Assembly: GCA_024643795.1 (NCBI GenBank)
Contig: JAHEMF010000002.1
Location: forward strand, 1 to 64,000
Direction: 5' to 3'
Length of the DNA: 64,000 nt
Origin: Bacteroidota bacterium
Lineage (GTDB): Bacteria; Bacteroidota; Bacteroidia; AKYH767-A; OLB10
A model generated the notes under the pieces. The model ran no database searches, was not told the origin of the DNA, and was given only the letters and a program-made list of their open reading frames with translations. Positions 1-64,000 of the stretch are shown piece after piece. Each line of letters begins with the position of its first letter. The first letter of the stretch is position 1. Made by a program: the position numbers and the translations under genes.

Positions 1-93
1 TTTTTGTTTTACTTCGCACTGTGCGCTTGACTCAGTAAGGCTTGTGCAGATTATCATCAAAAATAAAATCAGGTAAGTTCTGGATGAGTTCAT
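1..93 (-). CDS. N-terminus of a secreted protein (partial, cut by window edge)
   Basis: Only the first 31 codons lie in the window. The reverse-strand ATG at 93 is followed by a typical signal peptide: a polar start, a hydrophobic core (YLILFLMIIC) and a likely cleavage site after ESSAQ. The start lies 10 bases after the stop of the upstream mannosyltransferase gene and on the same strand, so the two are probably one operon. The mature protein is missing and no function can be assigned. Export to periplasm or outside is inferred from the signal peptide alone. Confidence 0.55.
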   Translation of the reverse strand, partial: MNSSRTYLILFLMIICTSLTESSAQCEVKQK

Positions 94-103
94 TTATTTA
101 GTT

Positions 104-853
104 TCAATGATTGATACCAGAATTTGCTTGCGGAAACTTCCGAAACCATGATTTGATTTTCATTTCCATTACTCCGATGAACGCTTCTGAAAATATACCG
201 GTCGACATTTTGGATTCACCATCCTGACGATCTGTGAAAACAATTGGTACTTCAACAAGTTTGAATCCCATTTTCCAGGCAGTAAATTTCATTTCAATCT
301 GGAATGCATAACCGGTGAACTTGATCTTGTCAAGTTCCATAAGCTCAAGCACTTTTCTTCTGTAACATTTGAAGCCGGCGGTTGCATCTCTGACAGGCAT
401 TCTTGTGATCATTCTAACATAAACTGATGCATAGTATGACATAATAACTCTGCCAATGGGCCAATTCACAACATTAACTCCTTTGATATAACGTGAGCCA
501 ATAGCCAAGTCCGCGCCATTGGCACATGCATTATATAATTTGACAAGATCCTCTGGGTTATGCGAAAAATCGGCATCCATTTCAAAAATGAATTCATAAG
601 GTCTTTTCAAGGCCCACTTGAACCCATGAATGTAAGCTGTGCCCAAGCCCAGTTTGCCGGCTCGTTTTTCAATATGAAGTTTACCCTGAAATTCAGTCTG
701 GAGTTTTTCAACTATCTGTGCAGTTCCGTCTTTGGAATTATCATCTACTACCAATATATCCATTGGTTTAGCGAGTGAAAATACGGTACGAATAATCGCT
801 TCGATATTTTCTTTTTCGTTATAGGTGGGGATTATGACCAGACTATCAGACAC
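104..853 (-). CDS. polyprenol monophosphomannose synthase (family 2 glycosyltransferase)
   Basis: A 249-residue GT2 enzyme of the DPM1 type, expected to transfer mannose (or another hexose) from GDP-sugar to polyprenyl phosphate at the inner face of the membrane for later glycosylation steps. Visible motifs: IIPTYNEKENIE at the N-terminus, VVDDNSKDGT around residue 36, the metal-binding EMDADFSHNP around 90 and GSRYIKG around 120. No C-terminal membrane domain is present, unlike the longer multi-pass forms. The start is GTG at 853; no upstream in-frame ATG exists. The downstream gene on the same strand (start at 93) encodes an exported protein. The family call is firm; the exact sugar is inferred. 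Confidence 0.85.
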   Translation of the reverse strand: MSDSLVIIPTYNEKENIEAIIRTVFSLAKPMDILVVDDNSKDGTAQIVEKLQTEFQGKLHIEKRAGKLGLGTAYIHGFKWALKRPYEFIFEMDADFSHNPEDLVKLYNACANGADLAIGSRYIKGVNVVNWPIGRVIMSYYASVYVRMITRMPVRDATAGFKCYRRKVLELMELDKIKFTGYAFQIEMKFTAWKMGFKLVEVPIVFTDRQDGESKMSTGIFSEAFIGVMEMKIKSWFRKFPQANSGINH

Positions 854-922
854 GACTCAGTAAAATATTGTTGGGAAACAAGGTATAAAAAAACGTTCCA
901 TTAATCACGATATCATTAATAT

Positions 923-1897
923 TTACCATCCCAGTATCCATGCAAAAATGAGAGGAGCTACGATACTTGCATCTGATTCAACAATAAATTTTGGAGTATT
1001 TATATCTAGTTTTCCCCATGTGATCTTTTCGTTGGGTACAGCACCAGAATAGGAACCATAACTGGTGGTTGAATCAGAGATCTGACAAAAGTAACTCCAG
1101 AATGGTATTTCAGTCATTTCCAGATCCTGGTATAGCATTGGTACAACACAGATTGGAAAATCACCCGCAATACCACCGCCTATCTGAAAAAATCCAACAC
1201 CTTTACCACCGCTGTTTTTGATATACCAGTCGGATAGTTGGGTCATATATTCAATTCCGGATTTCATGGTTGAAGGTTTCAATTCACCTTTGATGCAATA
1301 AGAAGCAAAAATGTTTCCCATGGTACTGTCTTCCCAGCCGGGTACGATGATAGGAAGATTCTTTTCGGCAGCCGCCATCATCCAAGAATCTTTTGGATCG
1401 ATCTGGTAAGAATCTTTCATTGCTCCACTGAGCAAAAGTTTATACATATATTCATGAGGTAAATATCTTTCACCTTTTGATTCGGCATCTTTCCATATTT
1501 TAAAAATATGACTTTGTATCCTTCGAAAAGCTTCCTCTTCAGGTATACAGGTATCTGTAACTCTATTAAAGCCATTTTCAAGCAGATCCCATTCTTCCTG
1601 AGGACTAAGATCGCGGTAGTTAGGGACACGCTTATAGTGATCATGAGCTACAAGGTTCATGACATCTTCTTCAAGATTGGCGCCAGTACAGGAAATTATC
1701 TGCACTTTATCCTGACGTATCATTTCCGCCAATGACAATCCAAGTTCTCCTGTGCTCATTGCTCCGGCCAGTGTTATCATCATTTTGCCACCCTCAGCCA
1801 GGTGTGTCTCATATCCTTTCGAGGCATCAATCAGTGCTGCTGCATTAAAATGCCTGAAATGGTGCTGAATGTATTGTGAAATGGGTCCTCTGTTCAT
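923..1897 (-). CDS. deoxyhypusine synthase-like protein
   Basis: A 324-residue homologue of deoxyhypusine synthase. The eukaryotic and archaeal enzymes move the aminobutyl group of spermidine to a lysine of eIF5A in an NAD-dependent reaction. The catalytic-lysine region is intact: P-N-E-K-I-T-W-G-K, with the lysine at residue 296, followed by ESDASIVAPL. Glycine-rich NAD-contacting stretches (GAMSTGELG near 45, GGGIAGDFP near 242) are also visible. Bacteria lack eIF5A, and bacterial family members are thought to act on polyamines or remain unassigned, so the substrate here is unknown. The gene stands alone. ATG start at 1897. Confidence 0.85.
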   Translation of the reverse strand: MNRGPISQYIQHHFRHFNAAALIDASKGYETHLAEGGKMMITLAGAMSTGELGLSLAEMIRQDKVQIISCTGANLEEDVMNLVAHDHYKRVPNYRDLSPQEEWDLLENGFNRVTDTCIPEEEAFRRIQSHIFKIWKDAESKGERYLPHEYMYKLLLSGAMKDSYQIDPKDSWMMAAAEKNLPIIVPGWEDSTMGNIFASYCIKGELKPSTMKSGIEYMTQLSDWYIKNSGGKGVGFFQIGGGIAGDFPICVVPMLYQDLEMTEIPFWSYFCQISDSTTSYGSYSGAVPNEKITWGKLDINTPKFIVESDASIVAPLIFAWILGW

Positions 1898-2083
1898 ATT
1901 TATAGGTTTGATGGGAAGACAAATTTATAAAATATGCGTTATCGTCGTCTAATAATCAGAGAATACTCTTCCTTGGGTAGATCTGGAATTTTCTCATGTA
2001 AAAAGTAATTGATCGTTAGATATATCACATGTGCCTGGGGTTACAAACAGGAATTCAATTTATAAAGCTTAACCCGATTCAAC

Positions 2084-2854
2084 TTATTTCGCCGCATTAG
2101 AAAAATTTAAAAATTGACGAAGTACGCATTCAGGGTTATCTGCATGCAACCAATGTCCTGAATTTTCACAAGTTTCAACATTAACACTGTTGAATGTGAG
2201 GTAAATATTCTTTTCATCCTCATATGTAATATAATCTGAGCGGTCACCTTTCATAAATAGTGTAGGTGTTGTGACAGGTGAATTAAAAGTTACAGCCTGG
2301 CCTACATTTTCAATTTTATCACTGATCACATTCAAATTAAATCGCCAGTTGTATCCATGCTCTGTTCGATACAGGTTTTTTAACAGAAATTGCCTGACCA
2401 CTACCTCAGGGATACCTGCTTTCAAAATATTATCAGCACCCTGTCTGGAATCAATATTTTTCAGATCTACATTTCTTAAGCTCTGAATGATCCGTTGATG
2501 GTGCACCGGGTAGTAACGGGGGGCAATATCAAGAACTACCATCCCTTTCAGGAGTTCCGGATGAGCTTTACCAACTTCCAGGGCCACTTTCCCGCCAAGG
2601 GAGTGGCCTATCAGAAAAATTTTATCAAGTCCGAGATTCCTGATCAGCACATTGATATCTCTGGCCATTGATTCAAGAGTGAATTCAGGGTCATGGAATG
2701 ATCGCCCATGGTTTCGCAGGTCGGCAGTGATCACCTTAAAGTTGTATTCACTCAATTGACGGGCAAATCCCTGCCAGTTGTCCAGAGAGCCAAAGAGTCC
2801 ATGAAGTATGATCACCGGAAAGCCATTTCCAATGATTTTATGATTTAGTATCAT
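2084..2854 (-). CDS. alpha/beta hydrolase (YbfF-like esterase)
   Basis: A 256-residue cytosolic alpha/beta-hydrolase. Visible landmarks are the oxyanion region ILHGLFGSLDNW, the nucleophile elbow GHSLGGK around residue 94, a likely acid in MKGDRSDY and the catalytic His in NSGHWLH near the C-terminus. The order HGLFGS..DNW..DLRNHGRS..GHSLGGK resembles the YbfF/acyl-CoA-thioesterase-like group. The reading frame extends 11 codons further upstream, but ATG 2854 directly before ILNHKIIGNG fits the family N-terminus best. The physiological substrate is unknown. Confidence 0.8.
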   Translation of the reverse strand: MILNHKIIGNGFPVIILHGLFGSLDNWQGFARQLSEYNFKVITADLRNHGRSFHDPEFTLESMARDINVLIRNLGLDKIFLIGHSLGGKVALEVGKAHPELLKGMVVLDIAPRYYPVHHQRIIQSLRNVDLKNIDSRQGADNILKAGIPEVVVRQFLLKNLYRTEHGYNWRFNLNVISDKIENVGQAVTFNSPVTTPTLFMKGDRSDYITYEDEKNIYLTFNSVNVETCENSGHWLHADNPECVLRQFLNFSNAAK

Positions 2855-2916
2855 GCCGTAAAAATAACATAAGCTAAGAGAATACACTTTTAGGTTTCAA
2901 TAGCCTTCAATTATTG

Positions 2917-2924
2917 TAATTTTG
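2917..2924 (+). promoter_or_regulatory. -7 promoter box of the GNAT/aspartate kinase/ctaA operon
   Basis: TAATTTTG matches the Bacteroidota -7 consensus TAnnTTTG and ends 7 bases before the ATG at 2932. No clear TTG -33 element was seen at the usual distance. The predicted mRNA leader is almost absent. Confidence 0.5.
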
Positions 2925-2931
2925 TAACCCC

Positions 2932-3405
2932 ATGAAAGATATCAGGATACGAAAAGGAACTACGGAAGATCTTACTGCAGTGCTGGAGTTGATCAGAGAA
3001 CTTGCCGAGTTTGAAAAGGCCCCGGAAGAGGTTACTAATAATGTTGCAGCAATGATCGAAGACTTTACAGGAAGTTCTCCTGTATTTAAACTACTGGTTG
3101 CTACAAAGGAGGATGAGTTGGTAGGAATGGCAATTTATTTCACTAAATATTCTACCTGGAAAGGTAAAGGTGTTTATTTGGATGATATTGTTGTTAAAGA
3201 GCAGTATAGAAGAAAAGGAATAGGCAAACAATTATTTGATGCTCTGGTGCGAGAATCAAAAGTACTTGGTGCTAAACAATTGCATTGGCAGGTGCTCGAC
3301 TGGAATTCTGATGCGATCGATTTTTATAAAAAGTATGATGCAGAATTAGATTCAGAGTGGATCAATTGTAAACTTACAGAAGAGCAAATTAATAATTTTA
3401 AATGA
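2932..3405 (+). CDS. GNAT family N-acetyltransferase (diamine acetyltransferase-like)
   Basis: A 157-residue GNAT acetyltransferase that would transfer an acetyl group from acetyl-CoA to an amine. Motif A is clear: YLDDIVVKEQYRRKGIGKQL (residues about 83-102, with the R/Q-x-x-G-x-G/A pyrophosphate loop), followed by QVLDWNSDAIDFYKK, the motif B region. The N-terminal IRKGTTEDLTAVLELIRELA and the LDWN..AIDFYKK.GA-like tail resemble spermidine/spermine and thialysine acetyltransferases, so a diamine or amino acid is a plausible substrate (inference). Its stop overlaps the start of the aspartate kinase gene by 4 bases (ATGA). Confidence 0.82.
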   Translation: MKDIRIRKGTTEDLTAVLELIRELAEFEKAPEEVTNNVAAMIEDFTGSSPVFKLLVATKEDELVGMAIYFTKYSTWKGKGVYLDDIVVKEQYRRKGIGKQLFDALVRESKVLGAKQLHWQVLDWNSDAIDFYKKYDAELDSEWINCKLTEEQINNFK

Positions 3406-4679
3406 AGGTATTTAAGTTTGGAGGTGCCTCCATAAAAGATGCTGAGGCAGTAAAGAATATCGCAAGTATTCTCAGACATTATGAGAATGAGAAACTGGTA
3501 GTAGTGGTCTCTGCCATGGGGAAAACCACCAATGCATTGGAAGGAGTTGTAGCTGCCTATATAAACAATACCGGTGAATCATCTAAGCTTCTCAATGAAG
3601 TAAAAAAGTATCATTTACATATCATGAAAGACCTGTTCCCCGAAGGAAATAAGGAATTGAGTAATGCGGTAAATAATTTTTTTGTTGAAGCGGAATGGGT
3701 TCTTGAAGAGCAGCCTTCTAAAGGATATGCATTTGCCTATGACCAGATCGTATCAACAGGTGAGCTTGTATCTACTAAGATCATTAGTGAATATTTGAAA
3801 GAATGTGGACTAAAGAATAACTGGCTGGATGCAAGAGGTTGTATCAGAACCGATAACTCATACAGAGAAGGTAAAATCCAGTGGGAAGTAACACAGTCAC
3901 TTATAACAGAACAGGTAGCAGAACTATTCAACCGTTCGAATATTGTGATCACTCAGGGTTTCATCGGTTGTACTTCAGAAAATTATACTACTACGCTAGG
4001 GCGGGAGGGAAGTGACTTTTCAGCTGCGATCTTTGCCTTTTGCCTTGATGCTCCTGAAGTATATATCTGGAAGGATGTACCCGGTGTGCTCAACGCCGAT
4101 CCAAAGCATTTTCCGGAAGCACAGAAACTGGAAATGATCAGTTATCTGGATGCCATTGAGCTGGCATATTATGGAGCATCTGTTATACACCCCAAAACAA
4201 TAAAGCCCCTTGAAAACAAAAATATTACCCTGTATGTTAAGTCATTTTTAAATCCTACCGCAACAGGAACTTTGGTGGGAACAAATGCTCAAACCAAACC
4301 ACTCATTCCTTCATTCATTATGAAGTTTAATCAGGAGCTAGTTAGTATCAGTGCAATAGATTTCTCCTTTATTGCCGAAGATAACCTGAGTGTGATATTT
4401 GGAATTTTTGCAAAACACAAGGTGAAGATCAATATGATGCAGAATTCTGCTATCAGTTTCAGTGCCTGTATTGATAATGATCCATTTAAGGTTCCTGCAC
4501 TACTGGAAGAACTTAATAGGAGTTTTAAAGTTTTATATAATGATAACTTACTGTTGTATACCATCCGGCATTATTACCCTTCTACTATAGAGATGCTTAC
4601 AGCAGGAAAGGAAGTGTTGGTTGAACAGCGAAGCCGGCATACGGCACAGTTTGTTGTACGAAATTCCGAATCCCAATAA
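3402..4679 (+). CDS. aspartate kinase
   Basis: A monofunctional aspartokinase of 425 residues that phosphorylates L-aspartate with ATP, the first step towards lysine, threonine, methionine and diaminopimelate. Motifs: KFGGASIKDAEAV at the N-terminus, FIGCTSENYTTTLGREGSDFSA around 190-210 (nucleotide/substrate site), VYIWKDVPGVLNADP around 222, and AYYGASVIHPKT around 250. ACT regulatory domains follow from about residue 310. It starts inside the stop of the GNAT gene and ends directly against the heme A synthase ATG, so translation is probably coupled. No homoserine dehydrogenase domain is fused. Which amino acid inhibits it cannot be read off. Confidence 0.92.
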   Translation: MKVFKFGGASIKDAEAVKNIASILRHYENEKLVVVVSAMGKTTNALEGVVAAYINNTGESSKLLNEVKKYHLHIMKDLFPEGNKELSNAVNNFFVEAEWVLEEQPSKGYAFAYDQIVSTGELVSTKIISEYLKECGLKNNWLDARGCIRTDNSYREGKIQWEVTQSLITEQVAELFNRSNIVITQGFIGCTSENYTTTLGREGSDFSAAIFAFCLDAPEVYIWKDVPGVLNADPKHFPEAQKLEMISYLDAIELAYYGASVIHPKTIKPLENKNITLYVKSFLNPTATGTLVGTNAQTKPLIPSFIMKFNQELVSISAIDFSFIAEDNLSVIFGIFAKHKVKINMMQNSAISFSACIDNDPFKVPALLEELNRSFKVLYNDNLLLYTIRHYYPSTIEMLTAGKEVLVEQRSRHTAQFVVRNSESQ

Positions 4680-5753
4680 ATGATCAGTAGTGAATCACCT
4701 CGGAGCAAAGCAAATGTTATAACCTGGTTGTTGGCAGGTTGTGCACTGATCTTTTTGATGGTGATCGTTGGCGGAATTACCCGTCTCACAGGTTCAGGTT
4801 TATCCATCACTCAGTGGAAAGTTGTTACCGGTACCATTCCACCGCTCACCGAACAACAGTGGGTCCATGAGTTTGAACAATACAGTCAAACGCCTCAATT
4901 TAACCAGATAAACAGTCATTTTGGAGTTGAAGAATTTAAGTCGATCTACTGGTGGGAGTATATCCACAGGTTGATAGGAAGGCTGATCGGTATAGTGTTC
5001 CTTGTGCCTTTCATTTATTTCATAATTACAAAACAGATCAGTCGTACCATGATATGGAAGAGCATGATTTTGTTTTTTATGGGTGGCTTGCAGGGTTTTG
5101 TAGGATGGTACATGGTTAAGAGTGGACTTGTAAATGAACCAAGTGTGAGTCATTACAGACTTGCTTTACATCTTTCAACAGCATTTTTAACTTTTGGCCT
5201 CACCTTTTGGTTTGCACTGGACCTCATAGCACATAAAGAACAGCTGGCTGATTCTATTGTAAAGAAATTCAGAGCAGGATCTGTTGTTATTTTTCTGATC
5301 GTATTTTTGCAGATAATTCTCGGTGCATTCGTTGCCGGACTGGATGCCGGATTTGTGTATAATACTTTTCCCAAGATGGGAGAAACATGGATAGCTGAAG
5401 CAGTTCCATATGTATGGAATAAGGATGGGTTCAGAGGGCTAATAGACTCATTAGCCGGAGTTCAGTTTCTGCACCGTTATATGGCTTATTTGGTACTGGC
5501 AGTAATTGTTTTGGGTATTCTAAAATCCAGAAAACTTAAAAATGAAGAAAGCGGCAGCCGAGAACTTAAGACCTGCTACAATATTTTAGGATTCGTAGTC
5601 TTGATTCAATTTTTGCTGGGCGTGTTTACACTGATCTACAAAGTGCCGGTTACATTAGGTGTGATACATCAGGCTACAGCATTTCTGTTATTTGCAGCTT
5701 CCATATACTTAATGCACTTTATCAGATATACCTCTTCTCAGATCCCACATTGA
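4680..5753 (+). CDS. ctaA: heme A synthase
   Basis: A 357-residue polytopic membrane protein of the COX15/CtaA family that oxidises the C8 methyl group of heme O to the formyl group of heme A for aa3/caa3 oxidases. The two-bundle pattern is visible: GGITRLTGSGLSITQWKVVTG near the first helix, WWEYIHRLIGRLIG (heme-ligand His) around 92, SHYRLALHLSTAF around 155, then the second half with LGAFVAGLDAGFVYNTFP, VQFLHRYMAYLVL and LGVIHQATAFLLF carrying the remaining His ligands. The ATG directly follows the TAA of aspartate kinase with no spacer. Its partner CtaB (heme O synthase) lies at the other end of the window, next to oxidase genes. Confidence 0.92.
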   Translation: MISSESPRSKANVITWLLAGCALIFLMVIVGGITRLTGSGLSITQWKVVTGTIPPLTEQQWVHEFEQYSQTPQFNQINSHFGVEEFKSIYWWEYIHRLIGRLIGIVFLVPFIYFIITKQISRTMIWKSMILFFMGGLQGFVGWYMVKSGLVNEPSVSHYRLALHLSTAFLTFGLTFWFALDLIAHKEQLADSIVKKFRAGSVVIFLIVFLQIILGAFVAGLDAGFVYNTFPKMGETWIAEAVPYVWNKDGFRGLIDSLAGVQFLHRYMAYLVLAVIVLGILKSRKLKNEESGSRELKTCYNILGFVVLIQFLLGVFTLIYKVPVTLGVIHQATAFLLFAASIYLMHFIRYTSSQIPH

Positions 5754-5760
5754 TCTTTTA

Positions 5761-8139
5761 TCATTCAATAATGAGTTTTTTACTTTTCTTTCCTGCAGAA
5801 TCTTCAAGTAATTCTACGACGTAAATTCCGGCAGATATACCGGTAAGGTCAACTTGAATGGACCTGACCCCGGGCAGAACCTTCATTTGCCTAATGATAC
5901 GGCCACTTATATCGTAGATCAATAGTCTGCTTTCTGATAAAGTTGATCGGGAGAAATTAACTACCAGATCATTTTTTGCGGGGTTAGGAGCCAGATAGAA
6001 ATTGAATTCTCCGAATTCTGCTAATCCGGTTGAACCGGGTAGTACAACCTGCACACTGAGATCATCAAAATAATATCCATCATAGTTGAGAAAGAAATCG
6101 CTTTGAATAATAAACCTTATGATCACATTGGATGAACCTGCAAAGGCACTCAAATCCATTTCTTCTTCCACCCAGGAAGTCTGAAATCCGTCATACAATG
6201 GTTCGCCCGGTATTTGTGATGAGCTGCCCGGTTTGGTATATTTTCCACACAAGGTTGTCCAGTTAAGACCATTGTTGTCAGAAGCCTGAACCAGCACATA
6301 ATCATATCCTGGTTCAATTTCCCAACGTGCCATAAATCGGAGTTTTGCATCAATTGCATTTGAAAGGTCAAGTGTTGTGTTAAGTGTGCATGTGTTTGTA
6401 TTGTTATCCTGATAATTACCTGAGGGAGAATCTGTGATCGAGGAAGGAGCACTGAAAAACACACTGGTGCTTAATCCCCATCCACCCGGGTTCCATCCGC
6501 CAAGTGTGCCGCCATTATTACTATAAATCGCAACAGGTGTTCCGAATGTTCTGTAAATGGTATCGGAACGAACTGTTGTACCATTATCAATTTTCAATAC
6601 ATATACGACCGGATCTCCAAAAGTCATAGGAGAAGAGACATGTATCTCAATTGAATCATTTACTTGTTGCATAAGACCAAGACCTGAAAACACTTTGGGC
6701 TGTCCTATGAAAGTTATATTGGAGGTGACTGCAGAAACCGAAACAGTATAGGAGCCGGTTGTATCAAGTCCAAGTTGTGAAATAGTGAATCTTGCCATGT
6801 CAGCATAAGTGTTAAACAAAACAGGTGAGGTTTCCGCCACTGTTGCATATTTTCCGGTAAGCAAAGCTGCATTTATGTTCTGAAACATATTATCGTTACA
6901 GATCCCGATGATCTGTGATGAAGGTGGCCAGAAACCAAAATTACCATCCCCTGCTTCGGGGGTCATGGCAAGGATCTTGGGCTTGGCAATTTGTTCGCCA
7001 TACATCCAGTCGTCAGATGATCCGTTAACTATATATCCAACGGTTTGGTTTGCGGTTCCATAAGTATAACCGTTGTATGTTGTGAGTAAACTACCATAAT
7101 TCACCAATAATGCGGAATCTGGTGTATAAATATCGTAATCATAACCCCATGGATATATGAGCAGGTTACCATAAGTGTGATAGTTCAAAGCAATGAGGAA
7201 TTCCCGTGTATTCACAAAGTCGCGTACCAGTTGTGTCTCCGGCTCAGAGAAGGGGCCGGTGCCTCTGTATGTGGCATCAATACCAACAGGTGATGAGCCA
7301 TCATCATCAAACCCCCAATTATACCCGTAGTTCCTGTTAAGGTCTACGCCAACACTGCCATCTAGGTTCGGACGTTTATTCTTTCTCCACATTCCACCAC
7401 CACCGGGATTGTTGACCTCATTTTCCAGGTATCCGTCAGGGTTGACACATGGGATGAAGAACAATTCTACATCATTCACTATTTGTGTGATCTCAGGATC
7501 TGAATTATAATTTTCCAGGATGTACCACATGTAAAATATCAGTTGTGACATGCCGCCAGGTTCACGTGCATGATGCACTGCAGTATACAGCATTTCAGGT
7601 TCCGGTTCATCAATATTTACATTATCCGAGATCTTCACATAATAAATGGGTCTTCCTTCAATGGTTGTTCCCAGCCCAACAGGTTGTTTGATAGAAATAA
7701 GCGTAGGATATTTGGATGCCATAGAATCAAGGTTATCCAGCATTTGCTGGTAAGTAAAATAACCCCCCATTGATCCAAGGGAAAAATTTACAGGTGTCTG
7801 ATATACTGGTGCATTTATCCCGCTGCAACCTGCAGCAGTAGATTTACTAACAACAGGAGTGGATATGATATTTTGCTGGGTATAAAATTTCTGAACATCA
7901 GCTATCATCACTTCATATCTAAAACCTGCATTACTGATTTTGGTTATTTCAAAATCGCTAAGGTCTGTTATAAACCAAACGCCTGGTCTTAACTGTCCAT
8001 GATCAGTTTCGATGCCAAGGGCTGCCAGATCGCGTATACTGTTTTCGGGAGTGTACACCTTTACTCTGTGATACTGCATTTGGGCAAAGGTTGTTTGCAC
8101 ATAAAATAAAGCCAGAATGCAAATCATTAGTTTTTTCAT
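5761..8139 (-). CDS. secreted zinc carboxypeptidase (M14) with type IX secretion signal
   Basis: A 792-residue secreted metallopeptidase. From the ATG at 8139 it shows a signal peptide (KKLMICILALFYVQTTFAQ), a propeptide-like region, and an M14 domain with the zinc ligands H190 and E193 (HHAREP) and H321 (LNYHTYGN) and the catalytic Glu near 395 (TPEAGDG). A beta-sandwich resembling MAM/immune-inhibitor-A domains follows (about 560-700, YDGYYFDDLSV). The last 80 residues form a type A T9SS sorting domain (PNPAKNDLVV...SAGIYVVEL...KKLIIE). It should be exported by the Por secretion system and act outside the cell on peptides. A longer frame opens with TTG at 8148, but the ATG gives the better signal peptide. 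Confidence 0.9.
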   Translation of the reverse strand: MKKLMICILALFYVQTTFAQMQYHRVKVYTPENSIRDLAALGIETDHGQLRPGVWFITDLSDFEITKISNAGFRYEVMIADVQKFYTQQNIISTPVVSKSTAAGCSGINAPVYQTPVNFSLGSMGGYFTYQQMLDNLDSMASKYPTLISIKQPVGLGTTIEGRPIYYVKISDNVNIDEPEPEMLYTAVHHAREPGGMSQLIFYMWYILENYNSDPEITQIVNDVELFFIPCVNPDGYLENEVNNPGGGGMWRKNKRPNLDGSVGVDLNRNYGYNWGFDDDGSSPVGIDATYRGTGPFSEPETQLVRDFVNTREFLIALNYHTYGNLLIYPWGYDYDIYTPDSALLVNYGSLLTTYNGYTYGTANQTVGYIVNGSSDDWMYGEQIAKPKILAMTPEAGDGNFGFWPPSSQIIGICNDNMFQNINAALLTGKYATVAETSPVLFNTYADMARFTISQLGLDTTGSYTVSVSAVTSNITFIGQPKVFSGLGLMQQVNDSIEIHVSSPMTFGDPVVYVLKIDNGTTVRSDTIYRTFGTPVAIYSNNGGTLGGWNPGGWGLSTSVFFSAPSSITDSPSGNYQDNNTNTCTLNTTLDLSNAIDAKLRFMARWEIEPGYDYVLVQASDNNGLNWTTLCGKYTKPGSSSQIPGEPLYDGFQTSWVEEEMDLSAFAGSSNVIIRFIIQSDFFLNYDGYYFDDLSVQVVLPGSTGLAEFGEFNFYLAPNPAKNDLVVNFSRSTLSESRLLIYDISGRIIRQMKVLPGVRSIQVDLTGISAGIYVVELLEDSAGKKSKKLIIE

Positions 8140-8159
8140 GGTAAACAAGTTTGATCACT

Positions 8160-8167
8160 CAAATATA
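8160..8167 (-). promoter_or_regulatory. -7 promoter box of the M14 carboxypeptidase gene
   Basis: Reverse-strand TATATTTG, a full match to TAnnTTTG, ends 20 bases before the ATG at 8139, giving a short leader. No TTG was found at the expected -33 distance. Confidence 0.4.
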
Positions 8168-8196
8168 CGTAACCTCAGTTAAGCATATTTGTAAGC

Positions 8197-8224
8197 AAAA
8201 AGCCCACATTTCTGCGGGCTTTTT
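8197..8224. terminator. rho-independent terminator between SRPBCC and M14 genes
   Basis: AAAAAGCCC and GGGCTTTTT form a stem around a 10-base loop that can add a CA/TG pair. T-runs occur on both strands. It follows the stop of the reverse-strand SRPBCC-GyrI gene and precedes the M14 promoter. Confidence 0.75.
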
Positions 8225-8240
8225 AATCAGTAGTCAAATT

Positions 8241-9254
8241 TCAGGGCGTGGGCAATGGGTAATAAACCTGTGTAAGCCACTTGGATGTGTCAGGTTCAGC
8301 ACCGGGATCGGTAACATATGATTCCCAAGGAGAACCTTCGAGCCTAATATGTTCTTCGGCTGCGTATTCAGCAATGAAATCATGCACATCACCCAGGTTA
8401 TTGTAGTTCCCCAAATAATCAACCTTGAGTGCCCGAACGGATGGTAGTGACTTAGCAATTACATCATCATTACTCTTTCCGGCTTTCTGTACAGGAATGC
8501 AAGGTTCCATCTTAACTTCTTCATCGCTGTATGAATGATAAATTGCCATTGGAGCTCCTGTCATCGTCAGTTTTTGTTTCATCACCTCCGCCATTAATTT
8601 GCCATACGACTCTCCCAGAGCTTTTGAAATATCAGCAGCGGTACAGGTGACCTCCATAGACATTACCTGTACCTGAGGAGTTAATACTTCTTCAATAGGG
8701 TACCGCTGTTCCTTTTCAATGATCACTGATTGGCAATAGGCTTTCAGGTTGTTCAATGTTTTTTCAAAATCGGGCCCCATCCATCCATCTAACATAAGCC
8801 CAGGGAATACCCTACCCAAAAATCCGACATCTATGTTGATATAACCTACCACTTCGCTTGATGCAGCTGTATTGTTTTTAATGAGCCACCCGGCATCATT
8901 AGGTGGCATTTCTCCAAATGCAATTGAAGTTATAACCTTTGACGGAGGCTCACTTTGTGTGATGGTCATGCTGCCATCACCAACCTGAGGGTGTTCACTC
9001 TTCCATTTATGCACTGCACCCACACCTTCATCCGGCCCTTCAAATTCAGAAGTCATGTCGGGATCCAGATTGTCCCAATACGACCAGTATTGCCATTTTT
9101 TTAAATTGTTGATCTGATCAAAAACCAACTCAGGATTAGAGTTTATCAATACAGACCTTTCAATATGTACGGTGGAAGGAAGAAATAAAGAGATAAATAC
9201 CCACAACAGAATAATGAGTACCAAGCCTGTTCCCAGGAGTTTTAAAACTTTCAT
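8241..9254 (-). CDS. SRPBCC (polyketide cyclase-like) domain fused to GyrI-like effector-binding domain
   Basis: A 337-residue protein with an N-terminal hydrophobic helix (residues about 6-27), a START/SRPBCC lipid- or ligand-binding domain (about 30-175; IERSVLINSNPELVFDQINN and FEGPDEGVGAVHKWKSE) and a GyrI/AraC-effector-type domain (about 190-337; VMSMEVTC, MAIYHSYSDEEVKMEPCIP, TQVYYPL at the end). No DNA-binding domain is present. The N-terminal segment could be a membrane anchor, placing the ligand-binding domains at the envelope. Two small-molecule-binding folds in one chain suggest sequestration or sensing of a hydrophobic ligand; this is inference and the function is unknown. Confidence 0.75.
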   Translation of the reverse strand: MKVLKLLGTGLVLIILLWVFISLFLPSTVHIERSVLINSNPELVFDQINNLKKWQYWSYWDNLDPDMTSEFEGPDEGVGAVHKWKSEHPQVGDGSMTITQSEPPSKVITSIAFGEMPPNDAGWLIKNNTAASSEVVGYINIDVGFLGRVFPGLMLDGWMGPDFEKTLNNLKAYCQSVIIEKEQRYPIEEVLTPQVQVMSMEVTCTAADISKALGESYGKLMAEVMKQKLTMTGAPMAIYHSYSDEEVKMEPCIPVQKAGKSNDDVIAKSLPSVRALKVDYLGNYNNLGDVHDFIAEYAAEEHIRLEGSPWESYVTDPGAEPDTSKWLTQVYYPLPTP

Positions 9255-9415
9255 AATATGATTAATTAGTTAGGTTATTGTTTGGCTACGTCAATACAAT
9301 AATAAAAATTTTATAATTAAACAGGAACCAATCCTGTAAGTTGTTTGTAGTGGGGATCAGGCAACAGTTCTGTAAAAAGGATTACTTTTGCGGCGGCTTT
9401 TTATTAAGTTCTTAA

Positions 9416-9489
9416 GGACCCGTAGTTCAACTGGATAGAATGACAGATTCCGGTTCTGTTGGTTGGGGGTTCGAATCCCTTCGGGTCCG
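9416..9489 (+). tRNA. tRNA-Arg (anticodon CCG)
   Basis: A complete cloverleaf of 74 bases. The acceptor arm GGACCCG pairs with CGGGTCC. The D arm is GTTC/GAAT, the anticodon stem ACAGA/TCTGT encloses loop TTCCGGT with anticodon CCG, and the T loop TTCGAAT is intact. The T stem includes two G-T pairs. The discriminator base is G and no CCA is encoded. It reads CGG codons. Confidence 0.93.
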
Positions 9490-9496
9490 CCGGTGT

Positions 9497-9530
9497 AAAG
9501 ATCAGCTTGTCGAAAGATGGGCTGATCTTT
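9497..9530. terminator. hairpin terminator between tRNA-Arg and the convergent secreted-protein gene
   Basis: AAAGATCAGC and GCTGATCTTT form a perfect 10-bp stem with a 14-base loop, followed by TT on the plus strand and A/T-rich sequence on the minus strand. It sits eight bases after the tRNA and just beyond the stop at 9542, so it probably serves both directions. Confidence 0.7.
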
Positions 9531-9541
9531 TAATATACAAC

Positions 9542-10081
9542 CTAATCAGTTAACTCGATCATCTCTACATCAACAGGTAGCTTGTATTTAAGTAAAAGTT
9601 GTGTGAGATAATGTTTAAATTCTGAACTGATGCCTCCCTTTGTACAGCAATAGCCACCTTTTCCTTTGCACATACACTCGCCCTGCCGTTGAACTTTTAA
9701 TGGAAAACTAGCATACAGGTTGTTGGTATACATACATATTTCAACCAGGGCTTTGATGGATCCTTTCTTGTAAAAAATGATCTGAACATCGTATACAGGA
9801 GTAACGGCTTGTGCAGAGCCGTATGACGACCTTTCGTAGATCCGGTCTAAAAGCAACTTTGCATCTTCGGTAGTCAACTTACTATGTCCGGTAACTTCAA
9901 TTCCGCCTTGTTTTGTTTCGTATCCGGGAGGAAGGATCGGGTCAAATTTATGGTCAGTTATTGTTGAAACAATAACACTGTCAGCACCATTTAACCTGAC
10001 CGCACATTTAGCTGAAGTGGAAAATAATGTTGTGATCAGAAAAACGATCAACAAAGTTGAACGAATCCGGGAGTTTTTCAT
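9542..10081 (-). CDS. secreted cysteine-containing protein of unknown function
   Basis: A 179-residue protein that I do not recognise. It has a signal peptide (STLLIVFLITTLFSTSAKCA) and a mature part rich in beta-prone sequence. A cluster of five cysteines in GECMCKGKGGYCCTKGG (about residues 134-150) could bind metal or form disulfides. Its ATG overlaps the stop of the glycosyltransferase gene by 4 bases, so the two are co-transcribed. That link to lipopolysaccharide-type glycosylation is the only functional hint. Export is inferred from the signal peptide. Confidence 0.65.
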   Translation of the reverse strand: MKNSRIRSTLLIVFLITTLFSTSAKCAVRLNGADSVIVSTITDHKFDPILPPGYETKQGGIEVTGHSKLTTEDAKLLLDRIYERSSYGSAQAVTPVYDVQIIFYKKGSIKALVEICMYTNNLYASFPLKVQRQGECMCKGKGGYCCTKGGISSEFKHYLTQLLLKYKLPVDVEMIELTD

Positions 10082-11073
10082 TGTACAGATCGTAGTATAT
10101 TGTTGGCGGTATTGCTTATCTTAATGATGTCCTGCTCATTCATACACTTAAAATGGCCTTTGGGACATTTTTCATAACCTATCTTGCTGCAAGGCCGGCA
10201 TTTCAAACCTTTAACTTCAAAAATGACAGAATTATTTTCTTGACCCGGCATATATGGATACATACCAAATTCAGGAACTGTATTACCCCAGATGCTGAGC
10301 ACCGGTTTTTTGAATGCCGCTGCGATATGCATAAGGCCGGTATCCGGAGTGATGACAACTACTGAGTGTTTAACCACCTGTGCAGATTGAGCAAGGGTTA
10401 GCTGGCCGCATAAATTTATCGAGTTCGCATTATTTTCACAGATCTCATCCCCGTAAGGGATATCATCGGGCCCACCCAATACAATTACCCGGTGATGGAT
10501 ATCTTTAATAACGGTATTCATAAGTGATGAAGGCATTTTTTTCGTAGAATGATTGGCGCCTGCTACCACAACACCAAATTTTTCAGAACCAATTTTGGTC
10601 AAGACAGATTCAGTTAATGTTCCATTATCACCAATAAAATAATCAAGTCCCTCTTTGTCGTTTGATACTCCCAGACCTCTTACGGTTTCAAAATATCTTT
10701 CAACAATGTGAACAGCAGGGAGTTTGTTGATCTTGAGATTAACCAGCAGCCACTTCTCAAAATTTAATTTGTTGAATGAAGTTGCCTGAGTCTTCAGTGC
10801 TTTTTTGATTAGCGAACTCCTCAGGTTGTGATGAAGGTCAACTATGTGATCGTAGTTTTCTTTTGCCAACTGCTCCTTTACATCAGACAGGTTGTTGTCA
10901 AATTCGATCACCTTATCTATGTAAGGGCTGGAGGCCACAATAGGGGCAAACTGTTTTTTGGTCAGGAAATGCACTTCTGCATCATGTAATTGTTTTTTAA
11001 TGCAACGTGTTACCGGACTTGTAAGAACAATATCACCAATAGAGCTAAAACGTATGACCAGAATCTTTGGCAT
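10078..11073 (-). CDS. glycosyltransferase family 9 (heptosyltransferase-like)
   Basis: A 331-residue GT9 protein with the two-Rossmann GT-B layout of WaaC/WaaF heptosyltransferases. Landmarks are the N-terminal ILVIRFSSIGDIVLTSPVTR with the conserved D, DHIVDLHHNLRSS around 95, VVAGANHSTKKMP around 188, and the nucleotide-sugar site VITPDTGLMHIAAAFKKPVLSIWG around 240-262. A short Cys-rich segment (LKCRPCSKIGYEKCPKGHFKC) lies near the C-terminus and is common in this family. It probably adds a sugar to lipid A core at the cytosolic membrane face; the sugar is not known. Confidence 0.85.
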   Translation of the reverse strand: MPKILVIRFSSIGDIVLTSPVTRCIKKQLHDAEVHFLTKKQFAPIVASSPYIDKVIEFDNNLSDVKEQLAKENYDHIVDLHHNLRSSLIKKALKTQATSFNKLNFEKWLLVNLKINKLPAVHIVERYFETVRGLGVSNDKEGLDYFIGDNGTLTESVLTKIGSEKFGVVVAGANHSTKKMPSSLMNTVIKDIHHRVIVLGGPDDIPYGDEICENNANSINLCGQLTLAQSAQVVKHSVVVITPDTGLMHIAAAFKKPVLSIWGNTVPEFGMYPYMPGQENNSVIFEVKGLKCRPCSKIGYEKCPKGHFKCMNEQDIIKISNTANNILRSVQ

Positions 11074-11078
11074 TGGTA

Positions 11079-11086
11079 CAAATGTA
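11079..11086 (-). promoter_or_regulatory. -7 promoter box of the GT9 gene
   Basis: Reverse-strand TACATTTG, a full TAnnTTTG match, ends 5 bases before the ATG at 11073. This predicts a leaderless transcript. Confidence 0.5.
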
Positions 11087-11128
11087 AAGCAAATTCTCCC
11101 TCTGCATTATCAGGTGTGATTCTATTTC

Positions 11129-11136
11129 TAACTTTG
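11129..11136 (+). promoter_or_regulatory. -7 promoter box of the tatD gene
   Basis: TAACTTTG, a full TAnnTTTG match, ends 5 bases before the GTG start at 11142, back to back with the divergent GT9 promoter. Confidence 0.5.
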
Positions 11137-11141
11137 ATGCG

Positions 11142-11930
11142 GTGATCATAGATACTCACATACATTTATACTCTGATCAATTCGATACTGACAGAGATGA
11201 GTTGGTCAGGGCAGCCATTGATGAACAAGTTGGCATATTCCTGATGCCGAATATTGATATTGCTTCAATAGGCCCTATGATGGCATTGAATGAGAAGTTT
11301 CCTCAAAGGTGCCTTCCAATGTTTGGGTTACATCCTTGTGATGTAAAGACTGATTACTTATCGAAACTTGACGAGATCAAGGATTTCATGCTTAGGAATC
11401 TGGAAGTAACAGTGGCCATTGGTGAAACAGGACTTGACCACTATTGGGATATGACCTATTCCAATGAACAGGAGGAAGCATTAAATATCCAACTCAACTG
11501 GTGCATGGAGTACGATTTGCCGGTTGTTATACATTCACGTGACTCGCTCGATGCAATTCTTTCAATTCTTGAATCCCGTAAAAGCGATGGTTTAAAAGGT
11601 GTTCTTCATTGTTTTTCGGGTACAAGAGAACAAGTGGAAAGAGTAAATAAACTGGATTTTTATTTTGGACTTGGGGGTGTGTTGACATTTAAAAATGGTG
11701 GTCTTGATAAGGTGATTCATGATATTCCTACAAACAGGATAATACTTGAGACCGATGCCCCGTATCTGGCCCCCGTTCCTTATAGAGGAAAAAGAAATGA
11801 ACCTGTGTATATCAGAAAAGTTGCTGAGAAGTTAGCCGAAATGACCAGAAAATCGGTTGATGAGATTGAACGGATCACCACACAAAATGCTGTCAGATTA
11901 TTTGGAATCAAACAACTACCCAATGGCTAA
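11142..11930 (+). CDS. tatD: TatD family metal-dependent hydrolase (DNase)
   Basis: A 262-residue amidohydrolase-fold nuclease. The metal ligands are all visible: the N-terminal DTHIHLY pair of histidines, IGETGLDHY (Glu) around 92, VIHSRDS around 129, LHCFSGT around 155 and the Asp in LETDAPYLAP around 204. TatD enzymes have Mg-dependent 3'-5' exonuclease or D-aminoacyl-tRNA deacylase-like activity in the cytosol. The start is GTG: the nearby ATG at 11137 is out of frame. The last 8 bases overlap the asparaginase start. Confidence 0.92.
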   Translation: MIIDTHIHLYSDQFDTDRDELVRAAIDEQVGIFLMPNIDIASIGPMMALNEKFPQRCLPMFGLHPCDVKTDYLSKLDEIKDFMLRNLEVTVAIGETGLDHYWDMTYSNEQEEALNIQLNWCMEYDLPVVIHSRDSLDAILSILESRKSDGLKGVLHCFSGTREQVERVNKLDFYFGLGGVLTFKNGGLDKVIHDIPTNRIILETDAPYLAPVPYRGKRNEPVYIRKVAEKLAEMTRKSVDEIERITTQNAVRLFGIKQLPNG

Positions 11931-12978
11931 AAAAGTTACCCGCAGGCGCAAAGGAAGTCAGACCAGAATACTCATTATATATACCGGAGGCACTATTGGT
12001 ATGATCCAGGATCCGGTGACCATGGCGCTCAAGCCCTTTAACTTTAATAAGATTCTTTCGGAAATACCTGAGATTCAAAAATTTAACTTTGAAATAGATG
12101 CTATTTCGTTCAGGCCGCTGCTCGACTCTTCAAATATGGAACCTTCAACCTGGATACGTTTGGCTGAGTCTATAGAAGAGCATTATAATAATTATGATGG
12201 TTTTGTGATACTGCATGGAACAGATACTCTCGCTTATACTTCATCAGCACTCAGTTATATGTTAGAGGGACTTACCAAGCCGGTGATATTAACAGGTGCC
12301 CAGCTTCCCGTGAAGGAAGTGCGTACCGATGCTCCTGAGAACCTGATCACAGCACTGGAAATAGCATCCACGCAAGTGAAAGGCAAGCCTGTGATACCTG
12401 AAGTTGCGGTTTATTTTGACTATTCGTTATTTAGGGGTAATAGGGCCAGTAAATACAGCTCTTCCAAGTTTGAGGCGTTTCATTCACCAAATTATCCGGC
12501 TCTGGCCGAGGCAGGGGTGAACATTAAATTCAACAACCTATTGATTATCAATAAGAAAGAGAAAAAATTCAGTGTAAAAAAGGGGATGGATAGCAATGTA
12601 GGTTTGATTACACTGTTTCCTGGAATCAGCAGGGCATGGTTGAAGAGTTGTTTGAGTACACCGGGGTTGAAAGCTGTGATCCTGCAAACTTATGGATCAG
12701 GTAATGCACCTACGGCATCATGGTTCCTGGAAGAGATCCGGCAAGCCATATCGTCGGGAATTTATGTGGTAAATATAAGTCAATGCCCGGCCGGGCATGT
12801 AAAACAGGGAAAATATGCTACAAGCAAGGCTTTGAGCGACATTGGGGTTATTGGGGGGGGTGATATGACCCTGGAAGCGGCCACAACAAAAGTGATGTAC
12901 CTGTTGGGACAAAAAGTAACCAGAAATCAGTTTATCAGAATGGTGTCAAAAAATATATGTGGTGAGTTAAGTGATTGA
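11923..12978 (+). CDS. ansA: type I L-asparaginase
   Basis: A 351-residue asparaginase that hydrolyses L-asparagine to aspartate and ammonia. The first catalytic Thr lies in IYTGGTIGMIQ (about residue 20) and the second in HGTDTLAYTSSALSYM (about 95); YFDYSLFRGNRASKYSS and LQTYGSGNAP are also family signatures. A basic N-terminus (AKKVTRRRKGSQTR) precedes the fold, and there is no signal peptide, consistent with the cytosolic type I enzyme. ATG 11923 overlaps tatD by 8 bases; a longer frame from 11857 would run deep into tatD and is unlikely. Confidence 0.9.
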   Translation: MAKKVTRRRKGSQTRILIIYTGGTIGMIQDPVTMALKPFNFNKILSEIPEIQKFNFEIDAISFRPLLDSSNMEPSTWIRLAESIEEHYNNYDGFVILHGTDTLAYTSSALSYMLEGLTKPVILTGAQLPVKEVRTDAPENLITALEIASTQVKGKPVIPEVAVYFDYSLFRGNRASKYSSSKFEAFHSPNYPALAEAGVNIKFNNLLIINKKEKKFSVKKGMDSNVGLITLFPGISRAWLKSCLSTPGLKAVILQTYGSGNAPTASWFLEEIRQAISSGIYVVNISQCPAGHVKQGKYATSKALSDIGVIGGGDMTLEAATTKVMYLLGQKVTRNQFIRMVSKNICGELSD

Positions 12979-13063
12979 TTTATTTACGTTCTCTTAACAA
13001 TTAACTGTATTATGACATCTGGAATTTTTCTATCTTGCACGCCTTAAAATCAGGGGTAAACAC

Positions 13064-13151
13064 GGAGAGATGTCCGAGTGGTCGATGGAGCACGCCTGGA
13101 AAGTGTGTATACCCCAAAAGGGTATCGTGGGTTCGAATCCCACTCTCTCCG
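13064..13151 (+). tRNA. tRNA-Ser (anticodon GGA)
   Basis: A class II tRNA of 88 bases with a long variable arm (TATACCCC...GGGTATC). The acceptor arm GGAGAGA pairs with TCTCTCC, the anticodon loop CTGGAAA carries GGA, and the T loop is TTCGAAT. No CCA is encoded. It reads UCC/UCU codons. Confidence 0.93.
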
Positions 13152-13159
13152 CAAAGGGA

Positions 13160-13167
13160 TATATTTG
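13160..13167 (+). promoter_or_regulatory. -7 promoter box of the exbB operon
   Basis: TATATTTG, a full TAnnTTTG match, begins 9 bases after the tRNA-Ser gene and 84 bases before the exbB ATG, implying a leader of about 70 bases. No -33 TTG is obvious because that position falls in the tRNA. Confidence 0.35.
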
Positions 13168-13243
13168 TGAAATATTGGCAAAATGCCTATAAAATAGAGT
13201 CATCATAAAAACTAAAAACAACAACAACATTAATAACCATCTT

Positions 13244-13984
13244 ATGAAAAAATTTCTTTCATTCCTGCTTGTAACAGCCGTAATGACCGTTGGCTTTACT
13301 TCTTTTGTTTTTGCTCAGGAGGGGGGCGCAGATGCTCCGGCCGCGGGTGAATCTTCATTTCACCAGATCATAAAAGAAAAATTTATTGAAGGTGATCCGA
13401 TCTTTATGACACCACTTTTGCTTTGCTTCATTTTGGGCATGGCCATCATCATTGAAAGGATCATTTACCTGAACATGTCTACAACCAACACCGATAAATT
13501 GTTGAATGACATTGAAGGTGCATTGGCTTCAGGTGGTGTAGATTCTGCAAAAGAAATTTGCCGTAACACTAAAGGGCCTGTGGCTTCTATATTTTATCAG
13601 GGTCTTGATCGTGAACACGAAGGAATTGAGATCGTTGAAAAATCCGTTATATCATATGGAGGTGTTATGATGGGTAATATGGAACGTGGAATGATATGGA
13701 TATCACTCTTTATTTCTATTGCTCCTATGCTTGGTTTCTTCGGTACCGTAGTTGGTATGGTATCAGCCTTCGATGCAATTGAGGCAGCCGGTGACATTTC
13801 TCCTTCTCTTGTAGCAGGTGGTATCAAGGTTGCACTTCTTACTACTCTTGCAGGACTTATTGTAGCGATGATTCTTCAGGTATTTTACAACTATCTGGTT
13901 TCAAAGATCGATAGCCTTGTTAACCAGATGGAAGATGCTTCTATAAGTCTAATCGACCTGCTGGTAAAGCACAAATTGAAATAA
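13244..13984 (+). CDS. exbB: MotA/TolQ/ExbB proton channel family protein
   Basis: A 246-residue inner-membrane channel subunit that, with ExbD, uses the proton gradient to drive TonB or a similar energiser. It has an N-terminal signal-like helix, a helix around residues 55-75 (FMTPLLLCFILGMAIIIERI), a cytoplasmic middle, and two C-terminal helices with the family signature WISLFISIAPMLGFFGTVVGMVSAFD (helix 2, about 145-170, given here only in outline) and LVAGGIKVALLTTLAGLIVA. It opens a four-gene operon with a 107-residue membrane protein and two ExbD proteins. No tonB is adjacent. Confidence 0.9.
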   Translation: MKKFLSFLLVTAVMTVGFTSFVFAQEGGADAPAAGESSFHQIIKEKFIEGDPIFMTPLLLCFILGMAIIIERIIYLNMSTTNTDKLLNDIEGALASGGVDSAKEICRNTKGPVASIFYQGLDREHEGIEIVEKSVISYGGVMMGNMERGMIWISLFISIAPMLGFFGTVVGMVSAFDAIEAAGDISPSLVAGGIKVALLTTLAGLIVAMILQVFYNYLVSKIDSLVNQMEDASISLIDLLVKHKLK

Positions 13985-14014
13985 TTAAACCAACAATTTA
14001 ACCGTTATACTATT

Positions 14015-14338
14015 ATGATAGATTTTGGATTATGGATCGGTTATCTGCTGGCTATGGCCGGTGCAGCCGGGATGTTGGTGTTTTCGATCCGCAATATTAT
14101 TGGCAATCCAAAAAATGCCAAATACACACTTATGGGAGTTGGAGCCATTGTAGTACTCTTTCTCCTTAGTTGGGTAGTATCTTCAAGTGAGCTTACACCT
14201 CGCATGGTAAATCTTCAAGCATCTGAATCAATGTCAAAAATGATAGGTGCAGGTTTTATTATGTTGTACCTGATGGGTGTTATCACTGTTGCAGCGATAT
14301 TTTATGTAGAGATCAAAAAATTATTTTCCAGGAAATAA
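14015..14338 (+). CDS. small three-helix membrane protein of the exbB-exbD operon
   Basis: A 107-residue hydrophobic protein with three likely membrane helices (about 5-27, 39-57 and 75-96) and a basic C-terminus (KKLFSRK). It is not homologous by eye to ExbB or ExbD. The spacing is 30 bases after exbB and 3 bases before the first exbD. Proteins of this kind recur in Bacteroidota exb operons, so a structural role in the energiser complex is plausible but unproven. Confidence 0.75.
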   Translation: MIDFGLWIGYLLAMAGAAGMLVFSIRNIIGNPKNAKYTLMGVGAIVVLFLLSWVVSSSELTPRMVNLQASESMSKMIGAGFIMLYLMGVITVAAIFYVEIKKLFSRK

Positions 14339-14341
14339 AAT

Positions 14342-14893
14342 ATGTCCAAGAAGAAACATAGATCACTTCCAGAAATTAATGCCGGCTCAATGGCCGACAT
14401 TGCTTTCCTTTTGTTGATCTTTTTCATTGTGGCTACTACTATGGATACCGATAGCGGTATCCTTACAAAACTTCCTCCCATGCCGGAAGAAGATCAGGAG
14501 CCACCACCAGATATCAACCAACGTAACGTTCTCGAAGTGCTTGTAAATGCCAGCGACCAATTGCTTGTAGAAGGCGAATGGACTGATGTGAGTAACCTTC
14601 GGACTCTTACAAAGGAATTCATAGTCAATCCGGCAAAGAGAGAAGATCTTCCCGAAAGCCCTACCAAAGCTGTGGTATCACTTCAGAACGACAGAGGCAC
14701 TAGTTACGACATGTACATTCAGGTACAAAACGAACTCAAGGCCGCGTACAATGAAGTACGGAATGAAGAGTCACAGAACAAGTATGGTAAGTTGTTTGAA
14801 GAACTTACATCAGATCAACGAAAGGAAGTGCAAAACACGTATCCTATCAAGATCTCTGAAGCTGAACCAAAGGATATAGGAGGGAACAACTGA
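14342..14893 (+). CDS. exbD: ExbD/TolR biopolymer transport protein (first copy)
   Basis: A 183-residue ExbD-family protein with one N-terminal helix. INAGSMADIAFLLLIFFIVATTM (residues about 11-33) carries the conserved membrane Asp in the sequence MADIAFLL, the proton-relay residue. The rest is periplasmic, with a VLEVLVNASDQLLVEGEW strand region and an extended charged C-terminal tail (EELTSDQRKEVQNTYPIKIS) not typical of E. coli ExbD. Its stop shares one base with the ATG of the second exbD. Confidence 0.88.
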   Translation: MSKKKHRSLPEINAGSMADIAFLLLIFFIVATTMDTDSGILTKLPPMPEEDQEPPPDINQRNVLEVLVNASDQLLVEGEWTDVSNLRTLTKEFIVNPAKREDLPESPTKAVVSLQNDRGTSYDMYIQVQNELKAAYNEVRNEESQNKYGKLFEELTSDQRKEVQNTYPIKISEAEPKDIGGNN

Positions 14894-15372
14894 TGTCGAA
14901 ATTTAAAAAGAAAAAAGCAGGAGGCACTCCGGGCATCAATACAGCATCTCTTCCTGATATTGTATTTATGTTGTTATTCTTCTTCATGGTAACAACCACT
15001 ATACGTGATGCAAGTTTAAAAGTGAAGATCGTAACACCAAATGCCACTGAGATACAGAAGCTGGAGAAGAAATCACTTGTTTCCTACATCTATGTTGGGC
15101 CGCCATCAACGCCTGCACTACGCTCGGTATTTGGTACGGAACCACGTATCCAGCTGAATGATACATACGCTACTGTAGATGAGATAGCAGAATTCATTGA
15201 AAAGGAAAGACAGTCGAGAGATGAAGCAGAGATACCATATCTCACCACTTCATTGAAGATCGATAAGGATACCAGAATGGGTATAGTTACAGATATAAAA
15301 CAGGAGCTGAGAAAGTTGAATGCATTAAAGATTAACTACTCAACTAAAAAAGGTGGAACAGCTTCCAAATAA
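14893..15372 (+). CDS. exbD: ExbD/TolR biopolymer transport protein (second copy)
   Basis: A 159-residue ExbD-family protein. The single helix near residues 17-38 has the conserved Asp in SLPDIVFMLLFFFMVTT, preceded by a basic start (KFKKKKAGG). The periplasmic part includes TSLKIDKDTRMGIVTDIKQEL. It is clearly diverged from the first copy, so the pair may form a heterodimer in one channel. It is the last gene of the operon and a strong terminator follows. Confidence 0.88.
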   Translation: MSKFKKKKAGGTPGINTASLPDIVFMLLFFFMVTTTIRDASLKVKIVTPNATEIQKLEKKSLVSYIYVGPPSTPALRSVFGTEPRIQLNDTYATVDEIAEFIEKERQSRDEAEIPYLTTSLKIDKDTRMGIVTDIKQELRKLNALKINYSTKKGGTASK

Positions 15373-15396
15373 CAAATAAGAGATTGTGAAAATTTG

Positions 15397-15425
15397 ACGG
15401 CACCAATTTGGTGCCGTTTTTTTTT
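15397..15425. terminator. bidirectional terminator between exbD and the ABC exporter
   Basis: ACGGCACCA and TGGTGCCGT form a 9-bp stem with a 3-base loop followed by nine T on the plus strand. The convergent ABC transporter gene ends at 15424, so the hairpin may serve both units. Confidence 0.8.
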
Positions 15426-17277
15426 AGCTGAATGATTGAAGATCCTGCAGGTTCTTATAGAGGCCGTTCATCGTGATCAGATCTTCGTGTGTGCCTCTTT
15501 CTTCAATTTTACCGTTGCTTAATACAATGATCTCGTCGGCATGCATGATTGTAGATAAACGGTGAGCTATAACAAGGGTGGTGCGGTTCTTCATAAGTTT
15601 ATCCAATGCATCCTGCACCAACCTCTCAGATTCTGTATCGAGAGCAGATGTGGCTTCATCTAGAATAAGGATAGGAGGGTTTTTTAATACTGCACGGGCA
15701 ATACTCATCCTTTGACGTTGTCCGCCTGAAAGCTTGCCTCCCCGGTCGCCAATGTTGGTCTGGTATCCTTCAGGTAATTTAACAATGAACTCATGGGCAT
15801 TGGCGATCATGGCTGCTTTTTCAACATCCTCCTGGGTGGCGTTGCTTTTCCCAAACGCTATGTTATTGAATACCGTATCATTGAACAGGATAGACTCCTG
15901 CGATACAATGCCCATTAACCCACGAAGCGACTGAATTTTGATATCAGCCAATGATGCTCCATCCAGTAAGATCTCTCCTTTTGAAGGATCATAGAATCGT
16001 GGTAGCATATCGGCCATGGTGGTTTTTCCTGAACCTGATTGTCCTACCAGTGCAATTGTTTTTCCTTTTGGTATCACAAGGTTGATATCTTCCAATACGT
16101 AACCACTATCTCCCCGTGAATATGAAAAATATACATTTTTATATTCTATCTTTTCTTTAAAGCTGTTGATGGTTTTAGCATTTGGCGTGTCGGTGATTTT
16201 ATTTTCAGCATCTAATATTGAATAGATCCTGTCAGCAGATGCAATCCCTTTTTGAATATTATAAAAAGCATTGGTAAATGATTTCGACGGAGGTATCAGT
16301 TGCGAAAAAATAGCTACATAAGTAATGAACATGGCAGCTGATAGGCTTGCTGATTCTGAGAGTACGAGTCTTCCTCCAAAGTACATTACAACCACCAGCA
16401 CACATGCTCCCAGAAACTCACTCATGGGCGATGACAGATCGGTTTTTCTGTACATACGGTTCATGATAGTGGTGTACCTGCGATTGAGCATCATGAACTT
16501 ATTGTGATTGGGATCTTCGGCATTGAAAGCTTTTATGATCCTCAGCCCCGACAATGTTTCTTCCATTACGCTCATAAGCTCTCCCAGCTTGCTTTTGCTG
16601 CGTGCGGAGGTACGTTTAAGGCTCTTACCGATGCGTGTGATAACAAATGCAGTGATGGGTAACATTATAAATACAAAGAGTGTAAGTGCCGGACTAATGA
16701 CGATCATTGTAATCATAAATATTACAATGGAAACCGGATCTCTGAATGTTGCCTCCAGTGAACTCATCACCGACCATTCTATCTCCTGAACATCGGTGGT
16801 CATCCGTGCTATGATGTCACCTTTTCTTTCATCTGAATAAAATGATAAAGGTAGTCGGGCTATCTTATCATGCATCATATTTCTAATATCTTTTACAACA
16901 CCGTTTCTGACAGGTGCCAGAAAGAACATTGCAAAATATCTGAAAAAGTTTTTCAGAAAGAACATTACAACAACCAGGACACATATAAGTGAAAGAGCAT
17001 ACATCTTTCCTTTTTCAGGATCCATAATTATGGATGTGAAGTAATAGTAGAAATTGTCGATCAGTGATTCCATTGACATTTTCAATTCCGGTTGCCCACC
17101 TTCAAGACGCGATATATAATCTGCCTCATCTTTCAGGAACAGGAGATCAAGGAATGGTGCCACCATGGTTAGTGAGAACAGAGAAAAGAAAACCGAAAAA
17201 ATATTAAATGAAGCATTTAATAATGCATAGCCCATATAGGGTCTTATGAGCTTGATTATACGGAAGTATGTTTTCAC
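15424..17277 (-). CDS. ABC exporter, permease fused to ATPase (MsbA-like)
   Basis: A 617-residue half-transporter with six membrane helices (residues about 15-340, including FFRYFAMFFLAPVRNG and SFYSDERKGDIIARMTTDV coupling-helix regions) and a C-terminal ATPase. The nucleotide-binding motifs are complete: Walker A GQSGSGKT around 410, Q-loop VSQESILFND, signature LSGGQRQR around 515, Walker B LILDEATSALD and switch His in VIAHRLS. The layout fits lipid A or multidrug exporters of the MsbA group; the substrate is inferred only. The start is GTG at 17277, four bases behind a perfect -7 box. Confidence 0.88.
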   Translation of the reverse strand: MKTYFRIIKLIRPYMGYALLNASFNIFSVFFSLFSLTMVAPFLDLLFLKDEADYISRLEGGQPELKMSMESLIDNFYYYFTSIIMDPEKGKMYALSLICVLVVVMFFLKNFFRYFAMFFLAPVRNGVVKDIRNMMHDKIARLPLSFYSDERKGDIIARMTTDVQEIEWSVMSSLEATFRDPVSIVIFMITMIVISPALTLFVFIMLPITAFVITRIGKSLKRTSARSKSKLGELMSVMEETLSGLRIIKAFNAEDPNHNKFMMLNRRYTTIMNRMYRKTDLSSPMSEFLGACVLVVVMYFGGRLVLSESASLSAAMFITYVAIFSQLIPPSKSFTNAFYNIQKGIASADRIYSILDAENKITDTPNAKTINSFKEKIEYKNVYFSYSRGDSGYVLEDINLVIPKGKTIALVGQSGSGKTTMADMLPRFYDPSKGEILLDGASLADIKIQSLRGLMGIVSQESILFNDTVFNNIAFGKSNATQEDVEKAAMIANAHEFIVKLPEGYQTNIGDRGGKLSGGQRQRMSIARAVLKNPPILILDEATSALDTESERLVQDALDKLMKNRTTLVIAHRLSTIMHADEIIVLSNGKIEERGTHEDLITMNGLYKNLQDLQSFS

Positions 17278-17281
17278 AGGG

Positions 17282-17289
17282 CAAATATA
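17282..17289 (-). promoter_or_regulatory. -7 promoter box of the ABC exporter gene
   Basis: Reverse-strand TATATTTG, a full TAnnTTTG match, ends 4 bases before the GTG start at 17277. If used, the mRNA begins at the GTG itself. Confidence 0.5.
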
Positions 17290-17346
17290 ATGATATGGAA
17301 ATAAAGCGTTTACGAAAGGGGCTCAAGCTCCGTGCAGATAAAATCT

Positions 17347-17354
17347 TAACTTTG
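17347..17354 (+). promoter_or_regulatory. -7 promoter box of rbfA
   Basis: TAACTTTG, a full TAnnTTTG match, ends 4 bases before the ATG at 17359, in the 81-base divergent region shared with the ABC exporter. Confidence 0.5.
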
Positions 17355-17358
17355 AACC

Positions 17359-17733
17359 ATGGATTCAAAGCGCCAGCAGCGATTTGCAAGGCTCATTCAA
17401 AAGGAGATTGGAGATATTTTCCAAAAAGATGGCAGGAACTACTTCGGAAGCTCCTTTTTAACTATCACAGGTGCACGGGTAACTCCTGATCTGTCAATAG
17501 CACGCATCTATATAAGCACCTTCCATGAGAAAGGGGAGGATGTGCTGCTTAAGCTGAATGCTCACAAAAGTGAGATCAGACACCAATTGGGAAATAAGAT
17601 AAAAAATCAGGCTCGGGTCATCCCTGACCTCGAATTTTTTATTGATGATTCACTTGATTATGCCGAGAAGATGGATAAGATCTTTAACGATTTAAATATT
17701 CCCCCTGATCAAGAACCGCAGTCCGATCAATAA
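17359..17733 (+). CDS. rbfA: 30S ribosome-binding factor A
   Basis: A 124-residue KH-fold protein that helps mature the 5' end of 16S rRNA and the 30S subunit. Family landmarks: SKRQQRFARLIQKEIGDIFQ at the N-terminus, SFLTITGARVTPDLSIARIY in the middle, and IPDLEFFIDDSLDYAEKMDKI near the C-terminus, where the AxG-kink region of other RbfA proteins would lie. Length is normal. It is first in a three-gene plus-strand run with a methyltransferase and a LolC/E-like permease. Confidence 0.92.
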   Translation: MDSKRQQRFARLIQKEIGDIFQKDGRNYFGSSFLTITGARVTPDLSIARIYISTFHEKGEDVLLKLNAHKSEIRHQLGNKIKNQARVIPDLEFFIDDSLDYAEKMDKIFNDLNIPPDQEPQSDQ

Positions 17734-17772
17734 TATGATATTTTTAACCTCTCAACAGCTGTTTTCATATTT

Positions 17773-18585
17773 ATGCAATACGACCCAATAAAGCGAAGTC
17801 TGGGTACTGTTTTTAATAAAACACCTTTTCTCAGAAAGCTCTTTTACAATTTACTGGACCTGTTATTACTAAGAGCATGGCATGTTCACAAGGAGCTGAG
17901 GGTTTGGTTAAAAAGTGCCCCCAAGGACGCTTCTGTAATTGATGCCGGAGCAGGATTCGGGCAATATACTTCATGGTTAAATTCCAAACGACCGGCATAT
18001 TCAATTACTGCAGTGGATGTAAAAGATGAACAGGTTGCAGATTGTAATCAGTATTTTTCAAAGATCGGTGCATCCAATGTAAAGTTCATGGTTGCTGACC
18101 TTACACAGTTTTACAAAGACAATTCATTCGACCTTGCTTTATCAGTCGATGTGATGGAACATATAGAAGATGACAGAGGCGTTTTCAGGAATATCCACAG
18201 ATCACTTAAAGATGGAGGCATGCTGCTTATATCTACCCCTTCAGACCAAGGTGGCTCAGATGTTCATGGTGAAGGAGAATCATCGTTCATAGAAGAACAT
18301 GTAAGAGATGGATACAATATTGACGAGATCATTGAAAAATTAAAAACTGCCGGCTTCAATAAGGTGGAGGCGCGATATTCCTACGGAGCACCCGGAAAAA
18401 TTTCGTGGCGACTATCAATGAAGTATCCAATAACTTTTTTAGGAGCCGTTCCTAAGTTTCTGGGATTTTTGATCTTGCCATTTTACTATCTTGTAACTTA
18501 CCCGTTTGCATTTGTTCTCAATTGCCTTGATGTTAATATGAAACATAAAACCGGTACAGGACTGATAGTAAAAGCCTGGAAATGA
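17773..18585 (+). CDS. class I SAM-dependent methyltransferase
   Basis: A 270-residue protein with a Rossmann methyltransferase core. Motif I is DAGAGFGQY around residue 56, motif II is in AVDVKDEQVADC, and DLALSVDVMEHIEDDRGVFRN matches the UbiE/type 11 post-I region. The C-terminal part is hydrophobic (ITFLGAVPKFLGFLILPFYY, about 215-245), suggesting membrane association. The target is unknown. It overlaps the start of the next gene by 4 bases (ATGA). Its 40-base gap from rbfA suggests shared transcription. Confidence 0.78.
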   Translation: MQYDPIKRSLGTVFNKTPFLRKLFYNLLDLLLLRAWHVHKELRVWLKSAPKDASVIDAGAGFGQYTSWLNSKRPAYSITAVDVKDEQVADCNQYFSKIGASNVKFMVADLTQFYKDNSFDLALSVDVMEHIEDDRGVFRNIHRSLKDGGMLLISTPSDQGGSDVHGEGESSFIEEHVRDGYNIDEIIEKLKTAGFNKVEARYSYGAPGKISWRLSMKYPITFLGAVPKFLGFLILPFYYLVTYPFAFVLNCLDVNMKHKTGTGLIVKAWK

Positions 18586-19811
18586 AAACCTATTTCTTTA
18601 TAGCCCGTAGGTACTTCTTATCCAAGAAGTCACACAATGTTGTAAATATACTTTCCTGGATCTCCCTTTCAGGAGTTTTTGTAGCTACAATGGGGCTGGT
18701 TGTCGTATTATCTGTTTTTAATGGATTCAGTGACCTTGTTGTTTCACTTTATGATTCTTTTGACCCCGATATCAAGGTTACTCCTGTAGCCGGTAAAACA
18801 TTTGAACCCCGACCAGCTGTTTTTGAGAATGTACTCAAAGTAGAAGGTATTAGTGCGATATCAGCTTCTCTGGAGGAGAACGCTCTGGTTAAATATGGCG
18901 ACAGGCAGTTCATAGCCGTTATAAAAGGAGTTGACAGTAATTTTAGTAATGTAAATTCCATTGAGCCATATATAGTTGAAGGTGCGTTCACGGTTTCTGA
19001 TAGCGGTCTTGAAATGGCTGTGCTGGGTAGCATCATCGCATATTCGCTCGGAGTTAATGTTAATGATCCTTTGGGTAGTCTTAATATTTACGTTCCTAAA
19101 AAAGGGCAGAATGTAAACACACTCGATCCCACTTCAGCGTTCAACAATGGACTATTAAAACCTGCCGGAATATTTGCGATCCAACAGGATTTCGACTCTC
19201 GGTATATTCTTGTCCCGATCAAATTTGCCAGGCGGCTGTTAGATCAGGATACAAGGATCAGTGCTTTAGAGATCAGTCTTGAGCCTGGTATTGATGAAGA
19301 GCAGGCAATGGCGCAGATCAGCACATTACTCGGCGATCAGTACAAAGTTAAAACACGTTTGATGCAGCACGATTTTCTTTATAAGATCTTAAAATCTGAA
19401 AAGTGGGCTGTGTTCCTGATACTTTCTCTCATACTGGTGATTGCAATCTTTAACATCATAGGATCACTTACCATGCTCATTATTGAAAAAAAGAAAGATG
19501 TGGCAGTATTAAAAGCAATGGGAGCTACGCGTTCGTTCGTAAGAATGATCTTCCTTACAGAGGGTATGATAATTGTTATGACAGGCGCCCTTGCGGGGAT
19601 GATGGCCGGATTTGTGATCTGCTACCTTCAGCAGCAATTCGGATTTATCAAACTGGAAAATGCAGAATCATTCATTATCGACTCTTATCCAGTAGCAATG
19701 CAGCTGATGGATTTTGCCGGTGTATTTGCAGCAGTAATACTTATCGGTTTTTCAGCTGCATACTATACTTCAAGAAATCTGGTTGATAAGGAATATGTAA
19801 GGTTGGCATGA
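18582..19811 (+). CDS. FtsX-like ABC transporter permease (LolC/LolE type)
   Basis: A 409-residue permease with one N-terminal helix (about 20-45), a large periplasmic MacB-type domain (about 50-270) and three C-terminal helices (about 277-300, 325-350, 373-395). FIARRYFLSKKSHNVVNILS at the start and AVLKAMGATRSFVRMIFLTEG in the cytoplasmic loop are LolC/E signatures. Such permeases extract lipoproteins from the inner membrane, together with an ATPase LolD that is not found in this window. Translation is probably coupled to the methyltransferase. Confidence 0.85.
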   Translation: MKTYFFIARRYFLSKKSHNVVNILSWISLSGVFVATMGLVVVLSVFNGFSDLVVSLYDSFDPDIKVTPVAGKTFEPRPAVFENVLKVEGISAISASLEENALVKYGDRQFIAVIKGVDSNFSNVNSIEPYIVEGAFTVSDSGLEMAVLGSIIAYSLGVNVNDPLGSLNIYVPKKGQNVNTLDPTSAFNNGLLKPAGIFAIQQDFDSRYILVPIKFARRLLDQDTRISALEISLEPGIDEEQAMAQISTLLGDQYKVKTRLMQHDFLYKILKSEKWAVFLILSLILVIAIFNIIGSLTMLIIEKKKDVAVLKAMGATRSFVRMIFLTEGMIIVMTGALAGMMAGFVICYLQQQFGFIKLENAESFIIDSYPVAMQLMDFAGVFAAVILIGFSAAYYTSRNLVDKEYVRLA

Positions 19812-19816
19812 CCACA

Positions 19817-20806
19817 TCATGCGGCGATGTCGCGGTAGCGAATTTTTATCTCATCCAAAAGTGAATTGATCTCATTCAGATCATAACTGGTGACCAGCTT
19901 CATCCGGTAATCTTTGAAATGGCTGAGGCCTTTGAAATAGTTGGCATAATGTCTTCTCATTTCGTGAATTCCTGTAATATCACCTTTCCATTCAAGTGAT
20001 TTTACCAGATGTTGTCTGCAGGTCTCTACACGTTCTTCAATAGTAGGAGGCAATGTGTAGGTGCCTGTTTTTATGAAATGTTTGATCTCTCTGAATATCC
20101 ACGGGTATCCAATACTCCCTCTGCCAATCATTACACCATCAACTCCATAGCGATTCTTCATTTCCAACGCTCTTTGTGGGCTGTCTATATCACCATTCCC
20201 GAATATGGGTATGTGTATCCTAGGATTATTTTTCACCTCACCAATCAGTGTCCAATCGGCTGGACCTTTGTACATCTGCGACCGGGTTCTGCCATGAATG
20301 CTTAATGCAGAAATACCAATATCCTGTAAGCGTTCTGCTACCTCAACAATATTTTTTGTGCTATCATCCCAACCTAATCTAGTTTTTACAGTAACAGGCC
20401 GATCCGACATTTTGATAACCTCTGCAGTCATCTGAACCATTTTGGGGATATCCTGAAGCAAAGCAGCACCGGCTCCTTTGCATGCCACTGCCTTAACAGG
20501 GCAGCCGTAATTTATATCTATCAGATCAGGATTGGCCTGATTAGCGATCGCAGCGGCGTCCTTCATGCTGGTGATCTCGCTACCGAATAACTGTATGCCT
20601 ATCGGTCTCTCATATTCGAAAATGTCAAGCTTTTGTACACTTTTAGCAGCATCCCTGATAAGGCCTTCACTACTTATGAACTCAGTGTACATAAGATCGG
20701 CACCGTTCATCTTGCAAACAGCCCTGAACGGTGGATCACTCACATCCTCCATAGGTGCAAGCAATAATGGAAACTCACCCAATTCTATATTACCGATCTT
20801 AATCAA
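19817..20806 (-). CDS. dusB: tRNA-dihydrouridine synthase B
   Basis: A 329-residue FMN enzyme that reduces uridines in the tRNA D-loop with NADPH. The TIM-barrel signatures are LLAPMEDVSDPPFRAVCK at the N-terminus, INYGCPVKAVACKGAGAALL around 100 with the catalytic Cys, VKTRLGWDD, ALSIHGRTRSQMYKGPADW and GVMIGRGSIGYPWIFREI. Length and motif order match DusB/NifR3. No ATG is suitably placed: the frame opens with TTG at 20806 directly before IKIGNIELGEFPLLLAPM, where other family members begin, so TTG is the likely start. Confidence 0.9.
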   Translation of the reverse strand: MIKIGNIELGEFPLLLAPMEDVSDPPFRAVCKMNGADLMYTEFISSEGLIRDAAKSVQKLDIFEYERPIGIQLFGSEITSMKDAAAIANQANPDLIDINYGCPVKAVACKGAGAALLQDIPKMVQMTAEVIKMSDRPVTVKTRLGWDDSTKNIVEVAERLQDIGISALSIHGRTRSQMYKGPADWTLIGEVKNNPRIHIPIFGNGDIDSPQRALEMKNRYGVDGVMIGRGSIGYPWIFREIKHFIKTGTYTLPPTIEERVETCRQHLVKSLEWKGDITGIHEMRRHYANYFKGLSHFKDYRMKLVTSYDLNEINSLLDEIKIRYRDIAA

Positions 20807-20868
20807 CGTTGTTTCAACTCAGATTTTCTATGATATTGTAATAACTTCGTGCAAAATTAGGTAAAATC

Positions 20869-21813
20869 ATGTTTTCAGGACTTTTTAAGGACAAACCCAT
20901 TCTCAACAAGTTCTTTATTGTAATTGGTGTGGTGCTCCTTGTTACCGGGGTATTGACTATAGGCACCGCTTTTTTGTGTAAAATCTTGTACGGTGTAGAT
21001 ATGATGTCTTCACCGGATATATTATCCCAAACTGATGATCCTGCGGTCCTGAGTTCATTGAAATTGATTCAAACTATTGGAACCGGAATAGGCATGTTCG
21101 TGATCCCGGGATTTATCTTAGGGTATCTTTTTAGTAATGATACTTTCGGATACCTGAATTTGCGGAAAGGTGTAAGTGGATTTCAGGTAGTTCTTATACT
21201 AACATTATTGATTGTTGCAGTTCCATTGGTCAACTTTCTTATTGCATTCAATGAGAATATGCAATTGCCACAATTCCTTTCATCACTGGAAGAATGGATG
21301 AGGCAAAGTGAGGCAGCTGCACAAGATCTTACTGTTGCATTTTTGGATATGCATTCAGTTACCGATCTTCTTTTCAACCTGTTTATGATGGCAGTATTGC
21401 CGGCATTAGGTGAAGAATTGATTTTTAGAGGAATTATTCAGCGGCTATTCAAAGAACTTACCGGTAACATTCATATTGCAATTATTTTGGCAGCAATTAT
21501 TTTTAGTGCATTCCATATGCAGTTTTATGGATTCATTCCACGAATGCTGCTGGGAGTTTTGTTTGGCTATCTGCTATACTGGACAGGCAGTTTATGGTTG
21601 CCTATAATTGCTCACTTTGTTAATAATGCGCTGGCAGTTACACTGGCATGGCTTAATCGCGACATGGCACTACCTTTTGATCAGGATACTATTGGTACCG
21701 GAGAGGGTGAATGGAAGCTGGTAGTTGTTTCTCTGATACTTACTTCCATGATAATAGTGATGATTAGACGAAGTACGTTACTGAACAGTATGCAGAGTGA
21801 TGAGAATGTCTGA
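20869..21813 (+). CDS. CPBP family intramembrane metalloprotease
   Basis: A 314-residue multi-pass membrane protein of the CAAX-protease/bacteriocin-processing (ABI) family. The three motif groups are visible: GEELIFRGIIQRL at about 181-193 (EExxxR), FSAFHMQFYGFIPR around 222 (FxxxH) and HFVNNALAV around 260 (HxxxN). It has about seven or eight hydrophobic segments and a 30-residue soluble insert between helices (about 130-160). In bacteria these proteins are often linked to bacteriocin self-immunity or surface protein processing; the role here is unknown. It stands as a single gene. Confidence 0.85.
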   Translation: MFSGLFKDKPILNKFFIVIGVVLLVTGVLTIGTAFLCKILYGVDMMSSPDILSQTDDPAVLSSLKLIQTIGTGIGMFVIPGFILGYLFSNDTFGYLNLRKGVSGFQVVLILTLLIVAVPLVNFLIAFNENMQLPQFLSSLEEWMRQSEAAAQDLTVAFLDMHSVTDLLFNLFMMAVLPALGEELIFRGIIQRLFKELTGNIHIAIILAAIIFSAFHMQFYGFIPRMLLGVLFGYLLYWTGSLWLPIIAHFVNNALAVTLAWLNRDMALPFDQDTIGTGEGEWKLVVVSLILTSMIIVMIRRSTLLNSMQSDENV

Positions 21814-21824
21814 AATGCAACTAT

Positions 21825-23033
21825 TTACTTTTTTTGAGATACACGGTATACAATGCCAGTAGGGCTCTTAGGGCCAAATAATTTTTGGGTTAGCAGGTAT
21901 ATCTCACCGTTTTGATCCTGACCCATGGCGTTGATCTTACCACTGATATCATTGGAGCCGGAATCATCTACATCAGGTATTATAAATTTCCATGTACCTC
22001 CGGGTTGTGGAGCCAGGATGAATAGTTTGCCAGACCAGTCGCCAAAAATATAATGACCTTGGAGCAATGGATTATTATTGCCCCTATAAACATACCCGCC
22101 ACAAACACTAATACCCTTTCCATGATCGTACTCTGCTATGGGTTTGATCAGGTTATTTGTAGGGCAATTTTCTTTTGGATCAAAGCAATGTAGTCCTTCC
22201 ATTATACGCCAACCGTAGTTCCCACCTTTTTCAATGATATTGACTTCTTCATATGTATTTTGACCAACATCACCGCAGAACAGTTTTCCACTGGGAGCAT
22301 CGAATGAGAACCGCCAAGGGTTTCTAAGTCCATAAGCCCAGATCTCTGCCCTTGTATTTTCCTGTCCTACAAATGGGTTGTCATAGGGTATAGCATAGGG
22401 CTTTCTCCCGTTAACATCAATTCGTAAGATCTTACCCAACAATGTATTCAGGTTTTGTCCGTTCCCAATGGTGCCATGCTGATCACCACCACCGCCTCCA
22501 TCACCGGTGCCAATATATAAATACATGTCCGAACCAAATGCCAGCATGCCTCCGTTATGATTTGATTCCGGCTGATATATCTCCATTATGACGATCTCTT
22601 CTGGAGCTGCCTTGTTCATGTCAGTTTTTGAAACATGGTACTCGGCTATGATACTTTTATGGTCGAGTGAAGGATGTTTGTACGGTGCTGAATAATAAAC
22701 GAATAACCTGCCATTATTTTTATAGTCGGGATGAAAAGCCAGTCCTAATAATCCCTTCTCACTGTAAGCGATATTCAAGCCGTCCAGTTTTGATGAAATG
22801 TTTAAGAAAGGTTCTTCCAGCAATTTTCCATCCTTTATGATTTTGATCTTACCGCCTTGTTCATGCACAAACATTCTGTTGGTGCCATCATCCGGACAAG
22901 CCATCCCAACCGGTGATACAATTCCTCTTGTTACTTCGGTTAGGGTGAGGGAAATTGGTTGAGAGGTAGCTGTAGTCCATATCCCCGTAAGGGTGATATA
23001 TACTAGTAAGCGTTCCAATAAACGATATTTCAT
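21825..23033 (-). CDS. secreted PQQ-dependent sugar dehydrogenase family protein
   Basis: A 402-residue protein with a signal peptide (LLVYITLTGIWTTATSQ) and a six-bladed propeller of the glucose/sorbosone dehydrogenase family. Landmarks: GMACPDDGTNRMFVHEQGGKI, GLLGLAFHPDYKNNGRLFVYY, ESNHNGGMLAFGSDMYLYIG, TGDGGGGGDQHG (calcium/PQQ region), YGLRNPWRFSFD and GGNYGWRIMEG. Members oxidise aldose sugars in the periplasm or outside with PQQ, although many Bacteroidota copies lack a proven activity. It has no T9SS domain. It is a single gene, converging on the CPBP gene. Confidence 0.85.
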   Translation of the reverse strand: MKYRLLERLLVYITLTGIWTTATSQPISLTLTEVTRGIVSPVGMACPDDGTNRMFVHEQGGKIKIIKDGKLLEEPFLNISSKLDGLNIAYSEKGLLGLAFHPDYKNNGRLFVYYSAPYKHPSLDHKSIIAEYHVSKTDMNKAAPEEIVIMEIYQPESNHNGGMLAFGSDMYLYIGTGDGGGGGDQHGTIGNGQNLNTLLGKILRIDVNGRKPYAIPYDNPFVGQENTRAEIWAYGLRNPWRFSFDAPSGKLFCGDVGQNTYEEVNIIEKGGNYGWRIMEGLHCFDPKENCPTNNLIKPIAEYDHGKGISVCGGYVYRGNNNPLLQGHYIFGDWSGKLFILAPQPGGTWKFIIPDVDDSGSNDISGKINAMGQDQNGEIYLLTQKLFGPKSPTGIVYRVSQKK

Positions 23034-23162
23034 AGCGTGCGAACTAAATTAAAAGTATAAGGTATTGGTTTTTCATGCAATTATACATTTATATGTGATT
23101 TTTATCCGGAACGTAACTTAGTAACTTCACATTGAACCTGAGTGCGCTTCATTCGGTTTATC

Positions 23163-23194
23163 GCGAACCCGTGACTAAATATCACGGGTATCGC
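23163..23194. other. strong intergenic hairpin, function unknown
   Basis: CCCGTGA (23168-23174) pairs with TCACGGG (23182-23188) around a 7-base loop, and the outer GCGA (23163-23166) pairs with TCGC (23191-23194) across a 1x2 internal loop. No T-run follows, so it does not look like a terminator. It lies in the 260-base gap between divergent genes; nothing else is evident in that gap. Confidence 0.5.
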
Positions 23195-23293
23195 ATTTTA
23201 TAGGAGTTGGTGACAAAAATTACAGGCAAAATTCATTGAATTGACGTTACTTTGCAACTTGATTTCTCAGTTAATAATCATTAAATTATCAAA

Positions 23294-24157
23294 GTGCAAA
23301 ATTCAAATCCGGCCACGAACATCACTATTGAAAGAGACCTGAAACTTACAGGGAAACATGGTAGGCCATTCCTTACGGATATTGCATACAGTGCAACCGG
23401 TTCAAAATCTCCGATAATAATATTTTCACACGGGTTTAAAGGTTTCAAGGACTGGGGCCCATTCAATATGATGGCTTTGGAATTTGCTCAAGCCGGATTT
23501 CATTTTGTGAAATTCAACTTCGCATTCAATGGCACCACTCTTGAATCACCTTGTGATTTTATTGATCTGGATGCATTTGGCCAAAATAATTTCACTCATG
23601 AGTTAAATGATCTGGATGTAGTGATCAGCTGGATCAAGAATAGCAGGGAAATTGATTCTGACCAACCGATCTTTTTATTGGGCCATAGCAGAGGTGGTGG
23701 CATAAGTATTTTAAAAGCACATACCGATTCAAGAATTTTGGCTGTAGCCGGATGGGGATCGGTCACCAGCTTTTCAAAACATATAAGTATCAGTGATATC
23801 CGCAAATGGAAAAATGATGGTGTACTTTATGTTGAGAACGCCAGAACCGGTCAGCTTATGCCATTATATGTTCAATTATATTATGATTTCTTAAAGAACA
23901 GGGATCTGTTCAATATCAGAAATGCAGTTAGTGCTATGGCCAAACCGGTATTGCTGGTACATGGTACTGATGATGAAACTATCCCTGTTTCACGAGCCAG
24001 AGAAATGGTTCAATTGAATACTGCACTACAACTAATTGAAGTCCCTGGGTCAGACCATGCATTCGGTGCTTCGCACCCAATGGAATCTGGTACATTACCG
24101 CCAGACCTTAAACTTACCATTGATACAACCGCCGGGTTCTTCCTTAAACATTTGTAG
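23294..24157 (+). CDS. alpha/beta hydrolase (prolyl-oligopeptidase-like esterase)
   Basis: A 287-residue alpha/beta hydrolase. The nucleophile elbow GHSRGGG (about residue 122), the acid in VHGTDDETIP (about 228) and the His in GSDHAFG (about 257) complete the triad. IFSHGFKGFKDWGPFNMMA supplies the oxyanion loop. There is no signal peptide. It starts with GTG at 23294; no in-frame ATG gives the conserved N-terminal strand. The substrate is unknown, perhaps an ester or dienelactone-like compound. The following glycosyltransferase is 43 bases downstream on the same strand. Confidence 0.8.
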   Translation: MQNSNPATNITIERDLKLTGKHGRPFLTDIAYSATGSKSPIIIFSHGFKGFKDWGPFNMMALEFAQAGFHFVKFNFAFNGTTLESPCDFIDLDAFGQNNFTHELNDLDVVISWIKNSREIDSDQPIFLLGHSRGGGISILKAHTDSRILAVAGWGSVTSFSKHISISDIRKWKNDGVLYVENARTGQLMPLYVQLYYDFLKNRDLFNIRNAVSAMAKPVLLVHGTDDETIPVSRAREMVQLNTALQLIEVPGSDHAFGASHPMESGTLPPDLKLTIDTTAGFFLKHL

Positions 24158-24200
24158 TCTTTTATTTCCCCGCTTGCATTGCTTATTTTCGCCATTGGAT

Positions 24201-25340
24201 ATGAAGATCGCAATTGCTGGTACCCGTGGTATCCCTAATGATTATGGTGGTTTTGAACAGTGTGCTCAATACCTTTCAGTTATATTGGCTGAAAAAGGAC
24301 ATGAGGTCACAGTCTTTAATTCACATGATCATCAATTCAAAGAATCCACTTATAAAGGTGTAGCTATAAAGCATATTTATAATCCTGAAAATAACATTGG
24401 AGCTGCAGGAAATTTTATCTATGATTATCTATGCATGCGATATGCAATAGTCAATAAATTTGATGTGATTCTGATGTTGGGTTATACTACAGCAAGTATG
24501 TTTTATCCATTAATGGATTTTGGAAAAACAGCATTGGTTACTAATATGGATGGTCTGGAATGGAAACGCGATAAGTGGAATAGTGCGGTTAAAAAACTTG
24601 CGCTGTGGTTTGAAAAGCTTGCAGCAAAATATTCACACTTTCATATTGCTGATAACGAAAGGATCAGAGATTATCTTGTATCAAAATACAATATTGATCC
24701 GGTGTGTATTCCTTATGGCAGCGATATGATCAGCTCATTTGATAAAAGTGTGATAGAGCAATATGAAGTTGAACCGGGCAGGTATAGTTTACTCATTGCA
24801 AGGCTTGAACCTGAGAACAATATCAGAATGGTTTTACAAGGGTATTCGGCTTCGGCACTTCAGGAACCTTTATTGGTGATCGGCAAAGTGAACACCAAAT
24901 ATGGTTTAGATCTGCAAAGAGAGTATTCAGGCGATAAAAGGATTTGGTTTTTAGGAGGTATATACAACATCGGACACCTTAATAACCTGAGGCATTTTAG
25001 CAAGATATACTTCCACGGACATTCAGTTGGAGGCACCAACCCATCACTGCTTGAAGCTATGGCTTCAGGATGTCTGATAATGGCTCACGGTAACGATTTC
25101 AATAAATGGGTGACAGGCGATGACGCGTTGTATTTCAGTTCTGTAGATGAAATTACCGGTGTTTTGGATGCCCCGGGTACTCTCGAAGCCCTGAGGAACA
25201 GGATGACAGAAAATAATTTAACCAAAATTGAAGGGCCATTCAGTTGGGAAGTCGTTGCAGCTTCATACGAAAAGAAACTTGAAAACTCTGTGAATAGATT
25301 TCAGAGCTGGTTGCAACCGGAATTGCAGGATAATACTTAA
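24201..25340 (+). CDS. family 4 glycosyltransferase with DUF1972 N-terminal domain
   Basis: A 379-residue GT-B enzyme. The N-terminus KIAIAGTRGIPNDYGGFEQ is the DUF1972/rhamnosyltransferase-type signature, and the C-terminal donor site is GGTNPSLLEAMASGCLIMAH (about 280-300) with the conserved Glu. It probably adds a sugar to a surface polysaccharide lipid intermediate. The frame is open back to 24036, but ATG 24201 begins the conserved strand. It is followed 9 bases later by a Wzi-like outer-membrane protein, then by a WecA/TagO-like transferase, suggesting a capsule or O-antigen module. Confidence 0.87.
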   Translation: MKIAIAGTRGIPNDYGGFEQCAQYLSVILAEKGHEVTVFNSHDHQFKESTYKGVAIKHIYNPENNIGAAGNFIYDYLCMRYAIVNKFDVILMLGYTTASMFYPLMDFGKTALVTNMDGLEWKRDKWNSAVKKLALWFEKLAAKYSHFHIADNERIRDYLVSKYNIDPVCIPYGSDMISSFDKSVIEQYEVEPGRYSLLIARLEPENNIRMVLQGYSASALQEPLLVIGKVNTKYGLDLQREYSGDKRIWFLGGIYNIGHLNNLRHFSKIYFHGHSVGGTNPSLLEAMASGCLIMAHGNDFNKWVTGDDALYFSSVDEITGVLDAPGTLEALRNRMTENNLTKIEGPFSWEVVAASYEKKLENSVNRFQSWLQPELQDNT

Positions 25341-25349
25341 ACTTGTTAT

Positions 25350-26972
25350 ATGATAAAACCAATCTCCCATAAGGGCTTTTATCTCGTAACGGTGATATGG
25401 ATACTTTTATTCCCGGCCTTTTCGCAAGCTCAACATTATTATACACCCCTTCAAAAGGATATATTGCGATCATATGATGAGCATGTATATGGCTTTCATC
25501 CGGATTTTCACAGTTCTATTAAACCTTATATCAGCGAGGAGGTAGCTGAATATACCAACCCTGACAGTGTAACATATTTTGACAGACAAAAGGAAATATG
25601 GAGTGATAAGTGGATAGGCAGAAAAATTTGGCGTGAACATTTGCTCGATCATCGTGAGGAAGATTATCACATTTATTTAAGTCCATATTTTGATTTTACC
25701 GGAGGCAGGTCATCTGATGACTATGGTGATGAGAATATCCTTATTAATTCCAGGGGATTGATAGCCGGAGGAGAGTTTGGAGAACGCTTTTCATTCCGAA
25801 CATCATTTCTTGAATCTCTATCTGATTTTCCTACATATGTTGATTCAGCTATACAACAAACTTATGTAATACCTGGAGGGTCTAGAACCAAGACCCTTAA
25901 TGGAAAATATGATTATGGAGTTGTATCCGGAACCATTTCATATCGTTTAAAAAAATATTTCAGTTTCCAGTTTGGGCATGATAAGAATTTTATTGGAGAT
26001 GGTTACAGGTCTATGCTTTTATCAGATAACAGTTACAACTACCCGTTCTTTAAGATCAATGCTAAATTCTGGAAGATAAAATATATGGTGCTATATGCAT
26101 TTTTTCAGGATGGGCCATACCAAACGATCAATGATGAAGTGTTCGACAGAAAATATGGAACATTCCATTATCTTGATATTAATATAGGTAAACGTTTATC
26201 CTTGGGAGTTATGGAAGCTATCATCTGGGATGACAGCTCTCGAGGGTACGATATTAATTACCTGAACCCTATCATCTTTTTACGTCCTGTAGAGTTTTCG
26301 ATAGGTTCTCCTGATAATGCTTTACTCGGGTTAAACTTAAAGTTCATGACCACGGAACACAGTTATCTTTACGGCCAGCTTATGCTTGATGAATTCAAGA
26401 TTGAGGAGGTGAGGGCTGGTGATGGGTGGTGGGGAAACAAGCAGGGTTTCCAGCTGGGTGGGCGTGTAATGCATTTATTTGGTGTAAAGCATCTGGATGT
26501 GTTTGCTGAGTATAACTATGCACGGCCATACCTATATCAGCACCGCAGTTCCCGAACCGCTTATGCTCACTATAATCAGCCTCTCGCACATCCGCTGGGA
26601 GGTAATTTCAAAGAGGCAGTTACCGGTGTGTCCTGGTCATATAAAGGATTTAATATGGATGTGATGGTGAACATGGCAGAAGTAGGGTATGATTATGACA
26701 GCACGGGAACTAAGACTAACTATGGTAATAACGTGTTGCTTAGCTATGAAACCAGAGATAATGAATATGGTAATAAGACCGGGCAAGGGTTGAATACAGA
26801 TATTCTTAACGTATCTCTACGGACCTGGTATGTAATTAACCCTGCTTATAACCTTGCTATTCAAGCCGGTGTCAGATTCAGGAACTCATCTAATATTAAC
26901 GGAGATTTCAACACTACATTTTTCTCAATTGGATTAAGTACTAGGTTAACAAATGCCTATTTTGATTTCTAA
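25350..26972 (+). CDS. outer-membrane beta-barrel protein, Wzi/RemB-like
   Basis: A 540-residue exported protein with a signal peptide (residues about 10-27, ending PAFSQAQ) and a mature chain of alternating amphipathic strands ending in F (LSTRLTNAYFDF), as expected of a barrel. FSFQFGHDKNFIGDGYRSML and NYNYPFFKINAKFWKIKY resemble the Wzi capsule-assembly family and the Bacteroidota RemB proteins linked to gliding and surface polysaccharide. It is 9 bases after a GT4 gene. A role in attaching or displaying polysaccharide is inferred from family and context. Confidence 0.75.
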   Translation: MIKPISHKGFYLVTVIWILLFPAFSQAQHYYTPLQKDILRSYDEHVYGFHPDFHSSIKPYISEEVAEYTNPDSVTYFDRQKEIWSDKWIGRKIWREHLLDHREEDYHIYLSPYFDFTGGRSSDDYGDENILINSRGLIAGGEFGERFSFRTSFLESLSDFPTYVDSAIQQTYVIPGGSRTKTLNGKYDYGVVSGTISYRLKKYFSFQFGHDKNFIGDGYRSMLLSDNSYNYPFFKINAKFWKIKYMVLYAFFQDGPYQTINDEVFDRKYGTFHYLDINIGKRLSLGVMEAIIWDDSSRGYDINYLNPIIFLRPVEFSIGSPDNALLGLNLKFMTTEHSYLYGQLMLDEFKIEEVRAGDGWWGNKQGFQLGGRVMHLFGVKHLDVFAEYNYARPYLYQHRSSRTAYAHYNQPLAHPLGGNFKEAVTGVSWSYKGFNMDVMVNMAEVGYDYDSTGTKTNYGNNVLLSYETRDNEYGNKTGQGLNTDILNVSLRTWYVINPAYNLAIQAGVRFRNSSNINGDFNTTFFSIGLSTRLTNAYFDF

Positions 26973-27091
26973 CTCTTTGTTTGTCAGTTTTTTTGGATGT
27001 TTACGTCGTATTTACTAAATTGACACTTCAGCCTTTATTACTTAGGTTAATTAATTAATGAAAGTTTAACCTTATTACGAGTATTGCGCCG

Positions 27092-27099
27092 TAATTTTG
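27092..27099 (+). promoter_or_regulatory. -7 promoter box of the WecA/TagO-like gene
   Basis: TAATTTTG, a full TAnnTTTG match, ends 21 bases before the ATG at 27121. No -33 TTG lies at the standard spacing. Confidence 0.4.
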
Positions 27100-27120
27100 A
27101 ACTCTAGCTAAGTACCAAAT

Positions 27121-28188
27121 ATGATCAACATTGCATTCGGTTGTATCACTGCATTTCTCATCACCTTTCTGGCAATTCCATCTATCATCAAGGTTGCTAT
27201 AATTAAGAACCTGATCGATGAACCTGGTGAAAGGAAATCACATAAATCAAGTATTCCAACCCTTGGAGGGCTTGCCATATTTGCTGGAGTTGTTTTTAGT
27301 TTCACATTCTGGTCTGCCGGTTTCGATAACCTGATGACTCAGTATATAATCGCAGCTATCATTGTACTTTTCTTTGTAGGGATCAAAGATGATATTGTAG
27401 AATTAACAGCACGAAAGAAATTTGCCGGGCAACTGATAAGTGCTATCATTATTGTATTGTTTGCAAATATCAGACTAACCTCCATGTATGGGATCTTTGG
27501 CGTATACGAAGTGCCTTATTGGTTCAGTATTCTTTTCTCAATTTTCACCATTCTGGTAATAATAAACTCATATAATCTGATTGATGGTATCGATGGGCTT
27601 GCCGGAGGTATTGGCACCATCGCTGCTTTTACTTTTGGCTTGTGGTTTTACAATTATAATGAGATCACTTTGTGTATTCTAGCATTTACTTTGTTTGCCT
27701 CTTTACTCGCGTTTCTGGTATATAATTTTTCACCGGCCACAATATTTATGGGAGATACCGGCTCATTGATAGTGGGGTTGATCCTTGCGGCCCTCACTGT
27801 AAGTTTCATTGAATTGAGTTTCTCTTCGCCACCTTACGCATTCCCATTCCGTTCAAGTCCTGCTATGGCCGTTGCTATATTAATAATTCCACTGGTGGAT
27901 ACTTTCAGGGTATTTGTTGTGAGGCTGCTCAATGGTAAAAGTCCTTTTAAAGCTGACCGAAACCATCTTCATCATCAATTGCTTGACCTTGGCATGTCAC
28001 ATAGGTTGGCATGTGTTATACTATTTGGCATAAACCTTTTCTTTATTTTCATTGCTTTGGTGCTGAGAGACATAAGTAGTCTCACTTTGCTTATGATTCT
28101 GGTGATCATGGCAATCGCACTCAGTATTTCACCCTTTTTGATCAGGTTTGTCATTCCCAAAAGCAAAACTTACAATATCAAGACCTAG
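27121..28188 (+). CDS. polyprenyl-phosphate sugar-1-phosphate transferase (WecA/TagO/MraY family)
   Basis: A 355-residue enzyme with about ten membrane helices. It would link a GlcNAc-1-phosphate-type sugar to undecaprenyl phosphate, the first lipid step of O-antigen or capsule synthesis. Active-site motifs are in the usual order: GIKDDIVELTARKKFAGQ (about 87-104), NSYNLIDGIDGLAGG (about 145-160), IFMGDTGSL (about 205) and DRNHLHHQLLDLG (about 280, the His-rich loop). The absence of MraY-specific features and the neighbouring polysaccharide genes favour a WecA role over peptidoglycan synthesis. Confidence 0.87.
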   Translation: MINIAFGCITAFLITFLAIPSIIKVAIIKNLIDEPGERKSHKSSIPTLGGLAIFAGVVFSFTFWSAGFDNLMTQYIIAAIIVLFFVGIKDDIVELTARKKFAGQLISAIIIVLFANIRLTSMYGIFGVYEVPYWFSILFSIFTILVIINSYNLIDGIDGLAGGIGTIAAFTFGLWFYNYNEITLCILAFTLFASLLAFLVYNFSPATIFMGDTGSLIVGLILAALTVSFIELSFSSPPYAFPFRSSPAMAVAILIIPLVDTFRVFVVRLLNGKSPFKADRNHLHHQLLDLGMSHRLACVILFGINLFFIFIALVLRDISSLTLLMILVIMAIALSISPFLIRFVIPKSKTYNIKT

Positions 28189-28223
28189 CTATGTTATTTT
28201 AGGGCAATTCACGATCCACTTGT

Positions 28224-28231
28224 TATCTTTG
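28224..28231 (+). promoter_or_regulatory. -7 promoter box of gatA
   Basis: TATCTTTG, a full TAnnTTTG match, ends 19 bases before the GTG start at 28251, giving a short leader. Confidence 0.4.
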
Positions 28232-28250
28232 CGAATCAGATTGATCACTT

Positions 28251-29675
28251 GTGAATCCTAAAGCAACATTCAGACAGATCCAGACACAGCTGGATAGTGG
28301 CAAAGAATCCTGCACTTCCATAGTTGGTGCATACCTTTCTCGCATCAGAGAGAATTCACACCTCAATGCCTTTCTTGAGGTTTTTGAAGAAGAAGCTTTG
28401 AATAAAGCAAAAGAAATAGATATACGGATCAGATCAGGAAAGGCGGGAAGGCTTGCCGGAATGGTACTCGGTTTAAAAGACAACATCTGTTATAAACAAC
28501 ATAAAGTATCAGCATCTTCTAAGATCCTTGAAGGTTTTGAGTCGTTGTATTCTGCCACTGTAGTTGAAAAACTTTTAAAAGAGGATGTCATCATTATTGG
28601 CAGATTAAATTGTGATGAGTTTGCAATGGGTTCTTCAAACGAGAATTCAGCATTTGGAAATGTAAAGAACCCGATTGATAATGAGAGAGTCCCCGGAGGT
28701 TCATCAGGGGGATCGGTGGCAGCTGTGGCTGCAGGGTTGTGTACAGCAGCTCTAGGATCAGATACAGGGGGTTCTATCAGACAACCTGCATCTTTTTGTG
28801 GGCTGGTAGGATTAAAACCGGGTTATGGAAGAGTTTCACGTCATGGACTATTAGCTTATGCCTCTTCATTTGATCAGATAGGACCAGTTGCAAATGACAT
28901 ATACGACGCTGCTCTGCTTTTGGAAATAATGGCTGGTCACGATGATTATGACTCAACAGCTTCTCAGGTAGCTCCAGAATTGTACACTACTTTTCTTGAA
29001 TCGGATAGTTCACAAAAGAAAAAAGTAGCAGTAATAAAAGAATGCATTGAAGACCCAGGTCTTGATCAGGAGATAAAAAATCATTTGCTTGATAAAATAG
29101 AATCTTTAAAGTCAAAAGGATATATAGTTTCGGAGGTCAGCTTCCCTTTTCTCAACCTTATGGTACCTACTTATTATGTGCTTACTACTGCTGAAGCATC
29201 ATCTAACCTTTCAAGGTATGGAGGAATACTATATGGGTACAGAAGTAATAAAACAACTGATATTGATTCAGCATTTCGTTTGTCAAGAAGTGAGGGTTTT
29301 GGAAAAGAAGTAAAGCGAAGGATAATGCTGGGAACTTTTGTTCTTAGTGCGGGTTATTATGATGCTTATTATAACAAGGCTCAAAAAGTTAGAAGGATAT
29401 TAAAAGAGAAAACCGAAGCCATATTTAATGATCATGATTTTATTCTTCTCCCAGCTACACCTGATACAGCATTTAAATCTGGTGCAATAAAAGATCCGGT
29501 AACAATGTATTTGCAGGATATCTATACTGTGCAGGCGAACCTCACTGGCATCCCGGCCATAAGCATCCCAACCGGAAGCCATTCTAACGGGCTGCCTTTT
29601 GGGTTACAGGTAATGGCGTCTAAATTCAATGAAGGCCCAATGATGGCTTTTGCTGAAGTTGTTCAAAACCTATAA
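28251..29675 (+). CDS. gatA: Asp-tRNA(Asn)/Glu-tRNA(Gln) amidotransferase subunit A
   Basis: A 474-residue amidase-signature enzyme. In the GatCAB complex it releases ammonia from glutamine to convert misacylated Glu-tRNA(Gln) or Asp-tRNA(Asn). The catalytic Lys is in GLKDNICYK (about 75), the cis-Ser in VPGGSSGGSVAAVAAG (about 150) and the nucleophilic Ser in SDTGGSIRQPASFCG (about 174). ANLTGIPAISIPTG near the C-terminus is also typical. Length fits GatA. The start is GTG at 28251. gatB and gatC are not in the window, so the subunit genes are scattered. Confidence 0.9.
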   Translation: MNPKATFRQIQTQLDSGKESCTSIVGAYLSRIRENSHLNAFLEVFEEEALNKAKEIDIRIRSGKAGRLAGMVLGLKDNICYKQHKVSASSKILEGFESLYSATVVEKLLKEDVIIIGRLNCDEFAMGSSNENSAFGNVKNPIDNERVPGGSSGGSVAAVAAGLCTAALGSDTGGSIRQPASFCGLVGLKPGYGRVSRHGLLAYASSFDQIGPVANDIYDAALLLEIMAGHDDYDSTASQVAPELYTTFLESDSSQKKKVAVIKECIEDPGLDQEIKNHLLDKIESLKSKGYIVSEVSFPFLNLMVPTYYVLTTAEASSNLSRYGGILYGYRSNKTTDIDSAFRLSRSEGFGKEVKRRIMLGTFVLSAGYYDAYYNKAQKVRRILKEKTEAIFNDHDFILLPATPDTAFKSGAIKDPVTMYLQDIYTVQANLTGIPAISIPTGSHSNGLPFGLQVMASKFNEGPMMAFAEVVQNL

Positions 29676-29772
29676 GCCTGTTTGTCAGCATGTTATAATT
29701 AGCAGGTATTTTGACAACAGAATTGATAATTTTGGCGTTAATTTAGTATTCCCCCTGTCAAATAATCATATC

Positions 29773-31311
29773 ATGTTTAGATCCTTTAGTTTAATGCTGT
29801 TTGGTTTGTGGATGGTTTCATCTGCAACATCAATGGCACAAAATAAAGTGTCAGATGAATCTGCTTCTGATCTGGTTGTTGATATGCTTGATAGTCTGGT
29901 AAACCTGAATAATGTTATACGTTATCAGGAACTAAATTCAACATCGGGTGATAGTGGATTAACCGACAGGCCGAACACTTATCCGCAATATAGCGATCAA
30001 GTTTACACGCAAAGGATATCAAAAATTCACAGCCCGATCAAATTGACATACAATGAACAGGTTGCAGCTTATATTGATCTTTACGCTTACAAACGTCGTA
30101 ATTTAACAAGCAGGGTAATGGGGTTGTCGCAACTTTATTTTCCTTTGTTTGAGGAAACTCTTGATAGGGAGTCGTTGCCTCTTGAATTAAAATATCTTGC
30201 TATTGTTGAATCAGCGCTTAACCCTACTGCGGTCTCCAGAGTTGGTGCCACAGGGCTTTGGCAGTTCATGTATAATACCGGTAAGTTATATGGCTTAAAA
30301 GTCAACTCATATTATGATGAGCGCCGTGACCCAATCAGTGCAACTAATGCTGCTTGCCAGTATTTTAAAAATATGTATGATATCTACCACGATTGGTTGC
30401 TGGTGATAGCTGCATATAATTGCGGACCAGGTAATGTAAACAAGGCCATCAGGCGAGCTGGAGGTAAAACGGATTTCTGGGAGATCAGCCCCTACCTTCC
30501 TAAAGAAACCAGAGGCTATGTACCTGCTTTTATTGCAGTTTGTTATGTTATGAATTATAGTGCCGAACATTATATCTTCCCGGTGCTGCCGGCATATAAT
30601 TACTTTGAAGTTGATACTGTGTCGGTAAGTGCCGGAATTTCGCTTTACAAAATATCACAAGCTATTGACATACCAATTGATGTGCTCACCTACCTCAACC
30701 CGGTATACAAAAGAGGAGTGATACCTGCCAGCAATGGAGAAGAGTATTTGAGACTACCTGTCAATAAAATATCAGATTACCTTGATGCTGAGGAAACCCT
30801 TTTCAAGCCACTCCTTGCCGAAACGAGTAATCAGGAATCAATTGTTTCAGATAATACTGAAGATCGGCCATTTACCTACGAATATAAAAAGGTTCGGAAA
30901 ACATATGTAGTTCGTAGTGGTGATAATTTATCAGCTATTGCATCAAGAAGTTCATGTTCTGTAAATGATCTGAAATCATGGAACAAACTCAGATCTGATA
31001 TGATCACCCCGGGTCAAAGGTTGGCTGTATATCGTACTGAAAAGGTAAAGGTGTATTCACAATCTGTTGATCTGGAAGCTGCAAAACCTGAAAGTGCTAC
31101 AGAAGATAAGTCTGCTATCAAACCAAAAGTTCAGGAAAATGATATTCAGATAAAAGTTGTTTATCACATGGTTGAAAAAGGTGATACTTTGTGGAACATT
31201 GCCAAAAGATATGATGGTGCTACTGTTGAGCAGATCATGGAATTAAACAGCATTAAAGATTCAAAGTCCCTCAAACCGGGTACACGCATAAAGGTTAAGG
31301 TAAATGGCTAA
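29773..31311 (+). CDS. mltD: membrane-bound lytic murein transglycosylase D with two LysM domains
   Basis: A 512-residue exported peptidoglycan-cleaving enzyme. It has a signal peptide (residues 1-22, ending TSMAQ), a lysozyme-like SLT domain with the catalytic Glu146 in IVESALNPTAVSR followed by GATGLWQFM and AAYNCGPGNV, and two C-terminal LysM domains (about 375-420, YVVRSGDNLSAIASR; and about 460-510, HMVEKGDTLWNIAKRY) that bind murein. It cleaves the glycan strand, leaving 1,6-anhydroMurNAc. ATG 29773 is chosen over an upstream ATG at 29650 because only it yields an N-terminal signal peptide. The stop overlaps the next gene by 8 bases. Confidence 0.9.
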   Translation: MFRSFSLMLFGLWMVSSATSMAQNKVSDESASDLVVDMLDSLVNLNNVIRYQELNSTSGDSGLTDRPNTYPQYSDQVYTQRISKIHSPIKLTYNEQVAAYIDLYAYKRRNLTSRVMGLSQLYFPLFEETLDRESLPLELKYLAIVESALNPTAVSRVGATGLWQFMYNTGKLYGLKVNSYYDERRDPISATNAACQYFKNMYDIYHDWLLVIAAYNCGPGNVNKAIRRAGGKTDFWEISPYLPKETRGYVPAFIAVCYVMNYSAEHYIFPVLPAYNYFEVDTVSVSAGISLYKISQAIDIPIDVLTYLNPVYKRGVIPASNGEEYLRLPVNKISDYLDAEETLFKPLLAETSNQESIVSDNTEDRPFTYEYKKVRKTYVVRSGDNLSAIASRSSCSVNDLKSWNKLRSDMITPGQRLAVYRTEKVKVYSQSVDLEAAKPESATEDKSAIKPKVQENDIQIKVVYHMVEKGDTLWNIAKRYDGATVEQIMELNSIKDSKSLKPGTRIKVKVNG

Positions 31312-32305
31312 AATACAGTCATTACCGGGCAAGGTCAGGCTCTTATTCATCATTGTTTTATCTTCTATCATTCATGGATGTGATGAATCTATTCTCTCTG
31401 ATGCAACAGGTAAGAATGGTGAACTAATAGTAGTGGTTGATACTTCTTTATGGAATGGAGAAGTGGGTAAGTTGATCCGCGATTCCATTTCCCCGGACTT
31501 CCCCGGCTTACCTCAGAATGAGCCATTATTCAGGCTTATACAGGTTGAAAGTTCGGAGTTCAAAAGCATTTTACGTTCCCACAGAAACGTGCTTATTATT
31601 TCTGAATCTGATTCTGTTGGAGAATTAAACTATAACATTAGTGAAACCCGGAACAAATGGTCAAAGGGTCAGTTGGTTATTAATTTATTTGGCACTGATG
31701 AATCCTGGCTGCAGGCTGCTGTATTGAATTTTGCAACTTCAATAAGAGAAAAGTTTTATCTTGAAGACAGGCAAAGAATGATAAATGGGTATTCAAGTCT
31801 TTCCGATCCCTTGCTCAACAATGAACTTGAATCTGAGCTTAGTGTACGCATGCCACTTACGCATGATTTTTTTATTGCAACAAAAAAGGAAAATTACTGC
31901 TGGATAAGAAGAGAGACGGAATATGTAAGCATAGGGGTGCAAATATATCGGTTACCATACGATTCAGATTCCTTATTTAATGAGTCAAAAATCATTCATA
32001 TCCGCGACTCAGTCTCTAAGTTGAATATTCCAGGCCCATCTGCAGGAAGTTATATGATCACCGAATCAAGATTTCAGCCTGTTGTTGATTATGACCGTGT
32101 TGCAGATTGTTATACAAAAGTTTTGCGAGGGCTGTGGAAAACTGAAAATGATTTCATGGGAGGACCCTTTGCTTTGTATAGTGTCCTGGATGAAAAAAAG
32201 CAGGAGGTTATTTTTATAGACGTATTCCTATACTCTCCTAAGTTTGACAAAAAGGATTACATGAGACAGATGGATGCGGTGGTTTACGGACTTAGTTTAA
32301 AATAA
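31304..32305 (+). CDS. DUF4837 family lipoprotein
   Basis: A 333-residue protein of the Bacteroidota-specific DUF4837 group. The N-terminus is a lipoprotein signal (LLFIIVLSSIIHGC, Cys at about residue 26), so it is probably anchored in the outer or inner membrane. GELIVVVDTSLWNGEVGKLI and NVLIISESD near the N-terminus and TKVLRGLWKTENDFMGGPF near the C-terminus are the recognisable family segments. Function is unknown. The 8-base overlap with mltD suggests translational coupling and a role near the cell wall. Confidence 0.8.
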   Translation: MAKIQSLPGKVRLLFIIVLSSIIHGCDESILSDATGKNGELIVVVDTSLWNGEVGKLIRDSISPDFPGLPQNEPLFRLIQVESSEFKSILRSHRNVLIISESDSVGELNYNISETRNKWSKGQLVINLFGTDESWLQAAVLNFATSIREKFYLEDRQRMINGYSSLSDPLLNNELESELSVRMPLTHDFFIATKKENYCWIRRETEYVSIGVQIYRLPYDSDSLFNESKIIHIRDSVSKLNIPGPSAGSYMITESRFQPVVDYDRVADCYTKVLRGLWKTENDFMGGPFALYSVLDEKKQEVIFIDVFLYSPKFDKKDYMRQMDAVVYGLSLK

Positions 32306-32336
32306 AAAAGCACCTGTGAAATAACAGGTGCTTTTT
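32305..32336. terminator. rho-independent terminator after the mltD-DUF4837 operon
   Basis: AAAAAGCACCTGT and ACAGGTGCTTTTT pair perfectly over 13 bp around a 6-base loop, with T-runs on both strands. It overlaps the stop of the DUF4837 gene and also closes the convergent membrane-protein gene ending at 32358. Confidence 0.88.
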
Positions 32337-32357
32337 ACTGACGATTTTTAAATTTTC

Positions 32358-32783
32358 TTAAGCAGCAGCTTGTCCCCTGCCCAGCCACCAACCGATAACT
32401 CCGCCAACAACGGCTCCGAATACGGCATTGAGCAAAACATCAACAGCTATAATAGTATAATTTGTAAACATTTCTGATTGAGCTTGCAACATCAAATTCA
32501 TGCCCAGAAACATCAGAATGCAAATCATAGCACCGCATTTAGCACCCTCTTTAAAATCACGAATATTCATTTGATCAAATAAGTAAGCAAGCATCAAAGA
32601 CCAAAAGATTTGGGCAACAAAGATCATCCAGAGAATAGGCTCTGGTCTGGAAATCTCATTTACAAACAGCTCGTTCATATTACTTTCATAGTAGTCCATG
32701 GTCAACATTCCCCATAAGACCCAACCCGCTAAGAAAGCAACAACTGCACCAATAAGAGTGGCAACAAGTACTTGTGTTTTCAT
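32358..32783 (-). CDS. small four-helix membrane protein, unknown function
   Basis: A 141-residue protein with four likely membrane helices (about 5-28, 52-70, 82-100 and 112-134) and a glycine-rich last helix (VFGAVVGGVIGWWLG). I do not recognise the family. The order of helices and the WxxG-type start recall DUF1761, the family of the gene 132 bases upstream on the same strand, so it may be a remote paralogue. That relation is a guess from layout. No enzyme motif is visible. Confidence 0.65.
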   Translation of the reverse strand: MKTQVLVATLIGAVVAFLAGWVLWGMLTMDYYESNMNELFVNEISRPEPILWMIFVAQIFWSLMLAYLFDQMNIRDFKEGAKCGAMICILMFLGMNLMLQAQSEMFTNYTIIAVDVLLNAVFGAVVGGVIGWWLGRGQAAA

Positions 32784-32914
32784 GATATTTTGGTTTTGGT
32801 TTAATTGAAAGTAAAAAGGAATACGCCAAATTAATTACCATAGGTAAATGACTTATACACATTTGGATAAACAAACTTGGTTAACCAATCACAAGTAATT
32901 GAAAATCAGCTTAT

Positions 32915-33415
32915 TTAAATCCAACTACAAATAATACCCCCCATTATGATCATACTCAATGTCCAATAACCGGTATTGATCCAGATATATTTCCATCCCT
33001 TTCTTTCAAATAGTGCATTAATGCTGATAACAGGTAAAACCAATAAAACCGATGAGATAAACCCATGTAAAGCACCATGCTTGAATGTTCTGAAGTTGCT
33101 CCCATATTTTAACATAAATTCATCTACATAATTCTGAATTGCTGAACCGCTTTCACCAAACCCTGGCTCATTCAACAGAATTGAGTAAAAGTGAGATTGA
33201 TGTATTACCAGAAGGCTGGTTCCAAGCGAAAATAGTAGGCTCATTATAAAGGTCAATCCAAAGATCAGAGGCATGTTTGCCCCTTTTGCCTTTTCTTCGG
33301 TCATGCCAGAGGCATTCATCCATGCAGTGCCACATACTTTTGGGTTGTACCAGATCATACCGGTAAGCAGTGGGATCAGGGCAGCCACCAGGATCGCCAG
33401 ATAATTCATTTCCAT
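32915..33415 (-). CDS. DUF1761 family membrane protein
   Basis: A 166-residue integral membrane protein. The N-terminal NYLAILVAALIPLLTGMIWYNPKVCG (described by its WYNP.VCG.AW core, residues about 22-32) is the DUF1761 signature, followed by a long extracytoplasmic insert (about 75-105) and two further helices. Function is unknown in all members known to me. It has the same orientation as the 141-residue protein downstream and may share its transcript. Confidence 0.75.
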   Translation of the reverse strand: MEMNYLAILVAALIPLLTGMIWYNPKVCGTAWMNASGMTEEKAKGANMPLIFGLTFIMSLLFSLGTSLLVIHQSHFYSILLNEPGFGESGSAIQNYVDEFMLKYGSNFRTFKHGALHGFISSVLLVLPVISINALFERKGWKYIWINTGYWTLSMIIMGGIICSWI

Positions 33416-33514
33416 GATTTTGTGTTTTTGGTTTGCTCTAAATTAGACTTTTTGATCAAAAGCCAAAAAATAACACAGCGATTAAAAGTTTGCCAGAATG
33501 CAGAATCAGAAAAA

Positions 33515-34468
33515 TTAAAATACCTTTTCAGCTATTCGTTTCACAATCTCGGCATTACCCATAGTATAGTAATGCAAACAAGGGACCCCTTTTTTCATGA
33601 GTTCTTTTGACTGAGAAATACACCATTCAATTCCCAGTTCTTTTACTTCTGTATCCGACGTACAGTTTTCCAGATCTTTCATTAGGTCGATCGGCAAGTC
33701 AATATGAAAAGTTTTAGGTAGCAGATTTATTTGTTTGAGTGTGGTTATTGGTTTTAATCCCGGGATGATCGGAACATTAATACCTGCTTCACGACATTTA
33801 TCTACAAAGCTGAAGAATTTCGCATTGTCGAAAAACATTTGAGTTACTACATATTGTGCACCAGCATCTATCTTCTGCTTCAAATATTTTACGTCCATTG
33901 CAATGTTTGGTGCTTCAAAATGCTTTTCAGGATATCCGGCTACACCAATACAAAAATCTGATGGTTCTGAATCTTTCAGATCTTCATCTAAAAATTTTCC
34001 ATGATTCATACTCACAACCTGTTTAACCAGGTCTATGGCATAGTTATTTCCACCTTGCTCCGGTGCAAAATGAGGTTCTGTTTTTATAGGGTCACCCCGC
34101 AACAATAAAACGTTATTGATACCTAAATAATTTAGTTCTATTAATGCATTCTCTGTTTCCTCCCTGGTAAACCCGCCACATATGATATGCGGAACCGCGT
34201 CTGTTTTATAGCGGTTCATTATAGCTGCGCAAATACCTACAGTTCCAGGCCTTTTACGTATCGAGATTTTTTCAAGATATCCGCCTTCTCTCTTTTTATA
34301 AACATATTCTTCGCGGTGATATGTTACGTCAATAAAAGGAGGGTTGAATTCCATTAACGGATCTATCATTTTATACACAGATTCTATACTACGTCCCTTG
34401 AGAGGTGGTAATATCTCTATTGAAAATAAAGTTTTATCTGTGCCTGATAGGTGATCTGTAATTTTCAT
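33515..34468 (-). CDS. metF: 5,10-methylenetetrahydrofolate reductase
   Basis: A 317-residue FAD enzyme that reduces methylene-THF to methyl-THF for methionine synthesis. TIM-barrel landmarks are FSIEILPPLKGRS (catalytic Glu near 17), PHIICGGFTREE, LGINNVLLLRGDP, CIGVAGYPEKHFEAPN, YVVTQMFFDNAKFF and IIPGLKPIT. Length is normal for the bacterial short form. The frame opens 17 codons earlier, but ATG 34468 before KITDHLSGTDKTLFSIE fits the family. No S-box or other riboswitch was seen upstream. Confidence 0.92.
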   Translation of the reverse strand: MKITDHLSGTDKTLFSIEILPPLKGRSIESVYKMIDPLMEFNPPFIDVTYHREEYVYKKREGGYLEKISIRKRPGTVGICAAIMNRYKTDAVPHIICGGFTREETENALIELNYLGINNVLLLRGDPIKTEPHFAPEQGGNNYAIDLVKQVVSMNHGKFLDEDLKDSEPSDFCIGVAGYPEKHFEAPNIAMDVKYLKQKIDAGAQYVVTQMFFDNAKFFSFVDKCREAGINVPIIPGLKPITTLKQINLLPKTFHIDLPIDLMKDLENCTSDTEVKELGIEWCISQSKELMKKGVPCLHYYTMGNAEIVKRIAEKVF

Positions 34469-34506
34469 GGCTGCAATGATAATAAATATGATGGAGTGAT
34501 AATAAA

Positions 34507-34530
34507 AAAGGCGTCCCAAAGGACGCCTTT
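34507..34530. terminator. terminator of the large Ig-repeat surface protein gene
   Basis: AAAGGCGTCC and GGACGCCTTT form a 10-bp stem with loop CAAA. On the reverse strand it is followed by a T-run. It is nearly the same as the hairpin at 37929-37956, and both are followed by AAATAAATTTCAG. Confidence 0.85.
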
Positions 34531-34560
34531 CTGAGTAAAATAAATTTCAGTTTACCGAGC

Positions 34561-37500
34561 TCAGTTGACTTCTCTGAGCAATTTCACGGTACCCTGGTAT
34601 GATTTTCCGCTCTGCAGATTCAGGGAGTAGAAGTAAGTTCCGTCAGGCAGATCATCACCGTCCCAGTTATTCTGGTAGTTTCCTGACTCATACACGATGT
34701 TACCCCATCGGTTGAATATTTTGAGTGCGCTGTTAGGATTAGCCTCTAGATTTTTGATGAAGAACACATCATTCTTGTTGTCACCATTACCTGGGGTAAA
34801 TATGTTAGGGATCACCACATCACAAGGTGAGATGGTAACATCATCCTGTCCTCGGCATCCGTTAGGATCGGTAACTTCTACGGTATATACTCCTGAAGCA
34901 GCAGGGGTGATGGTTTGTCCGGTTTCACTGATGATGCTGCCGTTGAGTGACCACACGTAGGAGCTACCTGCATTACCGGCATCCAGTGAAGGAGGCGTAG
35001 ATCCGTCACCGCAAATGAGCTGGTTCTCACCCAGCTCAACCACCGGATTGGGGTTCACGGTAAGTGAGAGACTTGAAGAGCCATCGCAACCGTCGTTATT
35101 GGTCACGGTTACATCATAGGTGCCTGTAGAACTAACAGTGATGGTAGCGGTAGTTTCACCGGTACTCCATTGGTAGGAGTTAAATCCGGCACCGGCATCG
35201 AACACAGAGTTCTCACCGTCACAGATATCGGTATCACCGGTCACCACCGGAGCAGGAGCCGTAAGGTTCACCGCATTAGCAGTGCCTGTACCGTCGCAGG
35301 TAGCACCAGATATGGTAACAGTAACGGTATAGGTACCTGCTGAGGTTGGTGTAATGGTTTGAGTGGTTTCACCGGTACTCCACAGATAATTTGATCCGGG
35401 GTTTCCGGCATCCAGAGGAGCAAAGGCATCACCCGGACAAGCGAACACATCGGTAATGGAAACCGAAGGAGAAGCGATCACACTGATCTGCATGCTATCG
35501 GTACCCTGGCAACCAGATAGGGTGGTCACCTGTACTGTATAGACTCCCGGAGCGTTCAGTCCCGGCTGATAGGTCTGGCTGTTGGCTCCTGAAATAGGCT
35601 GGCCGTTGAGCAACCACACATACGATGAGTTGGGAACGTTGGCCACCAATGCTGTAGGTGAATCATTATCACAAATGGTCTGGTCCGGGCCGATGGTTAC
35701 CACCAGCTGAGCAGCAATGCTGATAGCTACCGAGTCGGTACCCACACAGTTGGTACCTGAAGTAGATACTACCACGGAATAGTTACCAGCCTGAGTAGGC
35801 TGATAGAACTGACCAGTAGCGTTAGGTATAGCTACACCGCTATTGAACCACTGGAAGTTGGCACCGGAGTTACCAGCGTTAAGCGGCGGGATAGGGTCGG
35901 TGTTACATAAGCTCAGGTCAGGCCCCAGGTTAACAACAGGAGACTGTTCAATGAGTACTTCAACAGTATCCGTACCGAAACAGGCAGGTGATGCTGTAAC
36001 GGTAACCACATAGGTACCGGATTGAGAAGCAGTGATGGTTTGATTGGTTTCGTTAGGCAGGATGTTGCCGTTTAACGCCCATATATAAGTGAAGTTAGAA
36101 AGTCCGGCATCAAGAACAGGAGTAGGGTCGGTATCGCACACAGCAATATCAGGACCGGCACTCACGATAAGGTTGTTGATGATATTAAGCACCGCCAGAG
36201 TATCACCGGCGTTGATATAGGTTCCGCAATCGTTCGTAAATGTGTTGTTGTCGGTACCATTTTGAACAATGAGGTACACCGGAGTAGCTGGAGAAATGTT
36301 GCTACCCACACTGAAGGTGATGGAGTTTGAAACGCCGTTACCACCGGGGCAGTTCGTCACTGCAGTTACCGGATACTGGGTTCCGTTGGCATCCACCAAG
36401 AAGAATTCGGATCCGCCACCCGATAAGGTATTGCATTGCACATTGTACTGGAAGGTTACAGTAATATCGTTGAAGGTACATCCTACATTGAGCACCTCAG
36501 TATCAAAGATACCTGGATCGATAACCTCGTAACCTAGTGAATCAAATTCAGGCATCTCAACACCACATTCACTCAGGAATGTGTTGCCGTCGAACCCGGT
36601 CTTGGTAAAGGCATAAGTTATACCTGCAGTGAGCGGATAAAATACGGTTACCAGAATGCTGTCGGTTTGTCCGTTGGTACAATTGATAGGCACAGCATTA
36701 AGAACAGGATTAGGTGTTCCCTGAGGTGTTACCACACGTATATCGGTAGGCACAATGGAAGCACACTGAACAGGATCCTGAAGTACCAGAATGAAAGTAG
36801 TGTCGGCGCATGAAGCCGTATAGAACTGGGTAGGATTACCCTGTGGATCGGTAGGAGGGGTCCATGCCGGAGCAGAACCGATACATCCACCCACTATGTT
36901 GATTTGAATATCTCTCTTTACATGACCGATTTTAAATCCATTGCGAAACTCTTCGCACAGTACGGCTATAACGCCCACCTCTATTTGAGAAGGTATGAAG
37001 TTGATGGTACCTGTTTGTGGGTCAATAGAAACCGGACCGTTAGTTGCTACAGGCTGTAAACCGCTGTAGCCTGGCTGATATTGCAATGAAGTAGCACCGG
37101 GATTACCCTGAGCATCCACCAGTGAATATACCAGTGAGTCTCCGTCAATATCGGTAGCACCCTGGTTGTAGAAGAACTGATTACCTACACAGAATTGAGT
37201 TACCGGAATGTTTGAGAATACCGGTGAGCTGTTTGTAGGTGCATTTAAATTATCCAGGAAACTGGTCACATACATATCATCTCCACCCGGACCAACAATA
37301 GTTGTGATCTGAGCATTACGGCAACATAATGAAAATACAAACTGCCAGTCAGAACAGGCAACCGGTAAATTAACGGTTCCCTGATAGATCCATTCTTGCA
37401 CTCCGTACCCTGATCCTCCATTACAAGTAGTTGTTACCGGAGGTAGACATGGCGATGGCGGGATCGGCTGCCCGGTTCCAGGAATGGCTTGCAGGGTAAT

Positions 37501-37725
37501 ATTTCCTCCTGCCGCACAGCTGGAGCTATAATTCACTGTAGTGCTGGTTGGAGCTGTAATACCGTCACAGTCTCTGTAAAACCTTAAGGTTACTAGGTAT
37601 TGGTTAGGACCTATGTATTCATATGTAACGTCGGCACCTACGCCATGAGAGGCAAATGCCTCGTCAGCAGGTAGTGCAAATACTGCAACCAGGGCTGTCA
37701 CAAGGATCGATAATAGCTTTTTCAT
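34561..37725 (-). CDS. Ig-like repeat surface protein with gliding motility/T9SS type B C-terminal domain
   Basis: A 1054-residue secreted protein. A signal peptide (about 1-25, ending ADEAFAS) is followed by an N-terminal module common in this class (VTYEYIGPNQYLVTLRFYRD, with SLCCRNAQ), a middle region with DIDGDSLVYSLVDAQG, and from about residue 520 six imperfect Ig-like repeats of about 75 residues, each starting near a GPD..VC core and holding YVW or YQW plus GTYTVTVT. The last 82 residues (PNIFTPGNGDNKNDVF..IFNRWGNIVYES) are the CHU-type domain that targets type B cargo to the Por secretion system. Repeat DNA looks richer in G+C than neighbours. A role as adhesin or cell-surface polymer is inferred. 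Confidence 0.88.
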   Translation of the reverse strand: MKKLLSILVTALVAVFALPADEAFASHGVGADVTYEYIGPNQYLVTLRFYRDCDGITAPTSTTVNYSSSCAAGGNITLQAIPGTGQPIPPSPCLPPVTTTCNGGSGYGVQEWIYQGTVNLPVACSDWQFVFSLCCRNAQITTIVGPGGDDMYVTSFLDNLNAPTNSSPVFSNIPVTQFCVGNQFFYNQGATDIDGDSLVYSLVDAQGNPGATSLQYQPGYSGLQPVATNGPVSIDPQTGTINFIPSQIEVGVIAVLCEEFRNGFKIGHVKRDIQINIVGGCIGSAPAWTPPTDPQGNPTQFYTASCADTTFILVLQDPVQCASIVPTDIRVVTPQGTPNPVLNAVPINCTNGQTDSILVTVFYPLTAGITYAFTKTGFDGNTFLSECGVEMPEFDSLGYEVIDPGIFDTEVLNVGCTFNDITVTFQYNVQCNTLSGGGSEFFLVDANGTQYPVTAVTNCPGGNGVSNSITFSVGSNISPATPVYLIVQNGTDNNTFTNDCGTYINAGDTLAVLNIINNLIVSAGPDIAVCDTDPTPVLDAGLSNFTYIWALNGNILPNETNQTITASQSGTYVVTVTASPACFGTDTVEVLIEQSPVVNLGPDLSLCNTDPIPPLNAGNSGANFQWFNSGVAIPNATGQFYQPTQAGNYSVVVSTSGTNCVGTDSVAISIAAQLVVTIGPDQTICDNDSPTALVANVPNSSYVWLLNGQPISGANSQTYQPGLNAPGVYTVQVTTLSGCQGTDSMQISVIASPSVSITDVFACPGDAFAPLDAGNPGSNYLWSTGETTQTITPTSAGTYTVTVTISGATCDGTGTANAVNLTAPAPVVTGDTDICDGENSVFDAGAGFNSYQWSTGETTATITVSSTGTYDVTVTNNDGCDGSSSLSLTVNPNPVVELGENQLICGDGSTPPSLDAGNAGSSYVWSLNGSIISETGQTITPAASGVYTVEVTDPNGCRGQDDVTISPCDVVIPNIFTPGNGDNKNDVFFIKNLEANPNSALKIFNRWGNIVYESGNYQNNWDGDDLPDGTYFYSLNLQSGKSYQGTVKLLREVN

Positions 37726-38035
37726 TTTTTCGTTTTGGTTTTTAAGATCTTGGGATAGTTATAATGTATTTCCTTTTGTTAAAAGACGATTTGAAGCGCA
37801 TTCTAGTTGCAGCTGCAGAAGATAAAAAGGAAATATTATATAAGTATAAAGTGTTTATATTCAGTTAGTTAAATAGATTTAGCCTGAAAAAGGTGTTTTA
37901 AAGTCCTCAAATTCAGGCCATAAAAATAAAAAAGACGTCCCAAAGGACGTCTTTTTAAGCAAAATAAATTTCAGATTACAGGGGTCAGCGGATCTGATGG
38001 TCCCTCATAAATGATCCCCGGCTGATATCTTAGTT
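37726..38035. other. 310-base intergenic region between the two gliding-domain genes
   Basis: It is AT-rich and, apart from the terminator hairpin at 37929-37956, holds no reading frame or tRNA that I can support. The left part (37726-37860) must contain the promoter of the large surface protein gene, but no clean TAnnTTTG box was found close to its start. Confidence 0.4.
37929..37956. terminator. terminator of the sigma/anti-sigma operon
   Basis: AAAAAGACGTCC and GGACGTCTTTTT form a 12-bp stem with loop CAAA and T-runs on both strands. It lies 79 bases beyond the stop of the PKD protein gene. It is a sister of the hairpin at 34507-34530: the core differs by one compensating base pair (A-T for G-C). 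Confidence 0.88.
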
Positions 38036-39232
38036 TCAACGCATGAGTTTCAGAGTTCCTTTATGATTGTGAACCTTACCGTCATTTCCTGTAGCATATA
38101 TCACATAAAAGTAAGTTTCCTTAGGAGCTGCTTCGCCATTACCAAGGTTGCCATTCCATCCAAGTTCAGGATCAGTGAAACGTGCTACCTGCTTACCTCT
38201 ACGGTCATAAATTGCCACATCAACTGAGGCTAGTTGCTCAGACCTGATGGTGAAAATATCATTGATACCATCTCCATTTGGCGTAAATACGTTAGGAATG
38301 AAATTTTTTAGAAAATCATCTTCTTCAACTGTAACCAACACGGGTTCTTTATGTGTATTTCCATCCCCATCTTTGAAACTTGCCCATGCAGTATATGTGC
38401 CGGGTATCTCATATTCATGACTTATTGCTGAACCACCAAATCCTGATGCTCCATCTCCGAACTCCCAAACAACTTCTCCATGGAAGGCAGGAACTTTAAG
38501 GTCAACACCCAAAGGTGCCACACCCTTAACAGGATCTGCAACCAACTCAAATTGCTTCAGCTGAGTTGCTGATTTATCAGGAATATTTTCACGTGTTACT
38601 TGACCTGGAGTTTGCTTTTGTTGTGTGGGACTATTTTCAACTACAGTTTTTTCAGCATGAGCTAATAATACAGGATCACTCTGATCAGTAGCCCTTTGGT
38701 TTCCTGACTGAGTTACACTTACCGGTGCTGAAGGATTAAGCTTCTGAACAGGAGTGTTATTTTTTGCGCGTTTCTGAACAGCTGAATTATTTTCAACAGC
38801 TGAACTATTACTTGAATGGGATGTATTCTCCTCAGATCGGTTTTCCTGCAAATCAGATTCTTCACCCATCGACATGGCAGTTGTATTGGATGGTTCCATC
38901 TGCTGCGAGGGATCTTCATAAATATTACCGGCTTGCTCAGTGCTTTGACTGTTCTGAACATTTGCAGATTCTTCCTCTTTTGGAGATGCGAAGTACAGTA
39001 CGGAAGCAGTAACAGCCACGATAGCTGCACCTCCCCATACACCCAGCCCAAGCCCTCCTTTGGCACCACTGGCTGCTGATGTTACACCACCTGAATTCCC
39101 TGAAGGGGATGACGGTGCTGAAGGTGTTGGGATTTGACTCTTGATCGAATCCCAAAGTTCAGGCCTGACCGGCTCTTCATAACCGTTGAAGGTGTCCCTG
39201 AATAAATTTTCTATGTTTTCTTTCGGTTCCAC
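38036..39232 (-). CDS. anti-sigma-like membrane protein with PKD and gliding-type C-terminal domains
   Basis: A 398-residue protein encoded directly after an ECF sigma factor (TAA then GTG, no spacer). Residues 1-35 (ENLFRDTFNGYEEPVRPELWDSI) match the short cytosolic domain seen in many Bacteroidota sigma-partner proteins; one membrane helix follows at about 62-82; then a Ser/Asn/Gln-rich linker, a PKD domain (about 225-305, WEFGDGASG and GTYTAWASFKDGDGN) and a CHU/gliding-type domain (from about 312, IPNVFTPNGDGINDIF). There is no signal peptide. It probably holds the sigma factor at the inner membrane, with the PKD part sensing an envelope signal (inference). Confidence 0.78.
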   Translation of the reverse strand: MEPKENIENLFRDTFNGYEEPVRPELWDSIKSQIPTPSAPSSPSGNSGGVTSAASGAKGGLGLGVWGGAAIVAVTASVLYFASPKEEESANVQNSQSTEQAGNIYEDPSQQMEPSNTTAMSMGEESDLQENRSEENTSHSSNSSAVENNSAVQKRAKNNTPVQKLNPSAPVSVTQSGNQRATDQSDPVLLAHAEKTVVENSPTQQKQTPGQVTRENIPDKSATQLKQFELVADPVKGVAPLGVDLKVPAFHGEVVWEFGDGASGFGGSAISHEYEIPGTYTAWASFKDGDGNTHKEPVLVTVEEDDFLKNFIPNVFTPNGDGINDIFTIRSEQLASVDVAIYDRRGKQVARFTDPELGWNGNLGNGEAAPKETYFYVIYATGNDGKVHNHKGTLKLMR

Positions 39233-39772
39233 TTAAACCAATTTTTCTGTTGTTTCTACCAATTTCTGCAAATAAACCCTTGCCCGTGAATATTGTGATT
39301 TTGAGGTACTCTCAGAGATTCCTAGCATTGAAGCTATCTCTTTGTGGGCAAAACCCTCTACTGCATATAAATTAAATACTGTTCTGAATCCTGGTGGCAT
39401 GGTTCTCATCAATTTGAGAAGATCTTTGGCATTCATAGACTCAATTGTATGATCTTCTGCAAATGCCTCTGCACTGGCCACTTCAAGATCTATCATCTTG
39501 CCGAACGATTTATTCTTCCTTATCTGATCCAATGCGGTATTTACCATAACTCTTCGTATCCATCCTTCCAATGACCCTTCTCCTTTGAAACTGCTGATCC
39601 TGAAAAAGACCTTTATAAAGCCCTCCTGCAGGATATCTTCAGCCTCATCAGATGAACTTGCGTATCGGGCGCATACACCAAGCATCCGGCCGCTGAAGCG
39701 GTCGAATAATTGTTTTTGTGCCTTAGGATCGCCTTCACGGCAACCCTTTGCGAGTTCTTCATCAGGTATCAT
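39233..39772 (-). CDS. ECF-type RNA polymerase sigma factor
   Basis: A 179-residue sigma-70 family protein with region 2 (about 20-90: SGRMLGVCARYASSSDEAEDILQEGFIKVF, given here by its DEAEDILQE core, and the -10-contacting GWIRRVMVNTALDQIR) and region 4 (about 120-170: FNLYAVEGFAHKEIASMLG helix-turn-helix, then SESTSKSQYSRAR). No region 1 or 3 is present. It is followed without spacing by its likely membrane partner gene. It should direct transcription of an envelope-stress or surface regulon, perhaps including its own operon and the neighbouring surface protein (inference). Confidence 0.88.
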   Translation of the reverse strand: MIPDEELAKGCREGDPKAQKQLFDRFSGRMLGVCARYASSSDEAEDILQEGFIKVFFRISSFKGEGSLEGWIRRVMVNTALDQIRKNKSFGKMIDLEVASAEAFAEDHTIESMNAKDLLKLMRTMPPGFRTVFNLYAVEGFAHKEIASMLGISESTSKSQYSRARVYLQKLVETTEKLV

Positions 39773-39887
39773 TGGCTTGATGCTCAGGTTAAAGACCCAT
39801 AAAAAGGCGATAGGGTTGCACAGGGGTCATTTATTTTTTCTCTTACAAATCTAAGAATTAGGGCGTTAGGAAACAACCAGACCGCCC

Positions 39888-39914
39888 TTGGCATTGGTTA
39901 AAAAGCTATTTTTG
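39888..39914 (+). promoter_or_regulatory. lepA promoter (TTG -33 and TATTTTTG -7)
   Basis: TTG at 39888-39890, a 16-base spacer and TATTTTTG at 39907-39914 fit the Bacteroidota promoter model closely. The box ends 9 bases before the lepA ATG at 39924, so the leader is at most a few bases. Confidence 0.6.
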
Positions 39915-39923
39915 CAGCCCCAT

Positions 39924-41711
39924 ATGGAAAACATCCGCAATTTCTGCATCATTGCCCACATCGATCACGGCAAAAGTACACTGGCCGACAGGCTGTTAGA
40001 GTTTACAAACACCGTAACGGCCCGTGACCTGCAGGCTCAGGTGCTCGATGATATGGACCTTGAAAGAGAGCGTGGTATCACCATAAAGAGCCATGCCATA
40101 CAAATGGACTTCGAAAAACAGGGCATAAAATATGTCCTCAATCTCATTGATACTCCGGGTCACGTTGACTTTTCATATGAAGTTTCCCGCTCCATAGCAG
40201 CCTGTGAAGGAGCACTGCTGGTAGTTGATGCCGCTCAGGGGATCCAGGCACAAACCATTTCAAACCTTTACCTGGCCCTTGAAAACGACCTGCACATTAT
40301 TCCTGTGCTCAATAAAATAGATCTTCCCAGCGCCGAGCCTGAGGTGGTGAAAGATCAGATAGTAGATCTTATTGGATGCGATAGAGATGAGATCATCCAC
40401 GCAAGTGCCAAAACAGGAATTGGTATAGAAGATATTCTCGATGCTATCATTAATCGGGTCCCTGCACCAACTGGTGACCCCAAAGCTCCTCTTAAAGCAC
40501 TTATTTTTGATTCAGTATTTAATTCATTCCGAGGGATCATCGCTTATTTCAAAGTGATGGATGGTGAGATCCACAAAAATGACCTTGTGAAATTCGTGGC
40601 CACAGGAATGCAATATGAGGCTGATGAAATAGGAATCCTTAAACTTGAAAAAACTCCAAAGCAGAAAATCGGAGCCGGCGATGTAGGGTATATCATTTCA
40701 GGGATCAAAGAAGCACGTGAAGTAAAAGTAGGAGATACCATTACTCACGTTAAGCGCCCATGCGAAAAAGCTGTCGAAGGATTTGAAGATGTAAAGCCCA
40801 TGGTGTTTGCAGGAATTTATCCGGTTGACACCGATGAATATGAAGATCTGAGAACATCTATAGAGAAGCTTCAGCTTAACGATGCTTCCCTGGTGTTTGA
40901 ACCTGAAGCCTCTGCAGCCCTTGGATTCGGATTTCGTTGTGGATTTTTAGGAATGCTCCACATGGAGATCATCCAGGAACGCCTCGAACGTGAGTTTGAC
41001 ATGACCGTCATTACCACAGTGCCTAACGTATCATATCATGCATACCTTACAAGTGGTGATTTCATGGAAGTCAACAACCCTTCAGACTTTCCAGATCCCA
41101 GTAAACTGGACCGTATAGAAGAACCTTATATCAAAGCTACTATCATCACAAAGTCTGATTTCATCGGCTCTATCATGACACTTTGTATTGGTAAAAGAGG
41201 TATGCTTATCAATCAAAGTTATCTTACAACCGACAGGGTGGAACTCATCTTTGAAATGCCATTGGCAGAGATCGTTTTCGATTTTTACGACAAATTAAAA
41301 TCCATCTCCAAGGGTTATGCTTCGTTCGACTATCATCCTATCGGTTACAAACAAAGTCATCTGGTGCGACTTGATATCAGACTTAATGGTGATCCCGTTG
41401 ATGCGCTTTCTGCACTTATTCATCGCGACCACGCATATTCATTCGGTAAAAAGATGTGCGAAAAACTTAAAGAGCTTATCACACGTCAGCAGTTTGAGAT
41501 CGCAATTCAGGCATCTATCGGTTCCAAGATCATTGCACGAGAAACCGTTAAGGCCTTACGCAAAGATGTAACAGCAAAATGTTACGGCGGTGATATTTCA
41601 CGTAAACGTAAGCTGCTCGAAAAACAAAAAGAAGGTAAAAAGCGTATGCGTCAGGTGGGTAGCATCGAAATACCTCAGCAGGCTTTTCTTGCGGTCCTTA
41701 AACTCGACTAA
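39924..41711 (+). CDS. lepA: elongation factor 4
   Basis: A 595-residue translational GTPase that acts on stalled or mis-translocated ribosomes. The G domain shows [16 protein letters not shown] (G1), [10 protein letters not shown] (G2), [12 protein letters not shown] (G3), [10 protein letters not shown] (G4) and SAKTGIG (G5). The C-terminal part has [14 protein letters not shown] and the LepA-specific tail [18 protein letters not shown] followed by [15 protein letters not shown]. Length is standard. An upstream in-frame ATG exists at 39888, but the conserved start [15 protein letters not shown] follows ATG 39924. Confidence 0.95.
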
Positions 41712-42278
41712 ATTATTTTTTTGGGCGTTCACTACGTAAACTGCCGTTACCGGCATTTACTTAGTGCCGGGTGCTCGCTATTACACGCCGCAACGCTTTG
41801 CGTGGTGGCGGGGTAATGCCACTCGCCCCCTAACGCAGGTCTATTAACGTGAAGATGTTTTGTAGCAATTGTCAGGTTTTAAACGAAGCAAGTTGAATAG
41901 ACCAGGTCTTATCTACTCAGGGTCCGCAGGCTTTTTTCACTCATAGGGTGATTCACCCAACCATCTGTTATGTTCACCAAACCCGCAAACTTCAATTACC
42001 ATTTTATTTCATTCATTCACCGTGCTTCAACAAGTGTTTGCCAAATCTAGTGTCTGAATTGTTAACGTCAAGTCAGAATTTTATTGCTCAATAGAATCAC
42101 CTACTACTTGTATGCAGTCACCTACACACTCGGGTCATTAACCAAAAAAAAGTGAATTGATTAGGAAGTGGTTTATGCTGTTTCTAATTTGGTATTGCGG
42201 TTAATGATAAATCAACATACATACGTAACCGTTATCGTTCTTTTACATACTTGTTTCATAACCTTAAATCCTCCAGTT
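41712..42278. other. 567-base intergenic region after lepA
   Basis: The first part (41721-41837) holds the structured element listed separately. The rest (41838-42278) is AT-rich, with one small odd palindrome (AGACC-A-GGTCT, 41899-41909), and I see no reading frame, tRNA or known RNA in it. It must contain the promoter of the small gene at 42279. Confidence 0.4.
41721..41837 (+). repeat. structured two-hairpin intergenic element
   Basis: The element opens with TTGGGCGTT after a T-run and closes with AACGC. GCGTT (41725-41729) can pair with AACGC (41832-41836), enclosing two hairpins. Hairpin 1 (41730-41766) stacks CACTA/TAGTG, GTAAA/TTTAC and GCCG/CGGC on a TTAC loop. Hairpin 2 (41780-41817) stacks ATTAC/GTAAT and an 11-bp stem with one mismatch on a TTT loop. 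It resembles GC-rich TTTGGGCG-headed intergenic elements that I recall from other Bacteroidota genomes, which cannot be checked here. It could be a mobile repeat or a 3' RNA structure. Confidence 0.55.
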
Positions 42279-42530
42279 ATGAGAAGTAAACATGTACTCT
42301 TGTTTACGTTCGGATTTATTCTGATCGTGCATTTTATTTATTTCAAGAACCTGGTTGAGTACTACGATAATTCTGTGGTGCAAGACAGGAACTATTATGA
42401 CCTCATGCATGATGCTGACAAAAAGGTAGATTTTATCACAGTTTCCGTTGACTCTACCCATCATGCAGCAAAAGATAGCGTTGAATCGGCAACATTTGCA
42501 CCCACACGTGCTTCTGCTTCCTTCAACTGA
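42279..42530 (+). CDS. small single-helix membrane protein, hypothetical
   Basis: A possible 83-residue protein. It has a hydrophobic N-terminal helix (LLFTFGFILIVHFIYF, about residues 6-21) and a polar tail rich in Asp, Ser and Ala, ending ATFAPTRASASFN. I do not recognise it. Support is modest: a plausible ATG, a membrane helix and a hairpin with a T-run about 55 bases downstream. It lies between lepA and a convergent lipoprotein gene. The frame is open upstream to 42168, but the ATG before RSKHVLL is the more natural start. Confidence 0.45.
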   Translation: MRSKHVLLFTFGFILIVHFIYFKNLVEYYDNSVVQDRNYYDLMHDADKKVDFITVSVDSTHHAAKDSVESATFAPTRASASFN

Positions 42531-42551
42531 ATGATAGTATAGGGGTTTGTA

Positions 42552-42593
42552 TTTTTTTTTGGGCGCATGCATTATGGTTTTTGCATGCCTTTT
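42552..42593 (+). terminator. hairpin after the small membrane protein gene
   Basis: GCATGC (42565-42570) pairs with GCATGC (42583-42588) around a 12-base loop and is followed by TTTT, so it may end the small gene's transcript. It is preceded by nine T and GGGCG, the same head sequence as the element at 41721. Confidence 0.45.
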
Positions 42594-42601
42594 CAAAAAT
42601 C

Positions 42602-42624
42602 AGGGGCCGGCATCGCCGGCCCTT
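42602..42624. terminator. terminator of the META lipoprotein gene
   Basis: AGGGGCCGGC and GCCGGCCCTT form a 10-bp GC-rich stem with a 3-base loop. On the reverse strand it is followed by TGATTTTTG, giving a T-run; it lies just beyond the stop at 42627. Confidence 0.7.
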
Positions 42625-42626
42625 GT

Positions 42627-43091
42627 TTATTCAGGCGAGTTAACGAGCAGTTTGTGAAATCTCATAATAGTAATATCATCACTCAGTAAATTAAGTGTTG
42701 AGTCGTTACTCATCTTCCACTTAGTTACCCGGCCAATGGTGGAGGTGAACAGATCTTCACCTTCAGCTCCGTCAACACACATTTTTCTCGTCATGGCCAT
42801 ATGGTCAGGTATGGATAATGTATACCCAGAAGCAACAAATGAACCTGTGTAATTATTACATCCGGCAAATCCGCTTATTCTTTGCTCGTTCTCATCAAAT
42901 TTGATGGTAGGTGATCCATTAGGATAGATTTGTTTCCATGGTAGATTATTATCAGTGATATATATCAGCTGCCAGCTACCTTCTAATTTAACTTCATTGC
43001 CTGATACAGCAGAATTTAATTCTCCTGTTTTACACCCTGATACACATAAAAGAGTGCAAATTAAAGAAAGAGAGATCGTAAAGGTTTTCAT
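42627..43091 (-). CDS. META domain lipoprotein (HslJ-like)
   Basis: A 154-residue protein with a lipoprotein signal (ISLSLICTLLCVSGC, Cys near residue 20) and one META domain: GSWQLIYITDNNLPW, then RISGFAGCNNYTGSF with the typical GCN motif, and a TRKMC segment. META proteins are linked to heat-shock or stress resistance in some bacteria (HslJ, novobiocin resistance), with no known enzyme activity. It is probably attached to the outer membrane. It lies 9 bases after a GNAT gene on the same strand. Confidence 0.82.
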   Translation of the reverse strand: MKTFTISLSLICTLLCVSGCKTGELNSAVSGNEVKLEGSWQLIYITDNNLPWKQIYPNGSPTIKFDENEQRISGFAGCNNYTGSFVASGYTLSIPDHMAMTRKMCVDGAEGEDLFTSTIGRVTKWKMSNDSTLNLLSDDITIMRFHKLLVNSPE

Positions 43092-43100
43092 AAAGGTCTT

Positions 43101-43550
43101 TTATATTAATTTTTCAAAACAAAAGCTAGTTTTCACATCCGCATATTGTCCGTAATTGGGAATGATAACATAATTTTTCTTTTTATACAAACCTATTGCT
43201 TCATGCTGATTGATGCCGGTTTCCAATATACACTTGTTGTATCCAAGTTCTCCGGCCCAGATCTCAAGTTCATGCAGTATGCCTGACGCCAGACCTTTTC
43301 CTCTGAACTCCGGTTGTACATACATTCGTTTTATTTCCATAATAACTTCATCAAATTGTTTAATGGCACCGCAGCCAACCACATTATTGTTGATTGATGC
43401 CAGCACAACATGATTTATTGTATCAACTTTATTATACTGAGCATAAAATGCATGGTCTTCTCCATCACGGATCTTCAGGTCAGCATCCAGTTCTTTTACA
43501 AGCTTATGAAAATCTTTATGTTCTGAATCTGTTCTGAAGATATGGTTCAT
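43101..43550 (-). CDS. GNAT family N-acetyltransferase
   Basis: A 149-residue GNAT enzyme. The acetyl-CoA loop is in EIKRMYVQPEFRGKGLASGI (about 72-91), preceded by the VGCGAIKQFDE strand and followed by LETGINQHEAIGLYKKKNY, the motif B region. The N-terminus (DSEHKDFHKLVKELDADLK) resembles amino-group acetyltransferases such as the PA4866/YjaB-like set. The substrate is unknown. It follows polA by 21 bases on the same strand and may be the second gene of a polA-GNAT-META transcript. Confidence 0.8.
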   Translation of the reverse strand: MNHIFRTDSEHKDFHKLVKELDADLKIRDGEDHAFYAQYNKVDTINHVVLASINNNVVGCGAIKQFDEVIMEIKRMYVQPEFRGKGLASGILHELEIWAGELGYNKCILETGINQHEAIGLYKKKNYVIIPNYGQYADVKTSFCFEKLI

Positions 43551-43571
43551 TGCTCATGCTGTTGAATTGAA

Positions 43572-46334
43572 TTAATGTGCTTCCAGCCAGTTCCTGCCTG
43601 TTCCTATCCCAACTTCAATAGGTACCTCTAACTTGATCGCATTTTTCATCAGGTCTTCAACCAGTTTTTTCACCTCATCAACTTCATTCAGTGGAGTATC
43701 AAATACCAGTTCATCATGCACCTGTAGTATCATCCTGGTTTGTAGCTTTCTCTGTTGCAGTTCTTTGTAAATATTGATCATTGCCACTTTGATCATATCA
43801 GCGGCTGATCCTTGGATGGGTGCATTGATGGCATTTCGCTCCGCAAAACCTCTTACAACTGCGTTCGCCGAATTGATGTCGCGCAAATGTCGTCTACGTC
43901 CGAGTATTGTTTCAACATACCCATGTTTTCTTGCAAACTCAATACTTCCATCCATGTATTTTTTGATGGTAGGGAACTGTATGAAATAATTTTCAATGAT
44001 GGACGCAGCCTCCTTACGGGGTATGTTCAGCCGTTGTGATAAGCCGAAAGCACTGATGCCATATATGATTCCGAAATTCACCATTTTAGCACTGCGCCGC
44101 ATCTCATCTGTTACATCTTTTAGTTCTACTTCAAAAACCTTAGAGGCTGTAGAGGTATGAATATCTATCCCTTTTTTAAACGCATCAATCATGCTAGGGT
44201 CTTTACTCAATGCTGCTATGATCCTCAATTCTATCTGCGAATAATCGGCTGACAATAGAATGTATTTATCGTTTCTTGAAACAAATGCTTTTCGCACCTC
44301 TCTGCCCTTTTCTGTGCGTATTGGAATATTTTGCAGATTCGGATTATTTGAACTTAGTCGTCCGGTAGCTGCAACAGCTTGCTGGTATGAAGTGTGAATG
44401 CGCCCGGTTCGGGGGTTTACCATCTCGGGTAACGTATCTACATAGGTGTTCTTGAGTTTAACCAGTTGCCTGAACTCAAGCACCATCTCAACTATCTTAT
44501 GCCTGTCTGAGATCTTTGAAAGCACATCTTCACCGGTAGCATATTGTCCGGTTTTGGTTTTCTTGGCCTTGGGGTCTATCTTAAGCTTATCAAATAAGAT
44601 CTCACCTAATTGTTTCGGACTTGCAATGTTGAATTCCTCGCCGGCTTCTTGATATATTTTCTTTTCAATTTTTATAATATCCTTCTCTAGTTCTGAAGAA
44701 AATTCTTTTAGGGCAACTGGGTCAATTGCAACTCCTTCGGTTTCCATAGATGCCAGAACAGGTATCAATGGCATTTCAACTTCGCTGAAAAGTTTAGTAA
44801 GTTTATTTTTTTTCAGGTCGGGTTCAAACACTTCTTTGAGTTGTAAAGTTATATCAGCATCCTCGGCTGCGTATTCAACCACCTGTTCAACAGGAACCTC
44901 GCGCATGCTCAACTGGCCTTTTCTTTTTTCGCCTATCAGTGTTTCAATTGAAACCGGTTTGTAATTCAAATAAACTTCTGATAAAAGATTCATATTGTGC
45001 CTCATGTCGGGCTCTATGAGATAATGGGCCATCATGGTGTCAAACAAAGGTCCTTTCACCTCAATATCATACCAGCGCAACATCATCATATCGTATTTGA
45101 TATTTTGTCCGCATTTTTCAATGGACAAGTCTTCAAATATATGTTTGAACTGCGATACTAGTTTGTGCGCATCATCATAGTTGTCGGGAACCGGTACATA
45201 CCATGCCTCATAAGGTTTCAGCGCAAATGACATACCTACAAGTTCAGCCTGGTTGGCATCTATATCAGTGGTCTCCGTGTCAAAACAAATCAGTTTGCTT
45301 TTCTCAAGTTTCTTAATGAGAGCAGTGATTTCTTTTTCAGTGTTTGTCAAATGATACTTGTGCTCTACCGTTAAGATGGTCAAAGGTTCATTTGCGGGAG
45401 CTTCTTCAGTTGTTTCATCATCAAATAATGCAGATTGTTGCCCGTTGCTGATAGATACATCTTCATCAAGTACTCTTTTGGAAAGTTGCCTGAACTCAAG
45501 TTCGGCAAATACTTCACGTATTTTATCTTTATCAACTTCTTCTAACCTGAGATCTTTTTCATCAAACTTGACCGGTACATCGGTAATGATGGTTGCCAGT
45601 TCTTTTGATAACAATGCCTTGTCACTGTTATCTCTTACCTTTTCTGCCAGCTTTCCTTTTAATTTGTCAGCATTAGCTATTACATTTTCTACATTATCAT
45701 ATTCGGCCAATAACTGGCGGGCGGTTTTTTCACCTACACCCGGTATTCCAGGAATATTATCTGCTGAGTCGCCCCATAATCCCAGCATATCAATCACCTG
45801 ATCTACACGTTTCACCCCAAATTTTTCAAGTACTTCGGCCACACCCAGCACCTCCGCTTTGTTTCCAAACGAAGCCGGTTTATAGATCTTGATATGCTCA
45901 CTCACAAGCTGTCCGAAATCTTTGTCAGGTGTCATCATGAAAACCTCAAAGCCATTTTTCTCAGCTTCCTTTGCTAGTGTACCTATTACATCGTCAGCTT
46001 CATAACCATCACACATGATCACAGGTATGCGAAAGCCTTCCAGTATCTTTTGCACATACGGAATAGATGTTTCAAGGTCTTCAGGCATAGCTTCACGATG
46101 TGCCTTGTAATCTGCATATCCTTCATGGCGAGCTGTAGGAGCCATGGTGTCAAACGCTACGGCAATGTGGGTGGGTTTTTCATTCTTGAGTACATCAAGC
46201 AATGTATTGGTGAATCCGAACATGGCCGATGTGTTCAATCCTTTGCTATTAATTCTGGGATTTTTACTGAAAGCAAAATATGCACGATAAATAAGTGCCA
46301 TTGCATCCAGCAGAAATAATTTCTTTTCTTTCAT
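43572..46334 (-). CDS. polA: DNA polymerase I
   Basis: A 920-residue three-domain polymerase. The N-terminal 5' nuclease (about 1-290) shows MTPDKDFGQLV and GLWGDSADNIPGIPGVGEKTA. The 3'-5' proofreading domain (about 325-510) keeps all three exo motifs: FDTETT, NIKYDMMML and YAAEDADITL, so proofreading should be active. The polymerase domain has motif A DYSQIELRI, motif B RRSAKMVNFGIIYG and motif C QVHDELVFD. It works in Okazaki-fragment processing and repair. ATG at 46334. Confidence 0.96.
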   Translation of the reverse strand: MKEKKLFLLDAMALIYRAYFAFSKNPRINSKGLNTSAMFGFTNTLLDVLKNEKPTHIAVAFDTMAPTARHEGYADYKAHREAMPEDLETSIPYVQKILEGFRIPVIMCDGYEADDVIGTLAKEAEKNGFEVFMMTPDKDFGQLVSEHIKIYKPASFGNKAEVLGVAEVLEKFGVKRVDQVIDMLGLWGDSADNIPGIPGVGEKTARQLLAEYDNVENVIANADKLKGKLAEKVRDNSDKALLSKELATIITDVPVKFDEKDLRLEEVDKDKIREVFAELEFRQLSKRVLDEDVSISNGQQSALFDDETTEEAPANEPLTILTVEHKYHLTNTEKEITALIKKLEKSKLICFDTETTDIDANQAELVGMSFALKPYEAWYVPVPDNYDDAHKLVSQFKHIFEDLSIEKCGQNIKYDMMMLRWYDIEVKGPLFDTMMAHYLIEPDMRHNMNLLSEVYLNYKPVSIETLIGEKRKGQLSMREVPVEQVVEYAAEDADITLQLKEVFEPDLKKNKLTKLFSEVEMPLIPVLASMETEGVAIDPVALKEFSSELEKDIIKIEKKIYQEAGEEFNIASPKQLGEILFDKLKIDPKAKKTKTGQYATGEDVLSKISDRHKIVEMVLEFRQLVKLKNTYVDTLPEMVNPRTGRIHTSYQQAVAATGRLSSNNPNLQNIPIRTEKGREVRKAFVSRNDKYILLSADYSQIELRIIAALSKDPSMIDAFKKGIDIHTSTASKVFEVELKDVTDEMRRSAKMVNFGIIYGISAFGLSQRLNIPRKEAASIIENYFIQFPTIKKYMDGSIEFARKHGYVETILGRRRHLRDINSANAVVRGFAERNAINAPIQGSAADMIKVAMINIYKELQQRKLQTRMILQVHDELVFDTPLNEVDEVKKLVEDLMKNAIKLEVPIEVGIGTGRNWLEAH

Positions 46335-46354
46335 CAGTTATAATTAATATTCAA

Positions 46355-46362
46355 CAAAGCTA
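46355..46362 (-). promoter_or_regulatory. -7 promoter box of polA
   Basis: Reverse-strand TAGCTTTG, a full TAnnTTTG match, ends 20 bases before the polA ATG. Confidence 0.4.
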
Positions 46363-46366
46363 ATGA

Positions 46367-47539
46367 TTACACTTTCTTGGTTCTTAAACTTTCGATGGCT
46401 TGTTTCAGTTTTGTGACAGCAATTTCTATTTCAGTATCTGTGGTGGATCTGCCTAAGCTTATCCTGATAGAATTTTTACATTCTGCATCAGATAGTCCCA
46501 TAGCCTTTAAAACATGTGACGGCTGCGGTAGTTCTGAAGTGCAGGCAGAGCCTGATGAGATACACAGTTCCGGTATCGCAGTCATCAGTTGCTCATTATG
46601 AACACCGGCGATCTTTAAACTTGTTGTATTGGGTAAACGGTCTCGTACATCCCCGTTGATGTGGATGCCGCCACACGACTCAAGCATTTGTTCAAGCGTT
46701 GTGCGTTGTTTTGACATTCGGGCTGAATCATCCCACTGTTCTGATAAACAAAGTTCCATTGCATGTGCCATACCTACAATTCCGGGTACATTCTGGGTTC
46801 CCGGACGAATACCTTTCTCATGACCTCCGCCAAACATGATCGGTTTTAATGCCACCCGCGGATCTTTCCTCCGTAAATAAAGTGCTCCAACACCTTTTGG
46901 TCCGTAAAATTTGTGTGCGGAGATACATGCTGCATCAATGTTCAATTCGTTCACATCAAATCTTATTTTTCCGATCGCCTGTGTTGCATCACAAAACAAA
47001 ATGCTGTTGGCTCTATGAACAATATCGGCAACTTCTTTGACCGGATTGATGTATCCTGTTTCATTGTTGGCGGCCATCAGCGCCACAAAGATCGTGTCGC
47101 CGGATATTATTGATTTTAGTTTTTCAAGATCGGGTGCTCCGTTTCTGCTCACCGGAAGAATTGATATTCTAAAGCCTTCCGATTCAAGATGAGTCAATGT
47201 TTCAATTACTGCCTTGTGTTCTGTAGCCCAGGTTATGATATGGTTACCTTTAGAGCGGTAGGCTTCAGCCATCCCCGTAAGGGCCATGTTGACAGACTCC
47301 GTGGCTCCTGAAGTAAATATTATCTCGCCGGGTTCCGCTCCAACGCCCATGGCCAACTTTTCTCTTGATCGTGCAATCGCATGAGCTGCCTCCCGACCTG
47401 CCATATGGGTTTTGGAGGCCGCATTACCAAAATTGACCGTAAACCAGGGTAACATGCTTTCCAGCACCCTTTGATCAACAGGTGTGGTGGCATTGTGGTC
47501 AAAGTAAATAAGTCCGGAATTTGAGGGCTTTTCAGACAT
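46367..47539 (-). CDS. cysteine desulfurase (NifS/IscS family)
   Basis: A 390-residue PLP enzyme that takes sulfur from cysteine and passes it on as a persulfide for Fe-S clusters or tRNA thiolation. The fold-type I landmarks are YFDHNATTPVD at the N-terminus, GATESVNMAL (about 80), ANNETGYINPV (about 150), the PLP lysine in ISAHKFYGPKGVGALY (about 205) and the mobile catalytic loop SSGSACTSELPQPSHVL (about 325) with its Cys. The short loop indicates class I (NifS/IscS) rather than SufS. The frame reaches a TTG at 47548; ATG 47539 is preferred. No iscU or suf genes are adjacent. Confidence 0.92.
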   Translation of the reverse strand: MSEKPSNSGLIYFDHNATTPVDQRVLESMLPWFTVNFGNAASKTHMAGREAAHAIARSREKLAMGVGAEPGEIIFTSGATESVNMALTGMAEAYRSKGNHIITWATEHKAVIETLTHLESEGFRISILPVSRNGAPDLEKLKSIISGDTIFVALMAANNETGYINPVKEVADIVHRANSILFCDATQAIGKIRFDVNELNIDAACISAHKFYGPKGVGALYLRRKDPRVALKPIMFGGGHEKGIRPGTQNVPGIVGMAHAMELCLSEQWDDSARMSKQRTTLEQMLESCGGIHINGDVRDRLPNTTSLKIAGVHNEQLMTAIPELCISSGSACTSELPQPSHVLKAMGLSDAECKNSIRISLGRSTTDTEIEIAVTKLKQAIESLRTKKV

Positions 47540-47545
47540 TGAATA

Positions 47546-47553
47546 CAAAGGTA
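47546..47553 (-). promoter_or_regulatory. -7 promoter box of the cysteine desulfurase gene
   Basis: Reverse-strand TACCTTTG, a full TAnnTTTG match, ends 6 bases before ATG 47539 and supports that start over the upstream TTG. Confidence 0.5.
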
Positions 47554-47626
47554 ATCAAGCCTTTGAGCATGAGGTAACATCATCTTATTTCAGTACCTTT
47601 ACCTGCTGCTCTTGGCAGTTTGGTCG

Positions 47627-50071
47627 ATGTTTCGATTTATAGCTCGTATCATATTGAGAAACAGGAGGTTACTCCTCCTGATATTTGCGTTGGTAACCGT
47701 CTTATTCGGTTATTTTGCCACGCGGATCACTTTGTCGTACGAGTTTGCTAAAGTACTCCCTGCCGATGATCCTTATTTTAAGGAATATGAGCAGTTTAAA
47801 TCAACTTTTGGGGAAGATGGCAGTGTGATGGTCATTGGTGTAAGAGACCAGGACTTTTATACTGTTAATACTTTCAACGAATGGTACCAGCTTGGAGAGA
47901 AAGTCAAAGCTATCGATGGTATTGAAACGGTTGTTTCAGTTTCACATCTCTATACTGTAAAAGCCAACCATGAAGAGCGAAAGTTTGATCTAGAACCTAT
48001 TGTTAAAGGAACAGTTCAAAATCAAACTCAGCTCGATAGTCTGAAAGAGGCATTGATGAACATGCCATTTTATCAGGGCATGATAATCAGTGAAGATGGT
48101 GAAGCAACTTTAATGGCTCTCACTTTTGATAAGAAAAAACTGAATAGCAGATCACGGATAGATATTGTTGACCAGGTAAAAGCATACACACGTGAATTCA
48201 AAGAGAATACAGGACTTGATATTCACATATCAGGACTGCCATATATCCGCACCGCTATAGCTTCTAAAGTGTCGAATGAGTTAAAGCTGTTTTTACTACT
48301 TGCAATTTTCGTTTGTTCTGCCATTCTATATTTCTTTTTCCGATCGCACCGGGTAGTATTCTTCAGCGTAATGGTTGTAATGGTAGCAGTAGTATGGTCG
48401 GTTGGGATTATTGTTTTACTGGGATATAAGATCACCATCCTTACTGGTCTCATACCGCCATTGATCATTGTAATTGGAATACCCAACAGTATATTACTGC
48501 TCAACAAATATCACAGTGAATTCAGGATCCATGGTAATAAGATTAAGGCGCTTGCGCGGATGATCCAGCGGATCGGATTTACAACTTTCCTAGCTAACTT
48601 CACCACAGCTATTGGTTTTGGTGTGTTTTACTTTACACACAGCACTATTTTAATGGAATTCGGGTTGGTTGCTGCATTGAATGTAATGCTCACCTATTTG
48701 ATCTCGCTGGTCCTAATACCTATTGCTTTCAGTTTTCTTCCACCACCTGACCTGAAGCATATCAGTCATCTGAAAGCTCCTAGACTTAATAAGTTACTTG
48801 AAAAGATCGACATCCTTGTTAATCATAAGACCGCACTTGTATTTATTACAGTTGGAACCGTGATAGTGATCTCTGTATTTGGCATGTTAAAATTAAGGTC
48901 AGTTGGTTATGTTGTTGATGATCTGCCTAAAGATGATCCGGTTTACCTAGACATGAAGTTTTTTGAGTCAAACTTCAACGGTGTGTTGCCATTAGAGATC
49001 TCAATTGACACCCATGAGCCCGGTATGGCTTTGGATCAGTTGAACCTTCAAAAGATCAGTCGGCTTGAAAAGGTGCTTGATAAATATGATGAACTGTCAA
49101 AGCCTGTCGCAATAGTTGATGCAATTAAATTCTCTTACCAATCGTACCGTGGAGGGGAGTCACGCTTTTATGTTCTTCCCGGCAGCCTGGACCTGGCAGA
49201 AATGGCATCTTATATTGAAGCCGACAGCAAGCAAAAGACCCAAATGTTCAAGTCGTTCATCGATTCAACCAGAAGATATACAAGAGTTAGTGTTCAGATG
49301 GCGGATATAGGCTCTGTAAAGATGGAAGGTTTGCTGAATGAGATCAGGCCTCGTATCGATTCAATCTTTGATCCTTCTGAATATAAGGTTGCAGTAACAG
49401 GTAATAGTTTGATCTTTTTGAAAGGTAATGAGTATCTGTTCTCCAATTTGATGGAAAGTATCATACTTGCCATCGTACTTATTTCAATCATCATGTTTAT
49501 GTTATTTATGAGTTTTCGCATGATCACGGTGAGCATCCTGCCAAGTCTGATACCATTGTTGATAACGGCCGGGATTATGGGCTATTTTAATATCCCGTTA
49601 AAGCCATCCACAATCCTCATCTTTAGTATTGCATTTGGAATATCTTCTGATGGCACTATTTATTTCCTTACAAAATACCGTCAAGAACTTCTGAACTTCC
49701 CGTTAAGCATTTCCAAAGCAGTATCAGTTACAATCAGGGAGACCGGAGTTAGTATGATATATACCGCAGTAATCCTGTTTTTTGGTTTCTTTATTTTTTC
49801 TGCCTCAGGCTTTGGAGGTACACGTTCCTTAGGAATTTTGATATCCATCACGTTATTGGTAGCAATGTTATCTAACCTGGTATTGTTACCTGCGTTACTT
49901 ATATCGCTGGAACGCAGACTCACTACACGCGCATTTTTGTCAGAGCCTTTACTTCAGATCTTTAATGAAGAAGAAGATATTGAATTGGATGACCTTGAGA
50001 TCAGAAAGGTTGATCTTGGTGGTAATGGTGAATCCCCGGAAAAGTCAAAAGAGAAAATAGAAGAAAGTTAA
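47627..50071 (+). CDS. RND superfamily (MMPL-type) exporter
   Basis: An 814-residue membrane protein with the duplicated 6+6 helix plan of RND/MMPL exporters. Helix 1 is near residues 14-32, a periplasmic domain spans about 33-205 ([18 protein letters not shown]), helices 2-6 include [22 protein letters not shown], and the second half repeats the plan, with [27 protein letters not shown] as its signature region. The C-terminal tail (about 30 residues) is highly charged. No TolC or fusion protein gene is adjacent, which fits lipid or hopanoid-type transporters rather than tripartite drug pumps; the cargo is unknown. ATG 47627 is preferred to the upstream TTG. Confidence 0.85.
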
Positions 50072-50079
50072 TTGTATAT

Positions 50080-50937
50080 ATGAAAGGAATTATTCTGGCA
50101 GGAGGTTCTGGCACAAGATTGCATCCGTTAACGGTTGCAATGAGTAAGCAGCTTATGCCCGTTTACGACAAGCCAATGATATATTATCCATTGTCTGTTT
50201 TAATGATGGCAGGTATCAGAGAGGTGCTGATCATTTCAACACCACATGATTTACCATTATTTGAAAAACTACTTGGAGATGGTTCAGCATTAGGGTGCAA
50301 GTTCATGTACGAAGTTCAGGAAGTTCCAAACGGACTTGCTCAGGCATTTGTGATTGGCGAAAAATTTATAGGCAACGATAATGTTGCACTGATATTGGGT
50401 GATAATATCTTTTATGGATCAGGATTGCAAAAAACATTGGAACAAAATATTAATCCTGATGGCGGGGTAGTATTTGCTTACCATGTTTCAGATCCTGAAA
50501 GATATGGTGTCGTAGAGTTCAACAGCGACCACCAAGCTGTTTCCATTGAAGAAAAACCTAAATCCCCTAAATCTAATTTTGCCGTACCCGGATTGTATTT
50601 TTACGACAATGAAGTTGTTGCTATCGCAAAGGGTCTTGAGCCAAGTGCCCGCGGTGAATATGAGATAACTGATATCAATAAGGAATACCTGCGCAGGGGA
50701 AAGCTGAAAGTAGGGATGCTGAGTCGTGGTACTGCATGGCTTGATACCGGCACTTTTAATTCTTTATTGCAAGCTGCATTGTTTGTTCAGGTAATTGAAG
50801 AACGACAAGGACTAAAGATAGGTTGTATTGAAGAGATAGCATATAGAAAAGGATTTATAGATCACAAAAAACTTAACGAACTCGCTAAGCCGTTATTAAA
50901 AAGCGGATATGGTGAGTATTTGTTAAAATTAAACTGA
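50080..50937 (+). CDS. rmlA: glucose-1-phosphate thymidylyltransferase
   Basis: A 285-residue nucleotidyltransferase that makes dTDP-glucose from glucose-1-phosphate and dTTP. The N-terminal [16 protein letters not shown] signature, [28 protein letters not shown] (metal-binding Asp), the [20 protein letters not shown] segment and [15 protein letters not shown] are all diagnostic of RmlA rather than GalU. Length is typical. rmlB, rmlC and rmlD are not beside it; instead an epimerase follows 5 bases later. It feeds activated sugars to surface polysaccharides. Confidence 0.93.
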
Positions 50938-50942
50938 AGCAA

Positions 50943-51884
50943 ATGAAAAGACGTATACTAGTTACAGGAGGCGCTGGTTTTATTGGTAGTGCATTAGCTC
51001 AAAAACTAGCCAAGGATCCCGACAATCATGTTGTTATTGTTGATAACCTGACCACAGGAACTTTATCAAAGATCCCTGTCACCAAACATGATAATCTGAA
51101 ATTTATCAAGGCAGATGTGAATGACTTTGAAGATATCTCAAGCATTTTTAATTCATACAGATTTCAATACGTATTTCATCTGGCCGCAGTAGTTGGTGTT
51201 AAGCGAACACTTTCTAATCCCGTAAAGGTGCTTAATGATATCACCGGTATCAAGAACATTTTAAACCTTTCAAAAAACACAGGTGTAAAGAGGATCTTTT
51301 TCTCCTCCTCGTCAGAAGTTTATGGTGAGCCGGTTGAGTTTCCACAAAATGAACACACTACACCTTTGAATTCACGCTTAGCATATGCTATCGTTAAAAA
51401 TATTGGCGAAGCTTATCTCAGAGCATACAAGCTTGAGTTTGATCTTGACTTTACAATATTCAGATTCTTCAATACCTACGGTCCAAAGCAGAGTAAGGAT
51501 TTTGTAATGTCAAAATTCCTTAATGCTGCAATCCACAACAGAGACATCACGGTTTATGGCGATGGCAGCCAAACAAGAACATTTTGTTACATAGATGATA
51601 ATGTTGATGCCTGCCTGAGTGCTTTTTATAACGATAAAATGGTCAATGATGTAGTAAATATCGGAACAGATAATGAGATATCTATTCTTGAGTTAGCAAA
51701 TATCATTATAAGGATCACAGGGTCAAAATCCAAGGTTGTTCACTTGCCGGCTTTGAAAGAGGGTGATATGACACGCAGGTGTCCTGATAATTCTAAAATG
51801 ATAGAACTGCTGAATCGGCCTCTGACAACACTGGAGGATGGTATCCAGCATCTGATGTCTTCAAAACACCTGATAGAATCGTAA
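50943..51884 (+). CDS. NAD-dependent nucleotide-sugar epimerase/dehydratase
   Basis: A 313-residue extended-SDR enzyme. NAD binding is shown by VTGGAGFIGSALAQKLA at the N-terminus and DNLTTG around 37; the catalytic SSSSEVYGEP segment and YAIVKNIGEAY (Y-x3-K) are intact; FRFFNTYGPKQ and GDGSQTRTFCYIDD are typical of GalE/UDP-xylose/UDP-GlcNAc epimerases. The substrate is not determined; candidates are UDP- or dTDP-sugars made through the adjacent RmlA. It is in an operon with rmlA and the downstream prenyl synthase (6-base gap). Confidence 0.85.
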   Translation: MKRRILVTGGAGFIGSALAQKLAKDPDNHVVIVDNLTTGTLSKIPVTKHDNLKFIKADVNDFEDISSIFNSYRFQYVFHLAAVVGVKRTLSNPVKVLNDITGIKNILNLSKNTGVKRIFFSSSSEVYGEPVEFPQNEHTTPLNSRLAYAIVKNIGEAYLRAYKLEFDLDFTIFRFFNTYGPKQSKDFVMSKFLNAAIHNRDITVYGDGSQTRTFCYIDDNVDACLSAFYNDKMVNDVVNIGTDNEISILELANIIIRITGSKSKVVHLPALKEGDMTRRCPDNSKMIELLNRPLTTLEDGIQHLMSSKHLIES

Positions 51885-51890
51885 GTATCA

Positions 51891-52865
51891 ATGCACACGT
51901 CAGCTGAACTGAGGAAAGTTATAGATACAGCTCTTGCAGATCTGAAAATAAAGGATCATCCAAAAGATCTGTATGATCCGATCAAATACATGCTATCGCT
52001 CGAGGCCAAGCGGATGCGACCTGTACTCCTTATGATAGGTTGCGACATGTTTAAGGGCGATATCAGTGAAGCCTTACCGTGTGCGCTGGCCATAGAGGTG
52101 TTCCACAACTTCACATTGTTGCATGATGATATTATGGACAATGCACCGCTCCGCCGTTCACAACAAACTGTTCACGAACGCTGGAATAACAACGTGGCTA
52201 TACTCTCGGGTGATACCATGTTTGTTATGGCATGTCAGCTCATGATGAAAGCCCCGGATGCTTGTTTGCGTGATGTTATGGACCTCTTCCTGCTTACATC
52301 TGCTGAGGTATGTGAAGGCCAGCAACTGGATATGGATTTCGAAAAAATGGATATAGTTGGAATTGATGATTATATTAGAATGATCAGCTTTAAAACGGCA
52401 GTATTGTTGGCTGCCAGTTTAAAGATCGGGGCGAAGATCGCCGGTGCGCCGGAGAGGGAGGCAGATCATCTTTATGAATTTGGAAGAAATATTGGAATAG
52501 CATTTCAGTTGAAAGATGATATTTTGGATGTGTTTGGCGACTCTCAACTTTTTGGCAAGCAGCAAGGCGGAGATATTTTATCGGATAAAAAAACTTTTTT
52601 ACTTCTGAAGGCAATGGAATTATCGGGAGCTGAAGAACAAAAGGTGATGAAGAGCTGGATTAACAATGCCGATAATGACCCAGTAGGAAAGGTCAGAGCC
52701 ATTACCGAAATATATGAGAGTTTAGGTATCAAAGACCTTGCAGAAAAGGAGATGGAGAAGTATTATAACATTGCCATGAGCCATTTGAATGAAGTAAATG
52801 TTGAAAGCATAAATAAGCAATCACTTCAGGAATTTGCTGGGAAACTCATGGTGAGGCAATCTTAA
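51891..52865 (+). CDS. polyprenyl diphosphate synthase (short-chain, FPP/GGPP type)
   Basis: A 324-residue trans-prenyltransferase that condenses IPP with allylic diphosphates. The first aspartate motif DDIMD is at 79-83, the second DDILD at 208-212, with AKRMRPVLLM near 40 for IPP binding. The residue five before the first motif is Phe (F74 in FTLLHDD), a bulky side chain that usually limits products to C15-C20 rather than long quinone chains. It may therefore feed carotenoid or polyprenyl synthesis (inference). It lies convergent to the photolyase operon. Confidence 0.87.
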   Translation: MHTSAELRKVIDTALADLKIKDHPKDLYDPIKYMLSLEAKRMRPVLLMIGCDMFKGDISEALPCALAIEVFHNFTLLHDDIMDNAPLRRSQQTVHERWNNNVAILSGDTMFVMACQLMMKAPDACLRDVMDLFLLTSAEVCEGQQLDMDFEKMDIVGIDDYIRMISFKTAVLLAASLKIGAKIAGAPEREADHLYEFGRNIGIAFQLKDDILDVFGDSQLFGKQQGGDILSDKKTFLLLKAMELSGAEEQKVMKSWINNADNDPVGKVRAITEIYESLGIKDLAEKEMEKYYNIAMSHLNEVNVESINKQSLQEFAGKLMVRQS

Positions 52866-52881
52866 CTGCCGTACAAGGCAG
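52866..52881. terminator. weak hairpin between prenyl synthase and photolyase genes
   Basis: CTGCC and GGCAG form a 5-bp stem around a 6-base loop in the 18-base gap between convergent genes, followed by ATTCATTTTT on the plus strand. The stem is short, so the terminator call is tentative. Confidence 0.4.
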
Positions 52882-52883
52882 AT

Positions 52884-54197
52884 TCATTTTTCAGCTAGCG
52901 TTTTTTTATATGTGCTAAGGCATCGTTCACGAGCAAATTTGTGCTCAACAATAGCATCAGGATATTCTGGTTCCTGGAATTCGGGAACCCACTTTTTTAT
53001 ATAAGAAAATTCAGGATCGAATTTTCTTGTTTGTTCATACGGATTAAATATCCTGAAATAGGGTGCAGCATCGCATCCTGAACCTGCTGCCCATTGCCAC
53101 CCTCCATTGTTGGAGGAAAGTTCAAAGTCAAGCAATTTTTCTGCAAAATATGCTTCACCCCAACGCCAATCGATAAGCAAATGCTTGGTAAGAAAACTGG
53201 CAGTTATCATACGTAAACGGTTGTGCATGAATCCTGTTGTATTCAGTTGTCGCATACCGGCATCAACTATAGGGTATCCAGTTTTCCCCTGGCACCACCT
53301 ATCAAATTCTGCTTCATTGTTTCTCCAGGTTAAACGATCATAATCTTTCTTGAATGCGCTATCTACAACATATGGGAAATGCCACATGATCATCATATAA
53401 AATTCCCGCCAGATGAGTTCATTTAACCAGGTTTGCGAACCAACTTCCAATGCCTTTGAAACAAGTTGTCTGATGCTTACCGTTCCAAATCGTAAATGAA
53501 CACTCACATGACTGGTCGCATCCATTGCAGGGTAGTCTCGATTTTCATGATACGCTTTGAGTAATGAATCTCCCAGATTTGGAGAAGGTACTTTGAGGTC
53601 TGAGGCTTTAAATCCAAATGATTCCAGTTTAGGATACTCAGCACTTTCCATGGGGGAAAAACAATTGTTATTTATGGGGAAGTTTGAACCAGCATGAAAA
53701 TTAGGGTCCAGCTTATCAAGCCACCTGTTCTTATAGGGTGTAAAAACCACATAAGGAGTCCCATTATCTTTTAAAATATCTGACCTTTCAAATATCACCT
53801 GGTCTTTGAAGGTATGAAACTCTATTCCTTGTGAGTTAAGTAGTTCTTTAACTTTATAGTCTCTTTTGGTAGCATAAGGTTCATAATCATGATTTGTGTA
53901 TACGGCATGCACCGGAAATTCTGACAAGATTTTTTTCCATTCTTCTGTCGGTTCCCCATACCTTATCATCAAACCTGACCCATAATCTTGTAATGTATTG
54001 TGGATAGATAGTAACTGATTATAAATGAATGTGACCCTTGCATCATGTTTGTTTGTGAGCTTGTCCAGGATGTTTTTGTCAAATATGAATAAACACTGAA
54101 CCTTGAAACCAGATCGCAATGCTTGCTGCAATGCAGTGTTATCATCTAAACGAAGGTCGCGCCTGAACCAGAAGAAAACCGGTTTTGGGTTTCCCAT
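52884..54197 (-). CDS. phrB: deoxyribodipyrimidine photolyase
   Basis: A 437-residue class I photolyase/cryptochrome that repairs cyclobutane pyrimidine dimers using blue light and FAD. The N-terminal antenna domain starts FFWFRRDLRLDDNTAL. The FAD domain contains LIWREFYMMIMWHFP, GYPIVDAGMRQLNTTGFMHNRLRM (Trp/His region, about 310-333; longer than quoted elsewhere), then GGWQWAAGSGCDAAPYFRIF with FNPYEQTRKFDP. These are the features of true CPD photolyases rather than DASH cryptochromes. It is the second gene of an operon with the TIGR01777 oxidoreductase (1-base gap), next to a B12-photoreceptor regulator. Confidence 0.92.
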   Translation of the reverse strand: MGNPKPVFFWFRRDLRLDDNTALQQALRSGFKVQCLFIFDKNILDKLTNKHDARVTFIYNQLLSIHNTLQDYGSGLMIRYGEPTEEWKKILSEFPVHAVYTNHDYEPYATKRDYKVKELLNSQGIEFHTFKDQVIFERSDILKDNGTPYVVFTPYKNRWLDKLDPNFHAGSNFPINNNCFSPMESAEYPKLESFGFKASDLKVPSPNLGDSLLKAYHENRDYPAMDATSHVSVHLRFGTVSIRQLVSKALEVGSQTWLNELIWREFYMMIMWHFPYVVDSAFKKDYDRLTWRNNEAEFDRWCQGKTGYPIVDAGMRQLNTTGFMHNRLRMITASFLTKHLLIDWRWGEAYFAEKLLDFELSSNNGGWQWAAGSGCDAAPYFRIFNPYEQTRKFDPEFSYIKKWVPEFQEPEYPDAIVEHKFARERCLSTYKKTLAEK

Positions 54198-54198
54198 A

Positions 54199-55110
54199 TC
54201 AGTTAATAAGGTTTTTTATGGCTTTATCAGCTCTGTCGAACTTAAACTTAAATCCGGCTTTTATTATCTTCTCGGAAGATGCCCGGCTTCCTTCGGTTAG
54301 GAGAATTGCCATGCCACCCAGAAATAATTTTAGAATAGGCGCAGGTACCCGAACGGTCAAATAAAGGCCGCCAAGGACCTGTTTGAAAAGGGTCACCAAA
54401 TTCCGCATGCTTAGTGGGCCAGGCGACACAGCATTGTAAGTGCCACGGAATTGATTCTGGCTAATACAGGCTGATATCAGGCAACACAGATCTTCAATAT
54501 GTATCCAGCTTAAATATTGTTCTCCAGTTCCATAAACCGGAGCTATTCTGAACTTAAAAGGGATAAGTGTAGTGGGGAAAAATCCACCCTCCTTTGCAAG
54601 CACATTTCCAATTCTTAAGATAACATTTCTGACTTCAGGTGAAGCTTTTTCTGATTCAGCTTCCCAACGAGTGCATACATTTCCAAGAAAATTTGTAACG
54701 GCAGGACTGTCTTCATGCACTATTGACATACCTGTATCACCATAGATACCGGTTGCTGAAGAGTGAATCATTACCTTAACCTCTGATCCGGCACTTTTTA
54801 CTTTATTAACTAAAAGCCGGGTCGATATTACTCTGCTGTTCATGATCTCCCGCTTTCGCCATGGTGTCCATAAGCTGTCAGCAATTCCGGCACCACTCAA
54901 ATTTACCACAGCTTCTACACCATTCAATGCCTCATCATCAAACTCGTTTTTCATGGGGTCCCAATGGAATACGTTTTCTGAGGGTCTCGAAGGGCCTCTT
55001 GTCAGGATCTTGATCTTGTATCCGGAGGCGGCCAAAAGCAATGAAAGGTGTTGACCTACAAGGCCGGATCCGCCGGCTATTAGAACAGATTTATTGCGAT
55101 TCAACTGCAC
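54199..55110 (-). CDS. TIGR01777 family SDR oxidoreductase (YfcH-like)
   Basis: A 303-residue epimerase-like SDR protein. The NAD(P) site VLIAGGSGLVGQHLS opens the protein; VNLSGAGIADSLWTPWRKRE, IHSSATGIYGD and SWIHIEDLCCLI are TIGR01777 signatures. A C-terminal DUF1731-like tail is present (LGGMAILLTEGSRASSEKII). Its reaction is unknown. The start is GTG at 55110. It shares a divergent intergenic region with the ferredoxin-photoreceptor operon and leads the photolyase gene. Members of this family are known to me from light-induced regulons next to photolyases. Confidence 0.87.
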   Translation of the reverse strand: MQLNRNKSVLIAGGSGLVGQHLSLLLAASGYKIKILTRGPSRPSENVFHWDPMKNEFDDEALNGVEAVVNLSGAGIADSLWTPWRKREIMNSRVISTRLLVNKVKSAGSEVKVMIHSSATGIYGDTGMSIVHEDSPAVTNFLGNVCTRWEAESEKASPEVRNVILRIGNVLAKEGGFFPTTLIPFKFRIAPVYGTGEQYLSWIHIEDLCCLISACISQNQFRGTYNAVSPGPLSMRNLVTLFKQVLGGLYLTVRVPAPILKLFLGGMAILLTEGSRASSEKIIKAGFKFKFDRADKAIKNLIN

Positions 55111-55274
55111 AAATATTTAACAAAATCCCACAAGTATAAGTTTTGATCAGGCCCTTAGGCCCTCAGGTGCCTCAAAATTAACGTATTTTGTTGAGTCAAT
55201 TTGTTGAAAACTTTAACAACTCTCATTGGTTTAACTATTATCAAACACTAATGTTAAGCCTAAATTTGTTGAAT
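55111..55274. promoter_or_regulatory. divergent regulatory region of the light-response locus
   Basis: This 164-base region separates the oxidoreductase-photolyase operon from the ferredoxin-photoreceptor operon. TTGTTGA occurs at 55188-55194, 55201-55207 and 55266-55272; TAACAA-type inverted copies are at 55214-55220 and 55118-55123. A GC-rich patch has overlapping direct copies of GGCCCTYAGG (55150-55159 and 55158-55167). MerR-type CarH proteins bind direct repeats, so these are candidate operators; which of them is used is not known. Confidence 0.5.
55261..55268 (+). promoter_or_regulatory. -7 promoter box of the ferredoxin-photoreceptor operon
   Basis: TAAATTTG, a full TAnnTTTG match, overlaps the third TTGTTGA copy and ends 6 bases before ATG 55275. 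A repressor bound at the repeat would block it. Confidence 0.45.
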
Positions 55275-55610
55275 ATGAAGTATAAGAAGCATGTTTTTAT
55301 TTGTACCAACCAGCGTCCTGATGGAAGTAGAGTATGTTGTGGTGAACAGCATGGGCTTGAATTAGTGCGTGAATTTAAGAAGCAAATAAAAGACAGGGGG
55401 TTGAATACCGAGATCCGTGCTCAAAAGGCTGGATGTATGGATACTTGTGAACTGGGTCCTAGTGTAGTGGTGTACCCTGAAGGAGTATTTTATGGTGGTG
55501 TAAATACCACAGATGTTAATGAAATTGTAGAAAGTCACCTAAAAAATGATAGGGTAGTTGAAAGGCTGGTTATGAATTTTGATGCTGATGACACAAAATC
55601 AGGAAATTGA
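55275..55610 (+). CDS. thioredoxin-like [2Fe-2S] ferredoxin
   Basis: A 111-residue protein of the thioredoxin-fold ferredoxin family. The cluster ligands are visible as C10, C21 or C22, C54 and C58 (HVFICTNQ; RVCCGEQHG; KAGCMDTCELGPSVVVYPEG). It should carry electrons in the cytosol; the partner is unknown. The frame is open upstream to 55188, but ATG 55275 begins the conserved KHVFICTNQRP strand. It is the first gene of a run with a 120-residue unknown and a B12-photoreceptor regulator, so redox chemistry may be part of the light response (inference). Confidence 0.85.
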   Translation: MKYKKHVFICTNQRPDGSRVCCGEQHGLELVREFKKQIKDRGLNTEIRAQKAGCMDTCELGPSVVVYPEGVFYGGVNTTDVNEIVESHLKNDRVVERLVMNFDADDTKSGN

Positions 55611-55944
55611 GAAGTACCGGAATGACCTGGAGGTTATCAGAAACACGGCAGAGCAGGTTATCAAAGATTTTGACCTCTATGGTCATAATATAACCTTCTC
55701 AGGTGATGAGTCCATGGCATACCGGGAACTTGAACAGCAATTGGTTCCATTGCTCGAAACTGTTTACAAGAGATCTGGAAGTGAATTCAGGAATCTGATG
55801 TATAGAATAGATGTAAGTGAAACTGATGCAAACAAGGCACTCGAATACCCTGATGAACGGGGAAGATTTTTGCAATTAGCAGGTCTGGTGCTTGAGCGCG
55901 AATTTATGAAATGTGTGACCAGAAAGTTATTTAGTAGTAAGTAG
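55582..55944 (+). CDS. conserved-looking small protein, unknown function
   Basis: A 120-residue soluble protein with a mostly helical, charged sequence. The start region (QEIEKYRNDLEVIRNTAEQV) could form a coiled coil. GHNITFSGDESMAYRELEQQ and a C-terminal helix (GRFLQLAGLVLEREFMKCV) are recognisable but match no family I can name. It overlaps the ferredoxin gene by about 29 bases and ends 39 bases before the photoreceptor gene, so it is probably co-transcribed with both. Starts at 55582 or 55588 are equally possible. No catalytic motif is visible. Confidence 0.65.
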   Translation: MLMTQNQEIEKYRNDLEVIRNTAEQVIKDFDLYGHNITFSGDESMAYRELEQQLVPLLETVYKRSGSEFRNLMYRIDVSETDANKALEYPDERGRFLQLAGLVLEREFMKCVTRKLFSSK

Positions 55945-55983
55945 AAAAAACAATAGTCCTTTCAGCAATGTTAAGGTGTTAAT

Positions 55984-56865
55984 ATGAATAATTTCACCAT
56001 AAAAGATATAGAGAATTTGACTGGTATCAAGTCTCATACTCTCAGGATCTGGGAGCAAAGGTATGGTATACCTAATCCAAAACGAACTTCTACAAATATC
56101 CGGTTTTACGATAACGACGACCTGAAGCTGTTGCTGAATGTATCACTTTTGAACCGCAAGGGACATAAAATATCTCACATTACTGCTTTGTCGAAAGAGG
56201 AAATGGAAAAAATGATCCTTTCCTATTCATCCGAAACCACGGATACGAATGTTCAACTCGATTGTCTGATGTCTGCTATGTTCAACTTAGATGAAGCAGC
56301 TTTTGAAAGGATGCTTTCCACTCATTTGATGAAACAGGGTCTTGAGAAAACATTACTTGAACTGTTTTTCCCATTTCTTAATAAGATCGGGTTTTTGTGG
56401 CAAGCCGGACAGGTTCATCCTGCATTCGAACATTTTTTGAGTAACCTGATCAGACAAAAGGTGATAGTTGCCATAGATGCACAGTCAGCAGCAAGAAAAA
56501 AAGATGCTAAAACTTTTGTCTTGTACCTGCCTTCAAGTGAGATGCATGAACTGGGATTGTTATTTGCAAATTATCTCATACGCTCACGCGGACATCACTC
56601 GATCTATCTGGGTCAGAACTTACCATGTCCTGAATTAAAGCTGATATTGGATAAGTGTAATAGCGACTACATACTTACAGTTCTAACCAATGCGCAGGAT
56701 GATATTCAAAAGTTCATCAACGATCTCTCATCCCAATACTCTGACAAACAGATAATCATTTCAGGCAGGCAGGTATGTATGGCACAATCACTGAAGGCTC
56801 CTAAAAATGTGACATTGGTTTATGATATGAAAGAATTGGTTGGTTTGATTGATTCTGTAAAATAG
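55984..56865 (+). CDS. CarH/LitR-like cobalamin-dependent photoreceptor regulator
   Basis: A 293-residue MerR-family regulator. Residues 1-70 form the winged-helix domain (FTIKDIENLTGIKSHTLRIW, EQRYGIPNPKRTSTNIRFY). The middle helical bundle carries W139 and E149-H150, the exact W-x9-EH spacing that caps the adenosyl group in CarH. The C-terminal B12-binding domain has E-x-H-x-x-G with the lower ligand H188, then SIYLGQNLP. CarH binds adenosylcobalamin as a dark tetramer and represses; light breaks the Co-C bond and releases DNA. Here residue 140 is Gln where the Thermus protein has the His that ligates cobalt after light. The likely target is the divergent photolyase operon. Confidence 0.87.
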   Translation: MNNFTIKDIENLTGIKSHTLRIWEQRYGIPNPKRTSTNIRFYDNDDLKLLLNVSLLNRKGHKISHITALSKEEMEKMILSYSSETTDTNVQLDCLMSAMFNLDEAAFERMLSTHLMKQGLEKTLLELFFPFLNKIGFLWQAGQVHPAFEHFLSNLIRQKVIVAIDAQSAARKKDAKTFVLYLPSSEMHELGLLFANYLIRSRGHHSIYLGQNLPCPELKLILDKCNSDYILTVLTNAQDDIQKFINDLSSQYSDKQIIISGRQVCMAQSLKAPKNVTLVYDMKELVGLIDSVK

Positions 56866-56867
56866 AA

Positions 56868-58145
56868 TTAACCGGCGATCACGAGATAGTAATTCTTTTT
56901 TCCTTTTTGCACTAATATATACTTATCATTCAAAAGGTTCTTGACATCAACGACAAATGATATGTCAGAAACCTTTTCCTTGTTAAGGCTCACACCACCT
57001 CCTGTTATCATTTTTCTGGCTTCGCCTCTTGAAGGAAAAACTTCGGTTTTATCGGAAAGGAATTCAACCACACCTATCCCTGTTTCCAGTTCAGACCTGT
57101 TTAAGTTGACTTGAGGAACCCCTTCCATTACTGATAACAATAATTTTTCCGGAATTGATTGTAACTGATCTGCGGTTGACCGTCCAAATAGGATCTCTGA
57201 TGCTTCAACAGAATTGTTATAATCTGTTTCTGAGTGGACTCTGATAGTCAGATCCTTTGCCAGTGCTTTTTGAAGGAGACGGGCAGCCGGATTTTCTGCA
57301 TGATCTTTTTCTAAAGCACTGATCTCTTCCTGAGACAGCAATGAAAATATTCTTAAAAACTTGCCGGCATCTTCATCACTGCTATTGAGCCAGAATTGAT
57401 AAAACATATATGGCGAAGTACGTTCAGGGTCCAGCCATACATTTCCTTTTTCTGTTTTCCCGAACTTGCCACCATCAGCTTTAGTTATAAGGGGGTTTGT
57501 AAGGGCAAATGCTTCACCTCCTGCCATCCTGCGTATCAACTCTGAACCGGTAACAATGTTACCCCATTGATCGGATCCTCCCATCTGAACCTTGCAATTC
57601 TTGTTCTTGTGTAACCAGTAAAAGTCATATCCCTGAACAAGCTGATATGAGAATTCAGTAAACGAGATACCTGATTCAAGTCTGTTTTGAACTGAATCTT
57701 TTGACATCATATAGCTTACCGTAATATGTTTGCCCACCTCCCTTATAAAATCAAGAAAGTTCATGTTTTTGAACCAGTCATAATTGTTCACTATTTCTGC
57801 GCTGTTTTCTGAAGTGCCAAAATCGAGGAATTTCTCCAGCTGTTTTTTGATACACTCTTCATTATGACGAAGTGTTGCTTCATCGAGTAGGTTCCGCTCT
57901 TCTGATTTACCTGATGGATCACCTACCATTCCTGTGGCTCCTCCAACCAATGCAATTGGTTTATGGCCGTACCGCTGAAAATGTACCAGCAACATTATTG
58001 GTACCAGATTTCCAATATGAAGTGAATCGGAAGTTGGATCAAATCCCGCATATCCGGTAATGCTTCCTGAATCAAGAAGCTCTTTGGTGCCGGGCATAAT
58101 ATCGTGGATCATTCCACGCCATTGTAACTCTTCTATAAATCCCAT
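56868..58145 (-). CDS. tyrS: tyrosyl-tRNA synthetase
   Basis: A 425-residue class I synthetase that attaches tyrosine to tRNA-Tyr. The catalytic core has [16 protein letters not shown] (HIGH motif, about 32-47), [39 protein letters not shown] and the KMSKS counterpart GKFGKTEKG (about 230). A C-terminal S4-type RNA-binding domain is visible ([19 protein letters not shown]). A TTG codon lies one residue upstream; ATG 58145 is preferred. It converges on the photoreceptor gene with a 2-base gap. Confidence 0.95.
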
Positions 58146-58161
58146 CAACTAAAAATTTGCC

Positions 58162-58169
58162 CAAAGATA
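58162..58169 (-). promoter_or_regulatory. -7 promoter box of tyrS
   Basis: Reverse-strand TATCTTTG, a full TAnnTTTG match, ends 16 bases before the tyrS ATG, facing the divergent SDR promoter. No T-box leader fits in this 72-base gap. Confidence 0.45.
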
Positions 58170-58184
58170 CATGTTACATAACAA

Positions 58185-58213
58185 TTGGTAAGCACTCCTA
58201 ATGATTACATTTG
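58185..58213 (+). promoter_or_regulatory. complete promoter of the SDR gene (TTG, 18 bases, TACATTTG)
   Basis: TTG at 58185-58187, an 18-base spacer and TACATTTG at 58206-58213 match the Bacteroidota vegetative promoter exactly. The box ends 4 bases before ATG 58218, predicting transcription from the start codon itself. Confidence 0.7.
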
Positions 58214-58217
58214 CAGC

Positions 58218-59216
58218 ATGATATTAGTGACAGGTGGCACAGGTTTATTAGGATCCCGACTATTATTTGATCTTGTTCAAAGTGGTCATTTTGTGCGGGC
58301 TGTAAAAAGGCCTCAGTCAAGAATGAATTGTGTAAACCGGTATTTCAATAACCATCCTGAACTACTCAGCAAAATAGAGTGGGTGGAGGCAGACATTACA
58401 GACTATTATTCCATTGAGGACGCTTTGCGCGATGTGCAAATGGTTTACCATTGTGCTGCCCGTGTTTCTTTTTACTCAGGTGACAGAGATAAAATACTCA
58501 ATGAAAATATAAGCGGAACAGCCAATGTGGTTAATGCATGTTTAGAAAATGGTGCAATAAGACTGCTGTATGTTAGCTCTGTAGCTGCCCTGGGAAGATC
58601 TGAGCAAGGAGAGAATATTGATGAGAGTTCATCGTGGAAAACCTCTCCATATAATTCAATTTATGCAATAAGTAAATATGCAGCTGAACGTGAAGTTTGG
58701 AGGGGCATGGCCGAAGGACTCAATGCTGTGATCATTAACCCTTCTATTATACTTGGTCCGGGGAATTGGAAAACCGACAGTAGCATGCTTTTTACAAGAA
58801 TATGGAATGGGCTTAAATTTTATTCGGATGGAATAAATGGTTTTGTTGGACTTGAAGATACAGTGCAATGTATGATCAGGCTTATGGAAAGTGGAGTAAG
58901 GTCTGAGAGGTTTATTGTTTCAGCTGAGAATATGGGATTTCGCGAACTTTTTAATTTGATAGCTGATGGCTTACACAAGCCCCGGCCTTCAATTCATGCA
59001 GGTCCTTTGTTATCAGGCATTGCCTGGAGGCTGGATGCGTTGCGCTCTGCTGTTACCGGAAAGAAACCAGCTATCACAAGAGAAAATGTTGTTTCCGCAT
59101 CCAAGCGGTCATACTACAATAACCAAAAGATAAAACGCAGTATAGGTATAGAATTTAAGCCTGTAAATTATGTTGTAAATGAAACAGCAGATATTTTTTT
59201 GGCTGACAAGAAATAA
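58218..59216 (+). CDS. NAD(P)-dependent SDR reductase/epimerase
   Basis: A 332-residue extended-SDR protein resembling dihydroflavonol-4-reductase and 3-beta-hydroxysteroid dehydrogenase. ILVTGGTGLLGSRLLFDL opens the Rossmann fold; VYHCAARVSFYSGDRD, YVSSVAALGRS and the catalytic YAISKYAAERE (Y-x3-K, about 150) follow. INPSIILGPGNWKTDSS is typical of this group. The substrate is unknown. It is a single gene with an unusually clear promoter. The start ATG 58218 is supported by that promoter and by the conserved N-terminus. Confidence 0.87.
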   Translation: MILVTGGTGLLGSRLLFDLVQSGHFVRAVKRPQSRMNCVNRYFNNHPELLSKIEWVEADITDYYSIEDALRDVQMVYHCAARVSFYSGDRDKILNENISGTANVVNACLENGAIRLLYVSSVAALGRSEQGENIDESSSWKTSPYNSIYAISKYAAEREVWRGMAEGLNAVIINPSIILGPGNWKTDSSMLFTRIWNGLKFYSDGINGFVGLEDTVQCMIRLMESGVRSERFIVSAENMGFRELFNLIADGLHKPRPSIHAGPLLSGIAWRLDALRSAVTGKKPAITRENVVSASKRSYYNNQKIKRSIGIEFKPVNYVVNETADIFLADKK

Positions 59217-59217
59217 A

Positions 59218-60249
59218 TCAGGCTGTTGAGCTCTGATTCCATCGGCTTTTTCTGAAAACAGCGTGAGCATTTTTTTTCACCTTTCCTTTGCGCAATTTCT
59301 TTTGTTCATCAATTGGAAGGTGGATAAATTCTACACATTTATCGCCACAGCATCCTTCATGTTTTTTCCTGCAATCATCGCATTGAATAAAAAGCATATG
59401 GCATTCATCATTAGCGCAATTCACATGATTGTCGCATTTGTTGCCACATTGGTGGCATTCAGAAATTACCTCATCGCTGATCCTCTCACCGAGTCTTTCA
59501 TCGAAAACAAAATTTTTACCTATGAAAGTGGAATCGAGATTTTGTAATTTAACCTGTCGTGCATAATCAATTATCCCTCCGTGCAACTGATTGACATCTG
59601 AGAAACCTTTGTGTTTAAAATAAGCACTTGCCTTTTCGCATCTAATACCACCGGTACAATAAAGTAAAATCTTACTGTCCTTATTGTCTTTAACTGACTC
59701 AACCGCTGCAGGTAGTGTGTCTCTGAAAGTATCAGTATCAGGAAGGATCGCGCCCTTGAAAAAACCGACTTCACTTTCATAATGATTGCGCATGTCTATC
59801 ACAATAGTAGACGGATCTTTCAAAGCTTCATTGAATTCCAAAGCAGAAAGGTGCTTACCTACATTGGTCACATCAAATTCATTATCATTGAGTCCGTCAG
59901 CAACTATCTTGTTACGTACTTTAACAATAAGCTTGTAAAATGATTTGCCATTATCTTCAACAGCGATCTTGAACGGCATATCAGATAGTCCCGCTGTATG
60001 ATCAAGCAGATCCTTGAACGGCCCCATATTAAATTCTGGGATGCTTATCTGAGCATTTATACCTTCGTGGGCAACATAGATACGTCCTAATATATTTAAC
60101 TCATCGAAATCTTTATAGAGTTCATTTCGAAAATTATCGGGTTCTTCGATGTTAACATACCTGTAAAAAGAAAGCGTGACCCTGCTGAATTCTTCATCAG
60201 CAAGTCTTTTCTTCAGCTCTTCTTTCGAATATATATTGTAAAGAGGCAT
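59218..60249 (-). CDS. trhO: tRNA uridine(34) hydroxylase (rhodanese domain)
   Basis: A 343-residue protein of the TrhO/YceA group, which hydroxylates U34 of certain tRNAs using molecular oxygen on the way to 5-methoxyuridine. The N-terminal acylphosphatase-like part ([16 protein letters not shown]) precedes a rhodanese domain with active-site Cys198 in [14 protein letters not shown]. The C-terminal Cys-rich tail (about 265-305: [29 protein letters not shown]) is usual for longer members and probably binds zinc. It ends with a basic tail. Confidence 0.9.
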
Positions 60250-60269
60250 GGATGCAGGTCAATAAATTT

Positions 60270-60503
60270 TCAGGATGCAGAAGATCGGCGGTTCTTATAC
60301 CAGATCCCAAAAGCGATTCCACCCATAAGATAAGGGATCGCCATCAGGTATAGGATACCTGAATTTAAACCAACACCTACTTTCCTGTCTTCTTCATTCA
60401 GGCTCGACTGAGCTACAGCACGGCACATAGAACACTGAGCTAAAACTGACTCAGAAGAAACAGCCAATAAAATGATAATCAGTATGATGCGTAATGCTTT
60501 CAT
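60270..60503 (-). CDS. small exported membrane protein with CxxC motif
   Basis: A 77-residue protein with a signal peptide (IILIIILLAVSSESVLAQ), a CSMC motif at residues 24-27 just after the likely cleavage site, and one C-terminal helix (GILYLMAIPYLMGGIAFGIW) ending in basic residues. I know no function. It lies 37 bases after the DUF420 gene on the same strand and forms the tail of the oxidase cluster, so a role in oxidase assembly or metal delivery is possible (inference). ATG 60503 is chosen because the signal peptide begins there. Confidence 0.65.
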   Translation of the reverse strand: MKALRIILIIILLAVSSESVLAQCSMCRAVAQSSLNEEDRKVGVGLNSGILYLMAIPYLMGGIAFGIWYKNRRSSAS

Positions 60504-60540
60504 TGTTCGATGCAAAGCACAAATATACAAATAATGCAGG

Positions 60541-61083
60541 TCAGAAGCTATAGTACGGGCTAATCATCAGGTATACTGCTACCCCGGAGGCAGTAACATA
60601 TAACCAAATGGGATATGACCAACGGGTGAGTTTACGATGTGAAGCGATCTTTCCGGTCAACCCATAGTAAAAAGACACCAATACCATCGGTAGCACCACT
60701 GCTGCTAATATAATATGGGTGACGAGGATGGTTAGATAAACAGGCCGGATAGGATTTTCGGTTGGGAATTTGGTCTCAATACCGTATGAATGAAAAAGGA
60801 CGTATGAAAGCAAAAAAATGGTCGATAAAAAGAAGGCGGTCAGGTTGAGTTTTTTGTGGATGCTTATTTTCTTCTTTTTAATAAAATACAATGATGCTAT
60901 AAGCAATATGCAACATGTTCCGTTCAGGAATGCATTTAATGTTGGTAAGTAGGAAACAAAATCAGGTATGTGTTCCGCCTTGGGTAGAGATCCAAGAATG
61001 AGTACTAGTAAAAAAACTATAGCAGAAACTATATAAACTATGCGAAGTGTAACTTTTTCTGATAGATCCTTAAGTATCTCCAT
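60541..61083 (-). CDS. DUF420 membrane protein (CtaM-like)
   Basis: A 180-residue protein with five likely membrane helices. The conserved His residues of DUF420 are visible in LPTLNAFLNGTCCILL (first region), FFLSTIFLLSYVLFHSYG and ILVTHIILAAVVLP with SHRKLTRWSYPIWLYVTASG. DUF420 proteins such as Bacillus CtaM are needed to make active heme-copper oxidases. It lies 76 bases beyond the SCO gene on the same strand. Confidence 0.85.
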   Translation of the reverse strand: MEILKDLSEKVTLRIVYIVSAIVFLLVLILGSLPKAEHIPDFVSYLPTLNAFLNGTCCILLIASLYFIKKKKISIHKKLNLTAFFLSTIFLLSYVLFHSYGIETKFPTENPIRPVYLTILVTHIILAAVVLPMVLVSFYYGLTGKIASHRKLTRWSYPIWLYVTASGVAVYLMISPYYSF

Positions 61084-61159
61084 TATTAATTGCTAAAGTA
61101 GTTTTTCAGATAGAACAGTATAGGTCTCGAAATAGTATAATACACATTACAATATAGGG

Positions 61160-61834
61160 TCAGTTTGAAGAATTGTGCGTTTGTTCCCATTGTAATACCA
61201 GAACTTCATCCAGCAAACGTTTTACATCTTCCGGATCAGTGCCGTCATAATATCCACGTATCCTTCTTTCTCTATCCAGTAAAATGAATTTTTCTGAGTG
61301 GATGAAATCATCCGGTCCACCGTCACCTTCCATGGCAGTAAGGTAAAACCCATATCTGGCCAGATCATAAATTTGCTTCTTGTCTCCGGTAATAAAATGC
61401 CAGATAGTGTTATCGGCCTCATATAATTGTGCGTATGCATTCAGTGCTGCTACTGTGTCATGAACGGGGTCTACAGTAAACGATAATATTTTTACAGGAT
61501 AATTGTCGGGCAGATCTTCCTGTACACGTTTCATCTGTTTCGACATGTTGGGGCAAATGGTTTTACATGTAGCAAAAAAGAAATTGGCTATATAAATATC
61601 GGCATTTAACTTCTCAAATGATACAGGCATGGAGTCCTGGTCTATCAATGAAAAGTCCATGACAGTGTGAAAAGTAGTATCAGTTGTACCCGATGGAGGT
61701 AATTCGCGTGGACCAAAGATCTCAAGGTGTTGAAATTGATTATCGCCCCTTGATAATAAAAAGTATGAAATAGCAGGAATGAATAATATTCCTAATATGA
61801 TAAGTGCTTTTCCTGAAAGTCTTGGATTACTCAT
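61160..61834 (-). CDS. SCO1/SenC family copper chaperone
   Basis: A 224-residue membrane-anchored thioredoxin-fold protein that delivers copper to the CuA site of cytochrome oxidase. One N-terminal helix (ALIILGILFIPAISYFLLS) anchors it to the inner membrane. The copper ligands are C90 and C94 in FATCKTICPNMS, and H179 in DDFIHSEKF. FTVDPVHDTVAALNAYAQ is also characteristic. It is placed between oxidase subunit IV and DUF420, as expected. Confidence 0.92.
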   Translation of the reverse strand: MSNPRLSGKALIILGILFIPAISYFLLSRGDNQFQHLEIFGPRELPPSGTTDTTFHTVMDFSLIDQDSMPVSFEKLNADIYIANFFFATCKTICPNMSKQMKRVQEDLPDNYPVKILSFTVDPVHDTVAALNAYAQLYEADNTIWHFITGDKKQIYDLARYGFYLTAMEGDGGPDDFIHSEKFILLDRERRIRGYYDGTDPEDVKRLLDEVLVLQWEQTHNSSN

Positions 61835-61855
61835 CCGTATAATAGGATGGTAATT

Positions 61856-62230
61856 TTACCCTAAGAGATTAAGGTAGTTACCCTCTGCCAATGCCATTAC
61901 TATGAGGTACAGGATCAGTAAGAAGGGGAGTACTATTGAATATTTCAAAGGTGAATTCTCATGTTTGAGGTGCATGAAAAAGGCAACAATATAATAGGCC
62001 TTTACAATTGTAAGAACAATGAATACAACAATGAGGATGCTATGTGGAATGGATGTAAATGCAATGCCTACCTCAAAAATGGTCACAAGTAACAAGATCC
62101 AAAAAGTCTTCCAGATGATCTTTACATTATTTTCAGTGTGATGTTCTTCAATGAATTGATTGTGAATATCACCGGTATAGTAACCGTGAACCTGCTTATT
62201 TTCGTTGTCTTTATGAGAATGTTCTGACAT
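61856..62230 (-). CDS. cytochrome c oxidase subunit IV (prokaryotic type)
   Basis: A 124-residue protein with three membrane helices (about 40-60, 66-88 and 98-118) and a His-rich soluble N-terminus (SEHSHKDNENKQVHGY). KAYYIVAFFMHLKHENSPLKY is the signature of prokaryotic COX IV (CtaF/CyoD-like). It stabilises the copper site of the oxidase. It is 21 bases from the subunit III gene upstream and 21 bases from the SCO gene downstream, in one operon. Confidence 0.87.
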   Translation of the reverse strand: MSEHSHKDNENKQVHGYYTGDIHNQFIEEHHTENNVKIIWKTFWILLLVTIFEVGIAFTSIPHSILIVVFIVLTIVKAYYIVAFFMHLKHENSPLKYSIVLPFLLILYLIVMALAEGNYLNLLG

Positions 62231-62251
62231 AATTGATTGTTGATCGGTTTT

Positions 62252-63073
62252 CTATACTAAGTAGAAGAATGTAAATACGAATACCCAAACAAGGTCTACA
62301 AAGTGCCAGTACAAGCCAGCCTTTTCAACCTGTTCATAGTGTCCTCTGCGTACATAAACTCCGTTAAGTACGTTTATGAGGATTATAATATTGATCATCA
62401 CGCCCGAGAATACGTGAAATCCGTGAAATCCAGTGATGAAGAAAAAGAAATCTGCAAACAAGGGGTTGCCGTATTCATTCCGCACCAAATTAGCACCGTG
62501 AAACTTAGGTGATTCCTCCATCAGCTTTTGAGCTGCAGCACCTGTTATTGTTTGTCCGTCTGATAATACCAGTGTATTTTCAACTACATGATGGTGTTCA
62601 TCAAATGGATGTCTTGCCAATGTACCATCGGTCATCACATATGCTCCATGCTCAGTTCCATGAATGAAATGATACCACTCCCATGCCTGAGAACCCAGGA
62701 ACATAAATCCACCTATCACAGTAAGTATCATCCAGGTGATCACAGATTTATTATTCCGCTTATGTCCTGCATCAACTGCGAGTACCATAGTAACCGAACT
62801 CATGATCAAAATAAATGTCATGAGTCCAACATATGCCAATGGTACATGTCCTTCAACAAACGGGAAGTGAGTAAAAACATCATTCGCTTTAGGCCATGTC
62901 TCTGCAAATCTGTGTCGTAAAACACCATATGCGATGATAAGTGAAGAGAATGTAAATGCGTCAGATACAAGGAAGAACCACATGTACATCTTCCCCCAAC
63001 TCACGTTAAAGGGAGAACGGCCACCTCCCCAAAGATTTTTCTTATTTTTTTCCAGTGTTGCTTGTTCAGACAT
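62252..63073 (-). CDS. cytochrome c oxidase subunit III (larger copy)
   Basis: A 273-residue heme-copper oxidase subunit III with about five helices. KMYMWFFLVSDAFTFSSLII opens the membrane part; LGSQAWEWYHFIHGTEHGAY and FFFITGFHGFHVFSGVMINI (about 210-229) carry the conserved Glu/His positions, and YWHFVDLVWVFVFTFFYL closes it. A loop of about 50 residues rich in His (HPFDEHHHVVENTL) between helices is unusual compared with plain COX3. It is the second of two subunit III genes in tandem. Confidence 0.9.
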   Translation of the reverse strand: MSEQATLEKNKKNLWGGGRSPFNVSWGKMYMWFFLVSDAFTFSSLIIAYGVLRHRFAETWPKANDVFTHFPFVEGHVPLAYVGLMTFILIMSSVTMVLAVDAGHKRNNKSVITWMILTVIGGFMFLGSQAWEWYHFIHGTEHGAYVMTDGTLARHPFDEHHHVVENTLVLSDGQTITGAAAQKLMEESPKFHGANLVRNEYGNPLFADFFFFITGFHGFHVFSGVMINIIILINVLNGVYVRRGHYEQVEKAGLYWHFVDLVWVFVFTFFYLV

Positions 63074-63173
63074 AGTAGGATTTTAATCGGGAAATGGGCC
63101 TCCGGCCCTAATTCCGGTGCAAAATAAATAGTTTTTTTCTCTCAGGCTACAAAAATTTATCAGTAGTGGAAAT

Positions 63174-63755
63174 TTACCTGATGAAATACAGGAAAATGAA
63201 CAGATACAGCCAAAGGCCATCAAGAAAATGCCAAAATATACCACACAGTTCAACGGCCAGGTAGTTTGAAGCACTATATCGTTGCTGGATAGACCTGAAA
63301 GAGACATAGATAAGGTAAATTATACCACCTATAAGGTGGGCGATATGCATCCCTGTTAGTATATAAAGAAATGATCCTGAGGGATTTCCAACTAAAAATA
63401 TCTTTTCAGCAACCAATTCAGACCATCCCAGAAATTGTGAAAAAACAAAGCCCAATCCCAACCCTAGGGTGATGAGCAGTCCAAGGATCAGGTGTTGAGG
63501 ATTATTTTTCTTTACTGCTTTGAATGCCCATTGCATGCTTATGCTGCTTGAGACTATCAATATTGTGGATATGTAAAATGCCACAGGGAGATCGAATTGG
63601 GTCCATGCCCCTTCAGCCTGCCTCACCACATAAGCACTGGTCATGCCGGCAAAAAGCATCACCATACTTACCATTGAAAGCCATAGTAAGATCTTTTGAG
63701 TTGGAATCTGGGTGTAGGTTTGTTGATCAGGCAAGGTGGGGTTCATAGTTTGCAT
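63174..63755 (-). CDS. cytochrome c oxidase subunit III family protein (smaller copy)
   Basis: A 193-residue subunit III family protein with five helices (about 25-45, 60-78, 90-110, 135-155 and 170-190). LWLSMVSMVMLFAGMTSAYV near the N-terminus and ILTGMHIAHLIGGIIYLIYV plus GIFWHFLDGLWLYLFIFLY near the C-terminus match the family. It is much shorter than the downstream copy and differs in sequence. The tandem pair is a regular Bacteroidota arrangement. It is 12 bases from the end of ctaB. Confidence 0.87.
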   Translation of the reverse strand: MQTMNPTLPDQQTYTQIPTQKILLWLSMVSMVMLFAGMTSAYVVRQAEGAWTQFDLPVAFYISTILIVSSSISMQWAFKAVKKNNPQHLILGLLITLGLGLGFVFSQFLGWSELVAEKIFLVGNPSGSFLYILTGMHIAHLIGGIIYLIYVSFRSIQQRYSASNYLAVELCGIFWHFLDGLWLYLFIFLYFIR

Positions 63756-63767
63756 CCTTTTGGGTTT

Positions 63768-64000
63768 TTAGGATTTATCAATGAGCAGTGCTATTAAAAC
63801 TACCGGTAAGTATATGAATGACCCGAACATAACACGACGGGCCGAAGGAATGTCTAATTTCATGTATAGCTTGAAAGCCAGAAAGGTTATTACCATCCCC
63901 GCAAGGGCAATTAGTGCAACACCTGTTGTTCCGGTCATACCGAAAACGTAAGGCAATAATCCCGCAGGAATAAGGCTAAAAGAGTAAATAAGTACCTGAA
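63768..64000 (-). CDS. ctaB: heme O synthase C-terminus (protoheme IX farnesyltransferase, partial)
   Basis: The last 76 or so codons of CtaB, cut by the right edge. The visible frame runs YSFSLIPAGLLPYVFGMTG, a hydrophobic segment, then KLDIPSARRVMFGSFIYLP and VVLIALLIDKS, the usual C-terminal helices of the UbiA-type farnesyltransferase. The frame is open to base 64000 with no stop. CtaB adds a farnesyl group to heme B to give heme O, the substrate of CtaA. It leads the subunit III genes in one operon. Confidence 0.87.
   Translation of the reverse strand, partial: QVLIYSFSLIPAGLLPYVFGMTGTTGVALIALAGMVITFLAFKLYMKLDIPSARRVMFGSFIYLPVVLIALLIDKS

Follow-up and report, generated by a model that had tools for sequence, protein, structure and literature searches.

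The 64,000-nucleotide stretch of Bacteroidota DNA analyzed here (the window) encodes a protein that resembles CarH, the vitamin B12-based photoreceptor of Thermus thermophilus (TtCarH), but has glutamine at the position of His132, the residue that ligates cobalamin in the bis-His light state of TtCarH. Could such a protein still act as a light-controlled repressor, and if so, through which light state and on which genes?

A CarH-like regulator with Gln at the His132 position

The gene is an intact 293-codon open reading frame at positions 55984 to 56865 on the plus strand, the only CarH-like gene found in the window's genome, and Pfam recognizes a MerR_1 helix-turn-helix domain (residues 4 to 70) and a B12-binding_2 domain (residues 97 to 160) in its 293-residue product. 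Pfam found no further domain in these 293 residues, including the C-terminal biliverdin-binding globin of photocobilins. When the protein was compared with PDB sequences using phmmer, TtCarH was the best relative (E value of 1e-22), and the alignment pairs W139 with W131, Q140 with H132, E149-H150 with E141-H142, and H188 with H177. The corresponding plus-strand codons, read directly, are TGG CAA for W139-Q140 (56398 to 56403), GAA CAT for E149-H150 (56428 to 56433), and GAG ATG CAT for E186-M187-H188 (56539 to 56547), with H188 as the predicted lower axial ligand. In a Foldseek search using an AF2 model of the protein (pLDDT of 93.4; pTM of 0.86), CarH structures ranked at the top and CtMerR of Chloracidobacterium thermophilum was also matched. 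Because codons, Pfam domains, alignment, and structural matches agree, we take the observation made in a preliminary description of this DNA to be real: the protein has W139-x9-E149-H150 and E-x-H188-x-x-G, and Gln140 stands in place of the light-state His.

Domain order and motifs are those of TtCarH (PDB 5C8D, 5C8E, and 5C8F), namely a MerR helix-turn-helix, a B12_2 helix bundle, and a Rossmann domain, with the Wx9EH motif shared by CarH and class I LitR proteins and the lower-ligand motif D/ExHx2G (here E186-M-H188-E-L-G191). The recognition helix reads RIWEQRY, one substitution away from an RxWERRY-like sequence. The preliminary description had credited the protein with the full B12-binding motif set, which holds for ExHx2G and not for two other elements: the downstream motif SxV/T...GG reads T-x-L...S-G, as is usual in Bacteroidota, and the SignatureFinder motif GxxH reads SxxH, with Ser for Gly. 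The score against the NCBIfam CarH equivalog NF052513 is 105 bits versus a cut-off of 400. Since both SxV/T...GG and this cut-off are missed, we call the protein CarH-like rather than a strict CarH; the broader CarH/LitR-like assignment is supported by the motifs, the best phmmer match, and Foldseek. Identity to TtCarH is only about 24% over the whole length, and the TtCarH interface residues R176, D201, and G160 are replaced by M187, N212, and Ser, respectively, so that the R176-D201 pair is absent and the oligomer may differ from that of TtCarH. Judged by the sequence features that matter for capping adenosylcobalamin (AdoCbl), the protein is predicted to work like CarH, repressing genes with the help of vitamin B12 and probably responding to light.

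Position 140 across Bacteroidota

Whether Gln140 is lineage-wide was addressed by alignment. Relatives were gathered from 61 related whole genomes and, via an alignment query, from 80 named contigs, using search patterns for the contigs that did not include residue 140. Among the resulting 126 Bacteroidota-type sequences, at least four appear twice, as identical rows from organisms present in both collections, and one contig, labelled Thalassovita, is probably a binning error. The Trp, Glu, His, and axial His are all kept in 120 of the 126, and position 140 in these is Gln (85), Leu (14), Val (6), Gly (4), Ile (4), Met (3), Ala (2), Ser (1), or Thr (1) and never His. To lower the bias toward close relatives, we also drew 198 genomes evenly from the phylum and read 40 further genes, 34 of them motif-intact; among these 34, Gln occurs 14 times and His not once. 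Combined, His is found at position 140 in 0 of 154 motif-intact Bacteroidota sequences, and Gln is the commonest residue (99). Gln140, initially regarded as an unusual substitution, is thus the usual residue in Bacteroidota. The partner residue is gone as well: Glu129 of TtCarH, proposed to accept a proton from His132 (PMC4557120), is mostly Ile, Val, Leu, or Met in Bacteroidota and Phe in the window protein, so the His132/Glu129 pair is missing together.

Among ten plasmid-borne outgroup sequences, only the two from Thermus have His, and the eight from Proteobacteria have Arg, Glu, Gln, Thr, or Ala. Many myxobacterial CarH proteins carry the His (PMC9304148), which is therefore not unique to Thermus. 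In a tree, Gln is scattered through the Bacteroidota part, with repeated change; we claim no ancestral state because the deep Bacteroidota branches are weak and the outgroup branches long. Only one of the Bacteroidota homologues seen, encoded on a Persicobacter plasmid (L050), has a His following the Trp; this protein is degenerate and has no EH motif, yet a dyad of the kind described below is kept upstream. A match in a phage collection (L051) is a weak, partial one to an unannotated scaffold.

The same alignments bear on whether the protein needs B12 at all. Relatives that act independently of B12, such as Myxococcus xanthus CarA and class II LitR, are known (PMC9304148, PMC9758184), with light sensed through a partner protein, and the motifs have been lost in some homologues of the phylum sample. 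Four homologues of that sample (L192, L202, L203, and L205) are without the EH motif, the axial His, or both, and two of the four have lost the Trp too; by sequence they resemble a CarA-like branch. CarA, however, lacks the Trp of Wx9EH and class II LitR the Rossmann half, whereas the window protein has both the Trp and the Rossmann half and keeps all four motif residues, as do the 120 relatives counted above. A B12-independent regulator is thus extremely improbable here.

Gene context and a candidate operator

The probable targets of the repressor can be read from the surrounding DNA: a DNA-repair photolyase, sigma factors, and carotenoid genes, the last of these in relatives. In the window, the gene is the third of a presumed plus-strand operon that begins with a 2Fe-2S ferredoxin-like protein (55275 to 55610), assigned from the reading frame, NCBIfam, and gene context. 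Between the two lies a small conserved protein with no Pfam or NCBIfam match (55588 to 55944), which directly precedes the CarH-like gene in 21 loci, in each case next to a Gln140 member, and does so in many genomes of the same family. Divergent from this operon, on the minus strand, Pfam and NCBIfam identify a TIGR01777-family SDR (54199 to 55110) and a class I DNA photolyase (52884 to 54197), presumably cotranscribed; both recur beside the gene in relatives. The same searches identify a polyprenyl (GGPP-type) diphosphate synthase farther along (51891 to 52865, plus strand), a neighbor whose regulatory link is putative. In the 80 named Bacteroidota loci, the genes that follow on the same strand include those for ECF-type sigma factors (43 loci; sigma domain confirmed by Pfam), crtI (23), crtB (23), ispH (20), and a lycopene-cyclase-like protein (18), and a carotenoid-hydroxylase-like gene adjoins the CarH-like gene in 26; we assigned the names ispH, cyclase, and hydroxylase ourselves from the sequences. 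Other contigs of the window's genome carry crtI-crtB and a PduO-type adenosyltransferase, which counts as a supply of AdoCbl.

Between the CarH-like gene and the ECF sigma or crt genes of relatives lies a dyad, TTTTGTTTAA-N16-TTAAACAAAA, in which the two half-sites begin 22 bp from each other (36 exact pairs). Many copies are doubled, giving half-sites that alternate at 22-bp intervals. The core TTAAACAA, on either strand, is present in all 38 carH-sigma intergenic regions, compared to about 5 expected, and 35 of the 38 scored above the threshold of a matrix built from such sites, compared to none in shuffled sequences; the dyad is also found in loci outside the training set. Of the 43 genomes that carry the gene, 26 contain exact dyads, compared to 1 of the 18 that lack it (Fisher P = 5.5e-5, uncorrected for relatedness), the single exception being an 88% complete assembly. 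A reversed-pattern control gave one match in the 61 genomes.

When the matrix was trained exclusively on other genomes, its single best match in the 64-kb window was a degenerate 22-bp-spaced dyad, TTTTGTTGA...TTTAACAACT, at 55186 to 55221, within the divergent promoter of the SDR-photolyase and ferredoxin-small protein-carH operons. None of 30 Markov-simulated windows contained a score as high, although the symmetrized score of the site, 17, is below the training-site median of 27. Dyads elsewhere in the window's genome were searched for with IUPAC patterns; loose matches, allowing three mismatches, showed no genome-wide excess over the control. In this genome, each of the two ECF sigma genes has a dyad at its start codon. 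One of them (contig C80; L164:2378-2476 and 2475-3008) has two upstream, with scores of 23.0 and 14.0, the nearer of which ends at the start codon, and its 60% identical paralogue (contig C45; L208) has one that ends at the ATG and scores 21.5. The genome's only perfect dyad (score of 26.7) lies upstream of a gene for a secreted DUF4397/Por-tail protein (contig C83; L162:3217-5005). In Caballeronia (L147), a DUF4397 gene comes after the CarH-like gene. A further match (contig C49) lies inside a gene and was set aside as chance. The matrix found no dyad in the crtI promoter of the window's genome, leaving direct control of crt genes unsupported here; such control would be indirect, via a sigma factor. 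The Thermus operator consists of tandem 11-bp direct repeats (nAnnTnnACAn), unlike the alternating 22-bp dyads. A search of the window for such repeats turned up no convincing copy; the best three-repeat score in its intergenic regions was 11 of 15, versus 15 of 15 for the Thermus operator used as a control.

Genomic association thus points to the dyad as a candidate operator of the CarH-like protein. The dyad also precedes ECF sigma genes, which often autoregulate, and could instead be bound by the sigma factor or another regulator. We regard this as unlikely, given that a symmetric, tandem, 22-bp-spaced dyad is unlike a -35/-10 element, is also found at carH and photolyase promoters, and tracks the presence of carH across genomes.

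The predicted light state and its implications

The preliminary description had proposed that the photochemical end state, and perhaps its reversibility, might differ from those of TtCarH. The first part is a reasonable prediction, and one for which precedents have been published. SignatureFinder found this position to be variable in photoactive proteins, with Arg in CtMerR, Gln in SasPcob, and Tyr in AbDPcob (PMC11796333). CtMerR (PDB 8JBS and 8JBT), like the window protein a MerR-type cobalamin-binding protein without His132, though with Arg rather than Gln and from another phylum, is converted by light from tetramer to monomer (PMC11796333). The photocobilin SasPcob shares the natural Gln and the Wx9EH motif and is known to photolyze AdoCbl (PMC11796333, PMC10979010), but it carries a globin domain that binds biliverdin, lacks a helix-turn-helix, and is not a repressor; its solved light state is monomeric, with water or hydroxide on Co(III) and the Glu-His helix shifted only modestly (PMC10979010). 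The H132A mutant of TtCarH likewise gives a hydroxo-Co(III) product yet remains mostly tetrameric in the light, contradicting an earlier report (PMC10442372).

Without the light-state His, the window protein is very unlikely to reach a bis-His end state. Another residue might take the place of His132 and still give a protein-ligated end state. H150 is conserved, and the corresponding TtCarH residue, H142, was at one time considered as a possible ligand (PMC4557120); H145 is close in sequence. Against this, H145 varies among relatives (N, T, S, G, or H), and no new conserved His, Met, or Cys near the Trp motif stood out in their alignment. As for Q140 itself, we know of no established chemistry that would lead one to expect amide ligation to cobalamin. 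The light structures of CtMerR and SasPcob are moreover of the water type despite keeping the EH residues, and we judge a substitute ligand to be highly improbable.

In principle, the switch might work less well without the His, given the largely tetrameric H132A protein (PMC10442372). The protein might then bind AdoCbl yet sense B12 or redox state rather than light, with photolysis leaving the oligomer in place and the regulator reporting AdoCbl availability; the interface residues that differ from those of TtCarH would fit such a reading. However, the natural non-His proteins CtMerR and SasPcob do change oligomeric state in light, and the genes in the vicinity are for photolyase, carotenoid synthesis, and ECF sigma factors. 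We therefore give sensing of B12 instead of light only a small chance.

We consider it likely that the protein depends on AdoCbl to repress its targets in the dark and is released by light through a His188-on aquo- or hydroxocobalamin, without bis-His ligation. In the dark, AdoCbl would be bound base-off on H188 and capped by W139, E149, and H150, and the oligomer would sit on the dyad at 55186 to 55221, holding down the SDR-photolyase operon, its own operon, and, elsewhere in the genome, the two ECF sigma genes. Green or blue light would cleave the Co-C bond, with loss of the adenosyl group, and because Q140 cannot replace His132, the predicted product is H188-Co(III)-water or -hydroxide. Instead of a bis-His clamp, a rearranged E149/H150 helix would then break the oligomer and free the promoters. 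Photolysis of CarH has been described as irreversible (PMC8156234); as a further step, the open upper face may ease exchange or re-adenosylation of the spent cobalamin.

For the phylum as a whole, we lean slightly toward a picture in which the bis-His state is absent and a CarH-like repressor on 22-bp-spaced tandem dyads switches ECF sigma, carotenoid, and photolyase genes through a water-ligated end state. Parts of this arrangement have parallels elsewhere. In Streptomyces coelicolor, a member of another phylum, the regulator LitR is similarly linked to an ECF sigma factor, LitS, that drives carotenoid genes (cited in PMC9758184). Thermus also has a photolyase gene in the locus, with carH divergent from crtB-phr. 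Light-induced carotenoid production has been reported in Chryseobacterium, with the regulator not named (PMC7064467), and in the open-access literature we found no description of CarH in Bacteroidota or of the dyad operator. The variable position 140 and the water- or hydroxide-ligated light state are already published; the regulatory part, the dyad and its presumed targets, is new. Although CarH is often depicted as working through the bis-His light state, our sample suggests that only some lineages use this solution. The large natural set of non-His proteins makes the role of His132, disputed between two published experiments, directly testable, and the dyad offers a concrete and cheap handle on the light regulon in Bacteroidota.
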